Source of the DNA: an uncultured Candidatus Saccharibacteria bacterium | GTDB lineage: Bacteria > Patescibacteriota > Saccharimonadia > Saccharimonadales > Saccharimonadaceae | DNA: 64,000 bases | Assembly (NCBI GenBank): GCA_947304155.1 | Contig: CAMZAD010000001.1 | Coordinates: 1 to 64,000, forward strand | Direction of reading: 5' to 3' | Shown: positions 1 to 64,000 of the stretch, in pieces | Position numbering within the stretch: position 1 is the first letter of the stretch | Layout of the letters: each line of letters starts with the position of its first letter | Program-made: the position numbers and the translations under genes | The notes under the pieces: generated by a model | Told to the model about the DNA's origin: nothing | Databases searched by the model: none | The model's input: the letters and a program-made list of their open reading frames with translations, nothing else

Positions 1-49
1 GCAACCTCGAAGTTAACAGCTTCTTGCTCCACCATTGAGCTACCCGGGA
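1..49 (-). tRNA. tRNA-Asn(GTT), truncated by window start
   Basis: Reverse complement TCCCGGGTAGCTCAATGGTGGAGCAAGAAGCTGTTAACTTCGAGG: acceptor 5' strand, D arm GCTC..GAGC, anticodon loop CTGTTAA. Confidence 0.85.
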
Positions 50-186
50 TTAACTTTTCTCATTATATCGCAAAAAACCGAAGATTTCAAGCGTTTTTAG
101 CGTGTTTAATTTTTTGGCCTAGTCTGTTATAATCGTAAGCATAGAAAGTTCTGTGGAGGTAATACAGAATAAAAGAAAGGAAGATT

Positions 187-1149
187 ATGTTCTATCGAAC
201 AGCAGAGAGTGTATCTCCAAAACATCCAGATAAACTTTGCGATCGTATCTCTGATGCGATTCTTGATGCGTATTTGGCGCAAGATCCAGATTCACGCGTG
301 GCAGCTGAGACTTGTGGCGGCCATGGCGTAGTGTTTGTAACAGGGGAAATTACGTCAAAAGGCGACGTTGATATTGAGAAAATCGTACACGAAATCGCAG
401 GTGATGAAATGGAAGTTCACACTAAAATTGTGAAACAATCTCCAGAGATTGCACAGGGTGTTGATACTGGTGGCGCAGGTGACCAAGGTATTATGATTGG
501 TTACGCTACAGATGAAACTCCAGAACTTTTGCCACTTGAGGTAGTTTTGTCTCGCCGTTTGAATCAATACATTTACGAGAAGTACCCTTATGATGGTAAG
601 ACTCAGGTAACAATTGCCCCTGATGGCACAATTGAATCAATCGTGGCAAGCTTCCAGAACGTCTCTAAGGCTGACCTTGAAGCAAGAGTGAAAGAGTTCA
701 TCAACGCACGCGGATTAACAGGGAAGCTAGAGCTTCATATTAACCCAGCTGGTGACTGGAACCAAGGTGGTTTTGAAGCCGATACTGGTCTTACAGGTAG
801 GAAATTGATTGTCGATAACTATGGCCCACGTGTAGCAATTGGTGGTGGTTGTTACTCTGGTAAGGATCCATCAAAGGTAGACCGCTCAGCCGCTTATATG
901 GCTCGTAGAATCGCCGTTGATTACCTTAGAAAACGTGGCGCTCACGAAGTCTTAGTGCGCTTAGCATACGCAATTGGTTATGCTGAACCACTTGAAAAAA
1001 CTGTGATTGTTGATGGTGAACCAGAGGAGATTGAAGGTTATGACCTTACTCCAAGAGGAATCATTAGTTATCTTGATTTGAAACGCCCAATCTATGGTAA
1101 GACCGCTGAATATGGTCACTATGGTGAAGGATTTGACTGGGATAAATAG
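187..1149 (+). CDS. metK: S-adenosylmethionine synthetase (short, 320 aa)
   Basis: SVSPKHPDKLCDRISDAILDA, GAGDQGIMIGYATDE, GLTGRKLIVDNYG, GGGCYSGKDPSKVDRSAAY. Confidence 0.95.
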   Translation: MFYRTAESVSPKHPDKLCDRISDAILDAYLAQDPDSRVAAETCGGHGVVFVTGEITSKGDVDIEKIVHEIAGDEMEVHTKIVKQSPEIAQGVDTGGAGDQGIMIGYATDETPELLPLEVVLSRRLNQYIYEKYPYDGKTQVTIAPDGTIESIVASFQNVSKADLEARVKEFINARGLTGKLELHINPAGDWNQGGFEADTGLTGRKLIVDNYGPRVAIGGGCYSGKDPSKVDRSAAYMARRIAVDYLRKRGAHEVLVRLAYAIGYAEPLEKTVIVDGEPEEIEGYDLTPRGIISYLDLKRPIYGKTAEYGHYGEGFDWDK

Positions 1150-1163
1150 TCTAAAATAACAAG

Positions 1164-1187
1164 AAGCCCCTGAAAATGGGGCTTTTT
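1164..1187 (+). terminator. intrinsic terminator after metK
   Basis: AAGCCCC-tgaaaat-GGGGCTT followed by T-tract. Confidence 0.85.
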
Positions 1188-1241
1188 GCTTGCGCTTTAA
1201 TCTGGTGGTGGATGTGCTACAATTAAGAGACAGGAGGAAAA

Positions 1242-2015
1242 TTGGGGAAAAAGATACTTACAGTCTCGGAGCTCCGGGTATCGGTAAAAGATAAAAATAA
1301 AAAACGTGAGATTTTGCATGGGATTGATTTTGAGCTTTTAAGAGGTGAGACGTTGGTAATTCTCGGGGAGAACGGGGCGGGAAAGTCAACGATTTTGAAT
1401 GCATTAATGGGGAATCCTAACCTTAAAGTCTCTGGAGATGTGAAGTTTTTAGGGGAAGATTTACTAAAAATGAAGGTTGAGGAGAGAGGAAAACGGGGGA
1501 TTTTCTTGTCTTCTCAAAGTCCTTTGGAGGTGCCGGGTATTTCAACGACAGAGATGCTTCGTAGTGCGCTTGAAGAGAGGGGTGAGAGGCTGTCTCTGGA
1601 CCAAATTAGAGAGAGAATTACGGTTGAGGCGAAGAAATTGGGGCTTAATATTTGGTTTTCAGAGCGTGAACTGAATGTTGGCTTCTCTGGTGGCGAGAAG
1701 AAAAAGAATGAAATTTTGCAACTTTTAGTCTTAAAACCAGGGTTAGTGCTGCTTGATGAGATTGATTCGGGGCTTGATGTTGATGCAAGTAAGAAAATTT
1801 CAGAGATTTTGGCGGAGTATCAGGAAGAAACATGGGCGGCGTTTATTGTTATCACGCATAATTTGAGGATTTTACAGAGTTTGAAAGTCGATAAAACGAT
1901 TCTCTTAAGAGACGGAATGATTTATGCAAAATCTGAGGGTGATGGACTGATTAAGAGAATTGAGAGAGATGGTTTTTCAGGGGTGTTTGAACAGATTTCA
2001 GGGGGTGAAAAATGA
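1242..2015 (+). CDS. sufC: Fe-S assembly ATPase SufC (TTG start)
   Basis: ABC ATPase Walker A GENGAGKST, signature NVGFSGGEKKKNE, followed by sufB; SD aggagg. Confidence 0.93.
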   Translation: MGKKILTVSELRVSVKDKNKKREILHGIDFELLRGETLVILGENGAGKSTILNALMGNPNLKVSGDVKFLGEDLLKMKVEERGKRGIFLSSQSPLEVPGISTTEMLRSALEERGERLSLDQIRERITVEAKKLGLNIWFSERELNVGFSGGEKKKNEILQLLVLKPGLVLLDEIDSGLDVDASKKISEILAEYQEETWAAFIVITHNLRILQSLKVDKTILLRDGMIYAKSEGDGLIKRIERDGFSGVFEQISGGEK

Positions 2016-3364
2016 AAACTAGCATGAAGGGGCTAAATAAAGATTTGATTTTGAGGCTCGCAAAGAGAAAAAATGAGCCAAAATGGGTGACAGATTTGAG
2101 ACTTTCTGGGCTTAAATATTGGAACGAGTTAGAGATGCCAAAGTGGGCACCAAAGGTGTTTGGCGAAGATGAAACGTGGCTGAACCTCGATAATATTGAG
2201 ATGTATGTTGAGCCGAAGTCTGAGATGGTGTCGAGTTGGGATGAGGTGCCAACAGAGGTGAGGCAAGTGTTTGATGAACTAGGTATCCCAGAGGCAGAAA
2301 AAGAGGGGTTGGCTGGAGTGGGGGCACAATATGATTCGGAAATCATCTATCATAATTTGAAAGAGAAGATGAAGAAACAAGGGGTGGTGTATTTACCGAT
2401 GGAAGAGGCGATTTTGGATGAAAAATACTCTGAAACGGTGAAGGAGCACTTCATGAAACTAATTCCAACAAACGATCATAAGTTTGCGGCGCTGCATGCG
2501 GCGGTTTGGAGTGGTGGTTCGTTTATCTATGTTCCAAAAAATGTGAGCGTAGAGATTCCACTACAGTCTTATTATCGCTTGAATGCACCTGGGGCAGGGC
2601 AGTTTGAACATACTTTGATTATTGTAGATGAGGGCGCGGATATGCACTTTATTGAAGGTTGCTCGGCGCCAAAATATAACGTGGCGAATTTGCATGCGGG
2701 TGAAGTTGAGCTTTTTGTGCACAAAAATGCACGTCTGAAATTCTCGACAGTTGAGAGTTGGTCAAAAAATATGTTCAATCTTACGACAAAAAGGGCAATT
2801 GTTGAGGCGGGTGGCGAAATTGAGTGGGTGACAGGGAACTTTGGTTCGAAAGTCTCGATGGTTTATCCGATGACAATCCTAAATGGCGAAGGGGCGAAGT
2901 GTGATTATACGGGGGTGTCGTTTGCGGCGAAGGGGCAAGTGCTCGATACAGGTGCAAAAGTTGTTCACGCGGCAAAAAACACGTATTCAATTATCAACAC
3001 AAAGTCGCTCGCAAAAGGTGATGGTGTGTCGGTGAATCGAACGCTAGCAAAAATCTTGCCACAGGCCAAAGGCTCGCGGGCTTATATTGATTGTAAGTCG
3101 TTGATTTTGGATAAAGAGGCGAAGGCTGAGGCAATTCCAGAGGTGAAGGTTTATTGTATGGATGCGGAGGCATCACACGAGGCGTCAGTGGGGAAGATTT
3201 CTGAGGAAGCGTTATTCTACCTTAAGAGTAGAGGGATTAGCGAAGATAAGGCTAGGGCGATGATTGTCCGTGGCTTTACAGATGAGATTAGTAAGGAGCT
3301 CCCAATTGAGTATGCGATGGAGATGAATAATCTGATTCGCATGGAGATGGAGGGGACGGCATGA
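2012..3364 (+). CDS. sufB: Fe-S assembly scaffold SufB
   Basis: SufB-type sequence (YVPKNVSVEIPLQ, EASHEASVGKISEEALFYLKSRGI). Confidence 0.93.
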   Translation: MKTSMKGLNKDLILRLAKRKNEPKWVTDLRLSGLKYWNELEMPKWAPKVFGEDETWLNLDNIEMYVEPKSEMVSSWDEVPTEVRQVFDELGIPEAEKEGLAGVGAQYDSEIIYHNLKEKMKKQGVVYLPMEEAILDEKYSETVKEHFMKLIPTNDHKFAALHAAVWSGGSFIYVPKNVSVEIPLQSYYRLNAPGAGQFEHTLIIVDEGADMHFIEGCSAPKYNVANLHAGEVELFVHKNARLKFSTVESWSKNMFNLTTKRAIVEAGGEIEWVTGNFGSKVSMVYPMTILNGEGAKCDYTGVSFAAKGQVLDTGAKVVHAAKNTYSIINTKSLAKGDGVSVNRTLAKILPQAKGSRAYIDCKSLILDKEAKAEAIPEVKVYCMDAEASHEASVGKISEEALFYLKSRGISEDKARAMIVRGFTDEISKELPIEYAMEMNNLIRMEMEGTA

Positions 3365-4473
3365 GAGAGGTTTATCTAGATAATGCTGCAACGATGATAA
3401 AAAGTGAGGCGGCTGTTCAGGCGGAGACAGATTTTTATCACGAGGTAAATGCCAATCCGCTCAGGGGGTTGTATAAAAAAAGTGTTCAAGCAAAAACAGA
3501 GGTAGACGCGTGTCGTGAGGCGGTAAAAAGGCTGGTTTTGGCGGACGATTCTTACACGGTGATTTTTACGAAGAATGCGACCGAGGCGCTAAATCTCGTG
3601 GCAAACGGACTCATCTTAGGGGATGATGGTTTTGGCGTGGTGGAGCAAGATGCGAAGGTGGTGGTAGACATTGAGAGCCATCATTCAAACATCTTGCCAT
3701 GGATGCAGAGGTTTAAAAATGTAGTGGTTTCAAAGGATTTAGCGCAGGACATTACAGGGGCGAGCGTGGTGTCTTTGGTTGCAGTATCAAATGTAACAGG
3801 GGAAGACTTGTCGGGACGCATCAGAGAAGCTCGTATGAGGCTACCAGAAGCGATTTTAGGCCTGGATGGCGCGCAGATGGTTGGACACTCGAAAATCGAT
3901 ATCAAAGCGCTTGGAGTGGATTACATTGCGTTCTCGGGCCATAAATTTGGAGCTCCTATGGGTGTTGGTGGGCTAGTAATTAAGAAAACTTTGGCGGAGA
4001 AATTAAGGCCGCTTTGTTTTGGTGGTGGTATAGTTGATAGCGTGTCGGAGGCGGGTGAACCGAATTTTGCGAATATTCCAGAGAGATTGGAGGGTGGAAC
4101 GCTGCCTACTGGTGCAATTTATGGCTTGAAAGTTGCGGCTAAGGAGGCGCTAGAAAATCTAGATTTTGACTTTAGCTTCGTATCTGACGTAGCTCAAGAA
4201 ATGTCAAAAAATACAGGGGTAAAAGTTCTGGCAGCAAATGACTCGTTTATTGCTTTTCAAGTTGAGGGTGTGCATCCACATGATGTGGCGCAATTTTTGG
4301 CGGAAGAAAATATCTCGGTGCGGGCAGGTTGGCTTTGCGCGGAGCCGTTCTTAAGGTTTAAGGGGTGGGGACCAGTAGTTAGAGCGAGTTTCTCGAGATA
4401 CAATACAGCAGATGATGGCGAGAGATTGGTTTCTAGTCTAAAGAAAATCAGGGGTGCGATGGGGATTAAATAG
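3361..4473 (+). CDS. sufS: cysteine desulfurase SufS
   Basis: YLDNAATMIKS, ESHHSNILPW, FSGHKFGAPMGVGGLVI. Confidence 0.93.
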   Translation: MREVYLDNAATMIKSEAAVQAETDFYHEVNANPLRGLYKKSVQAKTEVDACREAVKRLVLADDSYTVIFTKNATEALNLVANGLILGDDGFGVVEQDAKVVVDIESHHSNILPWMQRFKNVVVSKDLAQDITGASVVSLVAVSNVTGEDLSGRIREARMRLPEAILGLDGAQMVGHSKIDIKALGVDYIAFSGHKFGAPMGVGGLVIKKTLAEKLRPLCFGGGIVDSVSEAGEPNFANIPERLEGGTLPTGAIYGLKVAAKEALENLDFDFSFVSDVAQEMSKNTGVKVLAANDSFIAFQVEGVHPHDVAQFLAEENISVRAGWLCAEPFLRFKGWGPVVRASFSRYNTADDGERLVSSLKKIRGAMGIK

Positions 4474-4890
4474 ATGTACGACGAAATATTGTTAGAGCAT
4501 AATTTGCACCCAGTTTATCAGGGGAAGATGGATAAAGTGGAGCCAATAAAGCTGGTGAATGCTGGCTGCGGAGATGAACTTGAGGTTTATCTAAAGATAA
4601 AAGATGGAAAGATTGAAGACGGAAGTTTTGATGGTAATGGCTGTGCGATTGCGCTAGCTTCGGCAGATTTGTTTATTGAGGCGGTAACAGGTAAAAGCCT
4701 TGATGAAGTGTTAAAACAACGCGAGACTTTTAATAAGATGGTGGTTGGTGGGGCTTCAGAGGAGGAGCTTAAGGAGTTTGGTAGTTTAAGGGCGCTTGAA
4801 TGTGTCTCGCGAATGCCAGCGCGGGCAAACTGTGCCAAACTGGCCTGGTGTGCATTAGATAAATGCTCTAAAAGGCCTGGAAAATCTTGA
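4474..4890 (+). CDS. sufU: SufU-type Fe-S scaffold/sulfur transfer protein
   Basis: NAGCGDE, GNGCAIALASAD, ANCAKLAW. Confidence 0.9.
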   Translation: MYDEILLEHNLHPVYQGKMDKVEPIKLVNAGCGDELEVYLKIKDGKIEDGSFDGNGCAIALASADLFIEAVTGKSLDEVLKQRETFNKMVVGGASEEELKEFGSLRALECVSRMPARANCAKLAWCALDKCSKRPGKS

Positions 4891-4937
4891 AAACGTAAGC
4901 GCTTTGGTTTATAATCGGAGGTAATTTAGGAGGAAAA

Positions 4938-5357
4938 ATGATCAAAATTGATGAGAAATTCCTTGAGGAAGTGGGACTTTCTTCGATGTCAGACGAGCAG
5001 AAGCGCAGTTTTATCGCGCAAACTCAAGAGGAACTCGAGAATCGCGTTGGTGAAAAAATGAGCGAGGGTATGACAATTGAACAATTGCGTGAATTTGATG
5101 GAATTATGAATAAAGATCGCAATACGATGTTGAATGTATTGGCGAGATTTGAAGATTTTCGTAATGATGAAATTTATCTTAAACTACTTGAGAGACACGG
5201 TGTAACAGAGGGTAATATTGATATTTTAGGTGAATATTTATCCGTAAAATGGATTCAAACTAATCGTCCAGATTATGCTGAGATTGCAAACAGCGTTGCA
5301 AACGAGCTTAAAGCTGAAATTGCAAGCTCACGTGACCAGATTTTAGCAGTTGCTTAA
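4938..5357 (+). CDS. DUF5663-like small protein
   Basis: 139 aa helical protein with SD aggagg; resembles small DUF5663-type CPR proteins. Confidence 0.5.
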   Translation: MIKIDEKFLEEVGLSSMSDEQKRSFIAQTQEELENRVGEKMSEGMTIEQLREFDGIMNKDRNTMLNVLARFEDFRNDEIYLKLLERHGVTEGNIDILGEYLSVKWIQTNRPDYAEIANSVANELKAEIASSRDQILAVA

Positions 5358-5369
5358 AGAGAAACAAAA

Positions 5370-5396
5370 AACTAGGCCAAAAGACCTAGTTTTTTA
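5370..5396. terminator. intrinsic terminator between convergent genes
   Basis: AACTAGG..CCTAGTT + T-tract. Confidence 0.8.
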
Positions 5397-6168
5397 TTTT
5401 TCTATATCCGTTTAAGAAGGATTTTGCGTCCATTGGCTTTCGGCCAGCAGGTTGGATTTGGTCAACGACAAGATATCTTTCGTCAGCGCATTTAAGGCTG
5501 AGATCGGTTGGTTCGTCGGAGACGTGAGCGTCAAGCACGATACAATCGAGACCGTAGAATTCGTGTTTTGACTTTGGGAAATCTTTAAAGGCGTGAACTT
5601 CGTTTAGGAGTTCGTCGGCGGTTTTGGTTTCAGGCTTTAATTCAGACATGGACTTGTCGAATTTAGCAGTGAAGGTTGCCTTAGTATTATCTTGTTCAAT
5701 AGGAGTAGGAAGGTTGTCGATGTGTTCGACTAGCCATTCTGCACCTGCTTGAGCTAATTCTTTATAAATCAAGTTCTTGTCGATTTTTTCAGGGGTAAGG
5801 GTGAGCTGATAATAGACTGGTCCGGCATCCATCGCTTTAACAAGCTTCATAATAGAGACGGAAAAATCTTTGTCGCCATGCAGGATTGCGGTTTCAATAG
5901 GGGAAGAACCGCGATATTTTGGAAGTAAACTAGGGTGAATATTTAGAATACCTTCTGGCTCGAATAAATCGAGTAAGTTTTGCTTAATGATGACGCCAAA
6001 ACTAGCAAGAACCCCTTTAAAATCAGGATTTTCAGTCTTTAAACGCTTTACGACTTCAAGGTCTTCTTTGGTGCGAGCATGAAAAACTACCTCAAATTCC
6101 TCTTTTAGAACATCGAGGGCGTAATCTGCGAGTGGACCGTTGCCAAAAAAGATAATTTTAGTCTTCAT
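5386..6168 (-). CDS. fmt: methionyl-tRNA formyltransferase (start trimmed to MKTKIIFFGNG)
   Basis: NIHPSLLPKYRGSSPIETAILHGD; overlaps def. Confidence 0.92.
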   Translation of the reverse strand: MKTKIIFFGNGPLADYALDVLKEEFEVVFHARTKEDLEVVKRLKTENPDFKGVLASFGVIIKQNLLDLFEPEGILNIHPSLLPKYRGSSPIETAILHGDKDFSVSIMKLVKAMDAGPVYYQLTLTPEKIDKNLIYKELAQAGAEWLVEHIDNLPTPIEQDNTKATFTAKFDKSMSELKPETKTADELLNEVHAFKDFPKSKHEFYGLDCIVLDAHVSDEPTDLSLKCADERYLVVDQIQPAGRKPMDAKSFLNGYRKIKN

Positions 6169-6733
6169 CAGGGAACAAATCCTTGTTATTTTTGATAGTT
6201 TTATCGTAATCAACAGGGATAAGGTCGCCTTTGTCGTCTAGCTTAAAGAAGGCGTCTTTTTGGTCTTTGATATGGTCAATAAAGAGAATGCCATCTAGGT
6301 GGTCAATTTCGTGCAAGAGAGTGCGAGTAAGTTGACCTTGAGTCTTAATTCTGACTTCGTTGCCATCGATAATCTTAGCTTTGATGCGAGCTTTATCTGG
6401 GCGAGGAACGAGGCCATAGATAGTTGGAACAGAGAGACAGCCTTCGTAATCCTTGATGGTTTTACCTTCAGTTTTGATTACTTCTGGGTCGATAAGAGCG
6501 GTGAAAGAAGTATTTTCTTTGTTGTCCATGTCATCGCGAATAATGATAATACGCTTATTAACGCCGATTTGTGGCGCAGCCATAGCAGCAGAAATCTCGT
6601 AAGGGTGCTCTTTCTCCCAATCAAGAGAAGATTTGACCATCTTATCGATAATTTCTCTAGTTTCGTCTGTAATAGTATTAACTTTTTTTGATTTTAAACG
6701 AAGACGAGGGTCTGGGGTAGTAATAATATCCAT
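6158..6733 (-). CDS. def: peptide deformylase
   Basis: GCLSVPTIYG and LLHEIDHLDGILFID. Confidence 0.95.
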   Translation of the reverse strand: MDIITTPDPRLRLKSKKVNTITDETREIIDKMVKSSLDWEKEHPYEISAAMAAPQIGVNKRIIIIRDDMDNKENTSFTALIDPEVIKTEGKTIKDYEGCLSVPTIYGLVPRPDKARIKAKIIDGNEVRIKTQGQLTRTLLHEIDHLDGILFIDHIKDQKDAFFKLDDKGDLIPVDYDKTIKNNKDLFPDED

Positions 6734-6847
6734 ATCTATATTATATCATATTTTTTGATTCTTGAACAGTGGTAAAGCCGTTTATGTTTTTGAATGAAAA
6801 TGGTATTTTTCGGACAAAAATTCAGTTTAAAGAGAAGGGGGGGATTA

Positions 6848-6876
6848 TTGACAGGGAAAATGTAGTAGAATATGCT
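6848..6876 (+). promoter_or_regulatory. sigma70-type promoter TTGACA-N17-TATGCT
   Basis: Near-consensus -35/-10 in an intergenic region with no downstream ORF on this strand. Confidence 0.65.
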
Positions 6877-6882
6877 CAGACT

Positions 6883-7048
6883 TTTGGGATTAACAATTAG
6901 CTAGATTACAGGGGGAAGGGGAATTTGTGAAAGTCATAGTCTAAGTCAACTACCAATAACAAAAACTCTCTCAACTTCGCTAAATCTTTAAGAATTTCTA
7001 ATTAGCTTATCACGAACCAACCCTCTTCCTCCCGTGATGTAGCTAATT
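6883..7048 (+). ncRNA. candidate structured RNA (rod-like or switching)
   Basis: AATTAGCTA (6895-6903) pairs with TAGCTAATT (7040-7048); alternative hairpin 7000-7048 (AATTAGCT..ATCACG / CGTGAT..AGCTAATT); G-rich/CU-rich complementarity. Confidence 0.4.
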
Positions 7049-8998
7049 CAAGAGTGATGGGGGGTCAATAACAAAACGTAGTTCAGCATAAGAATCAAGA
7101 GATGAGATAGCATCGAGAATCGCTTGGCGATTGGTGGATTTAATGATAATTTGCCAAGTGTAGCCAGAGGTGGTGTGCTCATGGAAGGCTGGCGTTGGGG
7201 CGGAGAGGAAAATTCTTTCTTTAGCTCGTAAATCCTGATAAACTTTTTTAATTTTAGAAAGAGTGGTCTTTTCAGTTTTAAAGACAACCGAGACTTTAGC
7301 GATATAGAAGAATGGCGGGAAGTGAGTCTTTTTGCGCTTTTCGATAAGGTAATTATAGAAGGCTTCGTAGTCGCCAGTGATGGCGCATTTAATGGCGAGG
7401 CTATCTGGCTGATAGGTTTGGATGATGGCGGTGGCTTTTTTGATGTGGCCGCGGCCAATACGGCCTAGAACCTGAGTTAAGAGATGGAAGGTGCGTTCTT
7501 CAGAGGAATAATCAGGGAGGCTGAGACCGGAATCAGCTTGAACTACACCAACGGTGGCAAGGTGTGGCAAATCAAGACCACGTGCGACAGTTTGGGTACC
7601 AATGATGATATCAAAATTACCGGTTTTTACGTCTTCATAGAGTTTGTCTAGGCTGGAATCTTTATCATTGTCGGCGTCAAAGCGAGCAATTTTGGCGTTT
7701 TTGAAGAGACGACGAAGCTCTGATTCAAGCATCTTAGTACCGAAACCTTTATGTAAGATGTCAGGGTGTTTGCAGGAAGGACAGGAAACTGGGACTTTGT
7801 CTCTAAAACCACAGGTGTGGCAAACGAGTTTATAGAGGTCGGTGTGAAGCGTGAGGGGGAGGAGACAGTTTGGACAGAGAGCCTGCCAGCCACAGTGTTC
7901 ACAGATGGTAAGCGGAGCGGAACCGCGACGGTTGTGGTAGATCAAGGTTTGATAACCGTTTTTGAGGTTTTCTTCAATCTGTTCAAGGAGTGGAGTAGAG
8001 AAATAACGATTTTTGCCAAAGATTTCGCGGTCTTTAAAATCAACAATTTTAACAGAGGTCTTGACGATTTCTGGTTTAGCCTTTTCTTTAATTTCAACTA
8101 GACTGTCGCTCTTTTTGGCGAGACAATAATCGGAGATAAGAGGTGTGGCGGTGCCAAGGAGACAAGAGATTTTGGCGGTTTTGGCGATGAAACTGGCGAG
8201 ACGAAGGGCGCTATATTTTGGCGCTTGATCTTGGAAATATGTTGATTCGTGAGCCTCGTCGATGATGATTAGACCAAGGTTTTTAAGGGGTGCAAATATG
8301 GCAGAACGAGGGCCGATGACAATTTTTGGCTGGTCGTCGGCAAGAATTTTTTCCCAGGTGTCGCGCCTGGTTTTATCGGTTTGTTTGGAGTGGATTAAAA
8401 CGACGTTATCGGTAAAAGTTTGACTAAAAACCTGAACAAGCTGGGAAGTAAGGGAAATTTCAGGGACGAGCAAGATGGTGGACTGGCCATTTTTAAAGGC
8501 TTCGGTGGCGAGTTTAAGGTAGATATTGGTCTTGCCAGAGCCAGTGACACCATGAAGAAGTTTGGTGGAGTTTTTAATGCTTTTAAGCTTTAATAGGGCG
8601 GCTTTTTGGGCGGAGTTAAGGGGAATATCGAGGTCTTTAATCTCTGAACAGGTGTCTGGTGTCTTAATTTTATGCTTTTTTGAGAGAGTATTTGGGAGAA
8701 AAAGACTGACTACTTGAGGCAGCGGCACAAGGTAATATTCAGAGAGCCAAACCATGGCTTTGACGAGGTGAATCGGCAGTGGTTCAGGATAGAGAACAGA
8801 GGTGATAGGTTTAACCTTAAAATCAATAGAGTTTTCGTCAGCCTTTTGATAGATTACGCCGAAAGTGGTGGATTTTCCGAGAGGAATTTCGACGATGGTG
8901 CCAGGTTGAAGCTTCTCTTCGGATGAATAAGTGAGGATGCCGTCCGAAAGTTTCGGCGACTTGCGAAAAACCTTAGCTGGCAAAACCTCGTAGAACAT
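7043..8998 (-). CDS. priA: primosomal protein N' (replication restart helicase)
   Basis: GVTGSGKTNIYL, DEAHESTY, zinc-binding CEHCGWQALCPNCLLPLTLH, GTQTVARGLDLP. Confidence 0.95.
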   Translation of the reverse strand: MFYEVLPAKVFRKSPKLSDGILTYSSEEKLQPGTIVEIPLGKSTTFGVIYQKADENSIDFKVKPITSVLYPEPLPIHLVKAMVWLSEYYLVPLPQVVSLFLPNTLSKKHKIKTPDTCSEIKDLDIPLNSAQKAALLKLKSIKNSTKLLHGVTGSGKTNIYLKLATEAFKNGQSTILLVPEISLTSQLVQVFSQTFTDNVVLIHSKQTDKTRRDTWEKILADDQPKIVIGPRSAIFAPLKNLGLIIIDEAHESTYFQDQAPKYSALRLASFIAKTAKISCLLGTATPLISDYCLAKKSDSLVEIKEKAKPEIVKTSVKIVDFKDREIFGKNRYFSTPLLEQIEENLKNGYQTLIYHNRRGSAPLTICEHCGWQALCPNCLLPLTLHTDLYKLVCHTCGFRDKVPVSCPSCKHPDILHKGFGTKMLESELRRLFKNAKIARFDADNDKDSSLDKLYEDVKTGNFDIIIGTQTVARGLDLPHLATVGVVQADSGLSLPDYSSEERTFHLLTQVLGRIGRGHIKKATAIIQTYQPDSLAIKCAITGDYEAFYNYLIEKRKKTHFPPFFYIAKVSVVFKTEKTTLSKIKKVYQDLRAKERIFLSAPTPAFHEHTTSGYTWQIIIKSTNRQAILDAISSLDSYAELRFVIDPPSLLN

Positions 8999-9091
8999 AG
9001 TTTTATTATACTCTATAGGGGAGAAAAAGTCAGAATTAGTGTTGTGAAAAATACATTTTTTGTATATAATTAATCTAAATTTGGAGGTTAA

Positions 9092-9391
9092 ATGTTAGAT
9101 GTTTTTATTACGTCGAGGGTTCGACGAAAAATCTTGGTAGTGTTTGCAAAGTATCCGGATTTTAAGACACATGTCCGTGCGCTTTCGAAGTTGATTCGCG
9201 AAGATCCAGGAAATATCCAGAGGGAGTTGAGAAGGCTTGAGAAGGGTGATTTTCTGATTGCTTCAAAGAAGGGAAATGTGACAATTTATCAGACCAACAA
9301 GCAATTTCCAATCTTAAAAGAGCTTCAGTCAATCGTAATTAAGAGCCAACAACTTTCAAATAAATCAAAACCAAACAAGACTATCGGTTAA
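9092..9391 (+). CDS. winged-helix DNA-binding protein
   Basis: ArsR-like wHTH pattern (RALSKLIREDPGNIQRELRRLEKGDFL). Confidence 0.6.
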   Translation: MLDVFITSRVRRKILVVFAKYPDFKTHVRALSKLIREDPGNIQRELRRLEKGDFLIASKKGNVTIYQTNKQFPILKELQSIVIKSQQLSNKSKPNKTIG

Positions 9392-9392
9392 A

Positions 9393-11063
9393 ATGTCAAA
9401 GATTTTTGAGCAGCTCGTGAAAATGCGTGGGCTAGGCTTAGATTTTTTGAAGCCAAAATATCTGTCGGACGCGGCGGTGGAGTCATATCTTCCAGATATG
9501 GATGTGGCGATAAAAACGATTCTTGAAGTAGTTGAAAAACAGGGGAAAATCATGGTCTATGGTGACTATGATGTTGATGGTGTGACGGCGACGACTTTGA
9601 TGTGCGAGGCTCTGAGGCTAGCTGGGGTGAAAAATGTCATCACGATGCTTCCGGATAGATTTATTGATGGCTATGGGATGAGCGAGCGTTGTTTGAAGCG
9701 TGCGATAGATGAAAAAGTGAGTCTGGTAGTTACGGTAGACTGCGGTAGTAATAACGCAAGTGTGATTTTGAAGCTGAAAGAGGCGGGAATTCCGGTTGTA
9801 GTGACGGACCACCACGAGATAATGGGTGAGCTACCAGAGGCGGTGGCAGTGGTAAATCCAAAGCGCACGGATATTACAAAGAAGGCGCAGGACCAGATTA
9901 AAAAATCTGGGCTGATTGACTTGGCGGGGGTTGGGGTGGCATTTATGATAGCGCGAGGTCTAGTTAAGGCAGGAAAAATTAGAGATGGTCAAGAGAAATG
10001 GATGCTCGATTTGGTGGTGATTGGCACGCTTTGTGACTCGATGAACCTATCTATTTTGAACCGAGAGCTGACTTTTTATGGGATGAAAGTCCTAGAGAAG
10101 ACTAGAAGACCGGGGCTAAAAGCTTTGATGGATGTGGCGAAGGTATCGCGACTGAACGCGGAGGCAATTGGTTTTCAGATTGGACCAAGACTTAATGCGG
10201 GCGGTAGGATGGAATCGGCGGAGATTTCTTTGAAACTTTTGATGTCGGAGTCGAAGGCCGAAGCGTTGGTTTTGGCGGAGGAATTGAACGAGCTAAATTT
10301 GGCACGTAGGACTGAGCAAATTGAGGCGGTAAAAGAGATAGAGGGAAAAACCGAGGAACTTTCGCGACCAGTGATTGTGGTGAGCGGAAATTGGCATGAA
10401 GGGGTGCTTGGTATTATCGCCGGAAGACTAGTTGAGAGATATCATAAGCCAGCTTTTGTGCTTTCAAGAGTGTCGGCAACAGATGAGGATGGCGATGGTT
10501 TTGTGGATGTTTTTAAGGGATCAGGTCGTAGCTTTGGTGAGTTTAATTTGGCGGAGGCTTTGAAGGCTTGCAAGGATTCAATTTACGGTGGCGGTGGCCA
10601 TGCTGGGGCTTGTGGTCTGAAAGTTTTGCCAGATAAAATTGATGAGTTCGCTCAAAAAATTAACGAGTATTATGAATCTTTGGGACTTAAAAACCAGGAG
10701 AGATTTTTAAAGACTACGCCGGAAATTTCGGAGGATGAACTGAAAGATTTTTCAGTTGAACTTTTAGATGAGCTTTCTAGCCTTGAGCCATTTGGAAATG
10801 GAAATATTGAGCCGATTTTTGAGTTAAAAGGGATGCGAGTTGATGAGGCAAGGCGAGTTGGAAAAGATGAGAAGCATCTCAGGATGGTGATAAGAGATAA
10901 AAATGAGGCGAAAATGACACTTATTGCGTTCTCAGCGCCAGAGAAGTGGCTTGAGATAAGGGTAGAAGAAAAAGTAAGTGTGGTGGTACAACTGACTCGA
11001 AACGAGTGGGGAAATCGTGTCTCGGTTGAGGGGAGAATACTTGAGATAAAAACAGGGTTGTAA
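9393..11063 (+). CDS. recJ: single-stranded-DNA exonuclease RecJ
   Basis: YGDYDVDGVTATTL, VTDHHE, GPRLNAGGRM, GGGGHAGACG. Confidence 0.95.
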   Translation: MSKIFEQLVKMRGLGLDFLKPKYLSDAAVESYLPDMDVAIKTILEVVEKQGKIMVYGDYDVDGVTATTLMCEALRLAGVKNVITMLPDRFIDGYGMSERCLKRAIDEKVSLVVTVDCGSNNASVILKLKEAGIPVVVTDHHEIMGELPEAVAVVNPKRTDITKKAQDQIKKSGLIDLAGVGVAFMIARGLVKAGKIRDGQEKWMLDLVVIGTLCDSMNLSILNRELTFYGMKVLEKTRRPGLKALMDVAKVSRLNAEAIGFQIGPRLNAGGRMESAEISLKLLMSESKAEALVLAEELNELNLARRTEQIEAVKEIEGKTEELSRPVIVVSGNWHEGVLGIIAGRLVERYHKPAFVLSRVSATDEDGDGFVDVFKGSGRSFGEFNLAEALKACKDSIYGGGGHAGACGLKVLPDKIDEFAQKINEYYESLGLKNQERFLKTTPEISEDELKDFSVELLDELSSLEPFGNGNIEPIFELKGMRVDEARRVGKDEKHLRMVIRDKNEAKMTLIAFSAPEKWLEIRVEEKVSVVVQLTRNEWGNRVSVEGRILEIKTGL

Positions 11064-11096
11064 TTTTGCTCGATATCTGGTATAATTCTCGCATAT

Positions 11097-11315
11097 ATGT
11101 CAATCAAAGTAACTAGAAAAGATCAGAACGAGGCAAACGAGAACATTATTCGTCGTTTTAATCGTAAGGTTTTGCAAAGTGGTATCATGCCACTCGCTAA
11201 GTCTCAACAGCGTTTTAGCAAACCAATCTCAAAACGCGAACGCCGTCGCAAAGCTATCCTTCGCGAAATTCGCAAAGCTGAGAAAACTGAACGCATTAAG
11301 TTAGGCTTGAAATAG
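11097..11315 (+). CDS. rpsU: 30S ribosomal protein bS21
   Basis: Small basic protein with S21-like RRFNRKVLQSG and KRERRRKA. Confidence 0.85.
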   Translation: MSIKVTRKDQNEANENIIRRFNRKVLQSGIMPLAKSQQRFSKPISKRERRRKAILREIRKAEKTERIKLGLK

Positions 11316-11319
11316 AAAA

Positions 11320-11345
11320 AATTACTCCTTCGGGGGTAATTTTTT
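11320..11345 (+). terminator. intrinsic terminator
   Basis: ATTACTCC-ttcg-GGGGTAAT + T-tract. Confidence 0.9.
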
Positions 11346-11382
11346 ATGAATGAAACGATTAAAAGATGTATAATGGTTACGT

Positions 11383-11910
11383 ATGATACTTGTTTTTATG
11401 GGCGGACCAGGGTCCGGAAAATCAACAGTTGGAAAAAGATTAGCTGAAGACTTGAAATGGCCTTGGATTTCTTTGGGTGAGATCCTGCGTCAAAGCAAGG
11501 AGCCTTGGGTAATAGAACGTTTAAAGACTGCGCAGCTCTTTGATGATGAGATGTCGACGAATTTGCTTTATTCTCAACTTTCAGGTGTAAAAGATGTAAT
11601 TATTGATGCATTCCCGAGGACTTTGAAACAGGCGGAACTGATGGTTGAACGCAACATAAAGCCAGATTTGGTAGTAGAAATGGTGGTACCACTAGAGGAA
11701 GTAAAACAGCGCTTGGCTTTGCGTGGACGTGAGCAGGATTCTGAAGCGGTGATTGAAGAAAGATATGCGATGTATGAGCAATCAAAGACTGAGATTTTGG
11801 CGTATTTGGTGGGGAATGGCGCAAAGGCGATTGCGGTGAATGGGGTTGGAACTCAAGATGAAGTCTATCGACGTGCAGTTTTAAATATAAAGGAGGCTAT
11901 CACAAAATGA
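11383..11910 (+). CDS. adenylate kinase-like NMP kinase, paralogue 1 (short LID)
   Basis: GGPGSGKSTVGKRLAEDL P-loop, DAFPRTLKQAE. Confidence 0.75.
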   Translation: MILVFMGGPGSGKSTVGKRLAEDLKWPWISLGEILRQSKEPWVIERLKTAQLFDDEMSTNLLYSQLSGVKDVIIDAFPRTLKQAELMVERNIKPDLVVEMVVPLEEVKQRLALRGREQDSEAVIEERYAMYEQSKTEILAYLVGNGAKAIAVNGVGTQDEVYRRAVLNIKEAITK

Positions 11911-12428
11911 TCATGATTTATGGTCCGGCTGGTTCGGGCAAATCAACCCAGGGTGAGATTTTAGCAAAAAGTTTAGATGGTAAGGCTCTGTCGGTTGGAC
12001 AGATTTGTCGCGAGAAGTTTGCAGAATACACTAAAACTGCGGCAATGGTACCAGAGGATCAGTTGGCGCTGGCGGTGCTTGATGAAGTGGCAGCGGCAGA
12101 GAATCAAGGTCTTAGAGTGGTTCTAGATGGTCAACCTTGGTCGGTTGATAGTAAAGGTTCAGAAATCTTATCAAACAAAACGAACGGTGCAATTGTGATT
12201 GATGTGCCTCGCGAAGAAAGCATTAAAAGACTCTCTTCACGCGGACGTGATGACGACCAACTTTCAAACTGGAACAAAAAACTAGACATGTACGAGTCTA
12301 GAATGCCACAATATGAAGCCATGCTGAAAGACAAAAATATTCCAGTTTACCACGTGGATGGCGTCGGAACGATTGAAGAGGTATCCGAACGAATGGCAAC
12401 TTTGTATAAAAAATTTGTTCAGGTTTAA
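11907..12428 (+). CDS. adenylate kinase-like NMP kinase, paralogue 2 (divergent)
   Basis: YGPAGSGKSTQGEILAKSL P-loop, DGQPWS at the DGFPR position. Confidence 0.65.
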   Translation: MIMIYGPAGSGKSTQGEILAKSLDGKALSVGQICREKFAEYTKTAAMVPEDQLALAVLDEVAAAENQGLRVVLDGQPWSVDSKGSEILSNKTNGAIVIDVPREESIKRLSSRGRDDDQLSNWNKKLDMYESRMPQYEAMLKDKNIPVYHVDGVGTIEEVSERMATLYKKFVQV

Positions 12429-12432
12429 CAGA

Positions 12433-12462
12433 TAAAAATAGCGCTTTTGGCGCTATTTTTTT
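12433..12462. terminator. bidirectional terminator
   Basis: AAAATAGCGC-tttt-GGCGCTATTTTTTT. Confidence 0.85.
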
Positions 12463-12478
12463 GTTCGGAAACTTTTGA

Positions 12479-13237
12479 TTATTTTCGTGGACAGTTTGGA
12501 AGAGTCAAAACTTCATGCCCATCTTCTGTGACGAGAATTGTGTGTTCGCAGTGACAGCCGATTGAACCGTCTGACAAAACAACACTCCAGCCGGATTCTT
12601 TGTCGACGTGGTTGTATGGTTTGCCGAGTGAACTCATTGGCTCAATACAAATACAATCGCCTGGTTTTAGAACATAGCCATGACCGCGACGGCCGTAGTT
12701 CGGAACTTCTGGGCTCATATGCATTTCTTTGCCGATGCCATGGCCAATGTAGTTTTCAATTACGCCGAGTTTACCACGACGGAGAACTCTTTCAACGGCG
12801 TTACCGACATCACCAAGGTGAACACCAGGAGCGACTTGGTCGATACCAGCCCAAAGAGCTTCTTCGGTGGTTTTGACCATTTGCTTTACGGCAGGATTAG
12901 CGCGGCCAACGACCTTAGTGAAAGCAGCGTCAGTGTAATAGCCTTTGTATTTGATGACTAAGTCAAAGCTGACTTTGTCGCCATCTTCAAGAGCGTAATC
13001 TGAATCTGGTGCGCCATGAACGAGCTCGTCATTGACGGAAATACAAATTGCGCCAGGGAATTTTTCTTCCAGCAAATCATAGGCGACAATAGCGCCACGA
13101 CTTTCAATCTTTTTACGAACCCAGTGATCTAGCTCGCGTTTGGTCATACCAACGTCGGCATACTCACGAAGTTCTGCGAGAATTTCACCTAATATCTTGC
13201 CGCCTTCTCGCATAGCGGTGATTTTTTCCATATCCAT
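12479..13237 (-). CDS. map: methionine aminopeptidase
   Basis: SVNDELVHGAPD, GHGIGKEMHMSPEVPNYG, HCEHTILVTEDG. Confidence 0.93.
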   Translation of the reverse strand: MDMEKITAMREGGKILGEILAELREYADVGMTKRELDHWVRKKIESRGAIVAYDLLEEKFPGAICISVNDELVHGAPDSDYALEDGDKVSFDLVIKYKGYYTDAAFTKVVGRANPAVKQMVKTTEEALWAGIDQVAPGVHLGDVGNAVERVLRRGKLGVIENYIGHGIGKEMHMSPEVPNYGRRGHGYVLKPGDCICIEPMSSLGKPYNHVDKESGWSVVLSDGSIGCHCEHTILVTEDGHEVLTLPNCPRK

Positions 13238-13283
13238 GGCATTTATTATACCTCTTTTGTTGTATTTTTAAAAACGTTTATGG

Positions 13284-13289
13284 TATAAT
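13284..13289 (+). promoter_or_regulatory. extended -10 of leaderless ftsA
   Basis: TTTATGGTATAAT, 7 nt before ATG 13297. Confidence 0.7.
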
Positions 13290-13296
13290 ACGGGGT

Positions 13297-14508
13297 ATGG
13301 AAGAGCAATCTAAATATGCATTTGGTGTTGATGTTGGTAGTGAGACTGTTCGCGCTGTTGCTCTTGAAATCAAGGGGGAAGATTCTATCTCTGTAATTGG
13401 TTATGGCGAGAAACGTCTTGAAGGTGGTATGCACAAAGGCGTCGTTTCTAACTTGGCTGGCCCGGCTGCTGCGACTGACGGGGCTTTGAAATTGGTTGAA
13501 AGCATGAGTGGTGTGAATGTGAACGCAGCTTATGTCTCGATTAACGGTGCGCATATTACCTCTGAAAAAGTGAATGGCATGATTGCAATTTCGCCAAATC
13601 AGGGAATTACAAATGAAGATTTGAACCGTCTTGAAGACACAGCAATGTCTGGAAGAATTACTTCAAACAGAGATGTGCTTGATGTTGTACCACTAAATTA
13701 CATCTTGGATGGACAGAGTGGAATTCGTTCGCCGCTTGGCATGACTGGAAATAAGATTGAGATTACGGCAAATGTGATTTCAGGTCTTCGTCCAAGTGTT
13801 GATGCTTTGGGTCGCGCAATGAGCGCTGCAAACCTAAATGTGCTTCGCTTTGTGCCAACTGCAGCAGCTGCTGCCAGGGCGGTTTTAAGCGAACGTCAGA
13901 TGGAAAATGGCGTAGCAGTGATTAACCTTGGCGCAACCACTACTTCTGTGGCAGTGTATGACGAAGGTGATTTGCAATATGTTGGTGTAGTGAACGCAGG
14001 TTCAAATAACATTACGAAAGACTTGGCAATTTCACTTGAGATTGATACGGAAGCAGCAGAACAGATTAAGCTTCGCTATGTAACGGCAGAATTCTTAGAT
14101 AGTGATAAAGAGATTTCGTTCAAGCATAACGGTGAGAATGTGGTCTTTTCTAAGAATGATGTAAATCAAATCGTAAGAGATCGTCTAGTTGATATTTTCT
14201 TACATGTCTACGAACTACTTGCTCGTGCGGGTTATGCTCAGAAATTACCAGAAGGTGCAGTGATTGTTGGTGCTGGCTCAAATATGCGTGGCATGGCTGG
14301 TTTTGCAAAAGAGGTGCTTAAGATGGCAATTAAAGTCGGTGTGCCTGGTGCAAATCTATCTGGTCTAGCAGAGCAGGTAGAGAAGCCTGAATATGCTACT
14401 GCACTTGGTTTGGCGCTACTAATGGCAGATGACGGCTGCGCGCCGATGCAAGGTGAGAAGGAAAAGAAGCCGTTTTCTCTCTTTGGACTATTCAAGAAAA
14501 AGAATTGA
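13297..14508 (+). CDS. ftsA: cell division protein FtsA
   Basis: FGVDVGSETVRAVALE, GAVIVGAGSNMRGM; followed by ftsZ. Confidence 0.92.
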   Translation: MEEQSKYAFGVDVGSETVRAVALEIKGEDSISVIGYGEKRLEGGMHKGVVSNLAGPAAATDGALKLVESMSGVNVNAAYVSINGAHITSEKVNGMIAISPNQGITNEDLNRLEDTAMSGRITSNRDVLDVVPLNYILDGQSGIRSPLGMTGNKIEITANVISGLRPSVDALGRAMSAANLNVLRFVPTAAAAARAVLSERQMENGVAVINLGATTTSVAVYDEGDLQYVGVVNAGSNNITKDLAISLEIDTEAAEQIKLRYVTAEFLDSDKEISFKHNGENVVFSKNDVNQIVRDRLVDIFLHVYELLARAGYAQKLPEGAVIVGAGSNMRGMAGFAKEVLKMAIKVGVPGANLSGLAEQVEKPEYATALGLALLMADDGCAPMQGEKEKKPFSLFGLFKKKN

Positions 14509-14533
14509 ACAAAAAATTTATTCAAAAAGTCAT

Positions 14534-14565
14534 GAGTTTTCGCTTTTTAGGTGAAAACTCTTTTA
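14534..14565 (+). terminator. intrinsic terminator between ftsA and ftsZ
   Basis: GAGTTTTC..GAAAACTC + T-tract. Confidence 0.8.
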
Positions 14566-14620
14566 TTATCTAGAAAGGTATGATACACTTAAAGTAATTT
14601 TATTAAGTGAGGAAAATAAA

Positions 14621-15814
14621 ATGCCTGAAATTAAACCTACAGAGGTGGAGAGTACAGCAAGCATTAAAGTTATTGGCGTCGGTGGCGCTGGTGGCTCAGC
14701 AATTAACCGCATGAAGGAAGTTGGCCTTTCTGGTGTTGAGTTTATTGCAGTTAATACTGATGCTCAAGCTTTGCATCATTCAGATGCTGACGTAAAAGTT
14801 CATATTGGTAAAGGCCTTGGTGCTGGCGGTGACCCTTCAAAAGGTCGCGAAGCTGCTGAGGAAAGCCGTGAGAATATCGGAAAATCACTTGAAGGTTCTG
14901 ATATGGTCTTCATTACACTTGGTGCTGGTGGTGGTACTGGTTCTGGTGCTGGTCCAATCGTCGCTAAGGAAGCTAAAGACCGTGACATTCTTACTGTTGC
15001 AGTTGTAACAAAACCATTCACTTTTGAAGGTGCACAGAGAAAACGCAACGCTGATCAAGCAATTGAAGCTCTTGCAACAGAAGTGGATGCTTTGATTACA
15101 ATTCCAAACGATCGTTTGCTTCAAACTATTGACCCAAGAACTCCATTAACTGAAACCTTTAAGATTGCAGATGATGTACTTCGCCAAGGTGTTCAAGGTA
15201 TCTCAGAACTCATTACTGAACATGCACTTATTAACCTCGACTTTGCCGATGTTAAGGCAATCATGAAGAACGCTGGCTCAGCTCTTATGGGTATCGGTCG
15301 TGCATCTGGTGAGAACCGTGCAAAAATCGCTGCTCGTCAAGCAATTGAGTCACCACTTATCGAGGTTAAAATCGATGGTGCAAGAGGCGTACTCTTCTCA
15401 GTTGCTGGTGGTTACGATATGTCAATGAGCGAAATCCAAGAAGCTGCTGAAGAAATCACTGGTGCAGTTGCTCCAGATGCAAATATCATCTTCGGTGCAT
15501 CTATTCGCCCAGAATTACAAGATGAAATCGCAATTACAGTGGTTGCAACTGGCTTTGATTCAGATTATTACCGTAAAAAGAGAGCTGCAGAGGCGTCTGA
15601 ATCTGGCGAAACTAACTTCGCTCCAACTGAAGAACCTACCCCAGCTTATAGCAATGTTCCAGAGGCTGATGCAGGCACAATTAACAATGATTATACAAAG
15701 GCAGCTGAGCCTGCAACAGAGCAGCCAACAAGCGCTTGGGATAGTTCAAACAATGATGAAGATGATCTTGATATTCCACCTTCACTAAGAGCAAGATTCC
15801 GTAATAAAAAATAA
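14621..15814 (+). CDS. ftsZ: cell division protein FtsZ
   Basis: GVGGAGGSAINRM, GAGGGTGSGAGP, C-terminal DDLDIPPSLR peptide. Confidence 0.97.
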   Translation: MPEIKPTEVESTASIKVIGVGGAGGSAINRMKEVGLSGVEFIAVNTDAQALHHSDADVKVHIGKGLGAGGDPSKGREAAEESRENIGKSLEGSDMVFITLGAGGGTGSGAGPIVAKEAKDRDILTVAVVTKPFTFEGAQRKRNADQAIEALATEVDALITIPNDRLLQTIDPRTPLTETFKIADDVLRQGVQGISELITEHALINLDFADVKAIMKNAGSALMGIGRASGENRAKIAARQAIESPLIEVKIDGARGVLFSVAGGYDMSMSEIQEAAEEITGAVAPDANIIFGASIRPELQDEIAITVVATGFDSDYYRKKRAAEASESGETNFAPTEEPTPAYSNVPEADAGTINNDYTKAAEPATEQPTSAWDSSNNDEDDLDIPPSLRARFRNKK

Positions 15815-15838
15815 TAGATAATCACAGGAGGTAGAGCG

Positions 15839-16291
15839 ATGAAGAACTTAAGAATCGGTGATAGCAAGGTGCTTGAAAGTCGTGAAACTCCTGATGGTAT
15901 GATGATTAGGCGTCGACGCGTGACTGCGGACGGACGTAGGTTTACGACGTATGAACGCGTTGAGATGCCAGCACTAGTAGTGCGAAAAAGAAGTGGCAAC
16001 AAAGAACAATTTGACCGCGATAAACTCCTCACAGCGGTTAGAAGAAGTGTTGGTAAATTCTTTAATTCAGATCTTGAGGTTGAAGACGTGGTTAACAAGG
16101 TAGTTGACCGCGTTTACGACCTTGGTAGAGATGAAGTTGAATCAAAAGAGATTGGTCAGGCAATTCTTGATGTGTTAGTGGAAGTGAATGAAGTGGCGTA
16201 TGTACGTTTTGCTTCAGTATTCTTGGAGTTTAAGACTTTGGAAGACTTCGAGAATATCATTCGCTCACAACGCAAAGAGACTAATAAATAG
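15839..16291 (+). CDS. NrdR-like ATP-cone protein lacking zinc-ribbon cysteines
   Basis: RRRRVTADGRRFTTYERVE and ATP-cone with NEVAYVRFASVFLEF. Confidence 0.8.
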   Translation: MKNLRIGDSKVLESRETPDGMMIRRRRVTADGRRFTTYERVEMPALVVRKRSGNKEQFDRDKLLTAVRRSVGKFFNSDLEVEDVVNKVVDRVYDLGRDEVESKEIGQAILDVLVEVNEVAYVRFASVFLEFKTLEDFENIIRSQRKETNK

Positions 16292-16302
16292 AAAGGACTA
16301 AA

Positions 16303-16566
16303 ATGAGGGTGGTAATGGTTGTACGTGATAACACGGAATACACCAGAGAGGCGATGGAGTGGGTAAAGGATTTTACTTACGAAACCGGCAACGAAGTTGA
16401 GATTTTTGACCCAGAGACGATTTCTGGTGAGATTTTTGCATCTGCGCATGACGTGGTGCGGTATCCGGCAGTTTTAGTAGTAGATAGCGACTCTAAAACT
16501 ATCGCAAAGTGGATGGGGGAACTTCCTCAGTTTGACGAAGTCACTTATGTTATGCGTAACGTGTAA
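16303..16566 (+). CDS. thioredoxin/glutaredoxin-fold-like protein without CxxC
   Basis: RDNTEYTREAMEWVKDF in place of CxxC helix, RYPAVLVVDSDSK.. G. Confidence 0.5.
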   Translation: MRVVMVVRDNTEYTREAMEWVKDFTYETGNEVEIFDPETISGEIFASAHDVVRYPAVLVVDSDSKTIAKWMGELPQFDEVTYVMRNV

Positions 16567-16617
16567 TTTATGTTATAATACATAAGATTAGTTATAGGGA
16601 AACTCAACGAGAAAAAT

Positions 16618-19521
16618 ATGAAATATAAGTCAGGTGAAAGAAGAAGGGCTCATGAGTACGAAAAAGCCGTACTTGAGTTCTGGCAAAAAGATAAAACTTT
16701 TGAAAAATCAGTCGACAATCGTGACGTAGATAAGTCCTACGTTTTTTATGATGGACCTCCGTTCATTACTGGTAATCCACATCACGGTACACTTCTATCT
16801 TCGATTGTGAAGGATGCAGTGCCACGTTTCTGGACCATGAATGGTTATAGAGTGGAACGCCGTTGGGGTTGGGACTGTCATGGTCTTCCAGCAGAAAATT
16901 TCGTTGAGAAACAACTTGGTATTACGGACCGTCGTGAGATTGGTACGAAGTGGCCACTAGAGACTTATATTACAAAAGCACGTGAATCAATGGTTGCAAA
17001 CTCTGAAACCTGGGAGTCAACAATTGCGCGTATCGGTCGTTGGGTAAACTTCAAAGGGGCTTATCGCACAATGGATAAGGACTTTATGGAGTCTGTTTGG
17101 TGGGCCTTTAAGACACTTTATGAAAAGGGCAAGATTTATGAAGGTCGCAAGGTTTTGATGTATGATACAAAATTCTGTACCCCTGTTTCTAAAGCTGAAG
17201 TGACGATGGATAATGATGCGTATCAGACTGTGACTGATCCATCGGCTTTCGTAAAGTTTAAGGCGGTCGGCGAAGATTATTACTTCCTCGCTTGGACTAC
17301 AACTCCTTGGACGCTTCCTGCAAACTTAGCGCTCGCAATTTCCCCAAAGCTCGAATATGGTGTTTATGAAGTTAATGGCGAGAAACTTGTACTCGCAACA
17401 AAACTTGCGGTTAAGGTACTTGGTGAAGAAGTTAAGCCTACCGAAAAGATTAAAGGCAAAGAATTAGTCGGTAAAGAATATGAGCCTTTGATTGAGACAG
17501 TTGCAAAGAAAGACCGCATGGAAGGTACTTATAAGGTTCATGGTGCAGATTTCGTTTCCGATGAAGATGGTACCGGTATCGTTCATATCGCACCAGCTTA
17601 TGGTGAAGATGACTACGCGCTTGGTACGGCTGAAGATGTTGATTTTGTCGATGTGCTTGATGAGAATGGCTACTATCTCCCTGAGATGAGCGAGAAATTA
17701 CATGAACTTGGCGTTCGTGACACTGACGAAAACGGTATGGAAATCTGGGCGGCAAATAAGTTTATCGCAAAGATTCTCGAAGAAAAAGGTATCGTCTTTA
17801 AGATTGAATATATTAAGCACGAATATCCATTTAACCCTCGTTCAAAGCAAAGGATTATGTATCGCGCATTCCCAAGCTGGTTCTTTGATATCGCTGGCTC
17901 AAAGCCTTTGATGATTGAAGAAAATGAGAATATTAACTGGTTCCCAGAGCATCTTAAACACGGTCGTTTTGAGAAGAATATCGAACAGGCTCCAGATTGG
18001 AACCTCTCACGTGACCGTTTCTGGGCAACTGCAATGCCAGTTTGGAAGGGTGACAAGGGAACCGTAAAAGTAGTTGGTTCTTATGATGAACTTTATGAAC
18101 TTTCTGGTGTACGTCTTGAAGATTATCACCGCCCATGGATTGATGAAGTCGAGTTTGATATTGATGGCGAACACTTTAAGCGTATTGAGAAGGTGCTCGA
18201 CTGTTGGTTTGAATCTGGCTCAATGCCATTTGCGCAACTTCATTACCCATTTGAGAATAAGGAAAAGTTTGAAAAGAATTATCCAGCAGATTTCATCGTG
18301 GAATATGTTGGCCAGGTCCGTGCATGGTTCTATTATGTTCATGCAGTAAATACTGCACTCTTTGGTCATAATGCCTATAAGAATGTGATTACAACTGGTA
18401 CACTTGCTGGTAATGATGGTAGGAAGATGAGTAAGTCACTCGGAAACTACACCGATCCGAATGAATTAATGGATAAGTTCTCAGCTGATTCACTTCGTTT
18501 CTTGCTTCTTTCAAGCCCAGTGCTTGCAGGTGAGGACTTTGCGTTGCTTGATAAGGATGTCTCAGACGTAGCACGTAAGCTTTCAATGATTTGGAACGTT
18601 TATGACTTCTTTACAATGTATGCTGAAGTCGATGGCTTCGATTCTAAAGATGCAATTTTGCCACAAGATGGTAAGAAGTGGAACTACGAGAATCCACTAG
18701 ATAGATGGATTATTTCAAGACTTTATGAGACCAGAAACCAGATTGATGCTGGCATGAGAGAGTATAATATTCCAAAGGCCGTGGAGGGCATCTTACCATT
18801 TGTAGATGACCTTTCAAACTGGTTTGTACGTCGTAGTCGTCGTCGTTTCTGGAAGGCTCAGGATGATGGTGATAAGATGGAAGCATATTCAACGCTTTAC
18901 TATGTCTTGGTTTATCTCTCTGAGATTATCGCACCATTTGTGCCATTCCTTTCAGAAGAACTCTATCAGAAGATGACTGGTGCAGGCGAGTCGGTGCACT
19001 TGCTTGATTGGCCAGAAGCTGGTGAGATTGATGAGGATGTCTTAGCTAAGATGGCTCATACAAGGGAAATCATTACGGCTGGCTTGGCACTTCGTATGCA
19101 GAAGAGCGAGACCGAAGACCAAATCAAGGTTCGTCAGCCACTTGCTGAGCTTGTGTATGATGGTGGGAAGCTTGAAGACTTCTATGAGACTATCATTGCT
19201 GATGAAGTTAACGTCAAACGCGTTGTAAATGGCTCTAAGATGGCTCTAGACAAGGTCTTGACTGATGAATTGAAGCAGGAAGGCTTTGCAAGGGAATTAA
19301 TCCGCTTCGTTCAAGCTGCACGCAAGAAAGCCGGACTCAATGTCGATGATCGTATTAAACTATCCGTTTCATGTAACGTTGCAAACGATATGCTTGATGT
19401 CGTGAAGAATGAAGTACTTGCAACTGACTTTACAACTAGTGTAGATGCAAAGAACTATGCTTACGATGAAATCGTTGAAATTGATGGTGAAAACGTTACG
19501 ATTTCATTAGAAAAAGCTTAA
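16618..19521 (+). CDS. ileS: isoleucyl-tRNA synthetase
   Basis: DGPPFITGNPHHGTLLSS, KMSKSLGNYTDPNEL. Confidence 0.96.
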   Translation: MKYKSGERRRAHEYEKAVLEFWQKDKTFEKSVDNRDVDKSYVFYDGPPFITGNPHHGTLLSSIVKDAVPRFWTMNGYRVERRWGWDCHGLPAENFVEKQLGITDRREIGTKWPLETYITKARESMVANSETWESTIARIGRWVNFKGAYRTMDKDFMESVWWAFKTLYEKGKIYEGRKVLMYDTKFCTPVSKAEVTMDNDAYQTVTDPSAFVKFKAVGEDYYFLAWTTTPWTLPANLALAISPKLEYGVYEVNGEKLVLATKLAVKVLGEEVKPTEKIKGKELVGKEYEPLIETVAKKDRMEGTYKVHGADFVSDEDGTGIVHIAPAYGEDDYALGTAEDVDFVDVLDENGYYLPEMSEKLHELGVRDTDENGMEIWAANKFIAKILEEKGIVFKIEYIKHEYPFNPRSKQRIMYRAFPSWFFDIAGSKPLMIEENENINWFPEHLKHGRFEKNIEQAPDWNLSRDRFWATAMPVWKGDKGTVKVVGSYDELYELSGVRLEDYHRPWIDEVEFDIDGEHFKRIEKVLDCWFESGSMPFAQLHYPFENKEKFEKNYPADFIVEYVGQVRAWFYYVHAVNTALFGHNAYKNVITTGTLAGNDGRKMSKSLGNYTDPNELMDKFSADSLRFLLLSSPVLAGEDFALLDKDVSDVARKLSMIWNVYDFFTMYAEVDGFDSKDAILPQDGKKWNYENPLDRWIISRLYETRNQIDAGMREYNIPKAVEGILPFVDDLSNWFVRRSRRRFWKAQDDGDKMEAYSTLYYVLVYLSEIIAPFVPFLSEELYQKMTGAGESVHLLDWPEAGEIDEDVLAKMAHTREIITAGLALRMQKSETEDQIKVRQPLAELVYDGGKLEDFYETIIADEVNVKRVVNGSKMALDKVLTDELKQEGFARELIRFVQAARKKAGLNVDDRIKLSVSCNVANDMLDVVKNEVLATDFTTSVDAKNYAYDEIVEIDGENVTISLEKA

Positions 19522-19538
19522 TAAAAAGCTAACTAAGG

Positions 19539-19568
19539 CCGCCATATATTAATATATGGCGGTTTTTT
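19539..19568 (+). terminator. intrinsic terminator after ileS
   Basis: CCGCCATATAT-t-ATATATGGCGG + TTTTTT. Confidence 0.9.
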
Positions 19569-19645
19569 GTGGCCTAGATGACTTAATTTTTGAAGTTTTA
19601 CCCCTGTTATATTTGATAAAATGCAAAAATGTGTTGTGAATAGTA

Positions 19646-19674
19646 TTGACAAATAAGCATAAGTGTGATACTAT
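19646..19674 (+). promoter_or_regulatory. promoter TTGACA-N17-TACTAT
   Basis: Consensus -35, good -10, 17-nt spacer. Confidence 0.75.
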
Positions 19675-19680
19675 TAGGGC

Positions 19681-20233
19681 AAGTTAGACAAGAAAAAATA
19701 AAAAAATCAAAATCTAACAAAGATCAAAAAAACCAAAGCAAGCCGCTTAGGCAAAACAATAAAACAAAAACATAAATGGGTAACGATCTAAAACAATACT
19801 AAACGCGAAAGGAACTGCCTATAAGTCAGACAAAATAAATACAAAAATATAAACGAAAGGGAAATACCAATGTAAAAAGTAAAACTTAAAAAACAAAACT
19901 AATATCGATTGAACAATCGACCTTGAATAAAAAAATTATACAATAGGAAATAATAGATAGAACAGATAAATAATTAAAAAATTTGTTCAAAGTAAAAATT
20001 AAATATTACAAAAATAATACATAAATTAAACAACAAAAACAAAAATAGAACGGAGCAAAAATAATGACGTACGAATTTTACGAAAATGAAGCAGAATATG
20101 TTTCAAAAGAAGAAATCTCGGCAGAAGCACGTGCCTTAATCGCTAAACGTCTTGGCCATGTAACTGTCGTAATGAGCTAATAAGAATTTTAACCTTTTTA
20201 CAAAACACCGAACAATTTATGGTTCGGTTTTTT
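19681..20233 (+). ncRNA. A-rich long-leader transcript encoding only a 38-aa ORF
   Basis: Promoter at 19646, ~380 nt A-rich ORF-free leader, terminator ACCGAAC..GTTCGGTTTTTT at 20207-20233. Confidence 0.5.
20064..20180 (+). CDS. small protein, 38 aa (MTYEFYENEAEYVSKEEISAEARALIAKRLGHVTVVMS)
   Basis: ATG..TAA after purine-rich cggagcaaaaata; between strong promoter and terminator; absent from ORF track because of length. Confidence 0.55.
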   Translation: MTYEFYENEAEYVSKEEISAEARALIAKRLGHVTVVMS

Positions 20234-20338
20234 GTTTTTCGAGGTATTTTTGTTGACTTTTTAAAGCATAAGCTGTAAGATGGAGATAGAAAAGTCATAT
20301 ATAAATAAAAATCAATAAAAGAAAGGGTTCTCCACACC

Positions 20339-20731
20339 ATGAATGACATTGATGAAAGATATCTAGAACTCATCGACAAGGTTCGAAACTTGGGCGATGA
20401 CGAGGAAATTCCGGCCGATTTCCTCGATAACTTAACACAAAGAGAAATGGTTGCGATTTTTGTGGAGCAAATGTTGATGGAAAAAGGTGTGGCCGAGCCA
20501 ACAAATGCGATGCGCATTGAACTAATTGATGCAATTAACGGCGCGATTATTAAAAATGTAGTCGCTGCTTTACCAATGGAAATCCTTGAAAAGTATGGCG
20601 GTAAATTTGAATCAATGTCTGACGAAGAACTTGAAAACGTGGTTAAAGAATCCGGTATTGATGTGGATGGAATCACTGAGAAAACAATGATTGACTTCCG
20701 TGAACAATATTTGAATGGAGGAGAACAATAA
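20339..20731 (+). CDS. DUF5663-like protein
   Basis: 130 aa helical protein, stop overlaps next start. Confidence 0.5.
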   Translation: MNDIDERYLELIDKVRNLGDDEEIPADFLDNLTQREMVAIFVEQMLMEKGVAEPTNAMRIELIDAINGAIIKNVVAALPMEILEKYGGKFESMSDEELENVVKESGIDVDGITEKTMIDFREQYLNGGEQ

Positions 20732-22812
20732 TGGAAAATTCAAATAATTTCAGCGCAGGCGAATCATTGATGGAAAACGCATTCATGGCAAATGAACAAG
20801 AAAGAAGTGTTGATGAGAAGGAAAAGCTCCGCGTAGAAGTTCAACAAGATTTAGGCGAGAAGACTATTCTTTCAGTTAATCTTAAAGATGGTCTCAATGT
20901 TAAATATGAAGAGGGTAATGATAATTTAGAAAAGAAAGCAAAGCTTGAAGAAGAAGCTAAAAAGGCAGAGAAGCGCTTAGAGGAGGAAAATAAACTCTTT
21001 GACCGTGGTACAAAGGCAACTGTTCTTAACTTCATGAATAGATTAACTGCCGGTGAACGCGGTAAGGGAATGAGAGTCGCCCTTCTTGCTGTAGTAGTCG
21101 CAACAAGTCTTCTTTCTGGTTGTGGTAAAAAAGGTGATGCATCTAATCCTACTATGTCTACTGGAGAAACGATTACGGCTGAATATGGCGCGGATAACGA
21201 ACAAGCATCAGATACAACATCGGGTACCGAAGATGCAGGGACAGGAGTAGAAACAGAGCAAGTTTCTGATATGAGCGAATTTGATGCGAAAGCAAATACT
21301 GCATTAACAGAGAGAAAAATTGAATATCAAGTCGTAAGTGAGAATGAAGGACCTATTACCGTAGAATATGTAGCAAAGGACGTTAACGCTGATGTATTTG
21401 CTCGCTTTGATGAGAACGGTAATGCGATTGAAGACGCAACGCCTATGACCGCTGAGGTTAGAGCTGAATTGTCAGAAGCACTTTCACCAGATAGACTCGT
21501 TCTTGGTGAAAACTATAATAAAGGTAAGTTAGCAACGGATGAGGGTCAATATATCGGCTTTAATGCTGTTTCTACCAGAATGTACACCGAAGGAGAACAG
21601 ATTAGTGACGATGATTTTGTAGATAGATTCGTTGAAAAAGTTGCAAATGAATATACTGCTTCAGCACAGTATGTTACAATGCTTGATCTTGATGATCTTC
21701 ATAATCTTAATGCCTCTCGTGATATAATTGAAATCTTTGAAAGAGATGGCGGTACGAAGAATCTTTATGAAAGATTAGTAAACTATGGTCGTCTTGGGCC
21801 TACATATATGGACGAATTAACTCGTCTTGGTGAGGCGGCTTTGAAAGGTATCTTGGAAGACGGTGAAATCGAAATTGCTGATGTAAAGAATACAGAAAGA
21901 TATTCACCATATCTTCGTCGTGATGCTGATGGTAACGTCGTTAAGGGTGATTTCGGTAAGGCTAGAGGCGGTAGCAGTACTATAAAAGCAATCCGCTTAG
22001 CTGGTGAAAATGGTTTGAAATATAGAATGAACTATATTATAAACAACGGTTTGGAAGATGAAATAAATGTCAAAACAATTGATGGTGGTGTTCATACCTT
22101 GAAGGAATATTATTCATCGAGTGAAGAGGACTGGAAAGCTAGATACGGTACTATTACAAAGGCAGAATTGGCAAGTCAGGTGCCGGAGATAGATTTGAGC
22201 GGTGCATGTACCCAGCCGACTATGAGTGCTGGCATTGAGGCTGAGCCTTCGGCGGGCGCAAGCGAATCTGAATGGGTGTCTGCCGCTGCTGGCGAAGATG
22301 AACCAAGCGCTGCTGGTAGTGAGGGTGAAATCTCTGGAGGCAATGAGAATGAATGGGGCAAGGGTGCCACGCCATGGCACTTTGAGGATAATGGAGTCAG
22401 TGTTGACACAAACGCAGGTCCAACTGAAAAACCAAATAACCCAACTTTGACTGAAGTAGCAGTTGATACTACTCCAACAGGTATCCAAGAAACTCCAACT
22501 AGTGCAACTAGTGCGTCAATAGACACTTCGTCGCATCAAGGAGAACAAGGTCAAGGTGCAGCGGTTGGTGGCGGTGGAAACGCTGAAGAAGCGTCGGACC
22601 AGGGAACCCCAACTCAATATAGTGCACCAACAGAAGCCACCGCTGAACAAATTCAGCAAATGACAGTTGTTGGCGAGGGAAATACTGGTGACGAGATAGC
22701 TTCTTCGCAACAAGGTCAAGGTGGCCAAGACACAACACCTCCGTTTGACGCTGGTAGTACACCGGGTGCTGACGGCACTGGAACATTTAGTGCTGACGAA
22801 TGGGATTTCTAA
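20731..22812 (+). CDS. membrane-anchored protein with internal lipobox and Ser/Gly/Thr-rich C-terminus
   Basis: ~110-aa charged N-terminus, then VALLAVVVATSLLSGCGKKG; SD ggaggag before ATG. Confidence 0.65.
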   Translation: MENSNNFSAGESLMENAFMANEQERSVDEKEKLRVEVQQDLGEKTILSVNLKDGLNVKYEEGNDNLEKKAKLEEEAKKAEKRLEEENKLFDRGTKATVLNFMNRLTAGERGKGMRVALLAVVVATSLLSGCGKKGDASNPTMSTGETITAEYGADNEQASDTTSGTEDAGTGVETEQVSDMSEFDAKANTALTERKIEYQVVSENEGPITVEYVAKDVNADVFARFDENGNAIEDATPMTAEVRAELSEALSPDRLVLGENYNKGKLATDEGQYIGFNAVSTRMYTEGEQISDDDFVDRFVEKVANEYTASAQYVTMLDLDDLHNLNASRDIIEIFERDGGTKNLYERLVNYGRLGPTYMDELTRLGEAALKGILEDGEIEIADVKNTERYSPYLRRDADGNVVKGDFGKARGGSSTIKAIRLAGENGLKYRMNYIINNGLEDEINVKTIDGGVHTLKEYYSSSEEDWKARYGTITKAELASQVPEIDLSGACTQPTMSAGIEAEPSAGASESEWVSAAAGEDEPSAAGSEGEISGGNENEWGKGATPWHFEDNGVSVDTNAGPTEKPNNPTLTEVAVDTTPTGIQETPTSATSASIDTSSHQGEQGQGAAVGGGGNAEEASDQGTPTQYSAPTEATAEQIQQMTVVGEGNTGDEIASSQQGQGGQDTTPPFDAGSTPGADGTGTFSADEWDF

Positions 22813-22869
22813 AAGATAGTAGGGGGAAATAAAAATCGGTTCAAACAAAAAAGGCTAGAAAGGAGCCAA

Positions 22870-24594
22870 ATGAGAACACAAATACAAACAAAAACTTGGG
22901 AAATGGTGCGACGCACAACGCGCCAGATTCTTCCAGTTGCTGTTTTGTCACTTGGGGCGGCGGCACTGTTGCCACTACAAGATGTCTCAGCAACACAAGG
23001 TTGGGGTCCTGAGCGTCCAACATATACTTGGGCGAATCCAGCGGACCATGTAACCTTTAACTCTATCACCGACAACGATAGAATTGGTGACGAGAGAAAT
23101 TTTGTGCGCATCCGCAAGACAACGGATTCAAAATTTGTCGACGAAGTAGACCTGGAGGTTGGCGGAGAATATCAAGTTATGGTTTTCTTCCATAACAACG
23201 CTGACGCTTCGTTAAATAAAAAAGAAAATAACTATGTTGGTATTGCTGAACAAGTACGAATGAGAGTCGCAATGCCAAGTGAATTAACTGCAAATAGCTA
23301 TGCTACGATTAAGGGTATAATCACGGCAAAGAATTCAAATCCTGAATCTGTTTGGGATGAGGCTTATGCAAAAACCAAGAAAAAAGTTCTTCTAAGATAC
23401 GTCCAAGGTTCTGCGGTTATTCATAGCGAAGGCGATGTTAATGGCTCAGCTATTGATGCTACTGCAATGTTCGGTGACTATGGCGTATGGCTTGGTTACA
23501 AGAAGTCGCAATGGGGTGTTCTTCCTGGTTGTAGCCAATATTCTGGCTATGTAACCTTCAATTTTAAGGTTGACGAAGTCAACTTTAAGATGGATAAGGA
23601 AGCTTCTAAAGATAATAAAGAAACTTACTCTGGTGATGCTCTTACTGTAGCTCCAGGTGAAAATATCGATTTTAGAATCAATTATGAAAATACTGGTACA
23701 ATTGATCAAACTGCAGTAGGTTTTCATGATGTTTTGCCAAATGGTTTAAGCTATGTCGCAAACTCAGCTTCTTATACCGCATCTTACAAGCCAAATGACG
23801 GTAAAATTAGTTTGGGTGCATCTGGCGCAGATATCTTTAATAATGGTGTAAACCTCGGTAATACTAAAGCGAAAGATAAAATTTCAGTTTACTATAAAGT
23901 AAAAGTAGCTGATGATAAGACTATCTTCCCATGTGGTGATACTCCAGTTTATAACAACGCTTCAGTTGTAACTCCAAACGGAACCGGCACTGATAAAGTA
24001 AAAATCGTGGTTCATCGTGAATGTACTCCAGACATTGATTTTAAAAAGACAGTTTCAATTGACGGCATGAACGAATATGGCAAGTCTGCAAAAATCGTTC
24101 CAGCTGGCAAGAAATTAGATTTTAAAATCGTGTATAAAAATTCTGGCGAGGTTGAACAAAAAAATGTCATCATTGCAGACGTTCTTCCAGCAGGTTTGAA
24201 ATATATTGTTAGTACAACTTTTGTCAAACGCTCGACTGAAGAGCAAGGCAAGTTTGTTGACGACGGTCTATTTAACGGCGGCATTAATGTCGGCAATGTA
24301 AAACCTGGCGAATCCGTCACGGTAACTTACAAAGTTGAATCAATCGACGATAAAAAGACTTTCCCATGTGGTGAAAAGAAAATCTATAATAACGCTTCAG
24401 CAAAGTCAACTGACGAGGATACTCGTACAGATAAAGTTAAAATCGTAGTTTATCGCGATTGCCCAGATATCCCACATACTGGTGCAACTGAAATTGTGCT
24501 CGCACTTGTAGTAGTCTCTGGCCTTGGTATCGGTACAGCTTACTATGTAACCTCAAGGAAACAACTTAAAAAACTCATGGCTCCTAAGAACTAA
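22870..24594 (+). CDS. surface protein with DUF11-like repeats and IPHTG anchor
   Basis: Signal sequence, two repeats with ENTGTIDQTAVGFHDVLPNGLSYV / KNSGEVEQKNVIIADVLPAGLKYI, C-terminal IPHTG-hydrophobic-basic. Confidence 0.75.
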   Translation: MRTQIQTKTWEMVRRTTRQILPVAVLSLGAAALLPLQDVSATQGWGPERPTYTWANPADHVTFNSITDNDRIGDERNFVRIRKTTDSKFVDEVDLEVGGEYQVMVFFHNNADASLNKKENNYVGIAEQVRMRVAMPSELTANSYATIKGIITAKNSNPESVWDEAYAKTKKKVLLRYVQGSAVIHSEGDVNGSAIDATAMFGDYGVWLGYKKSQWGVLPGCSQYSGYVTFNFKVDEVNFKMDKEASKDNKETYSGDALTVAPGENIDFRINYENTGTIDQTAVGFHDVLPNGLSYVANSASYTASYKPNDGKISLGASGADIFNNGVNLGNTKAKDKISVYYKVKVADDKTIFPCGDTPVYNNASVVTPNGTGTDKVKIVVHRECTPDIDFKKTVSIDGMNEYGKSAKIVPAGKKLDFKIVYKNSGEVEQKNVIIADVLPAGLKYIVSTTFVKRSTEEQGKFVDDGLFNGGINVGNVKPGESVTVTYKVESIDDKKTFPCGEKKIYNNASAKSTDEDTRTDKVKIVVYRDCPDIPHTGATEIVLALVVVSGLGIGTAYYVTSRKQLKKLMAPKN

Positions 24595-24616
24595 TAGAAG
24601 CCTAGCTCCTTTCTAG

Positions 24617-24649
24617 AAGACGGCCAGTATAAAACTGGTCGTCTTTTAT
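24617..24649 (+). terminator. intrinsic terminator
   Basis: AGACGGCCAGT..ACTGGTCGTCT + T-tract. Confidence 0.85.
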
Positions 24650-24686
24650 TTAGTTTTAAGCGTAAGTATGATACTATATATTATAT

Positions 24687-25967
24687 ATGGGTGGAAAAAT
24701 CAAAAGGGAAATAGCGATTGTTGAAGGGCGTGAGCTTAATCAACGTATGACTGATGACCTGATAAACGCCGCTAAGGCTGCAGGTTTTAATCCCGTGCAC
24801 ATCCGGTTTTTTAACGAATATTTAATATCCATCAATAGATTAGATAAGGTATTTCCGATGGATATGGTCCTTTGGCGTAGTCCAGTTGAGTTTAGCTCAA
24901 ATGTGATGGTTGAACGCGTTCTAAACTGGCTAAATAAGAGCGGTAAAATTACTATGAATACTCATTCGGCGGGTGGTAGATCTTATAATTCAAATAAGTT
25001 TTATCAACATGGACTATTCTATGATGACGCGCTTGTGCGTGAGCACACGTTGAAATGTTTTCCAGCAATTAGTAAAAAGTTCATCAGGGAACATTTGGTT
25101 AATGAAAAAGTAATTAATTTCCCGTTTGTTTTGAAACCAAATTATGGCACGAGAGGGCTTGGAATCATCTTAATTCATGATGATTTTGAGCTTGATAAGC
25201 TTGAAAAAGACAATTTGAATGACTACTGCGTTGAGGAATATGTTGAATCTAAGTATGATTGGCGCGCCTTTGTGCTTGGTGGGGTGACACTTGGAATTAT
25301 GCGCAAGGTCGGCAATGAGGCGGACCCAGGGGATTTTGAGGCAAAATCTGGCGGCAGAATGCGCTGGCCTGAAGAAAATCAGGATTTGTATGAAGAAATC
25401 AGTAATTTGGCGGTGCATGCGGCGAGTGCTTGCGGGATTGAATATGCGGGCGTGGATATTATTCGCGACGATAAAACCGGTAGACTAATTGTGCTTGAAA
25501 CGAATATTTGTGGTGGATGGCAGAATGGCTTCGTAAATACAACGGGTGTTGATGTGGCGACTGAGACGATGCAATGGTTTAGTGACAAAGCAGATTTGTT
25601 GGAGCTTAAAACTAACGTGGCTGTACAAAATTATGTCGAGCATCGAATAAAAAAGCTATCACGTTCTGCACAAGAAAAGTATCAAAAAATCATGAATTAT
25701 GAATATGACGACAACTATCCACGTGATATGTTAGGCTTCGGGTTGGAGTCAGAGGAGTCAGACTTAAAAGAGAAACTGAAGTGCGCATATCTGATGGTAA
25801 GAGGTAGATGTAGTGAGATTGAGGCAATTAGAGTAAAAAGTTTACTCAAACAAATAGAGACATATGAGATTTCAAGATACGGTGGATTTATAGGGAAAGA
25901 CTCGGGCTCTCTCGACGATTCAATCGAAGAAACGGCTTACTATCTTGCAATTTCTGCAAAAATGTGA
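24687..25967 (+). CDS. ATP-grasp (RimK-like) ligase
   Basis: FPFVLKPNYGTRGLGIILI, EEYVESKYDWRAFVLGG, IRDDKTGRLIVLETNICGGWQNGF. Confidence 0.75.
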   Translation: MGGKIKREIAIVEGRELNQRMTDDLINAAKAAGFNPVHIRFFNEYLISINRLDKVFPMDMVLWRSPVEFSSNVMVERVLNWLNKSGKITMNTHSAGGRSYNSNKFYQHGLFYDDALVREHTLKCFPAISKKFIREHLVNEKVINFPFVLKPNYGTRGLGIILIHDDFELDKLEKDNLNDYCVEEYVESKYDWRAFVLGGVTLGIMRKVGNEADPGDFEAKSGGRMRWPEENQDLYEEISNLAVHAASACGIEYAGVDIIRDDKTGRLIVLETNICGGWQNGFVNTTGVDVATETMQWFSDKADLLELKTNVAVQNYVEHRIKKLSRSAQEKYQKIMNYEYDDNYPRDMLGFGLESEESDLKEKLKCAYLMVRGRCSEIEAIRVKSLLKQIETYEISRYGGFIGKDSGSLDDSIEETAYYLAISAKM

Positions 25968-26002
25968 TAAACTAGAGCAAGTTTATTAATTAAAGGAATT
26001 AT

Positions 26003-26311
26003 ATGAAGAAAGCAGTTATCCTCGTCGGCGGTAAGCAATATCTCGTCGAAGAGAAAGAGACCCTCCGTGTGGACCTCCTCCCGGCAGGAACAAAGACGCT
26101 CGAAACTGGTGCTTTACTTGTAATCGATGGTGATAAAACCACTGTCGGAAACCCTGAAGTAAAAGGCGTAAAAGTTTCAGCTAAAGTAGTTGAAGAAAAA
26201 GTCGCTGGCGACAAAGTTCGTGTAATCCGTTATCACTCAAAGAAACGTGTTCACACTGAGACTGGCCACCGCCAAAAATATTCTCTTATTGAAATTACTT
26301 CAATTAAATAA
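26003..26311 (+). CDS. rplU: 50S ribosomal protein bL21
   Basis: KKAVILVGGKQYLVEE, VRVIRYHSKKRVHTETGHRQKYSLIEI. Confidence 0.93.
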   Translation: MKKAVILVGGKQYLVEEKETLRVDLLPAGTKTLETGALLVIDGDKTTVGNPEVKGVKVSAKVVEEKVAGDKVRVIRYHSKKRVHTETGHRQKYSLIEITSIK

Positions 26312-26411
26312 TGAAAAAGACCTCAAAGCGAGGTCTTTTTTTGATTAGCGCAGACGGTTTGTGAAATATATTTTGTGAAATTTTTTGGAATATATATGTT
26401 ATAATAAGCTT

Positions 26412-27209
26412 ATGGCAAAGGTTATATGTATTACTAACCAAAAGGGTGGTGTTGGAAAAACTACGACAGCGGTAAACCTGGCGTATTATCTTGCAAAAGA
26501 AAAATATAGGACACTTTTAATTGACTTGGATCCGCAGGGAAACGCGAGTAGCGGCCTTGGGGTAGATAAGGCTGAGCTTGAGAAAGCTTACGAGCCAAAT
26601 TCTAAGGTAATGGGTCAGTCTATGACAGAGGTGATGCTCGGGCAGATTGGTCTTTTGCCAATTGTTCAAGAAACGAAGTATAAGAACCTTCATATTGCAC
26701 CAACTACGCCACAACTTGCGAATGCTGAAGTTGAGCTAACGAAAGATAAACAGAAGTTTGTACGCCTGAAAGAGGCGATTAGAATGATTGAGGGGAATTA
26801 CGATTATATTATTATTGATTCTCCACCGAGCCTTTCACTTCTCACAGTGAATGGTATGATTGGCGCGGATTATCTTTTACTACCTGTCCAGACCGAGTTT
26901 TATGCACTTGAGGGTGTGGCACAGCTTCTTGACTCAATGAAACTCGTGAAGAAGGCAATGAATCCTAATTTGAAGTTACTTGGCGTGCTTGCAACGATGT
27001 ATGATAAGAGAACTTCGCTCTCGCTTCAGGTTTTGGCGGAAGTGAAAAAATACTTCAAAGATAAGGTATTTGAGACGGTTATTCCAAGGAATATCCGTGT
27101 AGCGGAAGCTCCGAGCCATGGTGTGCCGGTTGGGGTTTATGATAAGTTTTCTAAGGGCGCAAGAGCATATAAAGATTTGGCGCGTGAAGTAATTGAGCGC
27201 ACGAAATAA
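26412..27209 (+). CDS. parA: ParA/Soj chromosome partitioning ATPase (start trimmed to MAKVICI)
   Basis: ITNQKGGVGKTTTAVNLA, IDLDPQGNASSGLG, IIDSPPSLSLLT. Confidence 0.93.
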   Translation: MAKVICITNQKGGVGKTTTAVNLAYYLAKEKYRTLLIDLDPQGNASSGLGVDKAELEKAYEPNSKVMGQSMTEVMLGQIGLLPIVQETKYKNLHIAPTTPQLANAEVELTKDKQKFVRLKEAIRMIEGNYDYIIIDSPPSLSLLTVNGMIGADYLLLPVQTEFYALEGVAQLLDSMKLVKKAMNPNLKLLGVLATMYDKRTSLSLQVLAEVKKYFKDKVFETVIPRNIRVAEAPSHGVPVGVYDKFSKGARAYKDLAREVIERTK

Positions 27210-27217
27210 GGAGGAAT

Positions 27218-28054
27218 ATGGCAGGATTAGGACGCGGTTTTGACAGTTTAATCCCTACGGATTTTGTAGATGAAGATTTTGATGTGACGGCAGTAGAAGA
27301 TGCGAAGGAAAGTTCACTAGTTGAGGTCCCAATTTCTGAAGTTGTGCGTGATGAAGACCAGCCGAGGAAGGAATTTTCTGAGGAGGCTTTGCAAGCACTT
27401 GCTAGCTCAATTAAAGAGCATGGCGTTTTGCAGCCACTCGTTGTAGTAAAGGAAGAGGGAAAATATAAGATTGTTGCTGGTGAGCGTAGGTGGCGCGCAT
27501 CAAAGTTGGCTGGACTTACTAAAGTTCCAGTAATTGTACGTACACTTGAGGCGCAGGAACGACTTGAGATTTCAATTATTGAAAATGCTCAGCGTGAAGA
27601 TCTTAACGCGATTGAAATGGCAACGGCTTATGCAAAATTGAAGACACAATTTAATCTTTCTGAAGAGGAAATTGCGGATAGAGTTGGTAAGAGTAAGTCA
27701 GCTGTGGTGAACACGATGAGACTCTTGAACTTGCCAGAAGATGCAAAGAAAGCGATGGTTGAGAATAAATTGACGGAAGGCGTAATGAGACCGTTGATTG
27801 GTGCTGAACCGGAGTTGATTGAAAAGATTTTGCCAAAGATTATTGAAGAAGGCTGGACGGCACGTCGCGTAGAAAAAGAGATGGCTGAAAAGAAGAAAAA
27901 ATCTTCAGTCCAAGCGACAAAAGCTTCAATTTATGCAAGGCAGGAAACGGCGCTTTCAAAGAAATATTCAGCGAATTTCCGCGTGCGTGGACGTTCAATT
28001 ACAATTACTTGTAAGACGGACGACGAAGTGCGTGAGCTACTAGAAAAGCTTTAA
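27218..28054 (+). CDS. parB: ParB partition protein
   Basis: GLGRGFDSLIP, QPRKEFSEEALQALASSIKEHGVLQPLVV, GERRWRASKLAG. Confidence 0.94.
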   Translation: MAGLGRGFDSLIPTDFVDEDFDVTAVEDAKESSLVEVPISEVVRDEDQPRKEFSEEALQALASSIKEHGVLQPLVVVKEEGKYKIVAGERRWRASKLAGLTKVPVIVRTLEAQERLEISIIENAQREDLNAIEMATAYAKLKTQFNLSEEEIADRVGKSKSAVVNTMRLLNLPEDAKKAMVENKLTEGVMRPLIGAEPELIEKILPKIIEEGWTARRVEKEMAEKKKKSSVQATKASIYARQETALSKKYSANFRVRGRSITITCKTDDEVRELLEKL

Positions 28055-28066
28055 ATTTATAAAGAG

Positions 28067-28095
28067 AAGAGCCCCTTAAAATGGGGCTCTTTTTT
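28067..28095 (+). terminator. intrinsic terminator after parB
   Basis: AAGAGCCCC..GGGGCTCTTTTTT. Confidence 0.9.
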
Positions 28096-28129
28096 GTGAA
28101 AAAACTTAAAATTTTATTCCGCTAATGTA

Positions 28130-28158
28130 TTGACGAAGTATGTTTGGAAAGGTATTAT
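28130..28158 (+). promoter_or_regulatory. promoter TTGACG-N17-TATTAT
   Basis: -35 coincides with the TTG start of the ORF call, so the real start is downstream. Confidence 0.7.
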
Positions 28159-28192
28159 TAACATAAGTAATAACGAAAAAGCGAGGTATTTT

Positions 28193-30832
28193 GTGGAGAT
28201 AAAGGGGCGTATTACTGTTTTATGTAAATGTCTTTTTGCATCTGCAATTTTCTCTGCAGTCTTTAATGTAGCGAGCGCTGCGGCATATACCGTAACCTTT
28301 AATTCTACTTTTGGTGAGTTTGATGGCGGCGCTACTACTAACATTGTCGAATATAATGACGACCATACGGTTAAAAGTGGTGAATATAAAGAACCAGTCT
28401 ATAATATCGGCATAGATTCTTCAGATTTTATTACTTGGTATTCCGAATACGACGCTAAGAACCGCGTAAACCTAGATGAAATATTAAGCGACACTACCGT
28501 TTATGCGGCCTACGAAAAGATTACTTGGCGCTGGGATTATACTGGCGGTGAACAGAGTTTTTCGCTCCCAATTACGGCAGGCCTTCAACTCCATGTTTGG
28601 GGCGCGCAGGGTGGAGATATAAACGATGATAACATAGGTGGTTTTGGCGGATATGCAACAGGTCTATTTGATTTTATTGCCAACCAAAACATATATATAA
28701 ACGTTGGCGGAAAAGGCGAAATGTGTGCGAACACATTATCTTGCATTGCTCTTGGTGGATATAATGGTGGTGGAAATGGCACTCTCGGCGAAGGAAGATC
28801 GAGCGGACGTGTAACTGGTGGTGGAGGCGCTACTCATGTTGCCGTGAAATCTGGGGAGCTATCTACTTTGGAGGATTCTCAAGATAATATTGCTATTGTG
28901 GCTGGTGGCGGTAGTGGTATGTATATCTTTACTGGTGATTATAGAAGTGATAGAAACTCTGGTCATGGTGGTGGCTTTATAGGTGCGGCAGGAACTCGTG
29001 GCGGAAGTCCGACGAGCCCAGGTGGCAAGCAAGAGCCTACTACGACGGGTTGTAATAGTCCTTGGTGCAAATTTGGTACATTTGGGCAAGGGTATAGTAA
29101 TAGAACGGAAACTCCAGGTGCTGGTGGAGGATTCTATGGCGGGGCTTCAGGTGCTTATACTGCTGGTGGGGGATCTGGCTTTATTAGCAATGCGGTAGAG
29201 ACGACTCGACATATGGCGGCTTATAACGGAGTTATTGCTGCGTATACAAGTGATGAAGATGATGTTAAAACTATCGGAACAAATAATGTTAGCAATGATG
29301 CTATTGAGGACTACGCAAAGCAAGGTAATGGCTACGCGAAAGCGGAACTAACACGCCTAAACATTCGCTATATCAATGAATTCGATGGTACTGACTTTAC
29401 GAAAGACCAATATGTTGGTAGCCTAGCTCAGGAATTTGAAATTACCCAGCGTCCAGGATATACGGCAGCTTGGTATAAAGGCAACGATGTTTGGGATTTT
29501 GACGACCCTGTAAACTTCGATACTACTTTGGAGGTTAAATACACTCCAATCGTTTATGATCTTGCATATAATCTTGGTACTGGCACACTATCTGAATCAA
29601 ATCCAGATACTTACACTATTGAGTCTGACGACATTACGCTCAACAATCCAACCGCGCCAGACTACTATAACTTCCTTGGCTGGAGCGGCACAGGCCTTAC
29701 TGGCAACAGAAATTTAACCGTTACTATTCCAAAAGGTTCCATCGGCGACCGTGAATATACTGCCAATATCGCGCCAACCCCATATACTATTACCTACAAC
29801 CTTGATGGCGGTACGAATGGCACTAATAACCCAACAGAATATAATTACGAGTCCAACGAAATCGTCCTCGCTCGCCCAACAAAGGAAGGCTACACCTTCA
29901 CTGGCTGGAGCGGCACAGGTATCGATGGCGAAGATAACCTAGACGTGACTATTCCAACTCAGTCTCATGGCGACCGCGAATATACCGCTCACTGGAACAT
30001 TAATAGATATACTGCAACGTTTAATGTTAATGGTGGCACTGCTGCAGATTACACAATTATTAATGGTGACTATGGTGTAGCCTTCGGAACTCTTCCGGTT
30101 ACTTCACGTACTGGTTATAACTTCCTTGGTTGGTTTACTGAGCAGAATGGTGGAACGGAAATATCTGCTTCAACCACTATGCCAGCAGAGAACCACACTT
30201 ACTATGCTCACTGGGAAATTATTGAATATACCATTACTTATGACCTTGGCGGGGAAGATCAAGATAGCTCTCCTATAAATAGCACTGAAAACCCAGGTGG
30301 GTATACTGTTGAAAATTCAAATATCACTTTAAAGCCTGCAACTCCTGGTGATTCTTGGCACAACTTTGTTGGCTGGGCATTAAGTCGCGAAACTGAGGAA
30401 GGCTTGACTGATAACTTCGTAATTGATACTTCAGAAGTTAAGAACATTACGGTTTATGCAATCTTCCAGGCAAATCCTTACACTGTAACGTTTGATCCGG
30501 ATAATGGGGAAGCAACTATCGAGAAAGCTATCGTCGGCACTGAGCCGGTTGGTGAGCTTCCAGAAGACCCAGAAAAAGCTGGCTACGAATTCTTAGGCTG
30601 GTTTGTAAATGGCAAGAAGATTGACGAAACTTTCACTTCACGCGTTGATGTAACTGCAATTGCACGTTGGAAACTTATCCCAACAGTTCCTGATACTGGC
30701 GCAAACTTCATGACTGCAGTATTCTCAAGCTCATCTGTGATTGCAAGTGCAATTTCTGGCGCACTTATTGCACTATTTACTTGTCGCAAGAAAATCGCTA
30801 GAGTGATTCATATTAAGAATTCTAAAGAATAA
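28193..30832 (+). CDS. large surface adhesin: Gly-rich domain, InlB-type B-repeats, VPDTG anchor
   Basis: Signal peptide VLCKCLFASAIFSAVFNVASAAA, Gly-rich domain (WDYTGGEQSFSLPITAGLQLHVWGAQGG), YTITYNLDGGTNG.. repeats, C-terminal VPDTG-TM-basic tail; GTG start chosen downstream of promoter. Confidence 0.8.
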   Translation: MEIKGRITVLCKCLFASAIFSAVFNVASAAAYTVTFNSTFGEFDGGATTNIVEYNDDHTVKSGEYKEPVYNIGIDSSDFITWYSEYDAKNRVNLDEILSDTTVYAAYEKITWRWDYTGGEQSFSLPITAGLQLHVWGAQGGDINDDNIGGFGGYATGLFDFIANQNIYINVGGKGEMCANTLSCIALGGYNGGGNGTLGEGRSSGRVTGGGGATHVAVKSGELSTLEDSQDNIAIVAGGGSGMYIFTGDYRSDRNSGHGGGFIGAAGTRGGSPTSPGGKQEPTTTGCNSPWCKFGTFGQGYSNRTETPGAGGGFYGGASGAYTAGGGSGFISNAVETTRHMAAYNGVIAAYTSDEDDVKTIGTNNVSNDAIEDYAKQGNGYAKAELTRLNIRYINEFDGTDFTKDQYVGSLAQEFEITQRPGYTAAWYKGNDVWDFDDPVNFDTTLEVKYTPIVYDLAYNLGTGTLSESNPDTYTIESDDITLNNPTAPDYYNFLGWSGTGLTGNRNLTVTIPKGSIGDREYTANIAPTPYTITYNLDGGTNGTNNPTEYNYESNEIVLARPTKEGYTFTGWSGTGIDGEDNLDVTIPTQSHGDREYTAHWNINRYTATFNVNGGTAADYTIINGDYGVAFGTLPVTSRTGYNFLGWFTEQNGGTEISASTTMPAENHTYYAHWEIIEYTITYDLGGEDQDSSPINSTENPGGYTVENSNITLKPATPGDSWHNFVGWALSRETEEGLTDNFVIDTSEVKNITVYAIFQANPYTVTFDPDNGEATIEKAIVGTEPVGELPEDPEKAGYEFLGWFVNGKKIDETFTSRVDVTAIARWKLIPTVPDTGANFMTAVFSSSSVIASAISGALIALFTCRKKIARVIHIKNSKE

Positions 30833-30840
30833 TTTAAAAC

Positions 30841-30888
30841 TGCAAATTTGGACGCTTTTATATCTGTAAATGGCGTCCATTTTTGCAT
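30841..30888. terminator. intrinsic terminator
   Basis: TGCAAA..TGGACGC / GCGTCCA..TTTTTGCA. Confidence 0.75.
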
Positions 30889-30967
30889 TTTTGGTAACTT
30901 TTTGTCTTCTTTTGTCTGACTGGTGGCAGATTTCAGTGTCTTTTCTCTCTGGTGATTTTTCTTATGT

Positions 30968-31210
30968 TTGCAATCTGGTTTTAGTTTGTTATAGTGCTGG
31001 CCGTGGGAAGGAACTTAAAAGATTATTGAACCTTCGGAGCTGGTGGGCTTTGTCTCTCAACAGGCTCAATAAACGGCTATTCTAGAAATGCTAGAGTTTT
31101 GTTAGAAAGGAGAAAGATGAAGACTCTAAAGATTAGACTCTTGTGGAATCTTGTTAATTTCGAAATTACTTTCGGACAAAAAACTCGCTAGCGTGAGCTA
31201 GCAAGTTTTT
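30968..31210 (+). ncRNA. candidate short transcript with promoter, structured 5' part, 24-aa ORF and terminator
   Basis: TTGCAA-N16-TATAGT; TTATTGA(31023)/TCAATAA(31066) helix; ORF 31117-31191; terminator ACTCGCTAGC..GCTAGCAAGTTTTT. Confidence 0.45.
31117..31191 (+). CDS. 24-aa small ORF MKTLKIRLLWNLVNFEITFGQKTR
   Basis: SD gaaaggag 7 nt upstream of ATG; stop codon lies in the terminator stem. Confidence 0.45.
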   Translation: MKTLKIRLLWNLVNFEITFGQKTR

Positions 31211-31479
31211 ACCACAACCAGACAGGTGATGATTCTAGATAAATCATCTGTCTATGTTTATTATATTATAAACGTAAGAGGGAAGTCAAGAATAAAAAGC
31301 GGCCGTCAAGCCGTTCGCGAAAACATTAACAATTCTAGAAACAACATCCAAAACTGTGACTTAACAACCGCTTTTTGATGTTGAAATATAAAGTTAAAGA
31401 AGTTACTTTTTATACTCCGGATCAGGAATACTTCGGAGAAGACTAAAACTCTGCATTAAAATATTGTATAATTATTTTA

Positions 31480-32940
31480 ATGGGAAAACGTAGAGTTGAT
31501 AAGGCGATAAAGGTCGCGACAAAAGCGCACGAAGGCCAGTTGAGAAAGTCTGGCGATCCATACATTGTGCATCCGCTTGCAGTGATGAAAATTTTGCAGG
31601 ATTGGCACATGGACGAAGACACGATTATTGCTGGTGTGCTTCATGATACTGTAGAAGATACATCGCTCACGCTTGAAGACATTAAAAATGAATTTGGCGA
31701 GGGCGTGGCGCATCTTGTTGATGGCGTTACGAAACTTAGTAAAGCACGTTCTGGTATGCGCGATATTGATACGTACCTTCCACAAACGCGTGACAATCTA
31801 CTTCGTCTTTTAATTGCAACTGGCGCAGATATTCGTGTTTTGATTATTAAACTTGCTGATAGACTTCATAATTTAAGAACGCTTTCTGCACTTCCACCAG
31901 ACAAGCAAAAGAAAATCGCAAAAGAAACTTTGGAAGTTTTTGCGCCGCTCGCAGACCGACTTAACATGGGGCGTCTCCGCGTGGAAATGAGTGACGTGGC
32001 ATTTTCATATGTGGACCCAAAACGTTATAACGAGCTAAAAGATTTGTTGGAAGAACGTAATCGTTCGGCTGAAAAAACTTTGAAAAAAATTCAGGAAGAA
32101 ATTTCAGAGCTTTTGACGCGTGAGAAAATTAAATTTGAACTTTCTGGCCGTATAAAATCAATTTATTCTTTGCATAAAAAATTAGCAAAATACGATCAAA
32201 ATATTGATGCGATTTATGACTTAACGGCACTTCGCATTATTGTCGACGATATCACGACATGTTATCTCGTGCTTGGTTTAATTCATTCGCTTTACACGCC
32301 AATGTCTGGCAGAATTAAAGATTATATTGCAATGCCAAAACAAAATGGTTATCAGTCGCTTCATACAACCGTAATTACAAAAGACAAGAAAATCATTGAA
32401 TTTCAGATTCGCACAAAAGAAATGCATGAATATGCAGAGCATGGTCTTGCGGCGAGCTTCTATTATAACGAACAAAAAATTACAGAAAATTATCGTACTG
32501 GAAAAATTCAACATTTGCCGATGAACTTGCTTTGGATTACGGAACTTCAGCAAGCAGCGGCACAACTTCGCGCTGGTAAAAAAGTAAATCTTGATAAATT
32601 GAAACTCAATCTTTTTGCCGATAAAATTTTCGTTTATACGCCAAAGGGCGACATTGTTGATTTGCCACAAGGTTCGTTGCCGCTCGATTTTGCATATCGT
32701 CTGCACTCGGAAATTGGTGGACATGTGACGGGTGTAAAAATCAATGGCAAGATGTCTAACTTGAACACAAAATTGAAACACGGTGATGTGGTTGAAATTC
32801 TAACTTCAAAAACTCAGACTGCAAAATCAAGTTGGTTTGATAAAATCATTACGCCACATGCGCGCAACAAATTGCGCCAACAACTCGGGCGAGCATCGGA
32901 AGTTATTCCAAAAATGACTCCGCCAAAAAACAAGAAATAA
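31480..32940 (+). CDS. bifunctional (p)ppGpp synthetase/hydrolase, short RSH without ACT domain
   Basis: HD motif GVLHDTVEDT, synthetase NGYQSLHTTV, TGS domain; ends soon after TGS. Confidence 0.9.
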   Translation: MGKRRVDKAIKVATKAHEGQLRKSGDPYIVHPLAVMKILQDWHMDEDTIIAGVLHDTVEDTSLTLEDIKNEFGEGVAHLVDGVTKLSKARSGMRDIDTYLPQTRDNLLRLLIATGADIRVLIIKLADRLHNLRTLSALPPDKQKKIAKETLEVFAPLADRLNMGRLRVEMSDVAFSYVDPKRYNELKDLLEERNRSAEKTLKKIQEEISELLTREKIKFELSGRIKSIYSLHKKLAKYDQNIDAIYDLTALRIIVDDITTCYLVLGLIHSLYTPMSGRIKDYIAMPKQNGYQSLHTTVITKDKKIIEFQIRTKEMHEYAEHGLAASFYYNEQKITENYRTGKIQHLPMNLLWITELQQAAAQLRAGKKVNLDKLKLNLFADKIFVYTPKGDIVDLPQGSLPLDFAYRLHSEIGGHVTGVKINGKMSNLNTKLKHGDVVEILTSKTQTAKSSWFDKIITPHARNKLRQQLGRASEVIPKMTPPKNKK

Positions 32941-32967
32941 GATGTCGCTTATGGTATAATGGGGGAT

Positions 32968-34704
32968 ATGAGGGATTTTTTGAAGCTCCGCTCAAATATT
33001 CTGAAAGTAATCTTGGTTGCGGCGATGACCGTAATCGTGATTCGTCTTTTTATGATTCAAATTGTGAAGCATGACTATTATGTGGCGCAGGCTGAAGCAC
33101 AACATACGATGCAAAATACTTTGCTTGCAAAACGCGGTGAGATTTATATTTTGGATGGCGACGAGCCGGTGCCGATTGTGATGAATTCAAAAGTTTGGAC
33201 AGTGATTTTGGACCCGCAAGTGGCAGTTTATGAACGCGATAAAATTGAAAAAACTTTTAATGAATTAATAAAAGATAATTTGGTGGCGAAATATGATGAT
33301 GTTTTTGATTCGGAATATCGTTATTATATCGTGGCGAGAAATGTGCCATATAAGCAAGCACAGCAAATTAAGGAAGCAGAACTTTCGGGTGTGTTCTTGC
33401 AGGCTACAACAAAACGTGTTTATCCAGAGAATAAAATGGCGGCAGGACTACTTGGTTTTGTGAATAGTGATGGTGTTGGGCAGTATGGCGTTGAAGGGGC
33501 TTTGAACGAAGATTTAGCAGGGAAGAATGGCGTTCTTAAAACCGTGAAGGATGTGAATAATATTCCGCTCACAATTGGTGATGATAATGTGAAAATTCCG
33601 GCTGAGGACGGTAAAAATATTGTTTTAACAATTGATAGAAATATTCAGAATAAGGTTGAGCAGGTTTTGGCGGCGAAATTAAAAAAGTATAAAGTTTCGC
33701 ATGGCTCGGTAATTGTAATGAATCCAAATACGGGCGAAGTTTTGGCGATGGCAAGTTTGCCGGATTATGATGCGGCGAATTATAGTAAAGTTGAGGACGC
33801 GTCGGTTTTTCAAACGGACGTGACAATGGATGCGTATGAGCCGGCATCGGTTTGTAAAACTTTTGCAATGGCTGCGGCCATTGACATGGGAAAAATGACG
33901 CCAAAAACGACTTATCAAAACAATGGATATACAGTGGTTGATGGTTGGAAAATTTGGAACTCGCTAAAAAATTATCGCGGTGTGACAACTATGCAATATG
34001 CACTTAATATGTCGTTTAACACAGGTTCGACTCAGGCATTGAGGCTGCTTGGTGATTCAGAAACTGAAATTACGGAAAAAGGGAAAGAGCGTCTTTATGA
34101 TTATTATAACAATAAATTCTGGTTTGGCCGTGAGACGGGAATTGAAGTTGCAGAATCACCTGGTTTAATTATTTCTCCAGACGATGTTGATGGTACGGAT
34201 GCACGTTACGCAAACATGACTTTTGGCCAAGGTTTTAATATTACTTTGCTTCATCTTGCTGCGGCGTATTCGTCTGTGGTAAACGGTGGTGAATATTACA
34301 AACCAACGGTTGTGGCTGGTGAAATGAAGAATAAAGAATTTATTAAGAAAGATACAACTAAACCTGATCATGAAACAATTTCTAAGGCTACGTCTGATAC
34401 AATGCGCGAAATGTTAGTTGGTGTTAGAAAAACTTATGGCGGTGCAAAAAACTTTGACAGTAAAGCTTATGTTGGTGGTAAAACTGGAACGGCACAAGCA
34501 ATTCGTAACGGCAAATATGTGATGGATGAAACGATTGCAACTTATGCTGGATTTGGAGCGGCTTCAAAAGATAGTGAGGCAAAATATATTATTATTGCGA
34601 AGGTTTGGGAAAAAGGAAAGAATATGGATGGTGGCGCGCATGCTCGCCCAATCTTTGATGAAATTTCAAAATATTTAATTGATTATTATAAGTTATCGAA
34701 GTAG
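32968..34704 (+). CDS. ftsI: penicillin-binding transpeptidase, FtsI-like (start trimmed)
   Basis: EPASVCKTFAMAAA (SxxK context), SFNTG, GGKTGTAQA; ORF-track start 32959 overlaps the -10 box. Confidence 0.85.
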   Translation: MRDFLKLRSNILKVILVAAMTVIVIRLFMIQIVKHDYYVAQAEAQHTMQNTLLAKRGEIYILDGDEPVPIVMNSKVWTVILDPQVAVYERDKIEKTFNELIKDNLVAKYDDVFDSEYRYYIVARNVPYKQAQQIKEAELSGVFLQATTKRVYPENKMAAGLLGFVNSDGVGQYGVEGALNEDLAGKNGVLKTVKDVNNIPLTIGDDNVKIPAEDGKNIVLTIDRNIQNKVEQVLAAKLKKYKVSHGSVIVMNPNTGEVLAMASLPDYDAANYSKVEDASVFQTDVTMDAYEPASVCKTFAMAAAIDMGKMTPKTTYQNNGYTVVDGWKIWNSLKNYRGVTTMQYALNMSFNTGSTQALRLLGDSETEITEKGKERLYDYYNNKFWFGRETGIEVAESPGLIISPDDVDGTDARYANMTFGQGFNITLLHLAAAYSSVVNGGEYYKPTVVAGEMKNKEFIKKDTTKPDHETISKATSDTMREMLVGVRKTYGGAKNFDSKAYVGGKTGTAQAIRNGKYVMDETIATYAGFGAASKDSEAKYIIIAKVWEKGKNMDGGAHARPIFDEISKYLIDYYKLSK

Positions 34705-34728
34705 CTATGTGTTATAATAAAGGTGGTT

Positions 34729-35769
34729 ATGTTTCAGAATAGTTATATATCTCAAGAAGCGTTTTTCGGATTAATACTTGCGCTCGGTTCATTTCTTTTG
34801 TCAATGTTTTTGACTCCAGTTTATACACATTTTGCGTATAAATATCATTGGTGGAAGAAGCAAAAGCAAACTACTTTAACTGGTGAATCTTTGCCAGTGA
34901 TGACGAAGTTACATGCGCATAAATTTAAACGCGCTTTTCCAACGATGGCTGGAATTGTGGGTGTGGTGGTTGTCGCAGCAATTACTTATATGTGCAACTG
35001 GTATCGTGCAGAGACTTGGTTGCCATTTGCTGGCTTTATTGGCGGTGCATTTGTCGGCTTTATTGATGATTTAATTAATGTCTTTGGTTCAGGAAAAGGT
35101 GCGGCAGGTCTACGTGCACCAGTAAAATTTTTCTTGATTACGATGATTGGTCTCGGCCTTGGTTGGTTCTTTGTTTATAAACTTGGTTGGACTTCAATTC
35201 ACGTGCCGTTTTATGGCGACTTCACGCTTGGTGCGATTGGTATGATTTTACTATTTACCTTTGCAGTTGTATCAACTTCAAACGCAGTAAATATCTCTGA
35301 TGGCTTGGATGGTCTTGCGGGCGGCTTAATGATTATCGCTTACGGTGCGTTTGGCGCAATCGCATTGTTCAGAGGCCAATTCCAGCTCTTTGCATTCTGT
35401 ATGACAGTAGCTGGCTGGTTGGTTTCTTATGTTTGGTTCAACGCTCCACCGGCACGTTTCATGATGGGCGATGTCGGCTCGTTCGCGCTTGGCTCTGGTC
35501 TTGGTGTGGTTGCAATGATGACAAACTCATTCTTCTTGCTGCCAATTATCGGCATTTTACTCGTGATTGAGGCTGGTTCAAGCCTACTTCAAATGATTTC
35601 AAAGAAAGTTTTTGGAAAGAAAATCTTTATCTCTGCTCCAATTCATCATCACTTGGAAGCAAACGGCTGGGGTGAGGCAAAAATTGTTATGAGATTTTGG
35701 ATGATTGCTGGTGTGTTTGCGATTGTTGGCATCTTCATCGCAATGACCGGTGGAATCGTAGTAAGATAA
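34729..35769 (+). CDS. mraY: phospho-MurNAc-pentapeptide transferase
   Basis: NAVNISDGLDGLAGG, PIHHHLEANGWGEAKIVMRFW. Confidence 0.94.
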   Translation: MFQNSYISQEAFFGLILALGSFLLSMFLTPVYTHFAYKYHWWKKQKQTTLTGESLPVMTKLHAHKFKRAFPTMAGIVGVVVVAAITYMCNWYRAETWLPFAGFIGGAFVGFIDDLINVFGSGKGAAGLRAPVKFFLITMIGLGLGWFFVYKLGWTSIHVPFYGDFTLGAIGMILLFTFAVVSTSNAVNISDGLDGLAGGLMIIAYGAFGAIALFRGQFQLFAFCMTVAGWLVSYVWFNAPPARFMMGDVGSFALGSGLGVVAMMTNSFFLLPIIGILLVIEAGSSLLQMISKKVFGKKIFISAPIHHHLEANGWGEAKIVMRFWMIAGVFAIVGIFIAMTGGIVVR

Positions 35770-35781
35770 GGAGGTTTAACC

Positions 35782-37029
35782 ATGCGAAAGCATAGAGGAG
35801 ACGTATTAATTATTGTCATATCTATGATTTTGATGGGAATCGGCCTTCTGGTGATGTACGTGATTGGGCCAGTGCGCGCGAATTTTTTGAATGCAGCGTA
35901 TGGGGCTTCATATTCTGAGAGTTTTTTCTTTATCCACCAATTAATTTCAGTGGGGCTGACGATTTTGGCATTTATCTTCTTTAGTAAAATCCTGAAAAAA
36001 GAGATGTTGTTTAAAGCGGCGCAATGGATAATGATTGCGGCGATAGCGTCATGCGTGATTCTGGCGTTAGCTCAGGTAACACATTCTTCAATCGCGAAAT
36101 GTGAACTTGGTGCATGTAGGTGGTTTGCGATTGGTTCAGTTTCTTTGCAGCCGGCTGAATTTGTAAAATTTGCACTAGTGATTTATCTTGCAAGCATCTT
36201 TACGGAATATAGCAAGAAAGGGAAGAATATCTTGATGAATAAGGATTTTCTGATTCGCTATATTTTGTCGGTCGGGTTGTCCTTGCTCTTTGTGGTGGTA
36301 GTCCAGAAAGACTTGGGTTCAGGTCTTCCAATCGTAGTGATGGCTCTTGCAACACTTTTTGTGTCTGGCGTGCCGATTAGTAGCTTCCTTTTAGTCGTAC
36401 TTGCGGTGTTGGTGCTTGGTTTTGGCGCGATTATGACTTCGGAGCACCGTCGCGCAAGGCTTTGGACTTATCTTGGGCTTTCATCAGAAATTGAAGAGGT
36501 GGAAGACGATGCGGCAGATTCGTATCATATTGAGAATGCTTTGATTGCGATTGGCACGGGCGGTTTGTTTGGTGTGGGGATTGGTAACTCTGTGCAAGCT
36601 ACGGGTTATCTTCCAGAATCAATTAACGACTCGGTCTTTGCAATTATGGGTGAAACCTTTGGCTTTATTCAACTAGTTGGCGTACTACTTCTCTTTGTCT
36701 GGCTTTTGATGAGAATTTTGAAGGTGGCAGATTTTTCAAAAGAGATGAATAGTAATTTAGTGGCGATCGGGGCGTTTGCCTGGATTATGACGCACGTGGT
36801 GGTGAATATTATGTCAATGACGGGAATTACGCCGCTGACTGGTATCACATTGCCGCTTCTTTCTTATGGTGGTACGAGCATGATGGCGATGGGTGCGGCG
36901 CTTGGTGTGGTTTATCAGTTATCTCAATATACCCAGCGTAAAGTTGTGATTGACACCGAGAGAACAGAGGGGAATAGGGAAGATATTACTACGGAATATA
37001 GAAGAATTAATTATAGGAGGAGAAGATGA
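35782..37029 (+). CDS. ftsW: FtsW/RodA SEDS glycosyltransferase
   Basis: SLQPAEFVKFALVIYLA, VQKDLGSGLPI, LPLLSYGGTSMMAMGAALG. Confidence 0.92.
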   Translation: MRKHRGDVLIIVISMILMGIGLLVMYVIGPVRANFLNAAYGASYSESFFFIHQLISVGLTILAFIFFSKILKKEMLFKAAQWIMIAAIASCVILALAQVTHSSIAKCELGACRWFAIGSVSLQPAEFVKFALVIYLASIFTEYSKKGKNILMNKDFLIRYILSVGLSLLFVVVVQKDLGSGLPIVVMALATLFVSGVPISSFLLVVLAVLVLGFGAIMTSEHRRARLWTYLGLSSEIEEVEDDAADSYHIENALIAIGTGGLFGVGIGNSVQATGYLPESINDSVFAIMGETFGFIQLVGVLLLFVWLLMRILKVADFSKEMNSNLVAIGAFAWIMTHVVVNIMSMTGITPLTGITLPLLSYGGTSMMAMGAALGVVYQLSQYTQRKVVIDTERTEGNREDITTEYRRINYRRRR

Positions 37030-38258
37030 AAATCTTAGTCGTCGGTGGCGGTTCAGGTGGACATATTACGCCGGCAGTTGCGGTGGTGCGCGAAATACTA
37101 GAAAAAAGACCTAGGACAAAGGTTGAGTTTTGGACTGACAAGAAATATTACAAGAATGTTGTAAAGATTACAACAGAAATAGGTGTGCGCTGGGGTGATG
37201 AAGACAAGTTAGGTTCAAAGAAGAGTCCATACATTAAGGTCCGTAAAGTGATGGCTGGCAAATTCCATCGTTATTCTGGTCTGAAGTTCAAGGATTATTT
37301 TGATAATCACGCTAAGACATTTAGGGATGTAGTTTTTGGAAACTTCTTCGGTTTCTTTGGATTCATGGGTGGGCTAATTCAATCATTCTTTAGACTACTT
37401 AGAAAGAGCAATCGCCCAGACGTGATTTTCTTAAAGGGTGGATTCGTAGGACTTCCAATTGGTATCGTTGCAAAATGGTTTAAGATTCCATATGTAATTC
37501 ATGAGTCTGACGCTGTGGCGGGACTTGCAAACCGTGTTTTGATGAAGAAGGCACGCGTAGTGGCGCAAGGTAGTAAGTTTGAAGAAAAGCCGGGACGTGA
37601 GAACTGGGTTTGGGTTGGTATTCCAGTGGCAGCGGAGTTTAAGAAAGTTTCTGCTACAACTCAGAAGCAGTTAAAACGTTCGGCTGGATTCGACCCAGAA
37701 AAGCCACTAGTGCTGGTTACGGGCGGTTCACAGGGTGCAGAACATATTAACACGGCAATGCGTGAGATTTTGCCAGAAGTTTTAAAAGTTGCTTCTGTGG
37801 GGCTTGTGGCAGGTAGAAAACGCTATGAAGAGATGGTTGACCTCAAGAAATATGAAGAATGGGATAAGGCAAAGTTGCAATCTAATTTCCGCCTTTGGAA
37901 CTTCTCGCCAGTGATGCATGAACTTCTAGGCGCGGCAGACGTAGTGGTTTCCCGTGCTGGTGCAACTACGATTGCTGAACTTGCAGCACTTTCTAAGGCG
38001 GTGATACTGGTTCCATTTGAAAAATTGCCTGGCGACCATCAATCTCGTAACGCTGAGAGGCTTGGAGAGATTAATGCGGCAGAAATTGTGCCAGATAGTA
38101 AAATTGTGGAAGAGCCAAAGGCACTACTTACGGCAATTAAGAAGCTGGTGAATGACCCGAAGAGGCGCGAGGAGTTGGCAAAGAATTTACATGAAGAATC
38201 AAAGACTGACGCAGCAGTAAGACTGGCTGATATTTTGATTGAGATTGGCGCGAACTAA
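37026..38258 (+). CDS. murG: UDP-GlcNAc undecaprenyl-PP-MurNAc-pentapeptide transferase
   Basis: VVGGGSGGHITPAVAV, VTGGSQGAEHIN, SRAGATTIAELAALSKAVILVPF. Confidence 0.93.
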   Translation: MKILVVGGGSGGHITPAVAVVREILEKRPRTKVEFWTDKKYYKNVVKITTEIGVRWGDEDKLGSKKSPYIKVRKVMAGKFHRYSGLKFKDYFDNHAKTFRDVVFGNFFGFFGFMGGLIQSFFRLLRKSNRPDVIFLKGGFVGLPIGIVAKWFKIPYVIHESDAVAGLANRVLMKKARVVAQGSKFEEKPGRENWVWVGIPVAAEFKKVSATTQKQLKRSAGFDPEKPLVLVTGGSQGAEHINTAMREILPEVLKVASVGLVAGRKRYEEMVDLKKYEEWDKAKLQSNFRLWNFSPVMHELLGAADVVVSRAGATTIAELAALSKAVILVPFEKLPGDHQSRNAERLGEINAAEIVPDSKIVEEPKALLTAIKKLVNDPKRREELAKNLHEESKTDAAVRLADILIEIGAN

Positions 38259-38283
38259 GCCGTTTATGCTAAAATATTAGTAT

Positions 38284-38817
38284 ATGAAAATTGGGAAGAC
38301 GATTGTTGGTGAGCGAGAAAAGGCTGTTTCTAGCTCAGAGAGGATTGCGATTCGCGAGAAAGAGCAGAAGCGCAAGATTATGTCTGCCGCAATTTTTATA
38401 CTTGGCCTAATTCTTTTTATTGTGCTGGTTGTGGCAATTATTACGAATATTGTTGATGCACACAAGAAAAATGAGATTGAGATTCGCGGAGCGGATGAAT
38501 ATCGTCCGACGGTCGATATTATTGACGAGGCGAATGCTGGATATATTACGGACCGAATTAAAAAGTATGTCGGCCAGACCGAACAAGATTTTTATGATGT
38601 TGGGTATAAAGTTTCGCGAGTGATTTTGCCAATTGGTAAGACGCGTGAACTAGATTTTTATATTGAAGGCCGGGAAGAGTACTATAAGTTCAATTTGGAT
38701 CGTGGGACGGCAGAGTCGGTTGAAGACGTGATTCGCATGATTAGATACTTAAAAGAAAAAAATATCAAGGCTACTTATGTTGACGTGCGAATTGCTGAGC
38801 GCGCGTACTATAAATAA
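38284..38817 (+). CDS. single-TM protein, possible minimal FtsQ/DivIB-like
   Basis: N-terminal TM, C-terminal YVDVRIAERAYYK, position after murG. Confidence 0.45.
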   Translation: MKIGKTIVGEREKAVSSSERIAIREKEQKRKIMSAAIFILGLILFIVLVVAIITNIVDAHKKNEIEIRGADEYRPTVDIIDEANAGYITDRIKKYVGQTEQDFYDVGYKVSRVILPIGKTRELDFYIEGREEYYKFNLDRGTAESVEDVIRMIRYLKEKNIKATYVDVRIAERAYYK

Positions 38818-38850
38818 AAAAATAACAGGGAATAACAGGGGAGAATTAGA

Positions 38851-38893
38851 GTTTTCCACAGGATAGGGAAGCGGCTTGTGGAAAACTTTTTTT
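38851..38893 (+). terminator. hairpin GTTTTCCACA..TGTGGAAAAC + T-tract
   Basis: 10-bp perfect stem followed by TTTTTTT. Confidence 0.8.
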
Positions 38894-38927
38894 GTGGAAA
38901 AATCATAAAAAATGTTAAAAAAAGTCC

Positions 38928-38956
38928 TTGCAATTTATTTTTAAAATGTTTATACT
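38928..38956 (+). promoter_or_regulatory. promoter TTGCAA-N17-TATACT
   Basis: Good -35/-10 with optimal spacing upstream of a long non-coding segment. Confidence 0.65.
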
Positions 38957-38962
38957 TAAGTC

Positions 38963-39347
38963 AGTGGAAATACAATATAAAAACCCACAAACAAAAAGAA
39001 TAGATATGAATAAACAATCCGAGCGAGTTCAACAAGACTTTGAATACGAAGTCATTCGTTTGGTGAAGCAAAAGTAGCGATTCTTTTTGGCACATTAAAA
39101 AAGTTTGAGGTCGGTCAACTAGGAGTTTTGGCACGCGATTGAGGATTCGCGTAATCAAAGCCTTAGTTCTTCGTAAAAACAAAACCTCCCAATTAACTCA
39201 AAGACAACCTACACAATAATCTCTCAACTACTACAATTTATATGTTTTGCCGTAAGGCGGACCGAAATTGCAGTACTTATTGTATAGAACTTAAACAAAC
39301 ATTTTACAAAAACAAAAATGCTGAAGTTTCTAGTTGAGCGATCTCAA
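38963..39347 (+). ncRNA. candidate structured RNA upstream of rsmH
   Basis: GTTTGAG..TCAACTAG (39103-39122) pairs with CTAGTTGA..CTCAAAC (39330-39348); inner GGAGTTTTG/CAAAACCTCC, ACGCGA/TCGCGT and GCCTTA/TAAGGC. Confidence 0.5.
39006..39077 (+). CDS. 23-aa small ORF MNKQSERVQQDFEYEVIRLVKQK
   Basis: ATG ~45 nt after the predicted TSS, ends just before the structured domain; weak SD. Confidence 0.3.
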   Translation: MNKQSERVQQDFEYEVIRLVKQK

Positions 39348-39379
39348 ACGACGAAATAATCTATGTTATAATATAGGTT

Positions 39380-40279
39380 ATGGAAAAACTCCATGAACCA
39401 GTATTATGTCAGGAAGTTGTCGCAAACCTCGACCCAAAGCCTGGAGAAAGTTATCTCGATCTAACGGCAGGGTATGCAGGACATGCGAGCAAGATTTTGG
39501 CGGTGACGCAGAATTATAAAGACTCGACTCTAGTAGATAGAGACGGGTTTGCTATTGATTATTTGACGAAGAACCTTAATGGTGAAGTTGAACTAATCAG
39601 AGACGATTTTTATAATGCCGCGCTATCCAAAGTTGAGTGTGGAAAGACTTATGATATGATACTTGCGGATTTTGGAGTTTCATCTCCGCAATTAGATAAT
39701 TCTGAACGTGGTTTTTCATTCTTAAAGGAAGGCCCGCTAGATATGCGTATGGACGAAAGCCAGGCGCTATCTGCTGACACAATTGTGAATAAATGGCACC
39801 CAAGAGAACTAGAGAAAATCTTTGTAGAATACGGCGAGGAATCGCTTGGCACTGCAAAGAAACACGCAAGAGAAATTGTTGAGGGCAGGCCTTGGCATAA
39901 CACTTTAGAGCTGGCAAATGCGATTGCATTTGGTAAACATCTCTCAAAGTCCAAGGGAACGAATTGGCATGGAAAACATCCGGCAACGCAAGTTTTTCAA
40001 GCGATTAGAATTGCCGTCAATGACGAACTAGGGATTATCGAAAGGACTTTACCGCTTCTTCCGAAGTTACTAAATCCTGGTGGGCGAGTTGCGATTATAA
40101 CTTTTCACAGTCTAGAAGATAGATTGGTGAAGAAATATTTCAAGGAACACTCGACACTAGGCGAAGAGTCTGAGTTTCAAGTTATTACAAAGAATCCAAT
40201 TGTTGCAGGAGAACTGGAGTTAGTTATCAACCCCAGAGCTAGAAGCGCTAAACTTCGAGTGGCAAGAAAACGAAATTAG
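39380..40279 (+). CDS. rsmH: 16S rRNA m4C1402 methyltransferase
   Basis: HEPVLCQEVV, YLDLTAGYAGHA, LADFGVSSPQLDNSERGFSF, ITFHSLEDRLVKKYF. Confidence 0.94.
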   Translation: MEKLHEPVLCQEVVANLDPKPGESYLDLTAGYAGHASKILAVTQNYKDSTLVDRDGFAIDYLTKNLNGEVELIRDDFYNAALSKVECGKTYDMILADFGVSSPQLDNSERGFSFLKEGPLDMRMDESQALSADTIVNKWHPRELEKIFVEYGEESLGTAKKHAREIVEGRPWHNTLELANAIAFGKHLSKSKGTNWHGKHPATQVFQAIRIAVNDELGIIERTLPLLPKLLNPGGRVAIITFHSLEDRLVKKYFKEHSTLGEESEFQVITKNPIVAGELELVINPRARSAKLRVARKRN

Positions 40280-40367
40280 AGCGATCTAATGAGGTTTTTA
40301 AGATGCTTGAAATTAGCATCTAGTTTTGGTTGATAAAAATAAAAAACAAAATAAAAAGGAGGCAATT

Positions 40368-40433
40368 ATGCCAAAGCAAATCATTGTAAAAAGCAACTCT
40401 CGTGCACAACAAATCAAGGTGCACTTCTGCTAA
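40368..40433 (+). CDS. 21-aa small ORF MPKQIIVKSNSRAQQIKVHFC
   Basis: Very strong SD aaaaaggaggcaatt before ATG; stop abuts the first RNA helix. Confidence 0.55.
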   Translation: MPKQIIVKSNSRAQQIKVHFC

Positions 40434-40631
40434 TTTAGCGATTTGATTCGGGGCTTCAGCTCACGCTGGCCCCACTATGACGGGTCAAGTTCGCTAAACG
40501 AGTGAGATCCGATTTTGGTTGTGAGTTAAAACCAGGATGTTTTTTAAATATATATGACCTTCCCGGAGTTACTTTTAGAGCGATGCGGTGGTGCGGTTCT
40601 AAAAGGCTCCGGCCTAGACAAATATTTAAAA
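40434..40631 (+). ncRNA. candidate structured RNA/leader upstream of ftsL-like gene
   Basis: TTTAGCGA/TCGCTAAA; GGGGC-tt-CAGC tcac GCTG-GCCCC; ATCC..TGGTT/AACCA-GGAT; TTTAAATAT, CCGGAG, CTTTTAGA / TCTAAAAG, CTCCGG, ATATTTAAA. Confidence 0.6.
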
Positions 40632-40677
40632 CTGGTAAAACTCAAAAAATAAAAACAAAAATTTAAAGCGAGGAAAA

Positions 40678-41073
40678 ATGCGAAACGGTACTTATACTGC
40701 GAAAAGGAGAGCTGGACAGGAATGGCGCAACACATCTGGTGCGTATGGCTATAGTTCTGATTCTGGGAACGCTTTTTCTCGTAATCGAAACACAGTTAGA
40801 TTCTCTGGAAATGGAAAACTTGGAAAGCTTGCAATTTTTGGCACTTTCTTTATGATGGTATTTTTACTTGGCTTCTTCTATGTGAGCCAAAGTGCAAAGG
40901 CAACAAGCTATGATTATGAAATTTCGGCGATTGAAAGCGAGATTTCTGAGCTTGAGGCAAAGAAGGAAGACTTGGCGGTTGAACGTGCTCGCCTTACTTC
41001 AATTGCTACTTCAAATAGCTCAAAAGTGGCAGCTGCGATGGAAGATGCTCATGCGGAGGGGTACGCAGAGTAA
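40678..41073 (+). CDS. FtsL/DivIC-like single-TM coiled-coil protein
   Basis: One TM followed by coiled coil YEISAIESEISELEAKKEDLAVERARL; adjacent to rsmH. Confidence 0.55.
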   Translation: MRNGTYTAKRRAGQEWRNTSGAYGYSSDSGNAFSRNRNTVRFSGNGKLGKLAIFGTFFMMVFLLGFFYVSQSAKATSYDYEISAIESEISELEAKKEDLAVERARLTSIATSNSSKVAAAMEDAHAEGYAE

Positions 41074-41126
41074 TTGCGTAAAATCTTATAATCGCAATCT
41101 CGGCGATTTTTTGATATAATACACCT

Positions 41127-41567
41127 ATGATACATGTATGGACTGATGGAAGCGCCTCGCCGAATCCTGGGCCAGGTGGCTTTGCAGTAATTGACGAAGA
41201 AACGGGCGAGCCTTTAATCTTAGGGCGCTCGGACGATACTACTAATATCAGGATGGAAGGGGAAGCGCTCTGCGCAGCGATTGAGGCTTATCCTGAGGTG
41301 GAAATCCATACTGACTCTGAATTCTGGATTAATGTTTTGACAAAGTGGGCGCCAGCTTGGAAGAAGAATAATTGGACTAAAAAGAGTGGCGAAATCAAGA
41401 ATCTGGAACTTGTAAAAAGATTATTTGAACTCTATGAGAACGGCAATGTTTCACTCGTTTGGGTGCGCGGACATGTTGGCACAGAACTGAATGAAAAAGC
41501 AGATGAGTGGGCAAATAATGCAAGAGAGAATAAAACGTTTAAGGAATTAATAATAAAGGAAGTTTAA
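41127..41567 (+). CDS. rnhA: ribonuclease HI
   Basis: WTDGSASPNPGPGGFAVI, EGEALCAAIEAY, DSEFWINVLTKWAPAWKKNNW, VRGHVGTELNEKADEWAN. Confidence 0.93.
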   Translation: MIHVWTDGSASPNPGPGGFAVIDEETGEPLILGRSDDTTNIRMEGEALCAAIEAYPEVEIHTDSEFWINVLTKWAPAWKKNNWTKKSGEIKNLELVKRLFELYENGNVSLVWVRGHVGTELNEKADEWANNARENKTFKELIIKEV

Positions 41568-41568
41568 C

Positions 41569-42108
41569 ATGAAGAAAGTTATTGTTAAATGTAAACTAAA
41601 AAACAGAGACGAATTCGAGAAAAAGTTGACCGAAATCGACATGGATTTTATGCCAATGTATTGGCAGCACGAACGCGTCTATATTCCACGTAACTATCAA
41701 AAGAAAAGTTCTTTCCCTAGGTTGATTCTTAGAACCGAAATGAAGGCGGTTGATCGCCCAGCAAAATACGAGCTTGAGCTTCGCCGCCACATTGAGGATA
41801 CTGGTATTGATATTGTTGACACTTCAATTATTCGTGATTATTCGGAGGTAGCAAACATCATTTTACAACTTGGCTTTGAGCTTCAGAATGAGCTTTCATC
41901 ACGCCGTCAGGATTTGGTGCTCGGCAAAGGTACAAAGATGTTCCTTGATAAGGTTGATGGAATTGCCGGTTACTATGTGAAAGTTGAGGCGGAACTTGGT
42001 GAAGACGAGAAGGCTGAAGATGTGAGAAATGAAATCCTTGCAACCTTGGCAGACCTTGGTCAGGACATCTCAACAGTGGTGCTTGACACGTATTCAGAGC
42101 AAATGTAA
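41569..42108 (+). CDS. CYTH-domain protein (CyaB/triphosphatase-like)
   Basis: KYELELRRHIEDTG, ELSSRRQDLVL, FLDKVDGIAGYYVKVEAELGEDE. Confidence 0.65.
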   Translation: MKKVIVKCKLKNRDEFEKKLTEIDMDFMPMYWQHERVYIPRNYQKKSSFPRLILRTEMKAVDRPAKYELELRRHIEDTGIDIVDTSIIRDYSEVANIILQLGFELQNELSSRRQDLVLGKGTKMFLDKVDGIAGYYVKVEAELGEDEKAEDVRNEILATLADLGQDISTVVLDTYSEQM

Positions 42109-42135
42109 ACTTATTTAAGATAAATTGGAGGTAAA

Positions 42136-43149
42136 ATGTCTGAAATTACTAATTCTGAAATCAAAAAAGTGACTGATTTTGACGTTTTTCAGTGGGCGAA
42201 TGAAATTGATGAGTATAAGAATAACGTCTCTTGTGAATTGTTCTTGTTTAATAAGAATTACACACCATTTAAAGTAAGGTATTCTGATAAGTTGACTGCT
42301 TCAGTGAAGGCAATGTTTATGTCTGAGGCAATTTCTTACGTGATTAAAGAGGCGGACAAGGGCCTTGAACAACGTGAATACGAGAAGAGCGACGGGGAAG
42401 ACCGTGTAGTTTATCGTACTGACCTTGCGAATGTTGGGCGTGCTGAGACTTTGATTCATTTGATTGAGAAAGAGTATAAGGACATTGAATACTTTAATGA
42501 CGGCGGCTCTGGCTCGGAGTTTAAGAAGATTAAAGGTATTATTGCGAAGTTCTCATATCTTGGTGGTGATGAAGGCCAGAAGACATTTTACATTGCAAAG
42601 GGGATTGCTGCTTCTTCAGCACTTAAAGGTGCAACGAGCTGGGAGCTTAATGGTGAGAGTTTTGAACCATTTGCAGCTGAAATTGCAATTAAGATGCCAG
42701 AGGACAATCAGGTTGCAATTGTCGATAAGAACGTGGTGATTTTCAACCAGTCGAAATTTGAGGCTTTGTTCCAATATGACTACAAGATGCAAATGTTGGC
42801 TGACGCAAAGGCAAAGGAACTTGAAGAGAAATATAAGCTTTCGTTTGCTGAAGGTTTAACTTTGAATGGTTTACTCCAAGACAAGAAGCCACTTGTAAAG
42901 AAGTTGCAAGATATGGATATTAAAGAAGAGATGTCTCAGAAGCAATTGCTTGATTATTGCGACGAGATGCAACTTGATTTGATGTCTGATGACGATGGCT
43001 CAATCATCATTATGGACGATAAGGATTTGACTACTTTTGTGAATTTGATTAATGAGGATTACTACATTTCACCAGTGAATGGTAAGAGGTATGAGATTAA
43101 GTCCAAGAAGCTTTTGGGCGAGCCTGAAGGGGAAGCGCCAAGAGGATAA
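42136..43149 (+). CDS. possible DUF4868/KwaB-like protein
   Basis: DNQVAIVDKNVVIFNQSKFEALFQYDYKM pattern resembling DUF4868; family recalled, not searched. Confidence 0.4.
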   Translation: MSEITNSEIKKVTDFDVFQWANEIDEYKNNVSCELFLFNKNYTPFKVRYSDKLTASVKAMFMSEAISYVIKEADKGLEQREYEKSDGEDRVVYRTDLANVGRAETLIHLIEKEYKDIEYFNDGGSGSEFKKIKGIIAKFSYLGGDEGQKTFYIAKGIAASSALKGATSWELNGESFEPFAAEIAIKMPEDNQVAIVDKNVVIFNQSKFEALFQYDYKMQMLADAKAKELEEKYKLSFAEGLTLNGLLQDKKPLVKKLQDMDIKEEMSQKQLLDYCDEMQLDLMSDDDGSIIIMDDKDLTTFVNLINEDYYISPVNGKRYEIKSKKLLGEPEGEAPRG

Positions 43150-43233
43150 CGCTAATGCTTTAAAATAAGCATAAATTGTGATAAAATAGTACCTAATTTT
43201 AGGTACTATTTTTGATAGGAAAGAAAGGGGCAT

Positions 43234-45033
43234 ATGGAAGATCAAGAGAAGATTATACAAATCGCCGGGTCAATTACAGTGGACGAACTCGCAAAAGAGC
43301 TTGGTCTTTCTGTGACATCGTTAATTGGCGAACTTTTTAAAGAGGGAATCGTCGCTACAATCAATCAACGCCTTGATTTTGATACAGCATCTTTAATTAT
43401 TGAAGAGCTTGGTATTTCAAATGTGAGACTTGAAAAGAAAAACACTGCAACTCAAACTTCAGAAGCTCGTCGCGAACTTTCTGACCACGCGGTTGAACGT
43501 CCTCCAGTTGTAGCGGTGATGGGCCACGTTGACCACGGTAAAACTACGCTTCTTGATACACTTCTTAATAAGAAGACCGTTGAGGCTGAAGCGGGTGGTA
43601 TTACTCAGCACATTTCAGCTTACCAACTTGAACATGAAGGCCGTAAGATTACCTTCCTTGATACTCCAGGCCACGAAGCTTTCGCAGCAATTCGTCAACA
43701 CGGTGCTATGCTTACTGATATCGTAGTAATTGTGGTGGCAGCTGATGATGGTGTGAAGCCACAGACTGTTGAGGCAATTAAATTCGCACAGGGTGCAAAC
43801 GCAAAGATTATTGTTGCTATTAACAAGATTGACCGTGAAGGTGCAGATATCCCTCGCACAATGGCAGATCTTTCACAACATGGCCTTCAACCTGAAGAAT
43901 GGGGCGGTGACATTACCATGGTGCCAATTTCAGCAAAGCGTGGTGATAACCTCGATAAATTGCTTGATATGATTTTACTTACAGCTGACCTTGAGGAGTT
44001 GAAAGCTGATGTTGATATTCCAGCTGAAGGTCTCGTAATTGAGTCCCACATGGAAGTAGGGAAAGGTTCAGTGGTGAATTTGCTTGTGACTGGTGGTGAA
44101 CTCAAGACCGGCGAGTTCATTGTTGCTGGCTCAGCTTATGCAAAAGTTCGCACAATGGTTGACTTTAAGGGCCGTCCAAAGGGCAAGGCAACTCCTTCGA
44201 CTCCTGTGACGATTACCGGCTTTAAGGAGCTTCCAAACTTCGGTGATAGATTTGTTGAATGCCCAGACGAAAAGAGCGCAAGGAAACAAGCTCTGCTTAA
44301 CGCTCAGGGCAACTCTGATGCGCTTGCAAGCTCAAACGTGACCTCAACCGATCTTCTTCGTATGATGAACGTGGCTGATAATTCTAAGACATTTAATGTA
44401 ATTGTTAAGGGTGACGTGCTTGGTTCTGTAACTTCTGTAGTTGACTCACTTAAGATGATTGATACACATGGTGAAGTTACACTTAATATCGTTTCGACTG
44501 GTGTTGGTGATATTACAGAGAACGATATCTACATGGCAGCAGGCGACAATACTGTGATTTATGGTTTTAACGTTTCTGTTCCAACTAATATTGCAAAGAT
44601 GGCAGCACGTGATGGCGTCTCAGTAAGGAACTATCGCGTGATTTACGAGCTTTTGGATGATGCAAAGAGTTCGATGGAAGATTTGCTTGACGCTGAAGTA
44701 GTTGAAGAAGAAATTGGCGAGATGAAGATTAAGGGTGTCTTCCGTACAGAACGTACTTCAATTATCGCTGGTGGTGAAGTCCTAACAGGGAAGGTTTCAG
44801 CAAAGGTGAACGGTGCGAACGGGGAAGTGCCGGTGCTTGGGCGCGTTTATCGCAATAAAGAGTTGATTGGCGAAGTTCAGGTTGATTCAGTCCAGAAAGA
44901 GAAGATGGCAGTTGACGAACTCGTGGCTGGTGAGACCGGTGGTATCGCATTTAAGCTTGAGAAGAGAATTACGATTGAACTTGATGATAGAGTAAAATTC
45001 TTCACAAGGGAATTAAAGAAGAAACGCTTATAG
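43234..45033 (+). CDS. infB: translation initiation factor IF-2
   Basis: [39 protein letters not shown]. Confidence 0.96.
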
Positions 45034-45050
45034 AGTTTCTTATGGGGGGA

Positions 45051-45080
45051 GAAAATCCGCATGAAAAATTGCGGATTTTT
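45051..45080 (+). terminator. intrinsic terminator after infB
   Basis: AAAATCCGC..GCGGATTTTTT. Confidence 0.85.
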
Positions 45081-45185
45081 TGTGAAATTTTTATGAATTT
45101 CTTGCGCGTTTTAGAGGGGAACTTGCTTGCGCTTATTAATTGTTTATGCTAATATTTAATTAAGTAAGAATGGTCAATATAAGAA

Positions 45186-46886
45186 ATGAAGCTTGTTGAA
45201 AAGAGAAATAAAAATTTTAAACAAATATTTTTTGGGGCTGGCGCTTTTGTCGCTATTCTTTCGTTTACAGCTTTCGCCGCAAATCTCTTTTCGCCAATTA
45301 TCTTGACTCATGCCGATAGTAGCAGCTCGACTACTGATGTTATTGTGGTGGCGGAGCCGTTCATGAGTATTAGTTATAGTTCTAGCTGTCAAGGTTATAA
45401 TTATAGTGGCTGTATTTTTACGCCTTCTTCTAGTGGTGCAACTGGGTCATACGCCGAAGAGTTTTCTATTCAAACTAATATTCGTGCTGGATATGAGGTA
45501 TATTTTTCGTCGACGGACGATAACGTAAACTTGGTTAACGTAGAAAAACCAAGTTATTATGCTGTTCCGGTATCTGGTCAAACTAAACTTGAAGAACTTC
45601 AAAATAACACATGGGGGTATTCGATGTCGTTTAAATCAGATAGGGCGGGGCTTTATAAGGACTTTAAAATGTCTGAGTCTAGCGAGGGGTTTTATCCAAT
45701 ACCCCCAATTTCTAATCCAAAAAGAGTGTATACCATAGAGAATCTTGGTGATGCTTCTAACTCAGCTAGTGCTTATAATGATGGAAAAGACAAAATTACA
45801 ACAACATATGCCGCAAGGATGGATAACAGCTTGCCATCTGGTACGTATAGAAGAGGTGTAATTTATACGGTAGTTCCACATGATGTGATAGGTGGAGAGA
45901 CGAGAACTCTCTTTGATATATCAACGTTACAAGATATGACGATAGATATTTGCAAGAATACAACTAGGCCTTATGAAAATGCTTTGACATACACAAGTTC
46001 ATATACTAAGGACAGAAATTATATTCCAAAGAAGAAGCTAGTTGATACTAGAGATAATAAGGAATATGACGTTGTAAGATATGCTGATGGTAGCTGTTGG
46101 ATGGCTCAAGAGCTTGATCTTGAATTGTCTCCATCTATGACACTTACATCAGCAGATACTAATATGAAAAATGGAAAGACCTGGACTCCAAAGAATGCTA
46201 CGACTACCGCATTGACTTCTTGGGGTGATCCAAAGGGTGATACCCTTAATACGGATTATTCAGTAAGGGTTACTACTGATGGTAAAACTGCTGTCCTATA
46301 TAATTTTTCAGCGGCAACAGCTGGCGCTGTTGGTAAGACTAATGACAAGATAGAGGAAGAGGGTGATTATGGTAGTAAAACTAGTACCATCGATCAGGAT
46401 ATTTGTCCAAAAGGCTGGCAGATGTTCGGGATAAGTAGTGAGTATGATATCTTCTTAAGAGATTATTACAATAGCGGTAACGATCTTAGTGACGTTGAGG
46501 CGTTGTTAAGGAATTCTTCTAATACGTCTAGTAGCGGTTCGCCATATTATTATGGCGGTATTTATAATAGTTTACTATCTTCTTTCTTTGATGCTCCTTT
46601 ATCATTTGTGAAGCATGGTTATATCGTGAATAATGGGGCTGATCAGGCAGTCGAACGCGACTATAATGGTACAAGAGCTATGTATTGGACCAGATCGAGT
46701 GGCTATTGTAGTAGCAGTTATGATAGCAGTACAGATTCATCTTATTGTAAGAGTTCTTTGGCGTATGTTGATCAGTCAAGCGGAAAATATTTTACCTCAT
46801 ATAGTGAGAACAGAAATACCGGGGCAGCAATACGTTGCATAGTAAAGAGGGAAAACCCACAGATATACGACAACCTAGCTCAATAA
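45186..46886 (+). CDS. secreted protein with FISUMP-type domain
   Basis: Signal sequence; LVDTRDNKEYDVVRYADGSCWMAQELDLELS and ICPKGWQMFG resemble the Fibrobacter major paralogous domain. Confidence 0.65.
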   Translation: MKLVEKRNKNFKQIFFGAGAFVAILSFTAFAANLFSPIILTHADSSSSTTDVIVVAEPFMSISYSSSCQGYNYSGCIFTPSSSGATGSYAEEFSIQTNIRAGYEVYFSSTDDNVNLVNVEKPSYYAVPVSGQTKLEELQNNTWGYSMSFKSDRAGLYKDFKMSESSEGFYPIPPISNPKRVYTIENLGDASNSASAYNDGKDKITTTYAARMDNSLPSGTYRRGVIYTVVPHDVIGGETRTLFDISTLQDMTIDICKNTTRPYENALTYTSSYTKDRNYIPKKKLVDTRDNKEYDVVRYADGSCWMAQELDLELSPSMTLTSADTNMKNGKTWTPKNATTTALTSWGDPKGDTLNTDYSVRVTTDGKTAVLYNFSAATAGAVGKTNDKIEEEGDYGSKTSTIDQDICPKGWQMFGISSEYDIFLRDYYNSGNDLSDVEALLRNSSNTSSSGSPYYYGGIYNSLLSSFFDAPLSFVKHGYIVNNGADQAVERDYNGTRAMYWTRSSGYCSSSYDSSTDSSYCKSSLAYVDQSSGKYFTSYSENRNTGAAIRCIVKRENPQIYDNLAQ

Positions 46887-46966
46887 ATTGATAAACTTGG
46901 TGGAATAATCTTGTTCGGTATTTGTTCGGTAATAGGGAAATAAGGGATTTTTAGAGAAGGAAATAA

Positions 46967-46997
46967 ATACCAGTTTTGGCGGGAAACTGGTATTTTT
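46967..46997 (+). terminator. intrinsic terminator
   Basis: ACCAGTTT..AAACTGGTATTTTT. Confidence 0.75.
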
Positions 46998-47841
46998 AAT
47001 ATAAATAAAAGATAGGGAAAAGAGAAAAAGAGAATCGCGAAAATCCGGATTTTTAGGGGTAAATTTGGGTAAAAACGCGAATTTCACAAGGAAATTTCAC
47101 AAAAGTCAAATAATTAACAGGGGTGGAGGGAAAAAGCTCTTCTCCGAACTCTTCTGGGATTTTCAGAATCGCTTTTTAAAAGTTGGATTTAATCGATAAA
47201 TATATCTGTTTTGATCTAAATGTGAAATAAAAAGACTACTAATTCTCTCTTATTTTTCTCAGAAACGATTCTGACAAAGGTTTTTAATGGATAAGTTCAC
47301 GAGCTTAGGATTAGCTGCGACTTAGGCTCCATGAATGTGATTTAGTTGGTAAATAGGAGGCGGGCCAGGGTTTATTTGGCTAGTCGGCAGGTATTTATAT
47401 ATCGGGATTTTTCTATCCGTTATGTCGTAAAATAGGTATTGTGCGACATTGGATATTTTTTGAAAAGACGATTAGTTAATCGTTGGATTTGCCAAGTTAT
47501 TTTACTAAATCGCTTATGTTTGCTACGTTTTATGTTCTTCTGGCTCGCGCCGTGCATTTCTAGGCCTAATTTTTTGGCTGGCTTATCCCCCGTTGGCTTT
47601 TTAATGATTTACAGGGGTCAGAGCTATTTTTACAGGGGTGGAACAGATTATTTATAGATATCTACCCCTGTTAATTAGATGTATTACCTCTGTTGATATT
47701 TTATAGAATTATATGAAAAATAACAGGGGAGCAACAGGGGTGGGGAAATATGGCGTCGAGTGGTCTTATAACGGTGGTGATTAAGATAACTATAGAGAGA
47801 GTGTTTAAGTACGGAAAACAGTGGCGGCACGGTCGTATACT

Positions 47842-47871
47842 AAAAAATACAAGGGAAGTATTTCCCTTGTA
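47842..47871 (-). terminator. intrinsic terminator of the coupling-protein gene
   Basis: Reverse complement ACAAGGGAAA-TAC-TTCCCTTGTATTTTTT. Confidence 0.85.
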
Positions 47872-47901
47872 TCTCTATTTCCCTCTTTCAAATTAGGAAT
47901 T

Positions 47902-50900
47902 TTAATGATGAATTGTCATAATTCCTGAATTATTTGAATCGTCAGGATTGCCATCGCGGAGGCTTTGATTGAAAGACTCTGTATGAGCGCCTGGCTTGAC
48001 GATTTGGCTCGTAGAGACGCCTGGTTGGCCGTCATGAAGATCAGAAGCATAGTTAACAGTTCTTGGTACAGAAGCCTGTTTTAGGGGCTCTGGTTGGCTC
48101 TGAGGAACGCTTTGAATGGCATTTCCCTTATGTTTATTGCGTTTATTTTTATTACGGCGGGAATTACGCTCGTTGTTTCTCCATGGGTTCTTCTCTGTTG
48201 CTGCGCCAATAATTTCCTCTCGTGATTCTGGGAGTTGATTATTTTCTTCAATGACGCGCTTCAAATCTTTTAATCCGTTGCGATTTTTTCCTTCGGCTGC
48301 ATTTGGTGAAATTTTAGATTTTTTAAGGGAAGCAATGATTTCTTCAGGATTATCTCCGGAGACCTTAATACCTGCGATTCCCTGTTCTACAGGGGTGGAT
48401 TCGACTTTTTCATCAGATTTAACAGGGGTCGTTCCCTGTTGATTTTGAGCTTGCGTAGTAGGTTTTACAGGGGTGATAAAGGTTGGTTTTGGCCCAACAA
48501 CGTTCTTTTGGGCACGGTCTACGCCGTAATTTGAACCCCAGCCAGATTTGCTAGAACTTGGCTCTGTATTGCGGCCAGAATCAGAGAGTTCTTTCTTGTA
48601 TTTTTCACTCTGTTCGATTGTTTCACGGATTTCAGCTTCAACTACTGCGCGTGGGCGAGAATACTTGTCGCGTGAGCTAGCGACGATAGTGTCGAAGTTA
48701 TCCTTTGGAGTTTTAGGGATATTAAGGGTAGTAGCAGAGAAGGCAGGAACCTTTTCACCATTAATAATCATAGAGATAACGAAGTGACGGTTATTCATCT
48801 GGATAAGGTCGGATTCATCAAAGGTTGGTTCAAATTGCTTTGAAAGAATTGGAGCATCATCAGCTGAGACACGGAATGAAATTGTAGTGCCAACGTTACC
48901 AAAGACAGCATCGCGAACAGAGTCGGTCATCTGAGCGATGTACTGGTTTGCGACGGTAAGGTTAAGACCGTATTTACGAGCCTCAGAGAGAATCACAGCA
49001 AACGAATCGGTTGCGAAGTTCTGGAACTCATCGACATAGAGATAGAATGGACGGCGATCTTCAACATTAGGAATATCAGAGCGACTCATGGCTGCGAGCT
49101 GGACTTTTGTGACAAGGAAGGCACCAAGAATGCCGGCGTTATCTTCGCCGATAAGGCCTTTAGAAAGGTTAACGACGAGGATTTTACCTTCATCCATAAT
49201 CTTACGAACATCGAAGCTAGATTTTGGTTGGCCAATAATATTACGAATAATTGGGTTTGCGGTGAAGGCACCGACCTTATTGAGAACAGGAGCGATAGAT
49301 TCGTTAACTTGTTTTTCGTTCCATTGGCCGAACTCATGTTTCCAGAATTGGAGAACTGTGACATCAGTACAATAATCGAGGGTTTCTTTGCGGAATTCTT
49401 TATCGGTTAGCATGCGAGAGATATCGAGAAGAGTGGTCTCTGGGCGATCAAGCAAAGCAAGAAGGGTATAGCGAAGGATATGCTCAAGACGTGGACCCCA
49501 AGAATCGCCGAACATACGTTTAAGAACGCCGATAACTTCAGAACAGACGTTTGGTTTACGGGTAGCATCAGAGAGCTCAAGCGGGTTGAATGCGACAGGA
49601 TATTGCGTATCTGCTGGGTTGAAGTAGATAACGTCTTGAATGCGGCTCTCTGGGACGAAACGGAGGTTATCGATAGCGAAGTCACCATGTGGGTCGATAA
49701 TACAGTAACCTTGGTTATAAAAGACGTCAGAAAGGGCAAAGAGCTCAAGGAGGCCAGATTTACCTGCACCAGTTTGACCGATTACGTAAACGTGACGAGA
49801 ACGGTCGCGACGGAGCATACCGAATTGGTGGTTGATGCCACGGAAGTTGGTAAGACCGAAGGCTGAGATATTTTCGTCTTCAGCTGGACGACCGGTGATA
49901 AGAGGAAGTTTTGCAGGTGGTTCAGCGGTTTTTGAGGTAGCCCAAACGATGTTTGGAGTTTCGACTGATGTATGTGGAAGGTGGTAAACTGAAGCGAGCT
50001 CAGAAATATTTAGAATGAAGCCAGAATCAGTGAATTGGCGAAGGCGATAAGCGGTAAGGTCGTCACGATTGAAGCTGCCGCCGATTTGTTTGAAGCCGTT
50101 AAGGTTGGTAGAGTTGAATTGCTTGAAGGTACCAACGAGGGCTTGCATGTTGAGCTTAGCATTAATTTCGTTGTTGCCAAGATAGGCGAGACGGATTTTA
50201 ACTTGATAACCAAGTTTTGTGGCCTTCTCTTCTGCGGCTGAAACTTGAGATTTAGCACGCTCTGAAAGTTCAACTTTTACATCGCTAGTAGTTCCACCAG
50301 CTGGTGGAGTTGAAAGGGCGCCAAGAACTTGGATAAGCCAGGTCCAGTCGATGCCAAGGAAATTGAATTTTTTAGTGCCAGCTTTAATAGTTTTAATCCA
50401 TTTATCACTATCTTCGTGCCATGAATCTGCAACTGGACGGGTCAAGATTTGAATCCACATCTCTTCGTTCTCTTCTGCGCCAAGTTTAGCGAGAGTGCCA
50501 GTAATACCAGCAAGAGGGTCGACTTCGAAAGTATCGAAGGTCTTAATTGGGAGAGCGCTGTTAGCGGAAAGGCCGAGTTCAGCAGTATAAACTACAGGGT
50601 GTTCCTTCTCTTTTGAAACATAGTCTTCGTCGACAGTGCTGATTTGGACGGTTGGATATTGAGCATAAATCTGGCCTTCAACGAAGCTTTGAAGAATCTT
50701 TGGAACCCAAATGTAGAAGCGGATTTGGCCGCTAGTTGAAACGATTTCAAAGCTAAGGTGCTCCTGAACGCCGCCGGAATTTTTAAGTTCGTTAGCGTCA
50801 CGCAAAATACCATGAAGCGAAGCAAACATTTGCTCAGCTGCGAGCTCCTTCTTATCGTTAGCGCGAGGAATCTCGAGCATCAAAAGCACAGAGTCAACAT

Positions 50901-51018
50901 TTAAGACTTTTAAGCGATTGATTTTTTTATAGTTTCTATATGTGAGATAGCCAAGAATACCAATAGCAGGTATCCAAAAAATTGGCATCAAGATGAAGTG
51001 AATAATTTCTTCTAACAT
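47902..51018 (-). CDS. type IV secretion/conjugation coupling-type ATPase (TraD/VirD4-like)
   Basis: Walker A VIGQTGAGKSGLLEL, CIIDPHGDFA, YLYVDEFQNFATDSFAVILSEARKYGLNLTVANQYIAQM. Confidence 0.85.
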   Translation of the reverse strand: MLEEIIHFILMPIFWIPAIGILGYLTYRNYKKINRLKVLNVDSVLLMLEIPRANDKKELAAEQMFASLHGILRDANELKNSGGVQEHLSFEIVSTSGQIRFYIWVPKILQSFVEGQIYAQYPTVQISTVDEDYVSKEKEHPVVYTAELGLSANSALPIKTFDTFEVDPLAGITGTLAKLGAEENEEMWIQILTRPVADSWHEDSDKWIKTIKAGTKKFNFLGIDWTWLIQVLGALSTPPAGGTTSDVKVELSERAKSQVSAAEEKATKLGYQVKIRLAYLGNNEINAKLNMQALVGTFKQFNSTNLNGFKQIGGSFNRDDLTAYRLRQFTDSGFILNISELASVYHLPHTSVETPNIVWATSKTAEPPAKLPLITGRPAEDENISAFGLTNFRGINHQFGMLRRDRSRHVYVIGQTGAGKSGLLELFALSDVFYNQGYCIIDPHGDFAIDNLRFVPESRIQDVIYFNPADTQYPVAFNPLELSDATRKPNVCSEVIGVLKRMFGDSWGPRLEHILRYTLLALLDRPETTLLDISRMLTDKEFRKETLDYCTDVTVLQFWKHEFGQWNEKQVNESIAPVLNKVGAFTANPIIRNIIGQPKSSFDVRKIMDEGKILVVNLSKGLIGEDNAGILGAFLVTKVQLAAMSRSDIPNVEDRRPFYLYVDEFQNFATDSFAVILSEARKYGLNLTVANQYIAQMTDSVRDAVFGNVGTTISFRVSADDAPILSKQFEPTFDESDLIQMNNRHFVISMIINGEKVPAFSATTLNIPKTPKDNFDTIVASSRDKYSRPRAVVEAEIRETIEQSEKYKKELSDSGRNTEPSSSKSGWGSNYGVDRAQKNVVGPKPTFITPVKPTTQAQNQQGTTPVKSDEKVESTPVEQGIAGIKVSGDNPEEIIASLKKSKISPNAAEGKNRNGLKDLKRVIEENNQLPESREEIIGAATEKNPWRNNERNSRRNKNKRNKHKGNAIQSVPQSQPEPLKQASVPRTVNYASDLHDGQPGVSTSQIVKPGAHTESFNQSLRDGNPDDSNNSGIMTIHH

Positions 51019-51068
51019 TACTCCATAATTATACCAAAAAACCTGGCTTTTTACCAGGTTTTTGGCGC

Positions 51069-52103
51069 TTATTCTTCGTTGATTGTATAGAGATTTTTAT
51101 CAACTTTTTTGAAGAGTTTCTTGTTTTGAAGATTAAGTAAAATTGTAGTTTCTTTAATCTTTCTTAATGCTAAGACGCGTTTGACGATTTGTTCACGAGT
51201 AAGTGGCTTCTTAGCTTGGCGAAGGACATCTGAGATAGTTTCAGCTGCAGTTCCCTTCTTGTAGCCCCAAGAATCGAGTGCATAAATTCCACGACCGATC
51301 AAGACAAAGCGTGAATCTTTGATAAGTTCGTTGTGAATTGCTTGAATAGTGACATTTTTGCGACGGAAATCAGATTGCTTGATTGCTTCTGCGATTTCTT
51401 CGAAGTGCATTGGCTCTTTCTTTTCTTCGAGTACAACGTAGATTTTGTCGCGAATATTTTTAGGATTAACAGTTGGCCATTTAGCAAGTCCCCAAAGATT
51501 GTTGAGGGTTGCAAGCAATTTTGATGTGGACGCAATTGCTTTTATATGGTCTGGATGCTCATAATTTAGATTATTGTCAAGCTCGTCAATTGTCATCGGA
51601 GCTTTGTTTTTCTTAATAAGATTTACGATTTCATCAACTTTAGCTTTGATTTCTTTTTCCTTGCCATATTCTGCAATGCCAATGGAATTGAAATACTTGT
51701 CGTTTTCTTCAATTAGAGTAAGATTGGTTGAAATTTCACCAATAAACGTAATTGCTGACTCTTCTTTTTCGGTAGCTTTTTTACCAAAAATTTTCTCTGC
51801 AATATCAGAAACACGTGCGATACGTCCCATTTCGGTAAGATTTCTGATAATAATTTTTTCTGCATGTGCGAGATCAGGTATCTTGTTGTCTTCTGCTGAA
51901 ATGCGTAGACGAATTAGGATAGCTTTTTCAAGTTGCCTGACGCGCTCACGAGTAATTGAAAGCATGTCGCCGATTTGTTCGAGAGTTTCCTTCTGACCGG
52001 AAAGACCGAAGCGGCGGGATATGATTTCTTTCTCACGGTCTTGCTCGATGATACTCAAGCTGCCGCTGATTGCTTTTGCAATCACTTCCGCATTTTGATC
52101 CAT
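51069..52103 (-). CDS. sigma70 region 4-like HTH fused to HARE-HTH domain(s)
   Basis: REKEIISRRFGLSGQKETLEQIGDMLSITRERVRQLEKAILIRLR; C-terminal HARE-like EEIAEAIKQSDF..VTIQAIHNELIKDSRFVLIGRGIYALDSWGY. Confidence 0.7.
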   Translation of the reverse strand: MDQNAEVIAKAISGSLSIIEQDREKEIISRRFGLSGQKETLEQIGDMLSITRERVRQLEKAILIRLRISAEDNKIPDLAHAEKIIIRNLTEMGRIARVSDIAEKIFGKKATEKEESAITFIGEISTNLTLIEENDKYFNSIGIAEYGKEKEIKAKVDEIVNLIKKNKAPMTIDELDNNLNYEHPDHIKAIASTSKLLATLNNLWGLAKWPTVNPKNIRDKIYVVLEEKKEPMHFEEIAEAIKQSDFRRKNVTIQAIHNELIKDSRFVLIGRGIYALDSWGYKKGTAAETISDVLRQAKKPLTREQIVKRVLALRKIKETTILLNLQNKKLFKKVDKNLYTINEE

Positions 52104-52345
52104 TTGTTATTCCTTTATTCCACCCCTGTTGATAAAATCAATTATTGTTATATTAACATAATTTTGTGCTAATGTCAACTACTCACTATAATATGAATTT
52201 TTGCACATTCCCAAAATCATTTTAACACATTTTTTGTAATTTCAACAAAAAAATTTTATTAAAATTTTCAAATAAGAATAATCATTATATAATAAAGTGC
52301 TTATGCTTATTTTTTCAACAAAAATAAAACATATATAAAAATAAG

Positions 52346-52386
52346 CAAGGGGCGAGTTTTTGGCTCGATTCCCTGCTTATTTTATA
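52346..52386 (-). terminator. intrinsic terminator after topA
   Basis: ATAAGCAGGG..CGAGCC..CTCG..CCTTGCTTATTTTT on minus strand. Confidence 0.7.
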
Positions 52387-52394
52387 GGGGTAGG

Positions 52395-54764
52395 TTACTT
52401 TTTCTTGGTTGTGCGCGCGTGTTTGGCGTGTCTAGATGAAGTTTTTGGTTTGCCTTCAAGTAAGGCTTTAGCTTCTTCTAGTGTAATCTTCTTTGGGTCA
52501 GTTTCTTTTGGAATTTTGGCATTGTTTGGACGTGGTCTTCCCTTGCCTGAAGCTGGTTTGATGCTTGGGCCTTTAATATATGGACCATATGGGCCAATGA
52601 TAATTTTAATGTCACCCCAGTCTGCGATGATGCTATCTTTCTTTTTCTGATAGAGGGCGGCAGCGGTCTCGAGACTGATTTTATAAGGATTCTGGGTATC
52701 GTCATTCTTAGCAAGCGCAATGTTATATGGTCCGGCAATAAGGTATGGACCGAATGGGCCGTTGGCTGCGATAAGCTCAGTACCATCGGCGGTTTTGCCG
52801 AGTGAACGTGGGAGAGATGGAAGTTCGAGTTGTGCCAAAGCTTGAGCTAGAGAGACGGTTTTTGCGGTCTTTCCCTTTGGAAGCGGCGCAAAGCGAGGCT
52901 TCTCACCAGATTCTTTCTCGTTGTCGCCAAGCTGAATGAAGCCACCGTTTTTGCCGACCTTAGCATAGACTTTCTTGCCGGTTTTTGGATCCACGCCGAG
53001 TTCAACGGATGAATTATAGCGGTTTGCCATCGCGCCTTCGCCTACGAGCTTTGAGAATGGGCCGTAGAAATCACGGAGCATTTTTAAGCGGGTGAGCTTT
53101 GCATCGGCAATTTTATCGAGTTTTTCCTCGACGCCAGCAGTGAAATCGTAGTCTACGATTTGATTGAAATTGTCGCAAAGGAAGTCGGAGACGAGCTCTC
53201 CAACAGGGGTTGGAATGAGCTTGCCTTTAGTGGCACCAGATTTTTCTTTGACAGTTGCTTCTGAGATTGAATTTGGTGCTGCATCGGCGTCAGTAGTAGA
53301 TGATTTGCCGTGCAAGATAAGTTCAGAAATCTCGCGTTCTTCCCCTTCGGATTCGCCCTTTTGGACGTAGCCACGGATTTGAATTGCAGACATAATAGAA
53401 GCATAAGTTGAAGGGCGGCCAATACTGAGCTCCTCGAGCTTCTTAACGAGTGTACCTTCGGTGTAGCGTGCAGGTGGTTTTGAGAAAGTTTGACGAGCGA
53501 TAATGTCGCGCATATCGACAAGATCACCTTTTTCGAGCTGTGGCAAACGGACGTCTTTGGCGTTACCATAGACCTTTAAGAAGCCATCAAACATTACAAT
53601 TTCACCCTTAGCAATGAAGTTTAGGTCAGTTGTCTTTGGAGTGATGGTGATGCTAGTTTTTGCAACCTTAGCGTTCGCCATTTGAGTTGCAAGCGTGCGA
53701 GTGCGAATAAGATTATAGAGCTTCTTTTCGTATTCGTTCTTGCCGGCTGAAGCAACTTCGATGTGGGTTGGACGGATGGCTTCATGGGCTTCCTGAGCGG
53801 ATGCGTCTTTGGTTTTGAAATGGCGGGTTTGAAGATAATTTTCGCCAAAGGTCTGTTTAATATAGTTTGCAATAGCGCCAAGAGCCTGGCTGGAGAGATT
53901 TAGGGAGTCGGTACGGTGATAGGTAATGTGGCCGGCTTGATAGAGGGCCTGAGCGGCATTCATGGTAGTTTTTGAACTGAATCCGAGACGGGAGTTGGCT
54001 TCGATTTGGAGTGCAGCGGTGGTGAATGGAACTGGGTTGGCTTTAGTGCCGTCGGTTTTTTCGATGGCTGTAACTTCAAAATCTTTTGCTTTGAGGCTTT
54101 CGAGGAGTTTTGTGGCCTCGTCTTTGTCCTTTAATGAGACTTTTTCGAGGTTTGCGTCAAAATCCTGGCCATCTTTGGTAAATTTACCAGATACTTTATA
54201 ACTAGATTTATTTTCGTGCTTTTCGATTTCGCGTTCGCGCTCGACGACGAGGCGGAGAGCTGGAGACTGGACGCGACCGGCGGATTTAGCGCCTGGAACT
54301 TTTTTACGGACAACATCAGAAAGGTCGTAACCTACAAGCATATCAAGGGTTTGGCGAGCCTGCTGTGAGCTAACCATGTTCATATTAACGGTGCGAGGCG
54401 CCTGAATTGCGGCTTTTAGGGCTGGTTCGGTAATTTCGTGGAAAGTAATACGGCGCGTGTCTTTTGGAAGTCTTAAAACTTCAATCAAATGCCAAGAAAT
54501 AGATTCTCCTTCGCGGTCTTCATCTGTTGCGAGCCAGATAGTTTCAGCTTCTTTACTGGCTTTTTTAAGGTCTCTAACGACAGTGGCATGATCTGGGTCG
54601 ATTTCATAAGTCACGGTAAAATTGTCGTTGACATCGACTTTCGTATCCTTGCGGATGTGCCCGACTGATGACATAACCTTGAAGTCTTTACCAAGGTATT
54701 TTTCAATTGTTTTAGCCTTTGCAGGGCTCTCTACAATCACCAAGTTTTTTGACATATTTGACAT
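52395..54764 (-). CDS. topA: DNA topoisomerase I (start trimmed)
   Basis: LVIVESPAKAKTIEKYLG, TDEDREGESISWHL, YHRTDSLNLSSQA. Confidence 0.95.
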   Translation of the reverse strand: MSNMSKNLVIVESPAKAKTIEKYLGKDFKVMSSVGHIRKDTKVDVNDNFTVTYEIDPDHATVVRDLKKASKEAETIWLATDEDREGESISWHLIEVLRLPKDTRRITFHEITEPALKAAIQAPRTVNMNMVSSQQARQTLDMLVGYDLSDVVRKKVPGAKSAGRVQSPALRLVVEREREIEKHENKSSYKVSGKFTKDGQDFDANLEKVSLKDKDEATKLLESLKAKDFEVTAIEKTDGTKANPVPFTTAALQIEANSRLGFSSKTTMNAAQALYQAGHITYHRTDSLNLSSQALGAIANYIKQTFGENYLQTRHFKTKDASAQEAHEAIRPTHIEVASAGKNEYEKKLYNLIRTRTLATQMANAKVAKTSITITPKTTDLNFIAKGEIVMFDGFLKVYGNAKDVRLPQLEKGDLVDMRDIIARQTFSKPPARYTEGTLVKKLEELSIGRPSTYASIMSAIQIRGYVQKGESEGEEREISELILHGKSSTTDADAAPNSISEATVKEKSGATKGKLIPTPVGELVSDFLCDNFNQIVDYDFTAGVEEKLDKIADAKLTRLKMLRDFYGPFSKLVGEGAMANRYNSSVELGVDPKTGKKVYAKVGKNGGFIQLGDNEKESGEKPRFAPLPKGKTAKTVSLAQALAQLELPSLPRSLGKTADGTELIAANGPFGPYLIAGPYNIALAKNDDTQNPYKISLETAAALYQKKKDSIIADWGDIKIIIGPYGPYIKGPSIKPASGKGRPRPNNAKIPKETDPKKITLEEAKALLEGKPKTSSRHAKHARTTKKK

Positions 54765-54820
54765 AATATATATATTATCATAAAAAATCAAGCATAAGAA
54801 CTATTTAGGATTTTGACATC

Positions 54821-55169
54821 AAAAAACCTCTGGACGGAGCTAGGTAAGGGTGGGCATCACCTAGCTCCATCTAGAGGTTCTTTGTAATCCCTATAACACA
54901 TCTCTAATTAAACACCGGAGAACCCCGGTAGCGTGGCCCACCTCACACAAAATTGGGGCCCGCCGGTTATAGGGGTTGCTATGTTCTTAATAGCTCCTTT
55001 TCATAGTGGAGGTAATACTATATTACTTATAAAAGATAGAAGACAATTTATAAGTCGAAAAGGTTTTAAGAACACGCAACTTCTGCTATACTAGATAACA
55101 GAAATTATGACTTATTTAGGTGCGGTTTAGAGGCTGGGACCTTTTTGGTTCACTTATGACCTCTAACTG
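54821..55169 (-). ncRNA. large structured non-coding RNA of unassigned family
   Basis: Promoter TTGACT-N17-TATAAT; at least six helices, 7-bp loop-helix pseudoknot, terminator hairpin with TTTTTT. Confidence 0.75.
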
Positions 55170-55175
55170 TCTCTA

Positions 55176-55204
55176 ATTATACCATACTAGAAATAATAAG
55201 TCAA
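55176..55204 (-). promoter_or_regulatory. promoter TTGACT-N17-TATAAT
   Basis: On minus strand: -35 55199-55204, -10 55176-55181. Confidence 0.8.
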
Positions 55205-55285
55205 TACTTTTATACAAAAAATAGCAAAAATCAACTAAAATACCATATATTTTGTAAAAAACCATAAGCAAAAAGGAGGTTTTTG

Positions 55286-56221
55286 ATGGATTTTTATCAA
55301 ATCACCCCTGTTGAATCGGGGTTTACTTGGCGGCTCTCGTATTTGAAAAAACCGCCAAAAATGTTGTATTTTTACGGAAAAATGCCGGAAAATGCCAAAA
55401 ATGGTGTAAAATCGGGTCGTTTTCCAAAGGAACCAATAGGGAGAGCGAAGGTGGTGGCGATCGTCGGGGCGCGAAAAATGACGGCTTACGGGGAGAGTAT
55501 TGCGTTTAAAATCGCGCGAGAATTGGCTGAACTTGGTGTGATTGTGGTGTCAGGGATGGCGATCGGGATTGATACAGCGGCCCACAGGGGTGCGCTGGCT
55601 GGAGGTGGCAAGACAGTGGCGTTTCTAGGGACGGGAATAGATAAAATCTATCCGCAGGAGAATTATGATCTTTTTGAGGAGATAATTCGGACTGGTGGAG
55701 CGGTAATTTCGGAATATGGGCCCGGGGCGGCTATTGGCGGGCGAATGAAAACGACGTTTTTAGAGAGAAATCGGTTAATTTCAGGGGTGGCGGATGCGGT
55801 GATTGTGGTGGAGGCAGATGTGCGCTCTGGTTCTCTAAATACGGCGGTGCATGCGCTGGAACAGGGGGTGCCACTGTTTGCGGTGCCGGGAGATTTAGGC
55901 CGGCAGATGTCTCAGGGATGTAATAATTTGTTTTCTAAGGGCGCGGCGGCCTATACCTGCGTGGAGGATGTCCTTAATGTTTTATTCCCTGGTGGCGTGA
56001 AACATCGCGCGAAGGCAAAATGCGAGTTTTCGGGGACGGAAGATGAAAAAATAGTGGTTTCGGCGGTTTCTAAGGGGTTATATCAGGGGGAGGAGATAAT
56101 TAAGTTTTGTTGTAAAAAAGAGGCGGATTTTGACATAACGAGGTTTAATATTGCGGTGACATCTCTGGAATTAAAAGGTGTTTTAAAGCGAGAATATGGG
56201 AATAAGTGGATTTTGGCATAA
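55286..56221 (+). CDS. dprA: DNA processing protein DprA/Smf
   Basis: VAIVGARKMTAYG, VSGMAIGIDTAAHRGAL, FLGTGIDKIYPQEN, SGSLNTAVHALEQG. Confidence 0.94.
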   Translation: MDFYQITPVESGFTWRLSYLKKPPKMLYFYGKMPENAKNGVKSGRFPKEPIGRAKVVAIVGARKMTAYGESIAFKIARELAELGVIVVSGMAIGIDTAAHRGALAGGGKTVAFLGTGIDKIYPQENYDLFEEIIRTGGAVISEYGPGAAIGGRMKTTFLERNRLISGVADAVIVVEADVRSGSLNTAVHALEQGVPLFAVPGDLGRQMSQGCNNLFSKGAAAYTCVEDVLNVLFPGGVKHRAKAKCEFSGTEDEKIVVSAVSKGLYQGEEIIKFCCKKEADFDITRFNIAVTSLELKGVLKREYGNKWILA

Positions 56222-56248
56222 AAATAGCCGCGGTTTTTGGCGTGGCGG

Positions 56249-56770
56249 CTACTTTTTGATAAAATCGTCGATTTTGGCGGTGATTTCGCGTAGGATTTCT
56301 GGTAGTTTTTCGCGTTCTTCAGGGGTGAATTTGCCTAAAACGAAGTTAACATCGCCCATCTTCTGGCGCATCGCATTATCTGTGCCAACGCGGAGTCTTG
56401 GGAACTCATCGCTACCGAGCTTTTCGATGGTTGATTTAAGGCCGTTATTTCCGCCGCTACTTCCCTGTTCACGTAAACGAAGTTTGCCGAAATCAAGATT
56501 GAAGTCGTCACAGATAATTAATATATCTTTCTTCTTGATGCCGTAGTAGTTAGCAAAAGCAGAGACAGAGATGCCGACGTCGTTGTAGTAGGTTTGTGGC
56601 TTAATGAAGAAAGTGTCGCCATCACGAAGGTAAAGCGCGGAGAATTTCTCTTTTTTCTCCCAGGCTAGGTTTTTGATTTTTACATAAAAATCAAGCGCCA
56701 AAAAGCCAGTGTTGTGGCGAGTGAAGTTGTATTTGTTTTCTGGATTTCCGAATCCAACGATTAATTTCAT
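56249..56770 (-). CDS. pth: peptidyl-tRNA hydrolase (start trimmed)
   Basis: MKLIVGFGNPENKYNFTRHNTGF, KPQTYYNDVG. Confidence 0.92.
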   Translation of the reverse strand: MKLIVGFGNPENKYNFTRHNTGFLALDFYVKIKNLAWEKKEKFSALYLRDGDTFFIKPQTYYNDVGISVSAFANYYGIKKKDILIICDDFNLDFGKLRLREQGSSGGNNGLKSTIEKLGSDEFPRLRVGTDNAMRQKMGDVNFVLGKFTPEEREKLPEILREITAKIDDFIKK

Positions 56771-56774
56771 GATT

Positions 56775-58247
56775 TTAGTTTTCTTTAGAATTTTTTGATG
56801 AAAAATCTTTGCGTTTTCCTTGAGCGCGGTCGTTATAGAAGCTGAAGTTGATTGGAGTACCAACGAAAGGATAAACTTCGCGGATTTTGCGCTCCAAGTA
56901 GCGTTTGTATGACCAGTGAAGGAGTTCCATCTCGCGACCATGAACAACGAACCAAGGTGGACAGGTGTCGGTTTGGACGATGTATTTTGGCTTTGGATGA
57001 GTGTTTTTGAGACCTGCTGGTGGGTGGGCTACAACAGCTTCGCGAAGAGCTTTGTTTAAGTCTGAGGTTTTAAGCTCAGTGTGGCGGGCTTCGTCGATTT
57101 CAAGTGCAAGGTCGAAAATGCGGGTGACGTTTTTGCCGGTTTCGGAGCTAGTAATTAAGACTGGCGCGTATGGCAAAAAGTCGAGGTCGTTTTCGAGGCG
57201 ATCAAGAATGTGGTCGATTTCAGTGTATTTTGGTGCAGTCTCTTTGTCTGATTTCTTCTTGTCAGAGATTTGGCTGACAACTGGTTTTGAATTGTCGAGC
57301 AAATCGGCCTTAGTTAGGATAATAATAATTCCCTTGCCAGCTTCAGTGATTTGACCAGCGAGAGATTGGTCTAGCTTTGAATGTGGGTCTTTTGAGTCAA
57401 TCAAAAGTGCGCAAATATCGGCTTCCTCGATAGCGGCAAGAGTGCGGATGGCTGAGAATTTTTCAATACCAACTTCGCGTTTGCCTGGCTTTCTAAGACC
57501 AGCGGTGTCAAGGATTTCAATTGTGATGCCTTTGTATTTGACTTGGACGCGGTTGACGTCACGGGTGGTGCCTTGGTGGCTACTAACTACAGCTTGTTGC
57601 TTTTTGGCAAGCTTGTTAAAGAGGCTAGATTTACCAACGTTTGGACGGCCGATAAGAGCGAGCTTGATAAGTGGGTTGCCGTCTTCGTCAAGATTAATTG
57701 CTTTTTGAGTGCTTTGATGTTTTGCGGCTTCTTCTGGTGAATATTCTTCAAGCTTAACGCCAAGAGTTTTTGCAATGTTGTCTTTTAGCTTAGCGATTCC
57801 CTGGCCAGTGGTGGCAGAAGTGCGGTAAGTGTCGTAGTTTTTGATACCGAGTTTCAAAAATTCTGCGTCATCAAGAGATTCGCCAAGATCGGATTTGTTG
57901 AGAATTAAAAAGACTGGCTTTCTGGATTTTAGAGCGGCCTTTGCGATATCCTTGTCGCGTTGGCTTGGATATTTAGTGCTATCCAAAGTTAAAAGAATTA
58001 AGTCGGCAACGTCGATGGCGTCGGCGATTTGGTCTTGAATTGAAGCTTCAAAATCGTCTTCTGGGTTTTTAAGACCAGCAGTGTCAATCAAAAGAAAAGC
58101 ATTGTCGATTTTTGCAACGACATTATCACGAGTGGTGCCCTCTTCGCGTGCGACGATGGCAATGTTTTTGTGTGCCATGCGGTTTAGAAGACTAGACTTA
58201 CCAGCGTTAGTTTGGCCAATTAAAGCCACGATTTTTTGCTTCTTCAT
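56775..58247 (-). CDS. der: ribosome biogenesis GTPase Der (EngA)
   Basis: Two GTPase domains: ALIGQTNAGKSSLLNR and ALIGRPNVGKSSLFNK. Confidence 0.95.
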   Translation of the reverse strand: MKKQKIVALIGQTNAGKSSLLNRMAHKNIAIVAREEGTTRDNVVAKIDNAFLLIDTAGLKNPEDDFEASIQDQIADAIDVADLILLTLDSTKYPSQRDKDIAKAALKSRKPVFLILNKSDLGESLDDAEFLKLGIKNYDTYRTSATTGQGIAKLKDNIAKTLGVKLEEYSPEEAAKHQSTQKAINLDEDGNPLIKLALIGRPNVGKSSLFNKLAKKQQAVVSSHQGTTRDVNRVQVKYKGITIEILDTAGLRKPGKREVGIEKFSAIRTLAAIEEADICALLIDSKDPHSKLDQSLAGQITEAGKGIIIILTKADLLDNSKPVVSQISDKKKSDKETAPKYTEIDHILDRLENDLDFLPYAPVLITSSETGKNVTRIFDLALEIDEARHTELKTSDLNKALREAVVAHPPAGLKNTHPKPKYIVQTDTCPPWFVVHGREMELLHWSYKRYLERKIREVYPFVGTPINFSFYNDRAQGKRKDFSSKNSKEN

Positions 58248-58286
58248 AATGTAATAATTATAACATAAAACCTTATGATTTTCAAG

Positions 58287-58335
58287 AAAAAACCACGGTT
58301 TTATGTTTATGTTTAAACAAGAAAACCGTGGTCTA
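58287..58335. terminator. long hairpin terminator
   Basis: CCACGGTTTT..AAAACCGTGG. Confidence 0.8.
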
Positions 58336-58345
58336 ATTTAAGAGG

Positions 58346-58822
58346 TTAGATGTTTACGTCCAAAATCAAAATATTGATTGTGGCTTCGGTAACCGTAAAG
58401 ACCAGAAGTGACGTTCCGTCGGTATAGTAAAAGGTTCCGCGTTGAAAAATGTTGGAATCTTTCCTGCCAGTGACTTGCGCGATTTTGTAGTCGCCATGTC
58501 TAAAGTCTTCCATCATCTGCTTGTAGCTTAGGCGAAAGCGAATTTGGAGCTGCTTTAGACTGATTAGATCACAGATAACCGATACCTTTGGGCGTTCGCA
58601 AAAAGCGTAGCCGAGCGCCATTAAAACTGTGATGTTCTTTGGAAAGTATTGACTGATAAAAACATGCGCGGCTTCTTTTTGCTCGTTAGTTTTTGCAACA
58701 AATTTGAGCTTACTAAAGAATGAATTGTAGAATGCGCTGTTTTTCTCAATGTATTTGCTAATACTCTCCGTAACTTCCTCGTCAAGTTCTTCGTTAATTA
58801 TTTCAAACTGTTCCTTATCCAT
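58346..58822 (-). CDS. hypothetical protein, 158 aa
   Basis: SD-preceded ORF with promoter TTGACA-N16-TATAAT; no recognised family. Confidence 0.6.
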   Translation of the reverse strand: MDKEQFEIINEELDEEVTESISKYIEKNSAFYNSFFSKLKFVAKTNEQKEAAHVFISQYFPKNITVLMALGYAFCERPKVSVICDLISLKQLQIRFRLSYKQMMEDFRHGDYKIAQVTGRKDSNIFQRGTFYYTDGTSLLVFTVTEATINILILDVNI

Positions 58823-58876
58823 AATTCCCCTCCTTTATGTTTTTGTGGCTTTTGAAAATAATCTAACCTCTCTGGT

Positions 58877-58903
58877 AAAAAACTACGGAGGCTTTCGCTC
58901 CGT
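58877..58903 (-). promoter_or_regulatory. 5'-terminal terminator-like hairpin in the leader of the 158-aa gene
   Basis: Minus strand ACGGAG-cgaaagc-CTCCGT-ag-TTTTTT starting at about +1. Confidence 0.55.
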
Positions 58904-59101
58904 TTTATTTATTATAACATTAATATACGTTTTGTCAATTTATACTATGGCTTTTAAAATGGGTAAGACTTGCGGAAAAATGAAAAAAATGATAAGATAT
59001 TTTTACGGTTCCGTAGGTTAGAGCCTTCGAAACCAAATTAAAATTTCAAAGAAATTTGTAAAGCCTAACGGCTTTAGCTCGTCGTAGGTTCCTCGCAATT
59101 T

Positions 59102-59178
59102 GGTTCCGTCGTCTAGTGGTCTAGGACGTCTGGTTCTCATCCAGAAAATCGCGGGTTCGACTCCCGCCGGAATCACCA
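59102..59178 (+). tRNA. tRNA-Glu(CTC), CCA encoded
   Basis: GGTTCCG/CGGAATC acceptor, TCTGG-TTCTCAT-CCAGA anticodon arm, GCGGGTTCGACTCCCGC T arm, terminal ACCA. Confidence 0.95.
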
Positions 59179-59231
59179 TAAAATTTGAAGTTGCCACGAG
59201 GCAATTTTTTGTTGAAAATTTTTTAAAGTAA

Positions 59232-59522
59232 TTAGTCGCAATCAAATGAATCGTCGCGCCATTCAGAATCGTCAAGCGCGTGCAAATCCTCGCCGAGATT
59301 TACAAGGTCGTCGGCAGTGTCTTCAGAGATACCAAGGTCTTCCTCATCGCCTTCGTCTGGCATAAGTTTGCCTTCGGCGGCTTCGTCGGAAATTTCGGCG
59401 TCGTATTCGGCGTCGTCAAAAGCATCTGGTTTGTTGTCGCCAGAATTCCAAGAATCAAGGTCGGTGTCTTTTTCTGGTTCGTCGTTTTCTTCTGGGAATG
59501 CGTATTTGCTGATATCTACCAT
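59232..59522 (-). CDS. highly acidic 96-aa protein
   Basis: Asp/Glu-rich ORF with upstream TATAAT and aagga SD. Confidence 0.6.
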   Translation of the reverse strand: MVDISKYAFPEENDEPEKDTDLDSWNSGDNKPDAFDDAEYDAEISDEAAEGKLMPDEGDEEDLGISEDTADDLVNLGEDLHALDDSEWRDDSFDCD

Positions 59523-59588
59523 ATTTGATCCTTGTTTAGTTTAGGTAATTATACCATTTTTAACCAGTTTTAGTGTATAATAATGCTT

Positions 59589-62500
59589 ATGGATGGTAAT
59601 GACGATTCACGAAATAGCTGGTATGAAAATCTCCAGGATGGCAAGCTAGATAAGCCATCTGAATTGTCTGAGCCTAATACTGATGACGGTGGCGATGATG
59701 GCTCTGAAGGTTCGAATGACCGTAATGATAGCGCAAAGAAAAGCGGACGTTTAGCTGAAAAATTGGCGATGGCCAACAAAGTTGGTAGCAACCCGTTTGG
59801 GTGGAGTATGAGGGACGCTGTTAATGATGCACGTGAGGCTGAGAAAAATGGTTCTAACTCTGGATTTAAAAATAATGTTAAGGGCCGTTCACTTGAAGAT
59901 ACGGTTGCAAAGACGATGCCTGGCGGTAAGATGCTTGCAAAACAAGCTAAAAAAATGGGGCCGTTCGGTACAATTTTACTTGTCATCGTCGCGTTAGTCG
60001 GTATTGTTGCTGGTACGCAAAGTCTTGCTCCGTTTGGTATTGTTGCGAATGGTTTGGAGCGCTTTAATTTCCTCAGAACTTCGATGAATAAACGCACCAC
60101 ATATTTCCAGCGATTTATGTTTAGTAGTGATAGAAATAAGCCAATTACGAAGAACGCTGGGATTTTTGGAACTGAGAAATTTACGTTTGGTGTTGGCATG
60201 AAGAGCCGCCTAAGTAAGCAAGGCATTACCGTTATGTCTGAGGGTGGCGCAAAGTTTATGGTTTATAAAGATGGTGACACGATTTTTGCGATTACTGCAA
60301 ATGATGCGGATATTGGGAAAATACCAAATAGTGTAGATATCGATGGTAAAAGGGTGGAAATAACCAGAAAGACGAATTTAGATACAGCGCTGAAGGAGTC
60401 TGGTGGCTTTTTGGATGCGTTAGATAGGGGCACGAGGACGTTGAAGGGGCATATTGCCGGGTGGTTTGATGATACTTCGGAGATGTTACATAAGAAGGTT
60501 TTGAAAAATAGTAGGAACAAATTCAAGGATGCGACTGGTGGTGAGAGTGAGGAAGATATTGCTAAGCTCGCTCGAAGTGAAGGTATGGATGAGGGGATGG
60601 GTAATACCGATGCTGTAGTTGGGGATGATGATCATAATGAGAAGAGTGGGTTGACCGAAATTAGTGAAGAAACGAAGACGGGGAGAGATGGAAAACCCAT
60701 AATCGTAGAAAATACCACGGATGTACCAATAAGCGATGATGGTGTAGCTGCAAGTAAGGGTAAGACCAGAACGTCGAAAGCTGTTATGAACCAACAGACT
60801 AAAGAAGCGATAAACTCTAAAGTAAACAAGATGTCTAGGGCTACCGGAGCGGCTAATTTGGTCTGTGCTGTTACAAAAATACTGTCTTCAATCAATCAAA
60901 TTATGGCTGGTATTCATATTGCCACTATCTTAAATCATGCGATGGCCTTTCTTGAAGTTGAGGATAAAGCTAAAGCTGGTGACTCTAAGGGTGAGCTTTC
61001 GACATATATGAATAAGATGTATGAGAAGGGCGATACAGTTGTTTATAATGCAGATGGTCAGGAAGAAATAGTAAAAAGTGGCACCTCATCGATGGAAGCT
61101 GCTCCGATTTTGGAATTATTTAGTGATGGTAAATATAAGACCGGTTCTGATGAAGCTTCAAGGAAAATTGCAGATGAATTTAGTCTAGATAGCGTATCGA
61201 TATTATCTAAAAAAACAATGCAGGGTGGAGGCTTCTTAAGTGCAGTAATGAATAGTGGCATTTCAAGCAAGATAATTGGGGATGCCGAAAAGGCTGCAAA
61301 AGATTTTCAGAGAGGAGCAACTTTTTATGGTACTTGTCTTTTTACGCAAGCTGGTGCTGCTGCGGCAAATACCATAGCTGATTTAGTATTAGTCTTTACC
61401 ACGGCTGGGGTTGGAAATATTGTTAAGGAACTCGCGAAGAATGCTGTTAAGGCCGTCAAAGCAGTGGCAATATCTACAATTGCTTCTTTGGCGCTTGCAG
61501 CGGTCATTCCGCATATTGCAAAATGGTTAATGACGGATTTTCTAGAGGATGCCTTAGGTGAATATGGAGGGTATGCGGTTGCCCTTGGTATGCAATCGTA
61601 TATGGGTAAAAATCAGCAAAAGAGTTCTGGCTTGCCAGCCACAAAGGATACCATAATGGCATTTTATCAGGTTCATCAAGAAGTGGTTGCTGCTGAGGCT
61701 GAATACGAAAGAAAGCAACACTCTCCATTTGATGTAACAAATAAATATACCTTCCTTGGTTCGATTATTAATTCCCTGGTGCCGATGGCAGCAACAATGG
61801 GCTCTCCAATTACTACTATTTCAAAGACGATGACAACGGTTGGTAGTTCGATTGGTAGTATTCTTCCGACAGCAAGTGCTGAGGGTGAGGTTGAATTTAA
61901 AGGTTCATTGAAATATGACTGTAGCGGACTTTCAAATATTGGCGCAGTTGGTAATGCCGCTTGTGATGCATATTACATTACTGATGTCTCAACTATCGAT
62001 GAAGACCCAATTGACGTGTTTAATGCCGTAGCAAAGAGTGATCCAAATAACTTCTATGATGCTACCGAGGATGACCCTAATCCAAAGATTAATCCAGATT
62101 CAAAATTAGGAAAATGGGCTATGGCTTGTGCTGCACGTGACTCTCAGTTTGGCTTGGTTGATAGTAACGTTATTAATGCCGTACAATTAATAAATACTGG
62201 AAATACTACACTTGATGCGGTTGTGAGCGGCGGTGTTAGCTTGGTTCCGTTTGTTGGTGACGCAGTGGATATTTATAACGCCGCAAAGGAAGGATCTGTC
62301 CTTGATTGGGCTACTGGTGAAAACTGTGTAAAAGAAGAGTATAAGTACTATTCAAGATACTCTGAAGACCAACGCTTGATGGAATCTGCTGGTGTTATCA
62401 AACAGTCTGCAGTCACTGCACTTTTGAATGATTACTACGACAAGAACCCAATTGATGATTCATATGAAGGTACAATCGCTAGATATTCTGGTATGACTAA

Positions 62501-62708
62501 AGATGAAGTCACTGAGGTGCTTGCTGCGATTGACTATGTGCAATTTATAGCTGAATATGAACCAAAGGGTTATGGTCCAGAACTTCCAATTGAAGAACCA
62601 AGTAATTATATTTTTGAAAGTAATGAGGTGGTTGCGTATAACAGTCCGATCATCCTAAATAAGAGTAGTGAATTTGCCGATATAAGAAATAGAACACTAA
62701 TTGTCTAG
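59589..62708 (+). CDS. large multi-TM protein of unknown function
   Basis: Several hydrophobic segments (FGTILLVIVALVGIVAG; TIADLVLVFTTAGVG; AVAISTIASLALAAVIPHIAKWL); start set at second ATG after TATAAT. Confidence 0.65.
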   Translation: MDGNDDSRNSWYENLQDGKLDKPSELSEPNTDDGGDDGSEGSNDRNDSAKKSGRLAEKLAMANKVGSNPFGWSMRDAVNDAREAEKNGSNSGFKNNVKGRSLEDTVAKTMPGGKMLAKQAKKMGPFGTILLVIVALVGIVAGTQSLAPFGIVANGLERFNFLRTSMNKRTTYFQRFMFSSDRNKPITKNAGIFGTEKFTFGVGMKSRLSKQGITVMSEGGAKFMVYKDGDTIFAITANDADIGKIPNSVDIDGKRVEITRKTNLDTALKESGGFLDALDRGTRTLKGHIAGWFDDTSEMLHKKVLKNSRNKFKDATGGESEEDIAKLARSEGMDEGMGNTDAVVGDDDHNEKSGLTEISEETKTGRDGKPIIVENTTDVPISDDGVAASKGKTRTSKAVMNQQTKEAINSKVNKMSRATGAANLVCAVTKILSSINQIMAGIHIATILNHAMAFLEVEDKAKAGDSKGELSTYMNKMYEKGDTVVYNADGQEEIVKSGTSSMEAAPILELFSDGKYKTGSDEASRKIADEFSLDSVSILSKKTMQGGGFLSAVMNSGISSKIIGDAEKAAKDFQRGATFYGTCLFTQAGAAAANTIADLVLVFTTAGVGNIVKELAKNAVKAVKAVAISTIASLALAAVIPHIAKWLMTDFLEDALGEYGGYAVALGMQSYMGKNQQKSSGLPATKDTIMAFYQVHQEVVAAEAEYERKQHSPFDVTNKYTFLGSIINSLVPMAATMGSPITTISKTMTTVGSSIGSILPTASAEGEVEFKGSLKYDCSGLSNIGAVGNAACDAYYITDVSTIDEDPIDVFNAVAKSDPNNFYDATEDDPNPKINPDSKLGKWAMACAARDSQFGLVDSNVINAVQLINTGNTTLDAVVSGGVSLVPFVGDAVDIYNAAKEGSVLDWATGENCVKEEYKYYSRYSEDQRLMESAGVIKQSAVTALLNDYYDKNPIDDSYEGTIARYSGMTKDEVTEVLAAIDYVQFIAEYEPKGYGPELPIEEPSNYIFESNEVVAYNSPIILNKSSEFADIRNRTLIV

Positions 62709-62712
62709 GTAT

Positions 62713-62744
62713 GAAAAAAGGATGCTTTTTATAAGCATCCTTTT
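62713..62744. terminator. bidirectional terminator
   Basis: AAAAGGATGC..GCATCCTTTTT. Confidence 0.85.
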
Positions 62745-62758
62745 TAAGGAGGGGGTAG

Positions 62759-63484
62759 TTAATATCTCTCGATTTTTTCTTCGAATTTGATATTGGCGTT
62801 GTCAAGCTCGTTTCTTAGCGCTTCACTTGGCGTATCATTTTTTACGGCCTTAATAGCTGTATTGATAGCCAATTCAACAGCTGATAGGTTGAGACTAGTT
62901 AGAGCTAAGCCATCATTATTTACTGTTATAGGAGTTTTTCCTGATACATCAATAATGTGGAAATCGTAGCTGTGACTAGTCTTGTACTGTTCTGCAGCGC
63001 AAACATCATACAGGTAAATCGTGTATGACGCTATCGTAATGCCCCAGGTCGCACCGTCGTCTGAACCGTACATAACACAGTACTGGTCAATAGCTCCGTT
63101 GTTATCCGTATCCTGTTCGAAGAGCCGATACGGATTAGTGCTTTCAAGGTATTCCTTGAGGTCAAAGGAATTATTTTCATAATCCCAATATGACGTGAAT
63201 ACCTTGCTGTTGACTACTTCGCCGTTCTCATCGACGTAGGCTCCAGAAGCGGTATATACAGGCTCGGACGTACTAACGGTATTATTGCCGTCGTCAGTCG
63301 AAGTCGGCATAACTTCTGTTGCAATTTCGGATTCCTGGGTTTCGATTCCCTGAGTGGGAATCGAGGTCTCATCTATCGTAACCTCCGCAATAGGAGGATT
63401 CTTCTTTCCGCAACCGGTAAGGGTAGCGGAGAGAGCGATAATAACAACAACAGTTACAAAGAAAGATCTATTCATTTTCTTCAT
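62759..63484 (-). CDS. lipoprotein
   Basis: Signal with lipobox IIALSATLTGCGKK. Confidence 0.75.
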   Translation of the reverse strand: MKKMNRSFFVTVVVIIALSATLTGCGKKNPPIAEVTIDETSIPTQGIETQESEIATEVMPTSTDDGNNTVSTSEPVYTASGAYVDENGEVVNSKVFTSYWDYENNSFDLKEYLESTNPYRLFEQDTDNNGAIDQYCVMYGSDDGATWGITIASYTIYLYDVCAAEQYKTSHSYDFHIIDVSGKTPITVNNDGLALTSLNLSAVELAINTAIKAVKNDTPSEALRNELDNANIKFEEKIERY

Positions 63485-63609
63485 ATCTTATTCCCTCCTT
63501 TTTAGTGTACTACCCCCTTGGTTGATTCTTATTATACCACAAAATGCTTGAAAATGCAAGTGGTTATCGTATTTTTGGTAAAATTACCCCTGTAAAATTG
63601 AATAAACTA

Positions 63610-63642
63610 AAAAGAAAAAAGGACGCTTAAAGAGGCGTCCCA
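63610..63642 (-). terminator. intrinsic terminator
   Basis: GGGACGCC..GCGTCCTTTTTT on minus strand. Confidence 0.75.
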
Positions 63643-63668
63643 AAATAAAAGAATAATTAGAAATCTGT

Positions 63669-63767
63669 CTACATGGCGATTAAGCCAGCGACAAGGATAA
63701 TAAGAGAAACGATGTAAACTAGTGGATCTTCTTTAAATCTTTTAATGATTTTTTTGACACACTTCAT
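63669..63767 (-). CDS. 32-aa single-TM small protein MKCVKKIIKRFKEDPLVYIVSLIILVAGLIAM
   Basis: SD aaaggaggagaaaaaATG; own terminator; the track's 62-aa ORF starts too far upstream. Confidence 0.7.
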   Translation of the reverse strand: MKCVKKIIKRFKEDPLVYIVSLIILVAGLIAM

Positions 63768-63941
63768 TTTTTCTCCTCCTTTAAGGTGCAAGTTTTTGCC
63801 TGGAAGTTTTTGGCAAGATTTTCTAATTATACTATAAAACATAAAAAATACAAGCACTTTGACGCGGGTGCTTGTATTTTAAATGAATTCGTCGAAATGA
63901 AGTGGTTTTTGTTGACTTCCTAGATGTTGACCCCTGATTAA

Positions 63942-64000
63942 TTAGTCGTGCACAAGAGCGGTACGAACTGCGTTAAGACGATGTAAGACCTTATCGCGAC
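63942..64000 (-). CDS. C-terminal end of a CDS continuing past the window (..RDKVLHRLNAVRTALVHD*)
   Basis: Open minus-strand frame to window edge ending in TAA. Confidence 0.4.
   Translation of the reverse strand, partial: RDKVLHRLNAVRTALVHD

What the first reader, a model, noticed from the sequence alone, without database searches (positions are those of the whole stretch)
40368..40631. 21-aa ORF with near-perfect SD directly abutting a multi-helix RNA before the ftsL-like gene
AAAAAGGAGGCAATT-ATG encodes MPKQIIVKSNSRAQQIKVHFC*. The stop codon is immediately followed by TTTAGCGA, which pairs with TCGCTAAA (40491-40498) around GGGGC-tt-CAGC-tcac-GCTG-GCCCC. Two more domains follow (ATCC/TGGTT with AACCA/GGAT; and TTTAAATAT, CCGGAG, CTTTTAGA with their complements at 40598-40630). 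The layout suggests a leader peptide coupled to RNA structure, or a small-protein mRNA with a structured 3' region, inside the division cluster.
Basis: partly seen in the sequence, partly recalled or inferred. Interest (0 to 1): 0.72.

Follow-up and report, generated by a model that had tools for sequence, protein, structure and literature searches.

The report
Class-wide microprotein beside lineage-specific RNA
Between two cell-division-cluster genes, all sampled Saccharibacteria (tiny bacteria that live on other bacteria) keep a gene for a protein of only about 20 amino acids that no family database lists, and in two genera it is followed by a conserved folded RNA of unknown function.

Summary
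The window is from a Ca. Nanosyncoccus-type saccharibacterium. (1) The 21-aa ORF (40368-40433) is a real gene: genus dN/dS ~0.13 (102 distinct sequences), an 8-nt Shine-Dalgarno match in 102 of 113 copies (8% of ordinary genes), few AGA/AGG codons. A homologous 19-27-aa ORF (one divergent 31-aa case) lies between rsmH and ftsL at every usable site examined in class Saccharimonadia (about 99), and at none of 22 sites in other Patescibacteria. Consensus MxIxVxNxSRAxKVxVRV; no Pfam, NCBIfam or PDB match. (2) The RNA is real: its core is found in 102/118 genus genomes, once per genome in all but one, always after the sORF (81/81) and before ftsL (80/81). 12 of 14 pairs show compensatory change; no Rfam match. 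A diverged form occurs in one sister genus and was not found elsewhere. Best reading: the peptide itself is the conserved product. It is not an attenuation or arrest leader: no codon run, no conserved C-terminal motif, no intrinsic terminator after the RNA, no frame link to ftsL. The RNA is a younger cis element between sORF and ftsL whose first helix often includes the sORF stop codon. What the peptide and RNA do is inferred, not shown.

The parts
39380..40279 (+). rsmH (mraW), upstream neighbour, 299 aa
   Evidence: PF01795 1.3e-84, TIGR00006 3.7e-84
40358..40363 (+). Shine-Dalgarno of the sORF (AGGAGG, within AAAAAGGAGG)
   Evidence: 8-nt SD match in 102 of 113 genus copies against 16 of 200 background genes
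40368..40433 (+). 21-aa microprotein gene MPKQIIVKSNSRAQQIKVHFC (stop included)
   Evidence: dN/dS 0.13; class-wide synteny; profile search
40434..40498 (+). P1 domain: TTTAGCGA / TCGCTAAA enclosing hairpin GGGGC-tt-CAGC-tcac-GCTG-GCCCC; P1 starts at the sORF stop codon
   Evidence: cognate strands pair better than non-cognate across 79 loci
40507..40539 (+). Middle hairpin domain (ATCC..TGGTT / AACCA..GGAT), at the position of the ATGGRCC/GGYCCRCCA hairpin of relatives; homology of this hairpin in the window species is inferred
   Evidence: R1 match 40501-40623; hairpin covariation in relatives
40543..40630 (+). Core domain: TATATGACCTTCC, two-part stem CCGGAG..CTCCGG and CTTTTAGA..TCTAAAAG, then CCTAG; the outer TTTAAATAT/ATATTTAAA helix is seen in this species only
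   Evidence: conserved UAUGACCUUCC..CUAAG motif in relatives; R1 match E 0.0057 for this divergent copy
40678..41073 (+). ftsL-like gene, 131 aa
   Evidence: TIGR02209 ftsL 1.1e-4, 22 bits, below its cut-off; DivIC 0.0081; position in division cluster

Best explanation
Shown: positions 40368-40433 are a genuine microprotein gene belonging to a family of about 20 residues that sits between rsmH and ftsL throughout class Saccharimonadia, and the downstream segment is a conserved structured RNA specific to Ca. Nanosyncoccus and one sister genus. Inferred: the gene is cotranscribed with rsmH and translated at a high rate. The peptide, two short beta-type strands joined by an N-x-S-R-A turn and net basic, acts as a product, most likely by binding RNA, the ribosome or a division-cluster partner such as FtsL; which of these is not known. 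Inferred: the RNA is a cis element of the rsmH-sORF-ftsL mRNA that separates sORF expression from ftsL expression (stability, processing or translation), and because its first helix begins at the sORF stop codon, ribosomes finishing the sORF would open that helix.
For: Coding: pS 0.629 and pN 0.157 over 102 distinct ORFs, most changes at third codon positions; pS 0.668 and pN 0.187 over 23 order-level ORFs. Strong translation signals: SD and Arg codons CGC/CGT 94% against 70% in background genes. Distribution: 36/36 own-family loci, 20/21 other-family loci (the 21st, L203, has the ORF with a weaker SD), 2/2 and 40/40 further order and class loci; 0/22 genuine outside the class. Profile A6: in the class, nearly all matches with E<0.01 lie just after rsmH, one per genome; outside the class none below 0.0176. 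RNA: R1 in 102/118 genus genomes, all 101 pattern matches in 85,462 genomes are Saccharibacteria, 97.8% of cells paired, 12 of 14 pairs with double changes, 0/500 shuffles, always between sORF and ftsL, recognisable in the sister genus. P1 includes or abuts the stop codon.
Against: No expression, ribosome profiling or proteomic data were available, so translation is inferred from sequence. No biochemical function is known for the peptide; beta-hairpin form and RNA or ribosome binding are guesses from the residue pattern. Both RBS are predicted mostly open, so there is no sign of a simple RBS-masking switch. Many gaps of this genome are structured. P1 is weak or absent in a good part of the genus.
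Confidence: 0.72

Rival explanations
1. Leader peptide: translation or stalling on the sORF controls ftsL through the following RNA, and the peptide has no function of its own.
For: sORF with a very strong SD, stop codon at or inside the first helix, ftsL directly downstream in 80/81 loci.
Against: Residues are conserved along the whole length and the last residue varies (R, C, L, K, V, H); C-terminal length varies across the class; no codon run; no intrinsic terminator after the RNA; ftsL RBS predicted open; the sORF persists in genera lacking this RNA.
Confidence: 0.15
2. The RNA is a stable trans-acting small RNA processed from the sORF 3' region, and its place before ftsL is incidental.
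For: Compact multi-helix RNA with highly conserved unpaired stretches (UGACCUU, ACUUAUAGCUCUG) that need not serve ftsL; repeated UUUUGACC hairpin loops in the sister genus.
Against: Position always sORF-RNA-ftsL, no promoter-like or terminator-like site bounding it, never found elsewhere as a free copy.
Confidence: 0.2
3. The sORF and FtsL are one product joined by ribosomal bypassing or frameshifting across the structured RNA.
For: Short ORF ending in a structured region before another coding frame.
Against: Distances sORF-ftsL fall in all three frames (33/26/21) and range from 178 to 720 nt; ftsL has its own start and usually an SD.
Confidence: 0.02
4. Chance ORF and chance folding in an AT-rich gap.
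For: Structured gaps are common in this genome; another SD-bearing sORF in a structured gap (31116) has no match in 24 relatives.
Against: Class-wide synteny, dN/dS and covariation.
Confidence: 0.01

Closest known systems
Small division regulators (SidA 29 aa, MciZ 40 aa, Blr 41 aa; from general knowledge, not compared here)
   Same: Very short proteins linked to cell division.
   Different: Shorter; no transmembrane stretch in the sequences seen; fixed place in the rsmH-ftsL gap across a whole class; no sequence family match.
Ribosomal microproteins such as bTHX or eL41 (from general knowledge)
   Same: 20-26 residues, basic, strong translation signals, here next to an rRNA methyltransferase gene.
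   Different: No PDB sequence match at E up to 10; hydrophobic-alternating rather than lysine/arginine-rich sequence.
Attenuation or arrest leader peptides (TrpL, TnaC, SecM type; from general knowledge)
   Same: Short ORF with structured RNA downstream and a regulated-looking gene after it.
   Different: No codon run, no C-terminal arrest motif, no terminator after the RNA, peptide conserved without the RNA.
Structured cis-regulatory RNAs in Rfam
   Same: Conserved helices with covariation and conserved unpaired nucleotides in an mRNA leader position.
   Different: No Rfam family reaches its gathering score; best sub-threshold matches are unrelated eukaryotic families.

Membership tests
Translated microprotein gene | Purifying selection on the encoded peptide | tested here: met
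   pS 0.629, pN 0.157, dN/dS about 0.13
Translated microprotein gene | Ribosome binding site | tested here: met
   8-nt SD match in 102/113 genus copies
Translated microprotein gene | Peptide or ribosome footprint detected in cells | not testable with these tools
   no expression data held
Amino-acid attenuation leader | Run of codons for the regulated amino acid | tested here: not met
   residue table shows none
Amino-acid attenuation leader | Alternative intrinsic terminator after the ORF | tested here: not met
   only terminator-like site, 40301-40321, lies before the sORF
Nascent-chain arrest peptide | Conservation concentrated at the C-terminus | tested here: not met
Structured cis-regulatory RNA | Helices supported by compensatory changes | tested here: met
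   12 of 14 pairs, 0/500 shuffles, slid controls far lower
Structured cis-regulatory RNA | Constant position relative to a controlled gene | tested here: met
   sORF upstream 81/81, ftsL downstream 80/81
Structured cis-regulatory RNA | Ligand or factor changes expression of that gene | not testable with these tools
   needs reporter assays
Known Rfam family | Score above a family's gathering cut-off | tested here: not met
Translational bypass element | Fixed frame relation of the two ORFs | tested here: not met

The most novel reading that the evidence does not exclude
The microprotein is itself an RNA-binding beta-hairpin peptide, and in Nanosyncoccus and its sister genus the adjacent RNA is its binding site, giving a minimal autoregulatory peptide-RNA pair that sets FtsL output in step with RsmH and thus ties ribosome maturation to division.
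Probability: 0.12. Interest if true: 0.92.

Novelty: new variant of a known kind. Interest (0 to 1): 0.74.

Why it matters
Proteins of about 20 residues are usually below annotation cut-offs; this one was kept at every usable site sampled across a whole bacterial class, in a fixed place in the division cluster, so it is probably important and has been overlooked. Some Saccharibacteria can be cultivated and genetically manipulated (PMC10633639), so its necessity can be tested directly. The RNA is a clean covariation-supported family absent from Rfam whose arrival in two genera next to an older microprotein gives a natural case of regulation being added to a conserved small gene.

Tried and rejected
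Rfam at gathering and permissive thresholds: nothing. tRNA or tmRNA: none here. Pfam, NCBIfam and PDB sequence searches with peptide and profile: nothing. Fold energy as evidence: rejected as a discriminator, since 8 of 49 gaps in the genome score higher. RBS masking: both RBS predicted open. Pseudoknot of the apical CUCU with upstream GAG motifs: considered, but the letters are nearly invariant, so untestable here. Bypass or frameshift to ftsL: frames random. Peptide outside the class: profile matches at chance level. A second SD-bearing sORF in a structured gap (31116) was used as a contrast: no match in 24 relatives. Structure prediction of the peptide was not possible (shorter than 30 residues). 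Literature searches for the sORF or RNA in Saccharibacteria returned nothing relevant; the library is incomplete, so prior description cannot be excluded.

Full report
Observation. The described sequence is present at the stated coordinates. The 21-aa ORF runs 40368-40433 and is followed without a gap by TTTAGCGA, which pairs with 40491-40498. Folding of 40368-40640 is more stable than shuffles (z -4.15), but structured gaps are common in this genome: the gap ranks 9th of 49. So the fold alone proved little, and comparative data were needed.

Identity of the genome. G000 is a 771-kb assembly. The same-genus members matched in the public genome collection are titled Ca. Saccharibacteria, mostly from ruminant guts, one of them Ca. 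Nanosyncoccus alces. The genus name is therefore read from record titles and the family and order groupings from the tool's kinship labels.

The microprotein. A DNA search found the SD-plus-ORF segment in 22 of 23 same-genus relatives. In the genus, 102 distinct 21-aa ORFs give pS 0.629, pN 0.157, dN/dS about 0.13, with M1, P2, Q4, I5 and S11 invariant and R12, K17, V18 and F20 nearly so. Taking rsmH as anchor, an ORF of 20-23 aa follows it in 36 of 36 family loci, 19-20 aa in 20 of 21 loci of other families (the remaining one, L203, has MPIKVKSQSRSYKVPVRIVH with a weaker SD), 22 and 27 aa in two class loci, and is present in all 40 further order and class stretches fetched. One of these, L264, is a divergent 31-aa ORF whose homology is only probable. 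Five sites could not be judged because the contig ended or the script did not find the rsmH frame. In 22 other Patescibacteria, rsmH is followed by ftsL or other sequence with no such ORF (two mechanical hits there do not resemble the family). A profile of 28 members finds the site in most class genomes, nearly always at the rsmH position, and gives only chance-level matches outside. Profile sensitivity is limited by length: 18 of 61 class genomes were missed at E<=1, including some where the ORF is visible by eye, so absence elsewhere rests mainly on synteny.

Translation signals. The SD of the sORF matches 8 nt in 102 of 113 genus copies against 16 of 200 larger genes; AGA and AGG make up 2.6% of its Arg codons against 24.6%. 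This fits strong translation, but no expression data were available.

The RNA. Aligning the gap in relatives showed a shared core: a hairpin AUGGRCC/GGYCCRCCA, a GAGU motif, UAUGACCUUCC, a two-part stem with apical UUACUUAUAGCUCUG, then CUAAG. Model R1 finds it in 102 of 118 genus genomes, one match per genome except one genome with two; the window's own copy is a divergent member (27 bits, E 0.0057). On 87 distinct sequences, 97.8% of cells pair, 12 of 14 pairs change on both sides, and no shuffle reaches these values; sliding by one column halves pairing. A3 was fitted to the model, which leans toward the structure, but the RNAalifold structure on the unfitted alignment A1 already had 8 of 14 pairs with double changes. 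The element lies after the sORF in 81 of 81 and before ftsL in 80 of 81 loci.

Age of the RNA. Model R1 finds no other genus in 148 genomes of the order. Reading the gap in the sister genus g24 shows a diverged homologue with ACAUG hairpin, GGAGUGUGUAA, UUUUGACCUUC and a closing stem, some species adding further hairpins that present UUUUGACC in the loop. Model R2 from that genus finds no third genus among 101 family genomes. Neither model finds the other genus, so distant forms may be missed. In most other genera of the order a single GC-rich hairpin without a U-run separates sORF and ftsL; in several other class families even this is absent. The peptide is therefore older than the RNA.

Coupling. 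In 79 loci the strand at the sORF stop codon pairs with the strand before the second hairpin, with cognate strands better than swapped ones (mean -13.9 against -10.7 kcal/mol, permutation p about 0.0005); in several species the stop codon itself is in the helix. In others the helix is weak. Both RBS are predicted mostly open.

Interpretation. Shown: a conserved protein-coding microgene and a covarying RNA. Inferred: the peptide is the functional product; the RNA is a cis element between sORF and ftsL that terminating ribosomes could disturb. Not shown: any biochemical role. The leader-peptide alternative fails on codon content, C-terminal variability, missing terminator and presence of the peptide without the RNA; bypassing fails on frame. 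A trans-acting small RNA remains possible.

Known or not. No match in Rfam, Pfam, NCBIfam or PDB sequences, and nothing in the searched open-access papers. A tractable system exists (PMC10633639).

Noticed in passing
window 31086-31479 (+), ORF at 31117: A 24-aa ORF (MKTLKIRLLWNLVNFEITFGQKTR) with a good SD lies in a structured 394-nt gap (z -4.6) just before a RelA/SpoT-type gene; the DNA has no match in 24 relatives, so it looks unconserved.
   Followed up: partly
window 52104-52394 (-): Strongly structured gap (z -5.9) upstream of a sigma-factor-like/HTH gene at 51069-52103.
   Followed up: no
L167, L314, L316-L318, L320, L332, L340 (sister genus): Two to five hairpins presenting UUUUGACC-type loops between sORF and ftsL, resembling a repeated protein- or RNA-binding site.
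   Followed up: partly
window 40301-40321 (+): Weak terminator-like hairpin between rsmH and the sORF, which could lower sORF transcription from the rsmH promoter.
   Followed up: no
L205, L212, L194 (other families of the order): The sORF start overlaps the rsmH stop by 11-17 nt, suggesting translational coupling of rsmH and the microprotein in those families.
   Followed up: no
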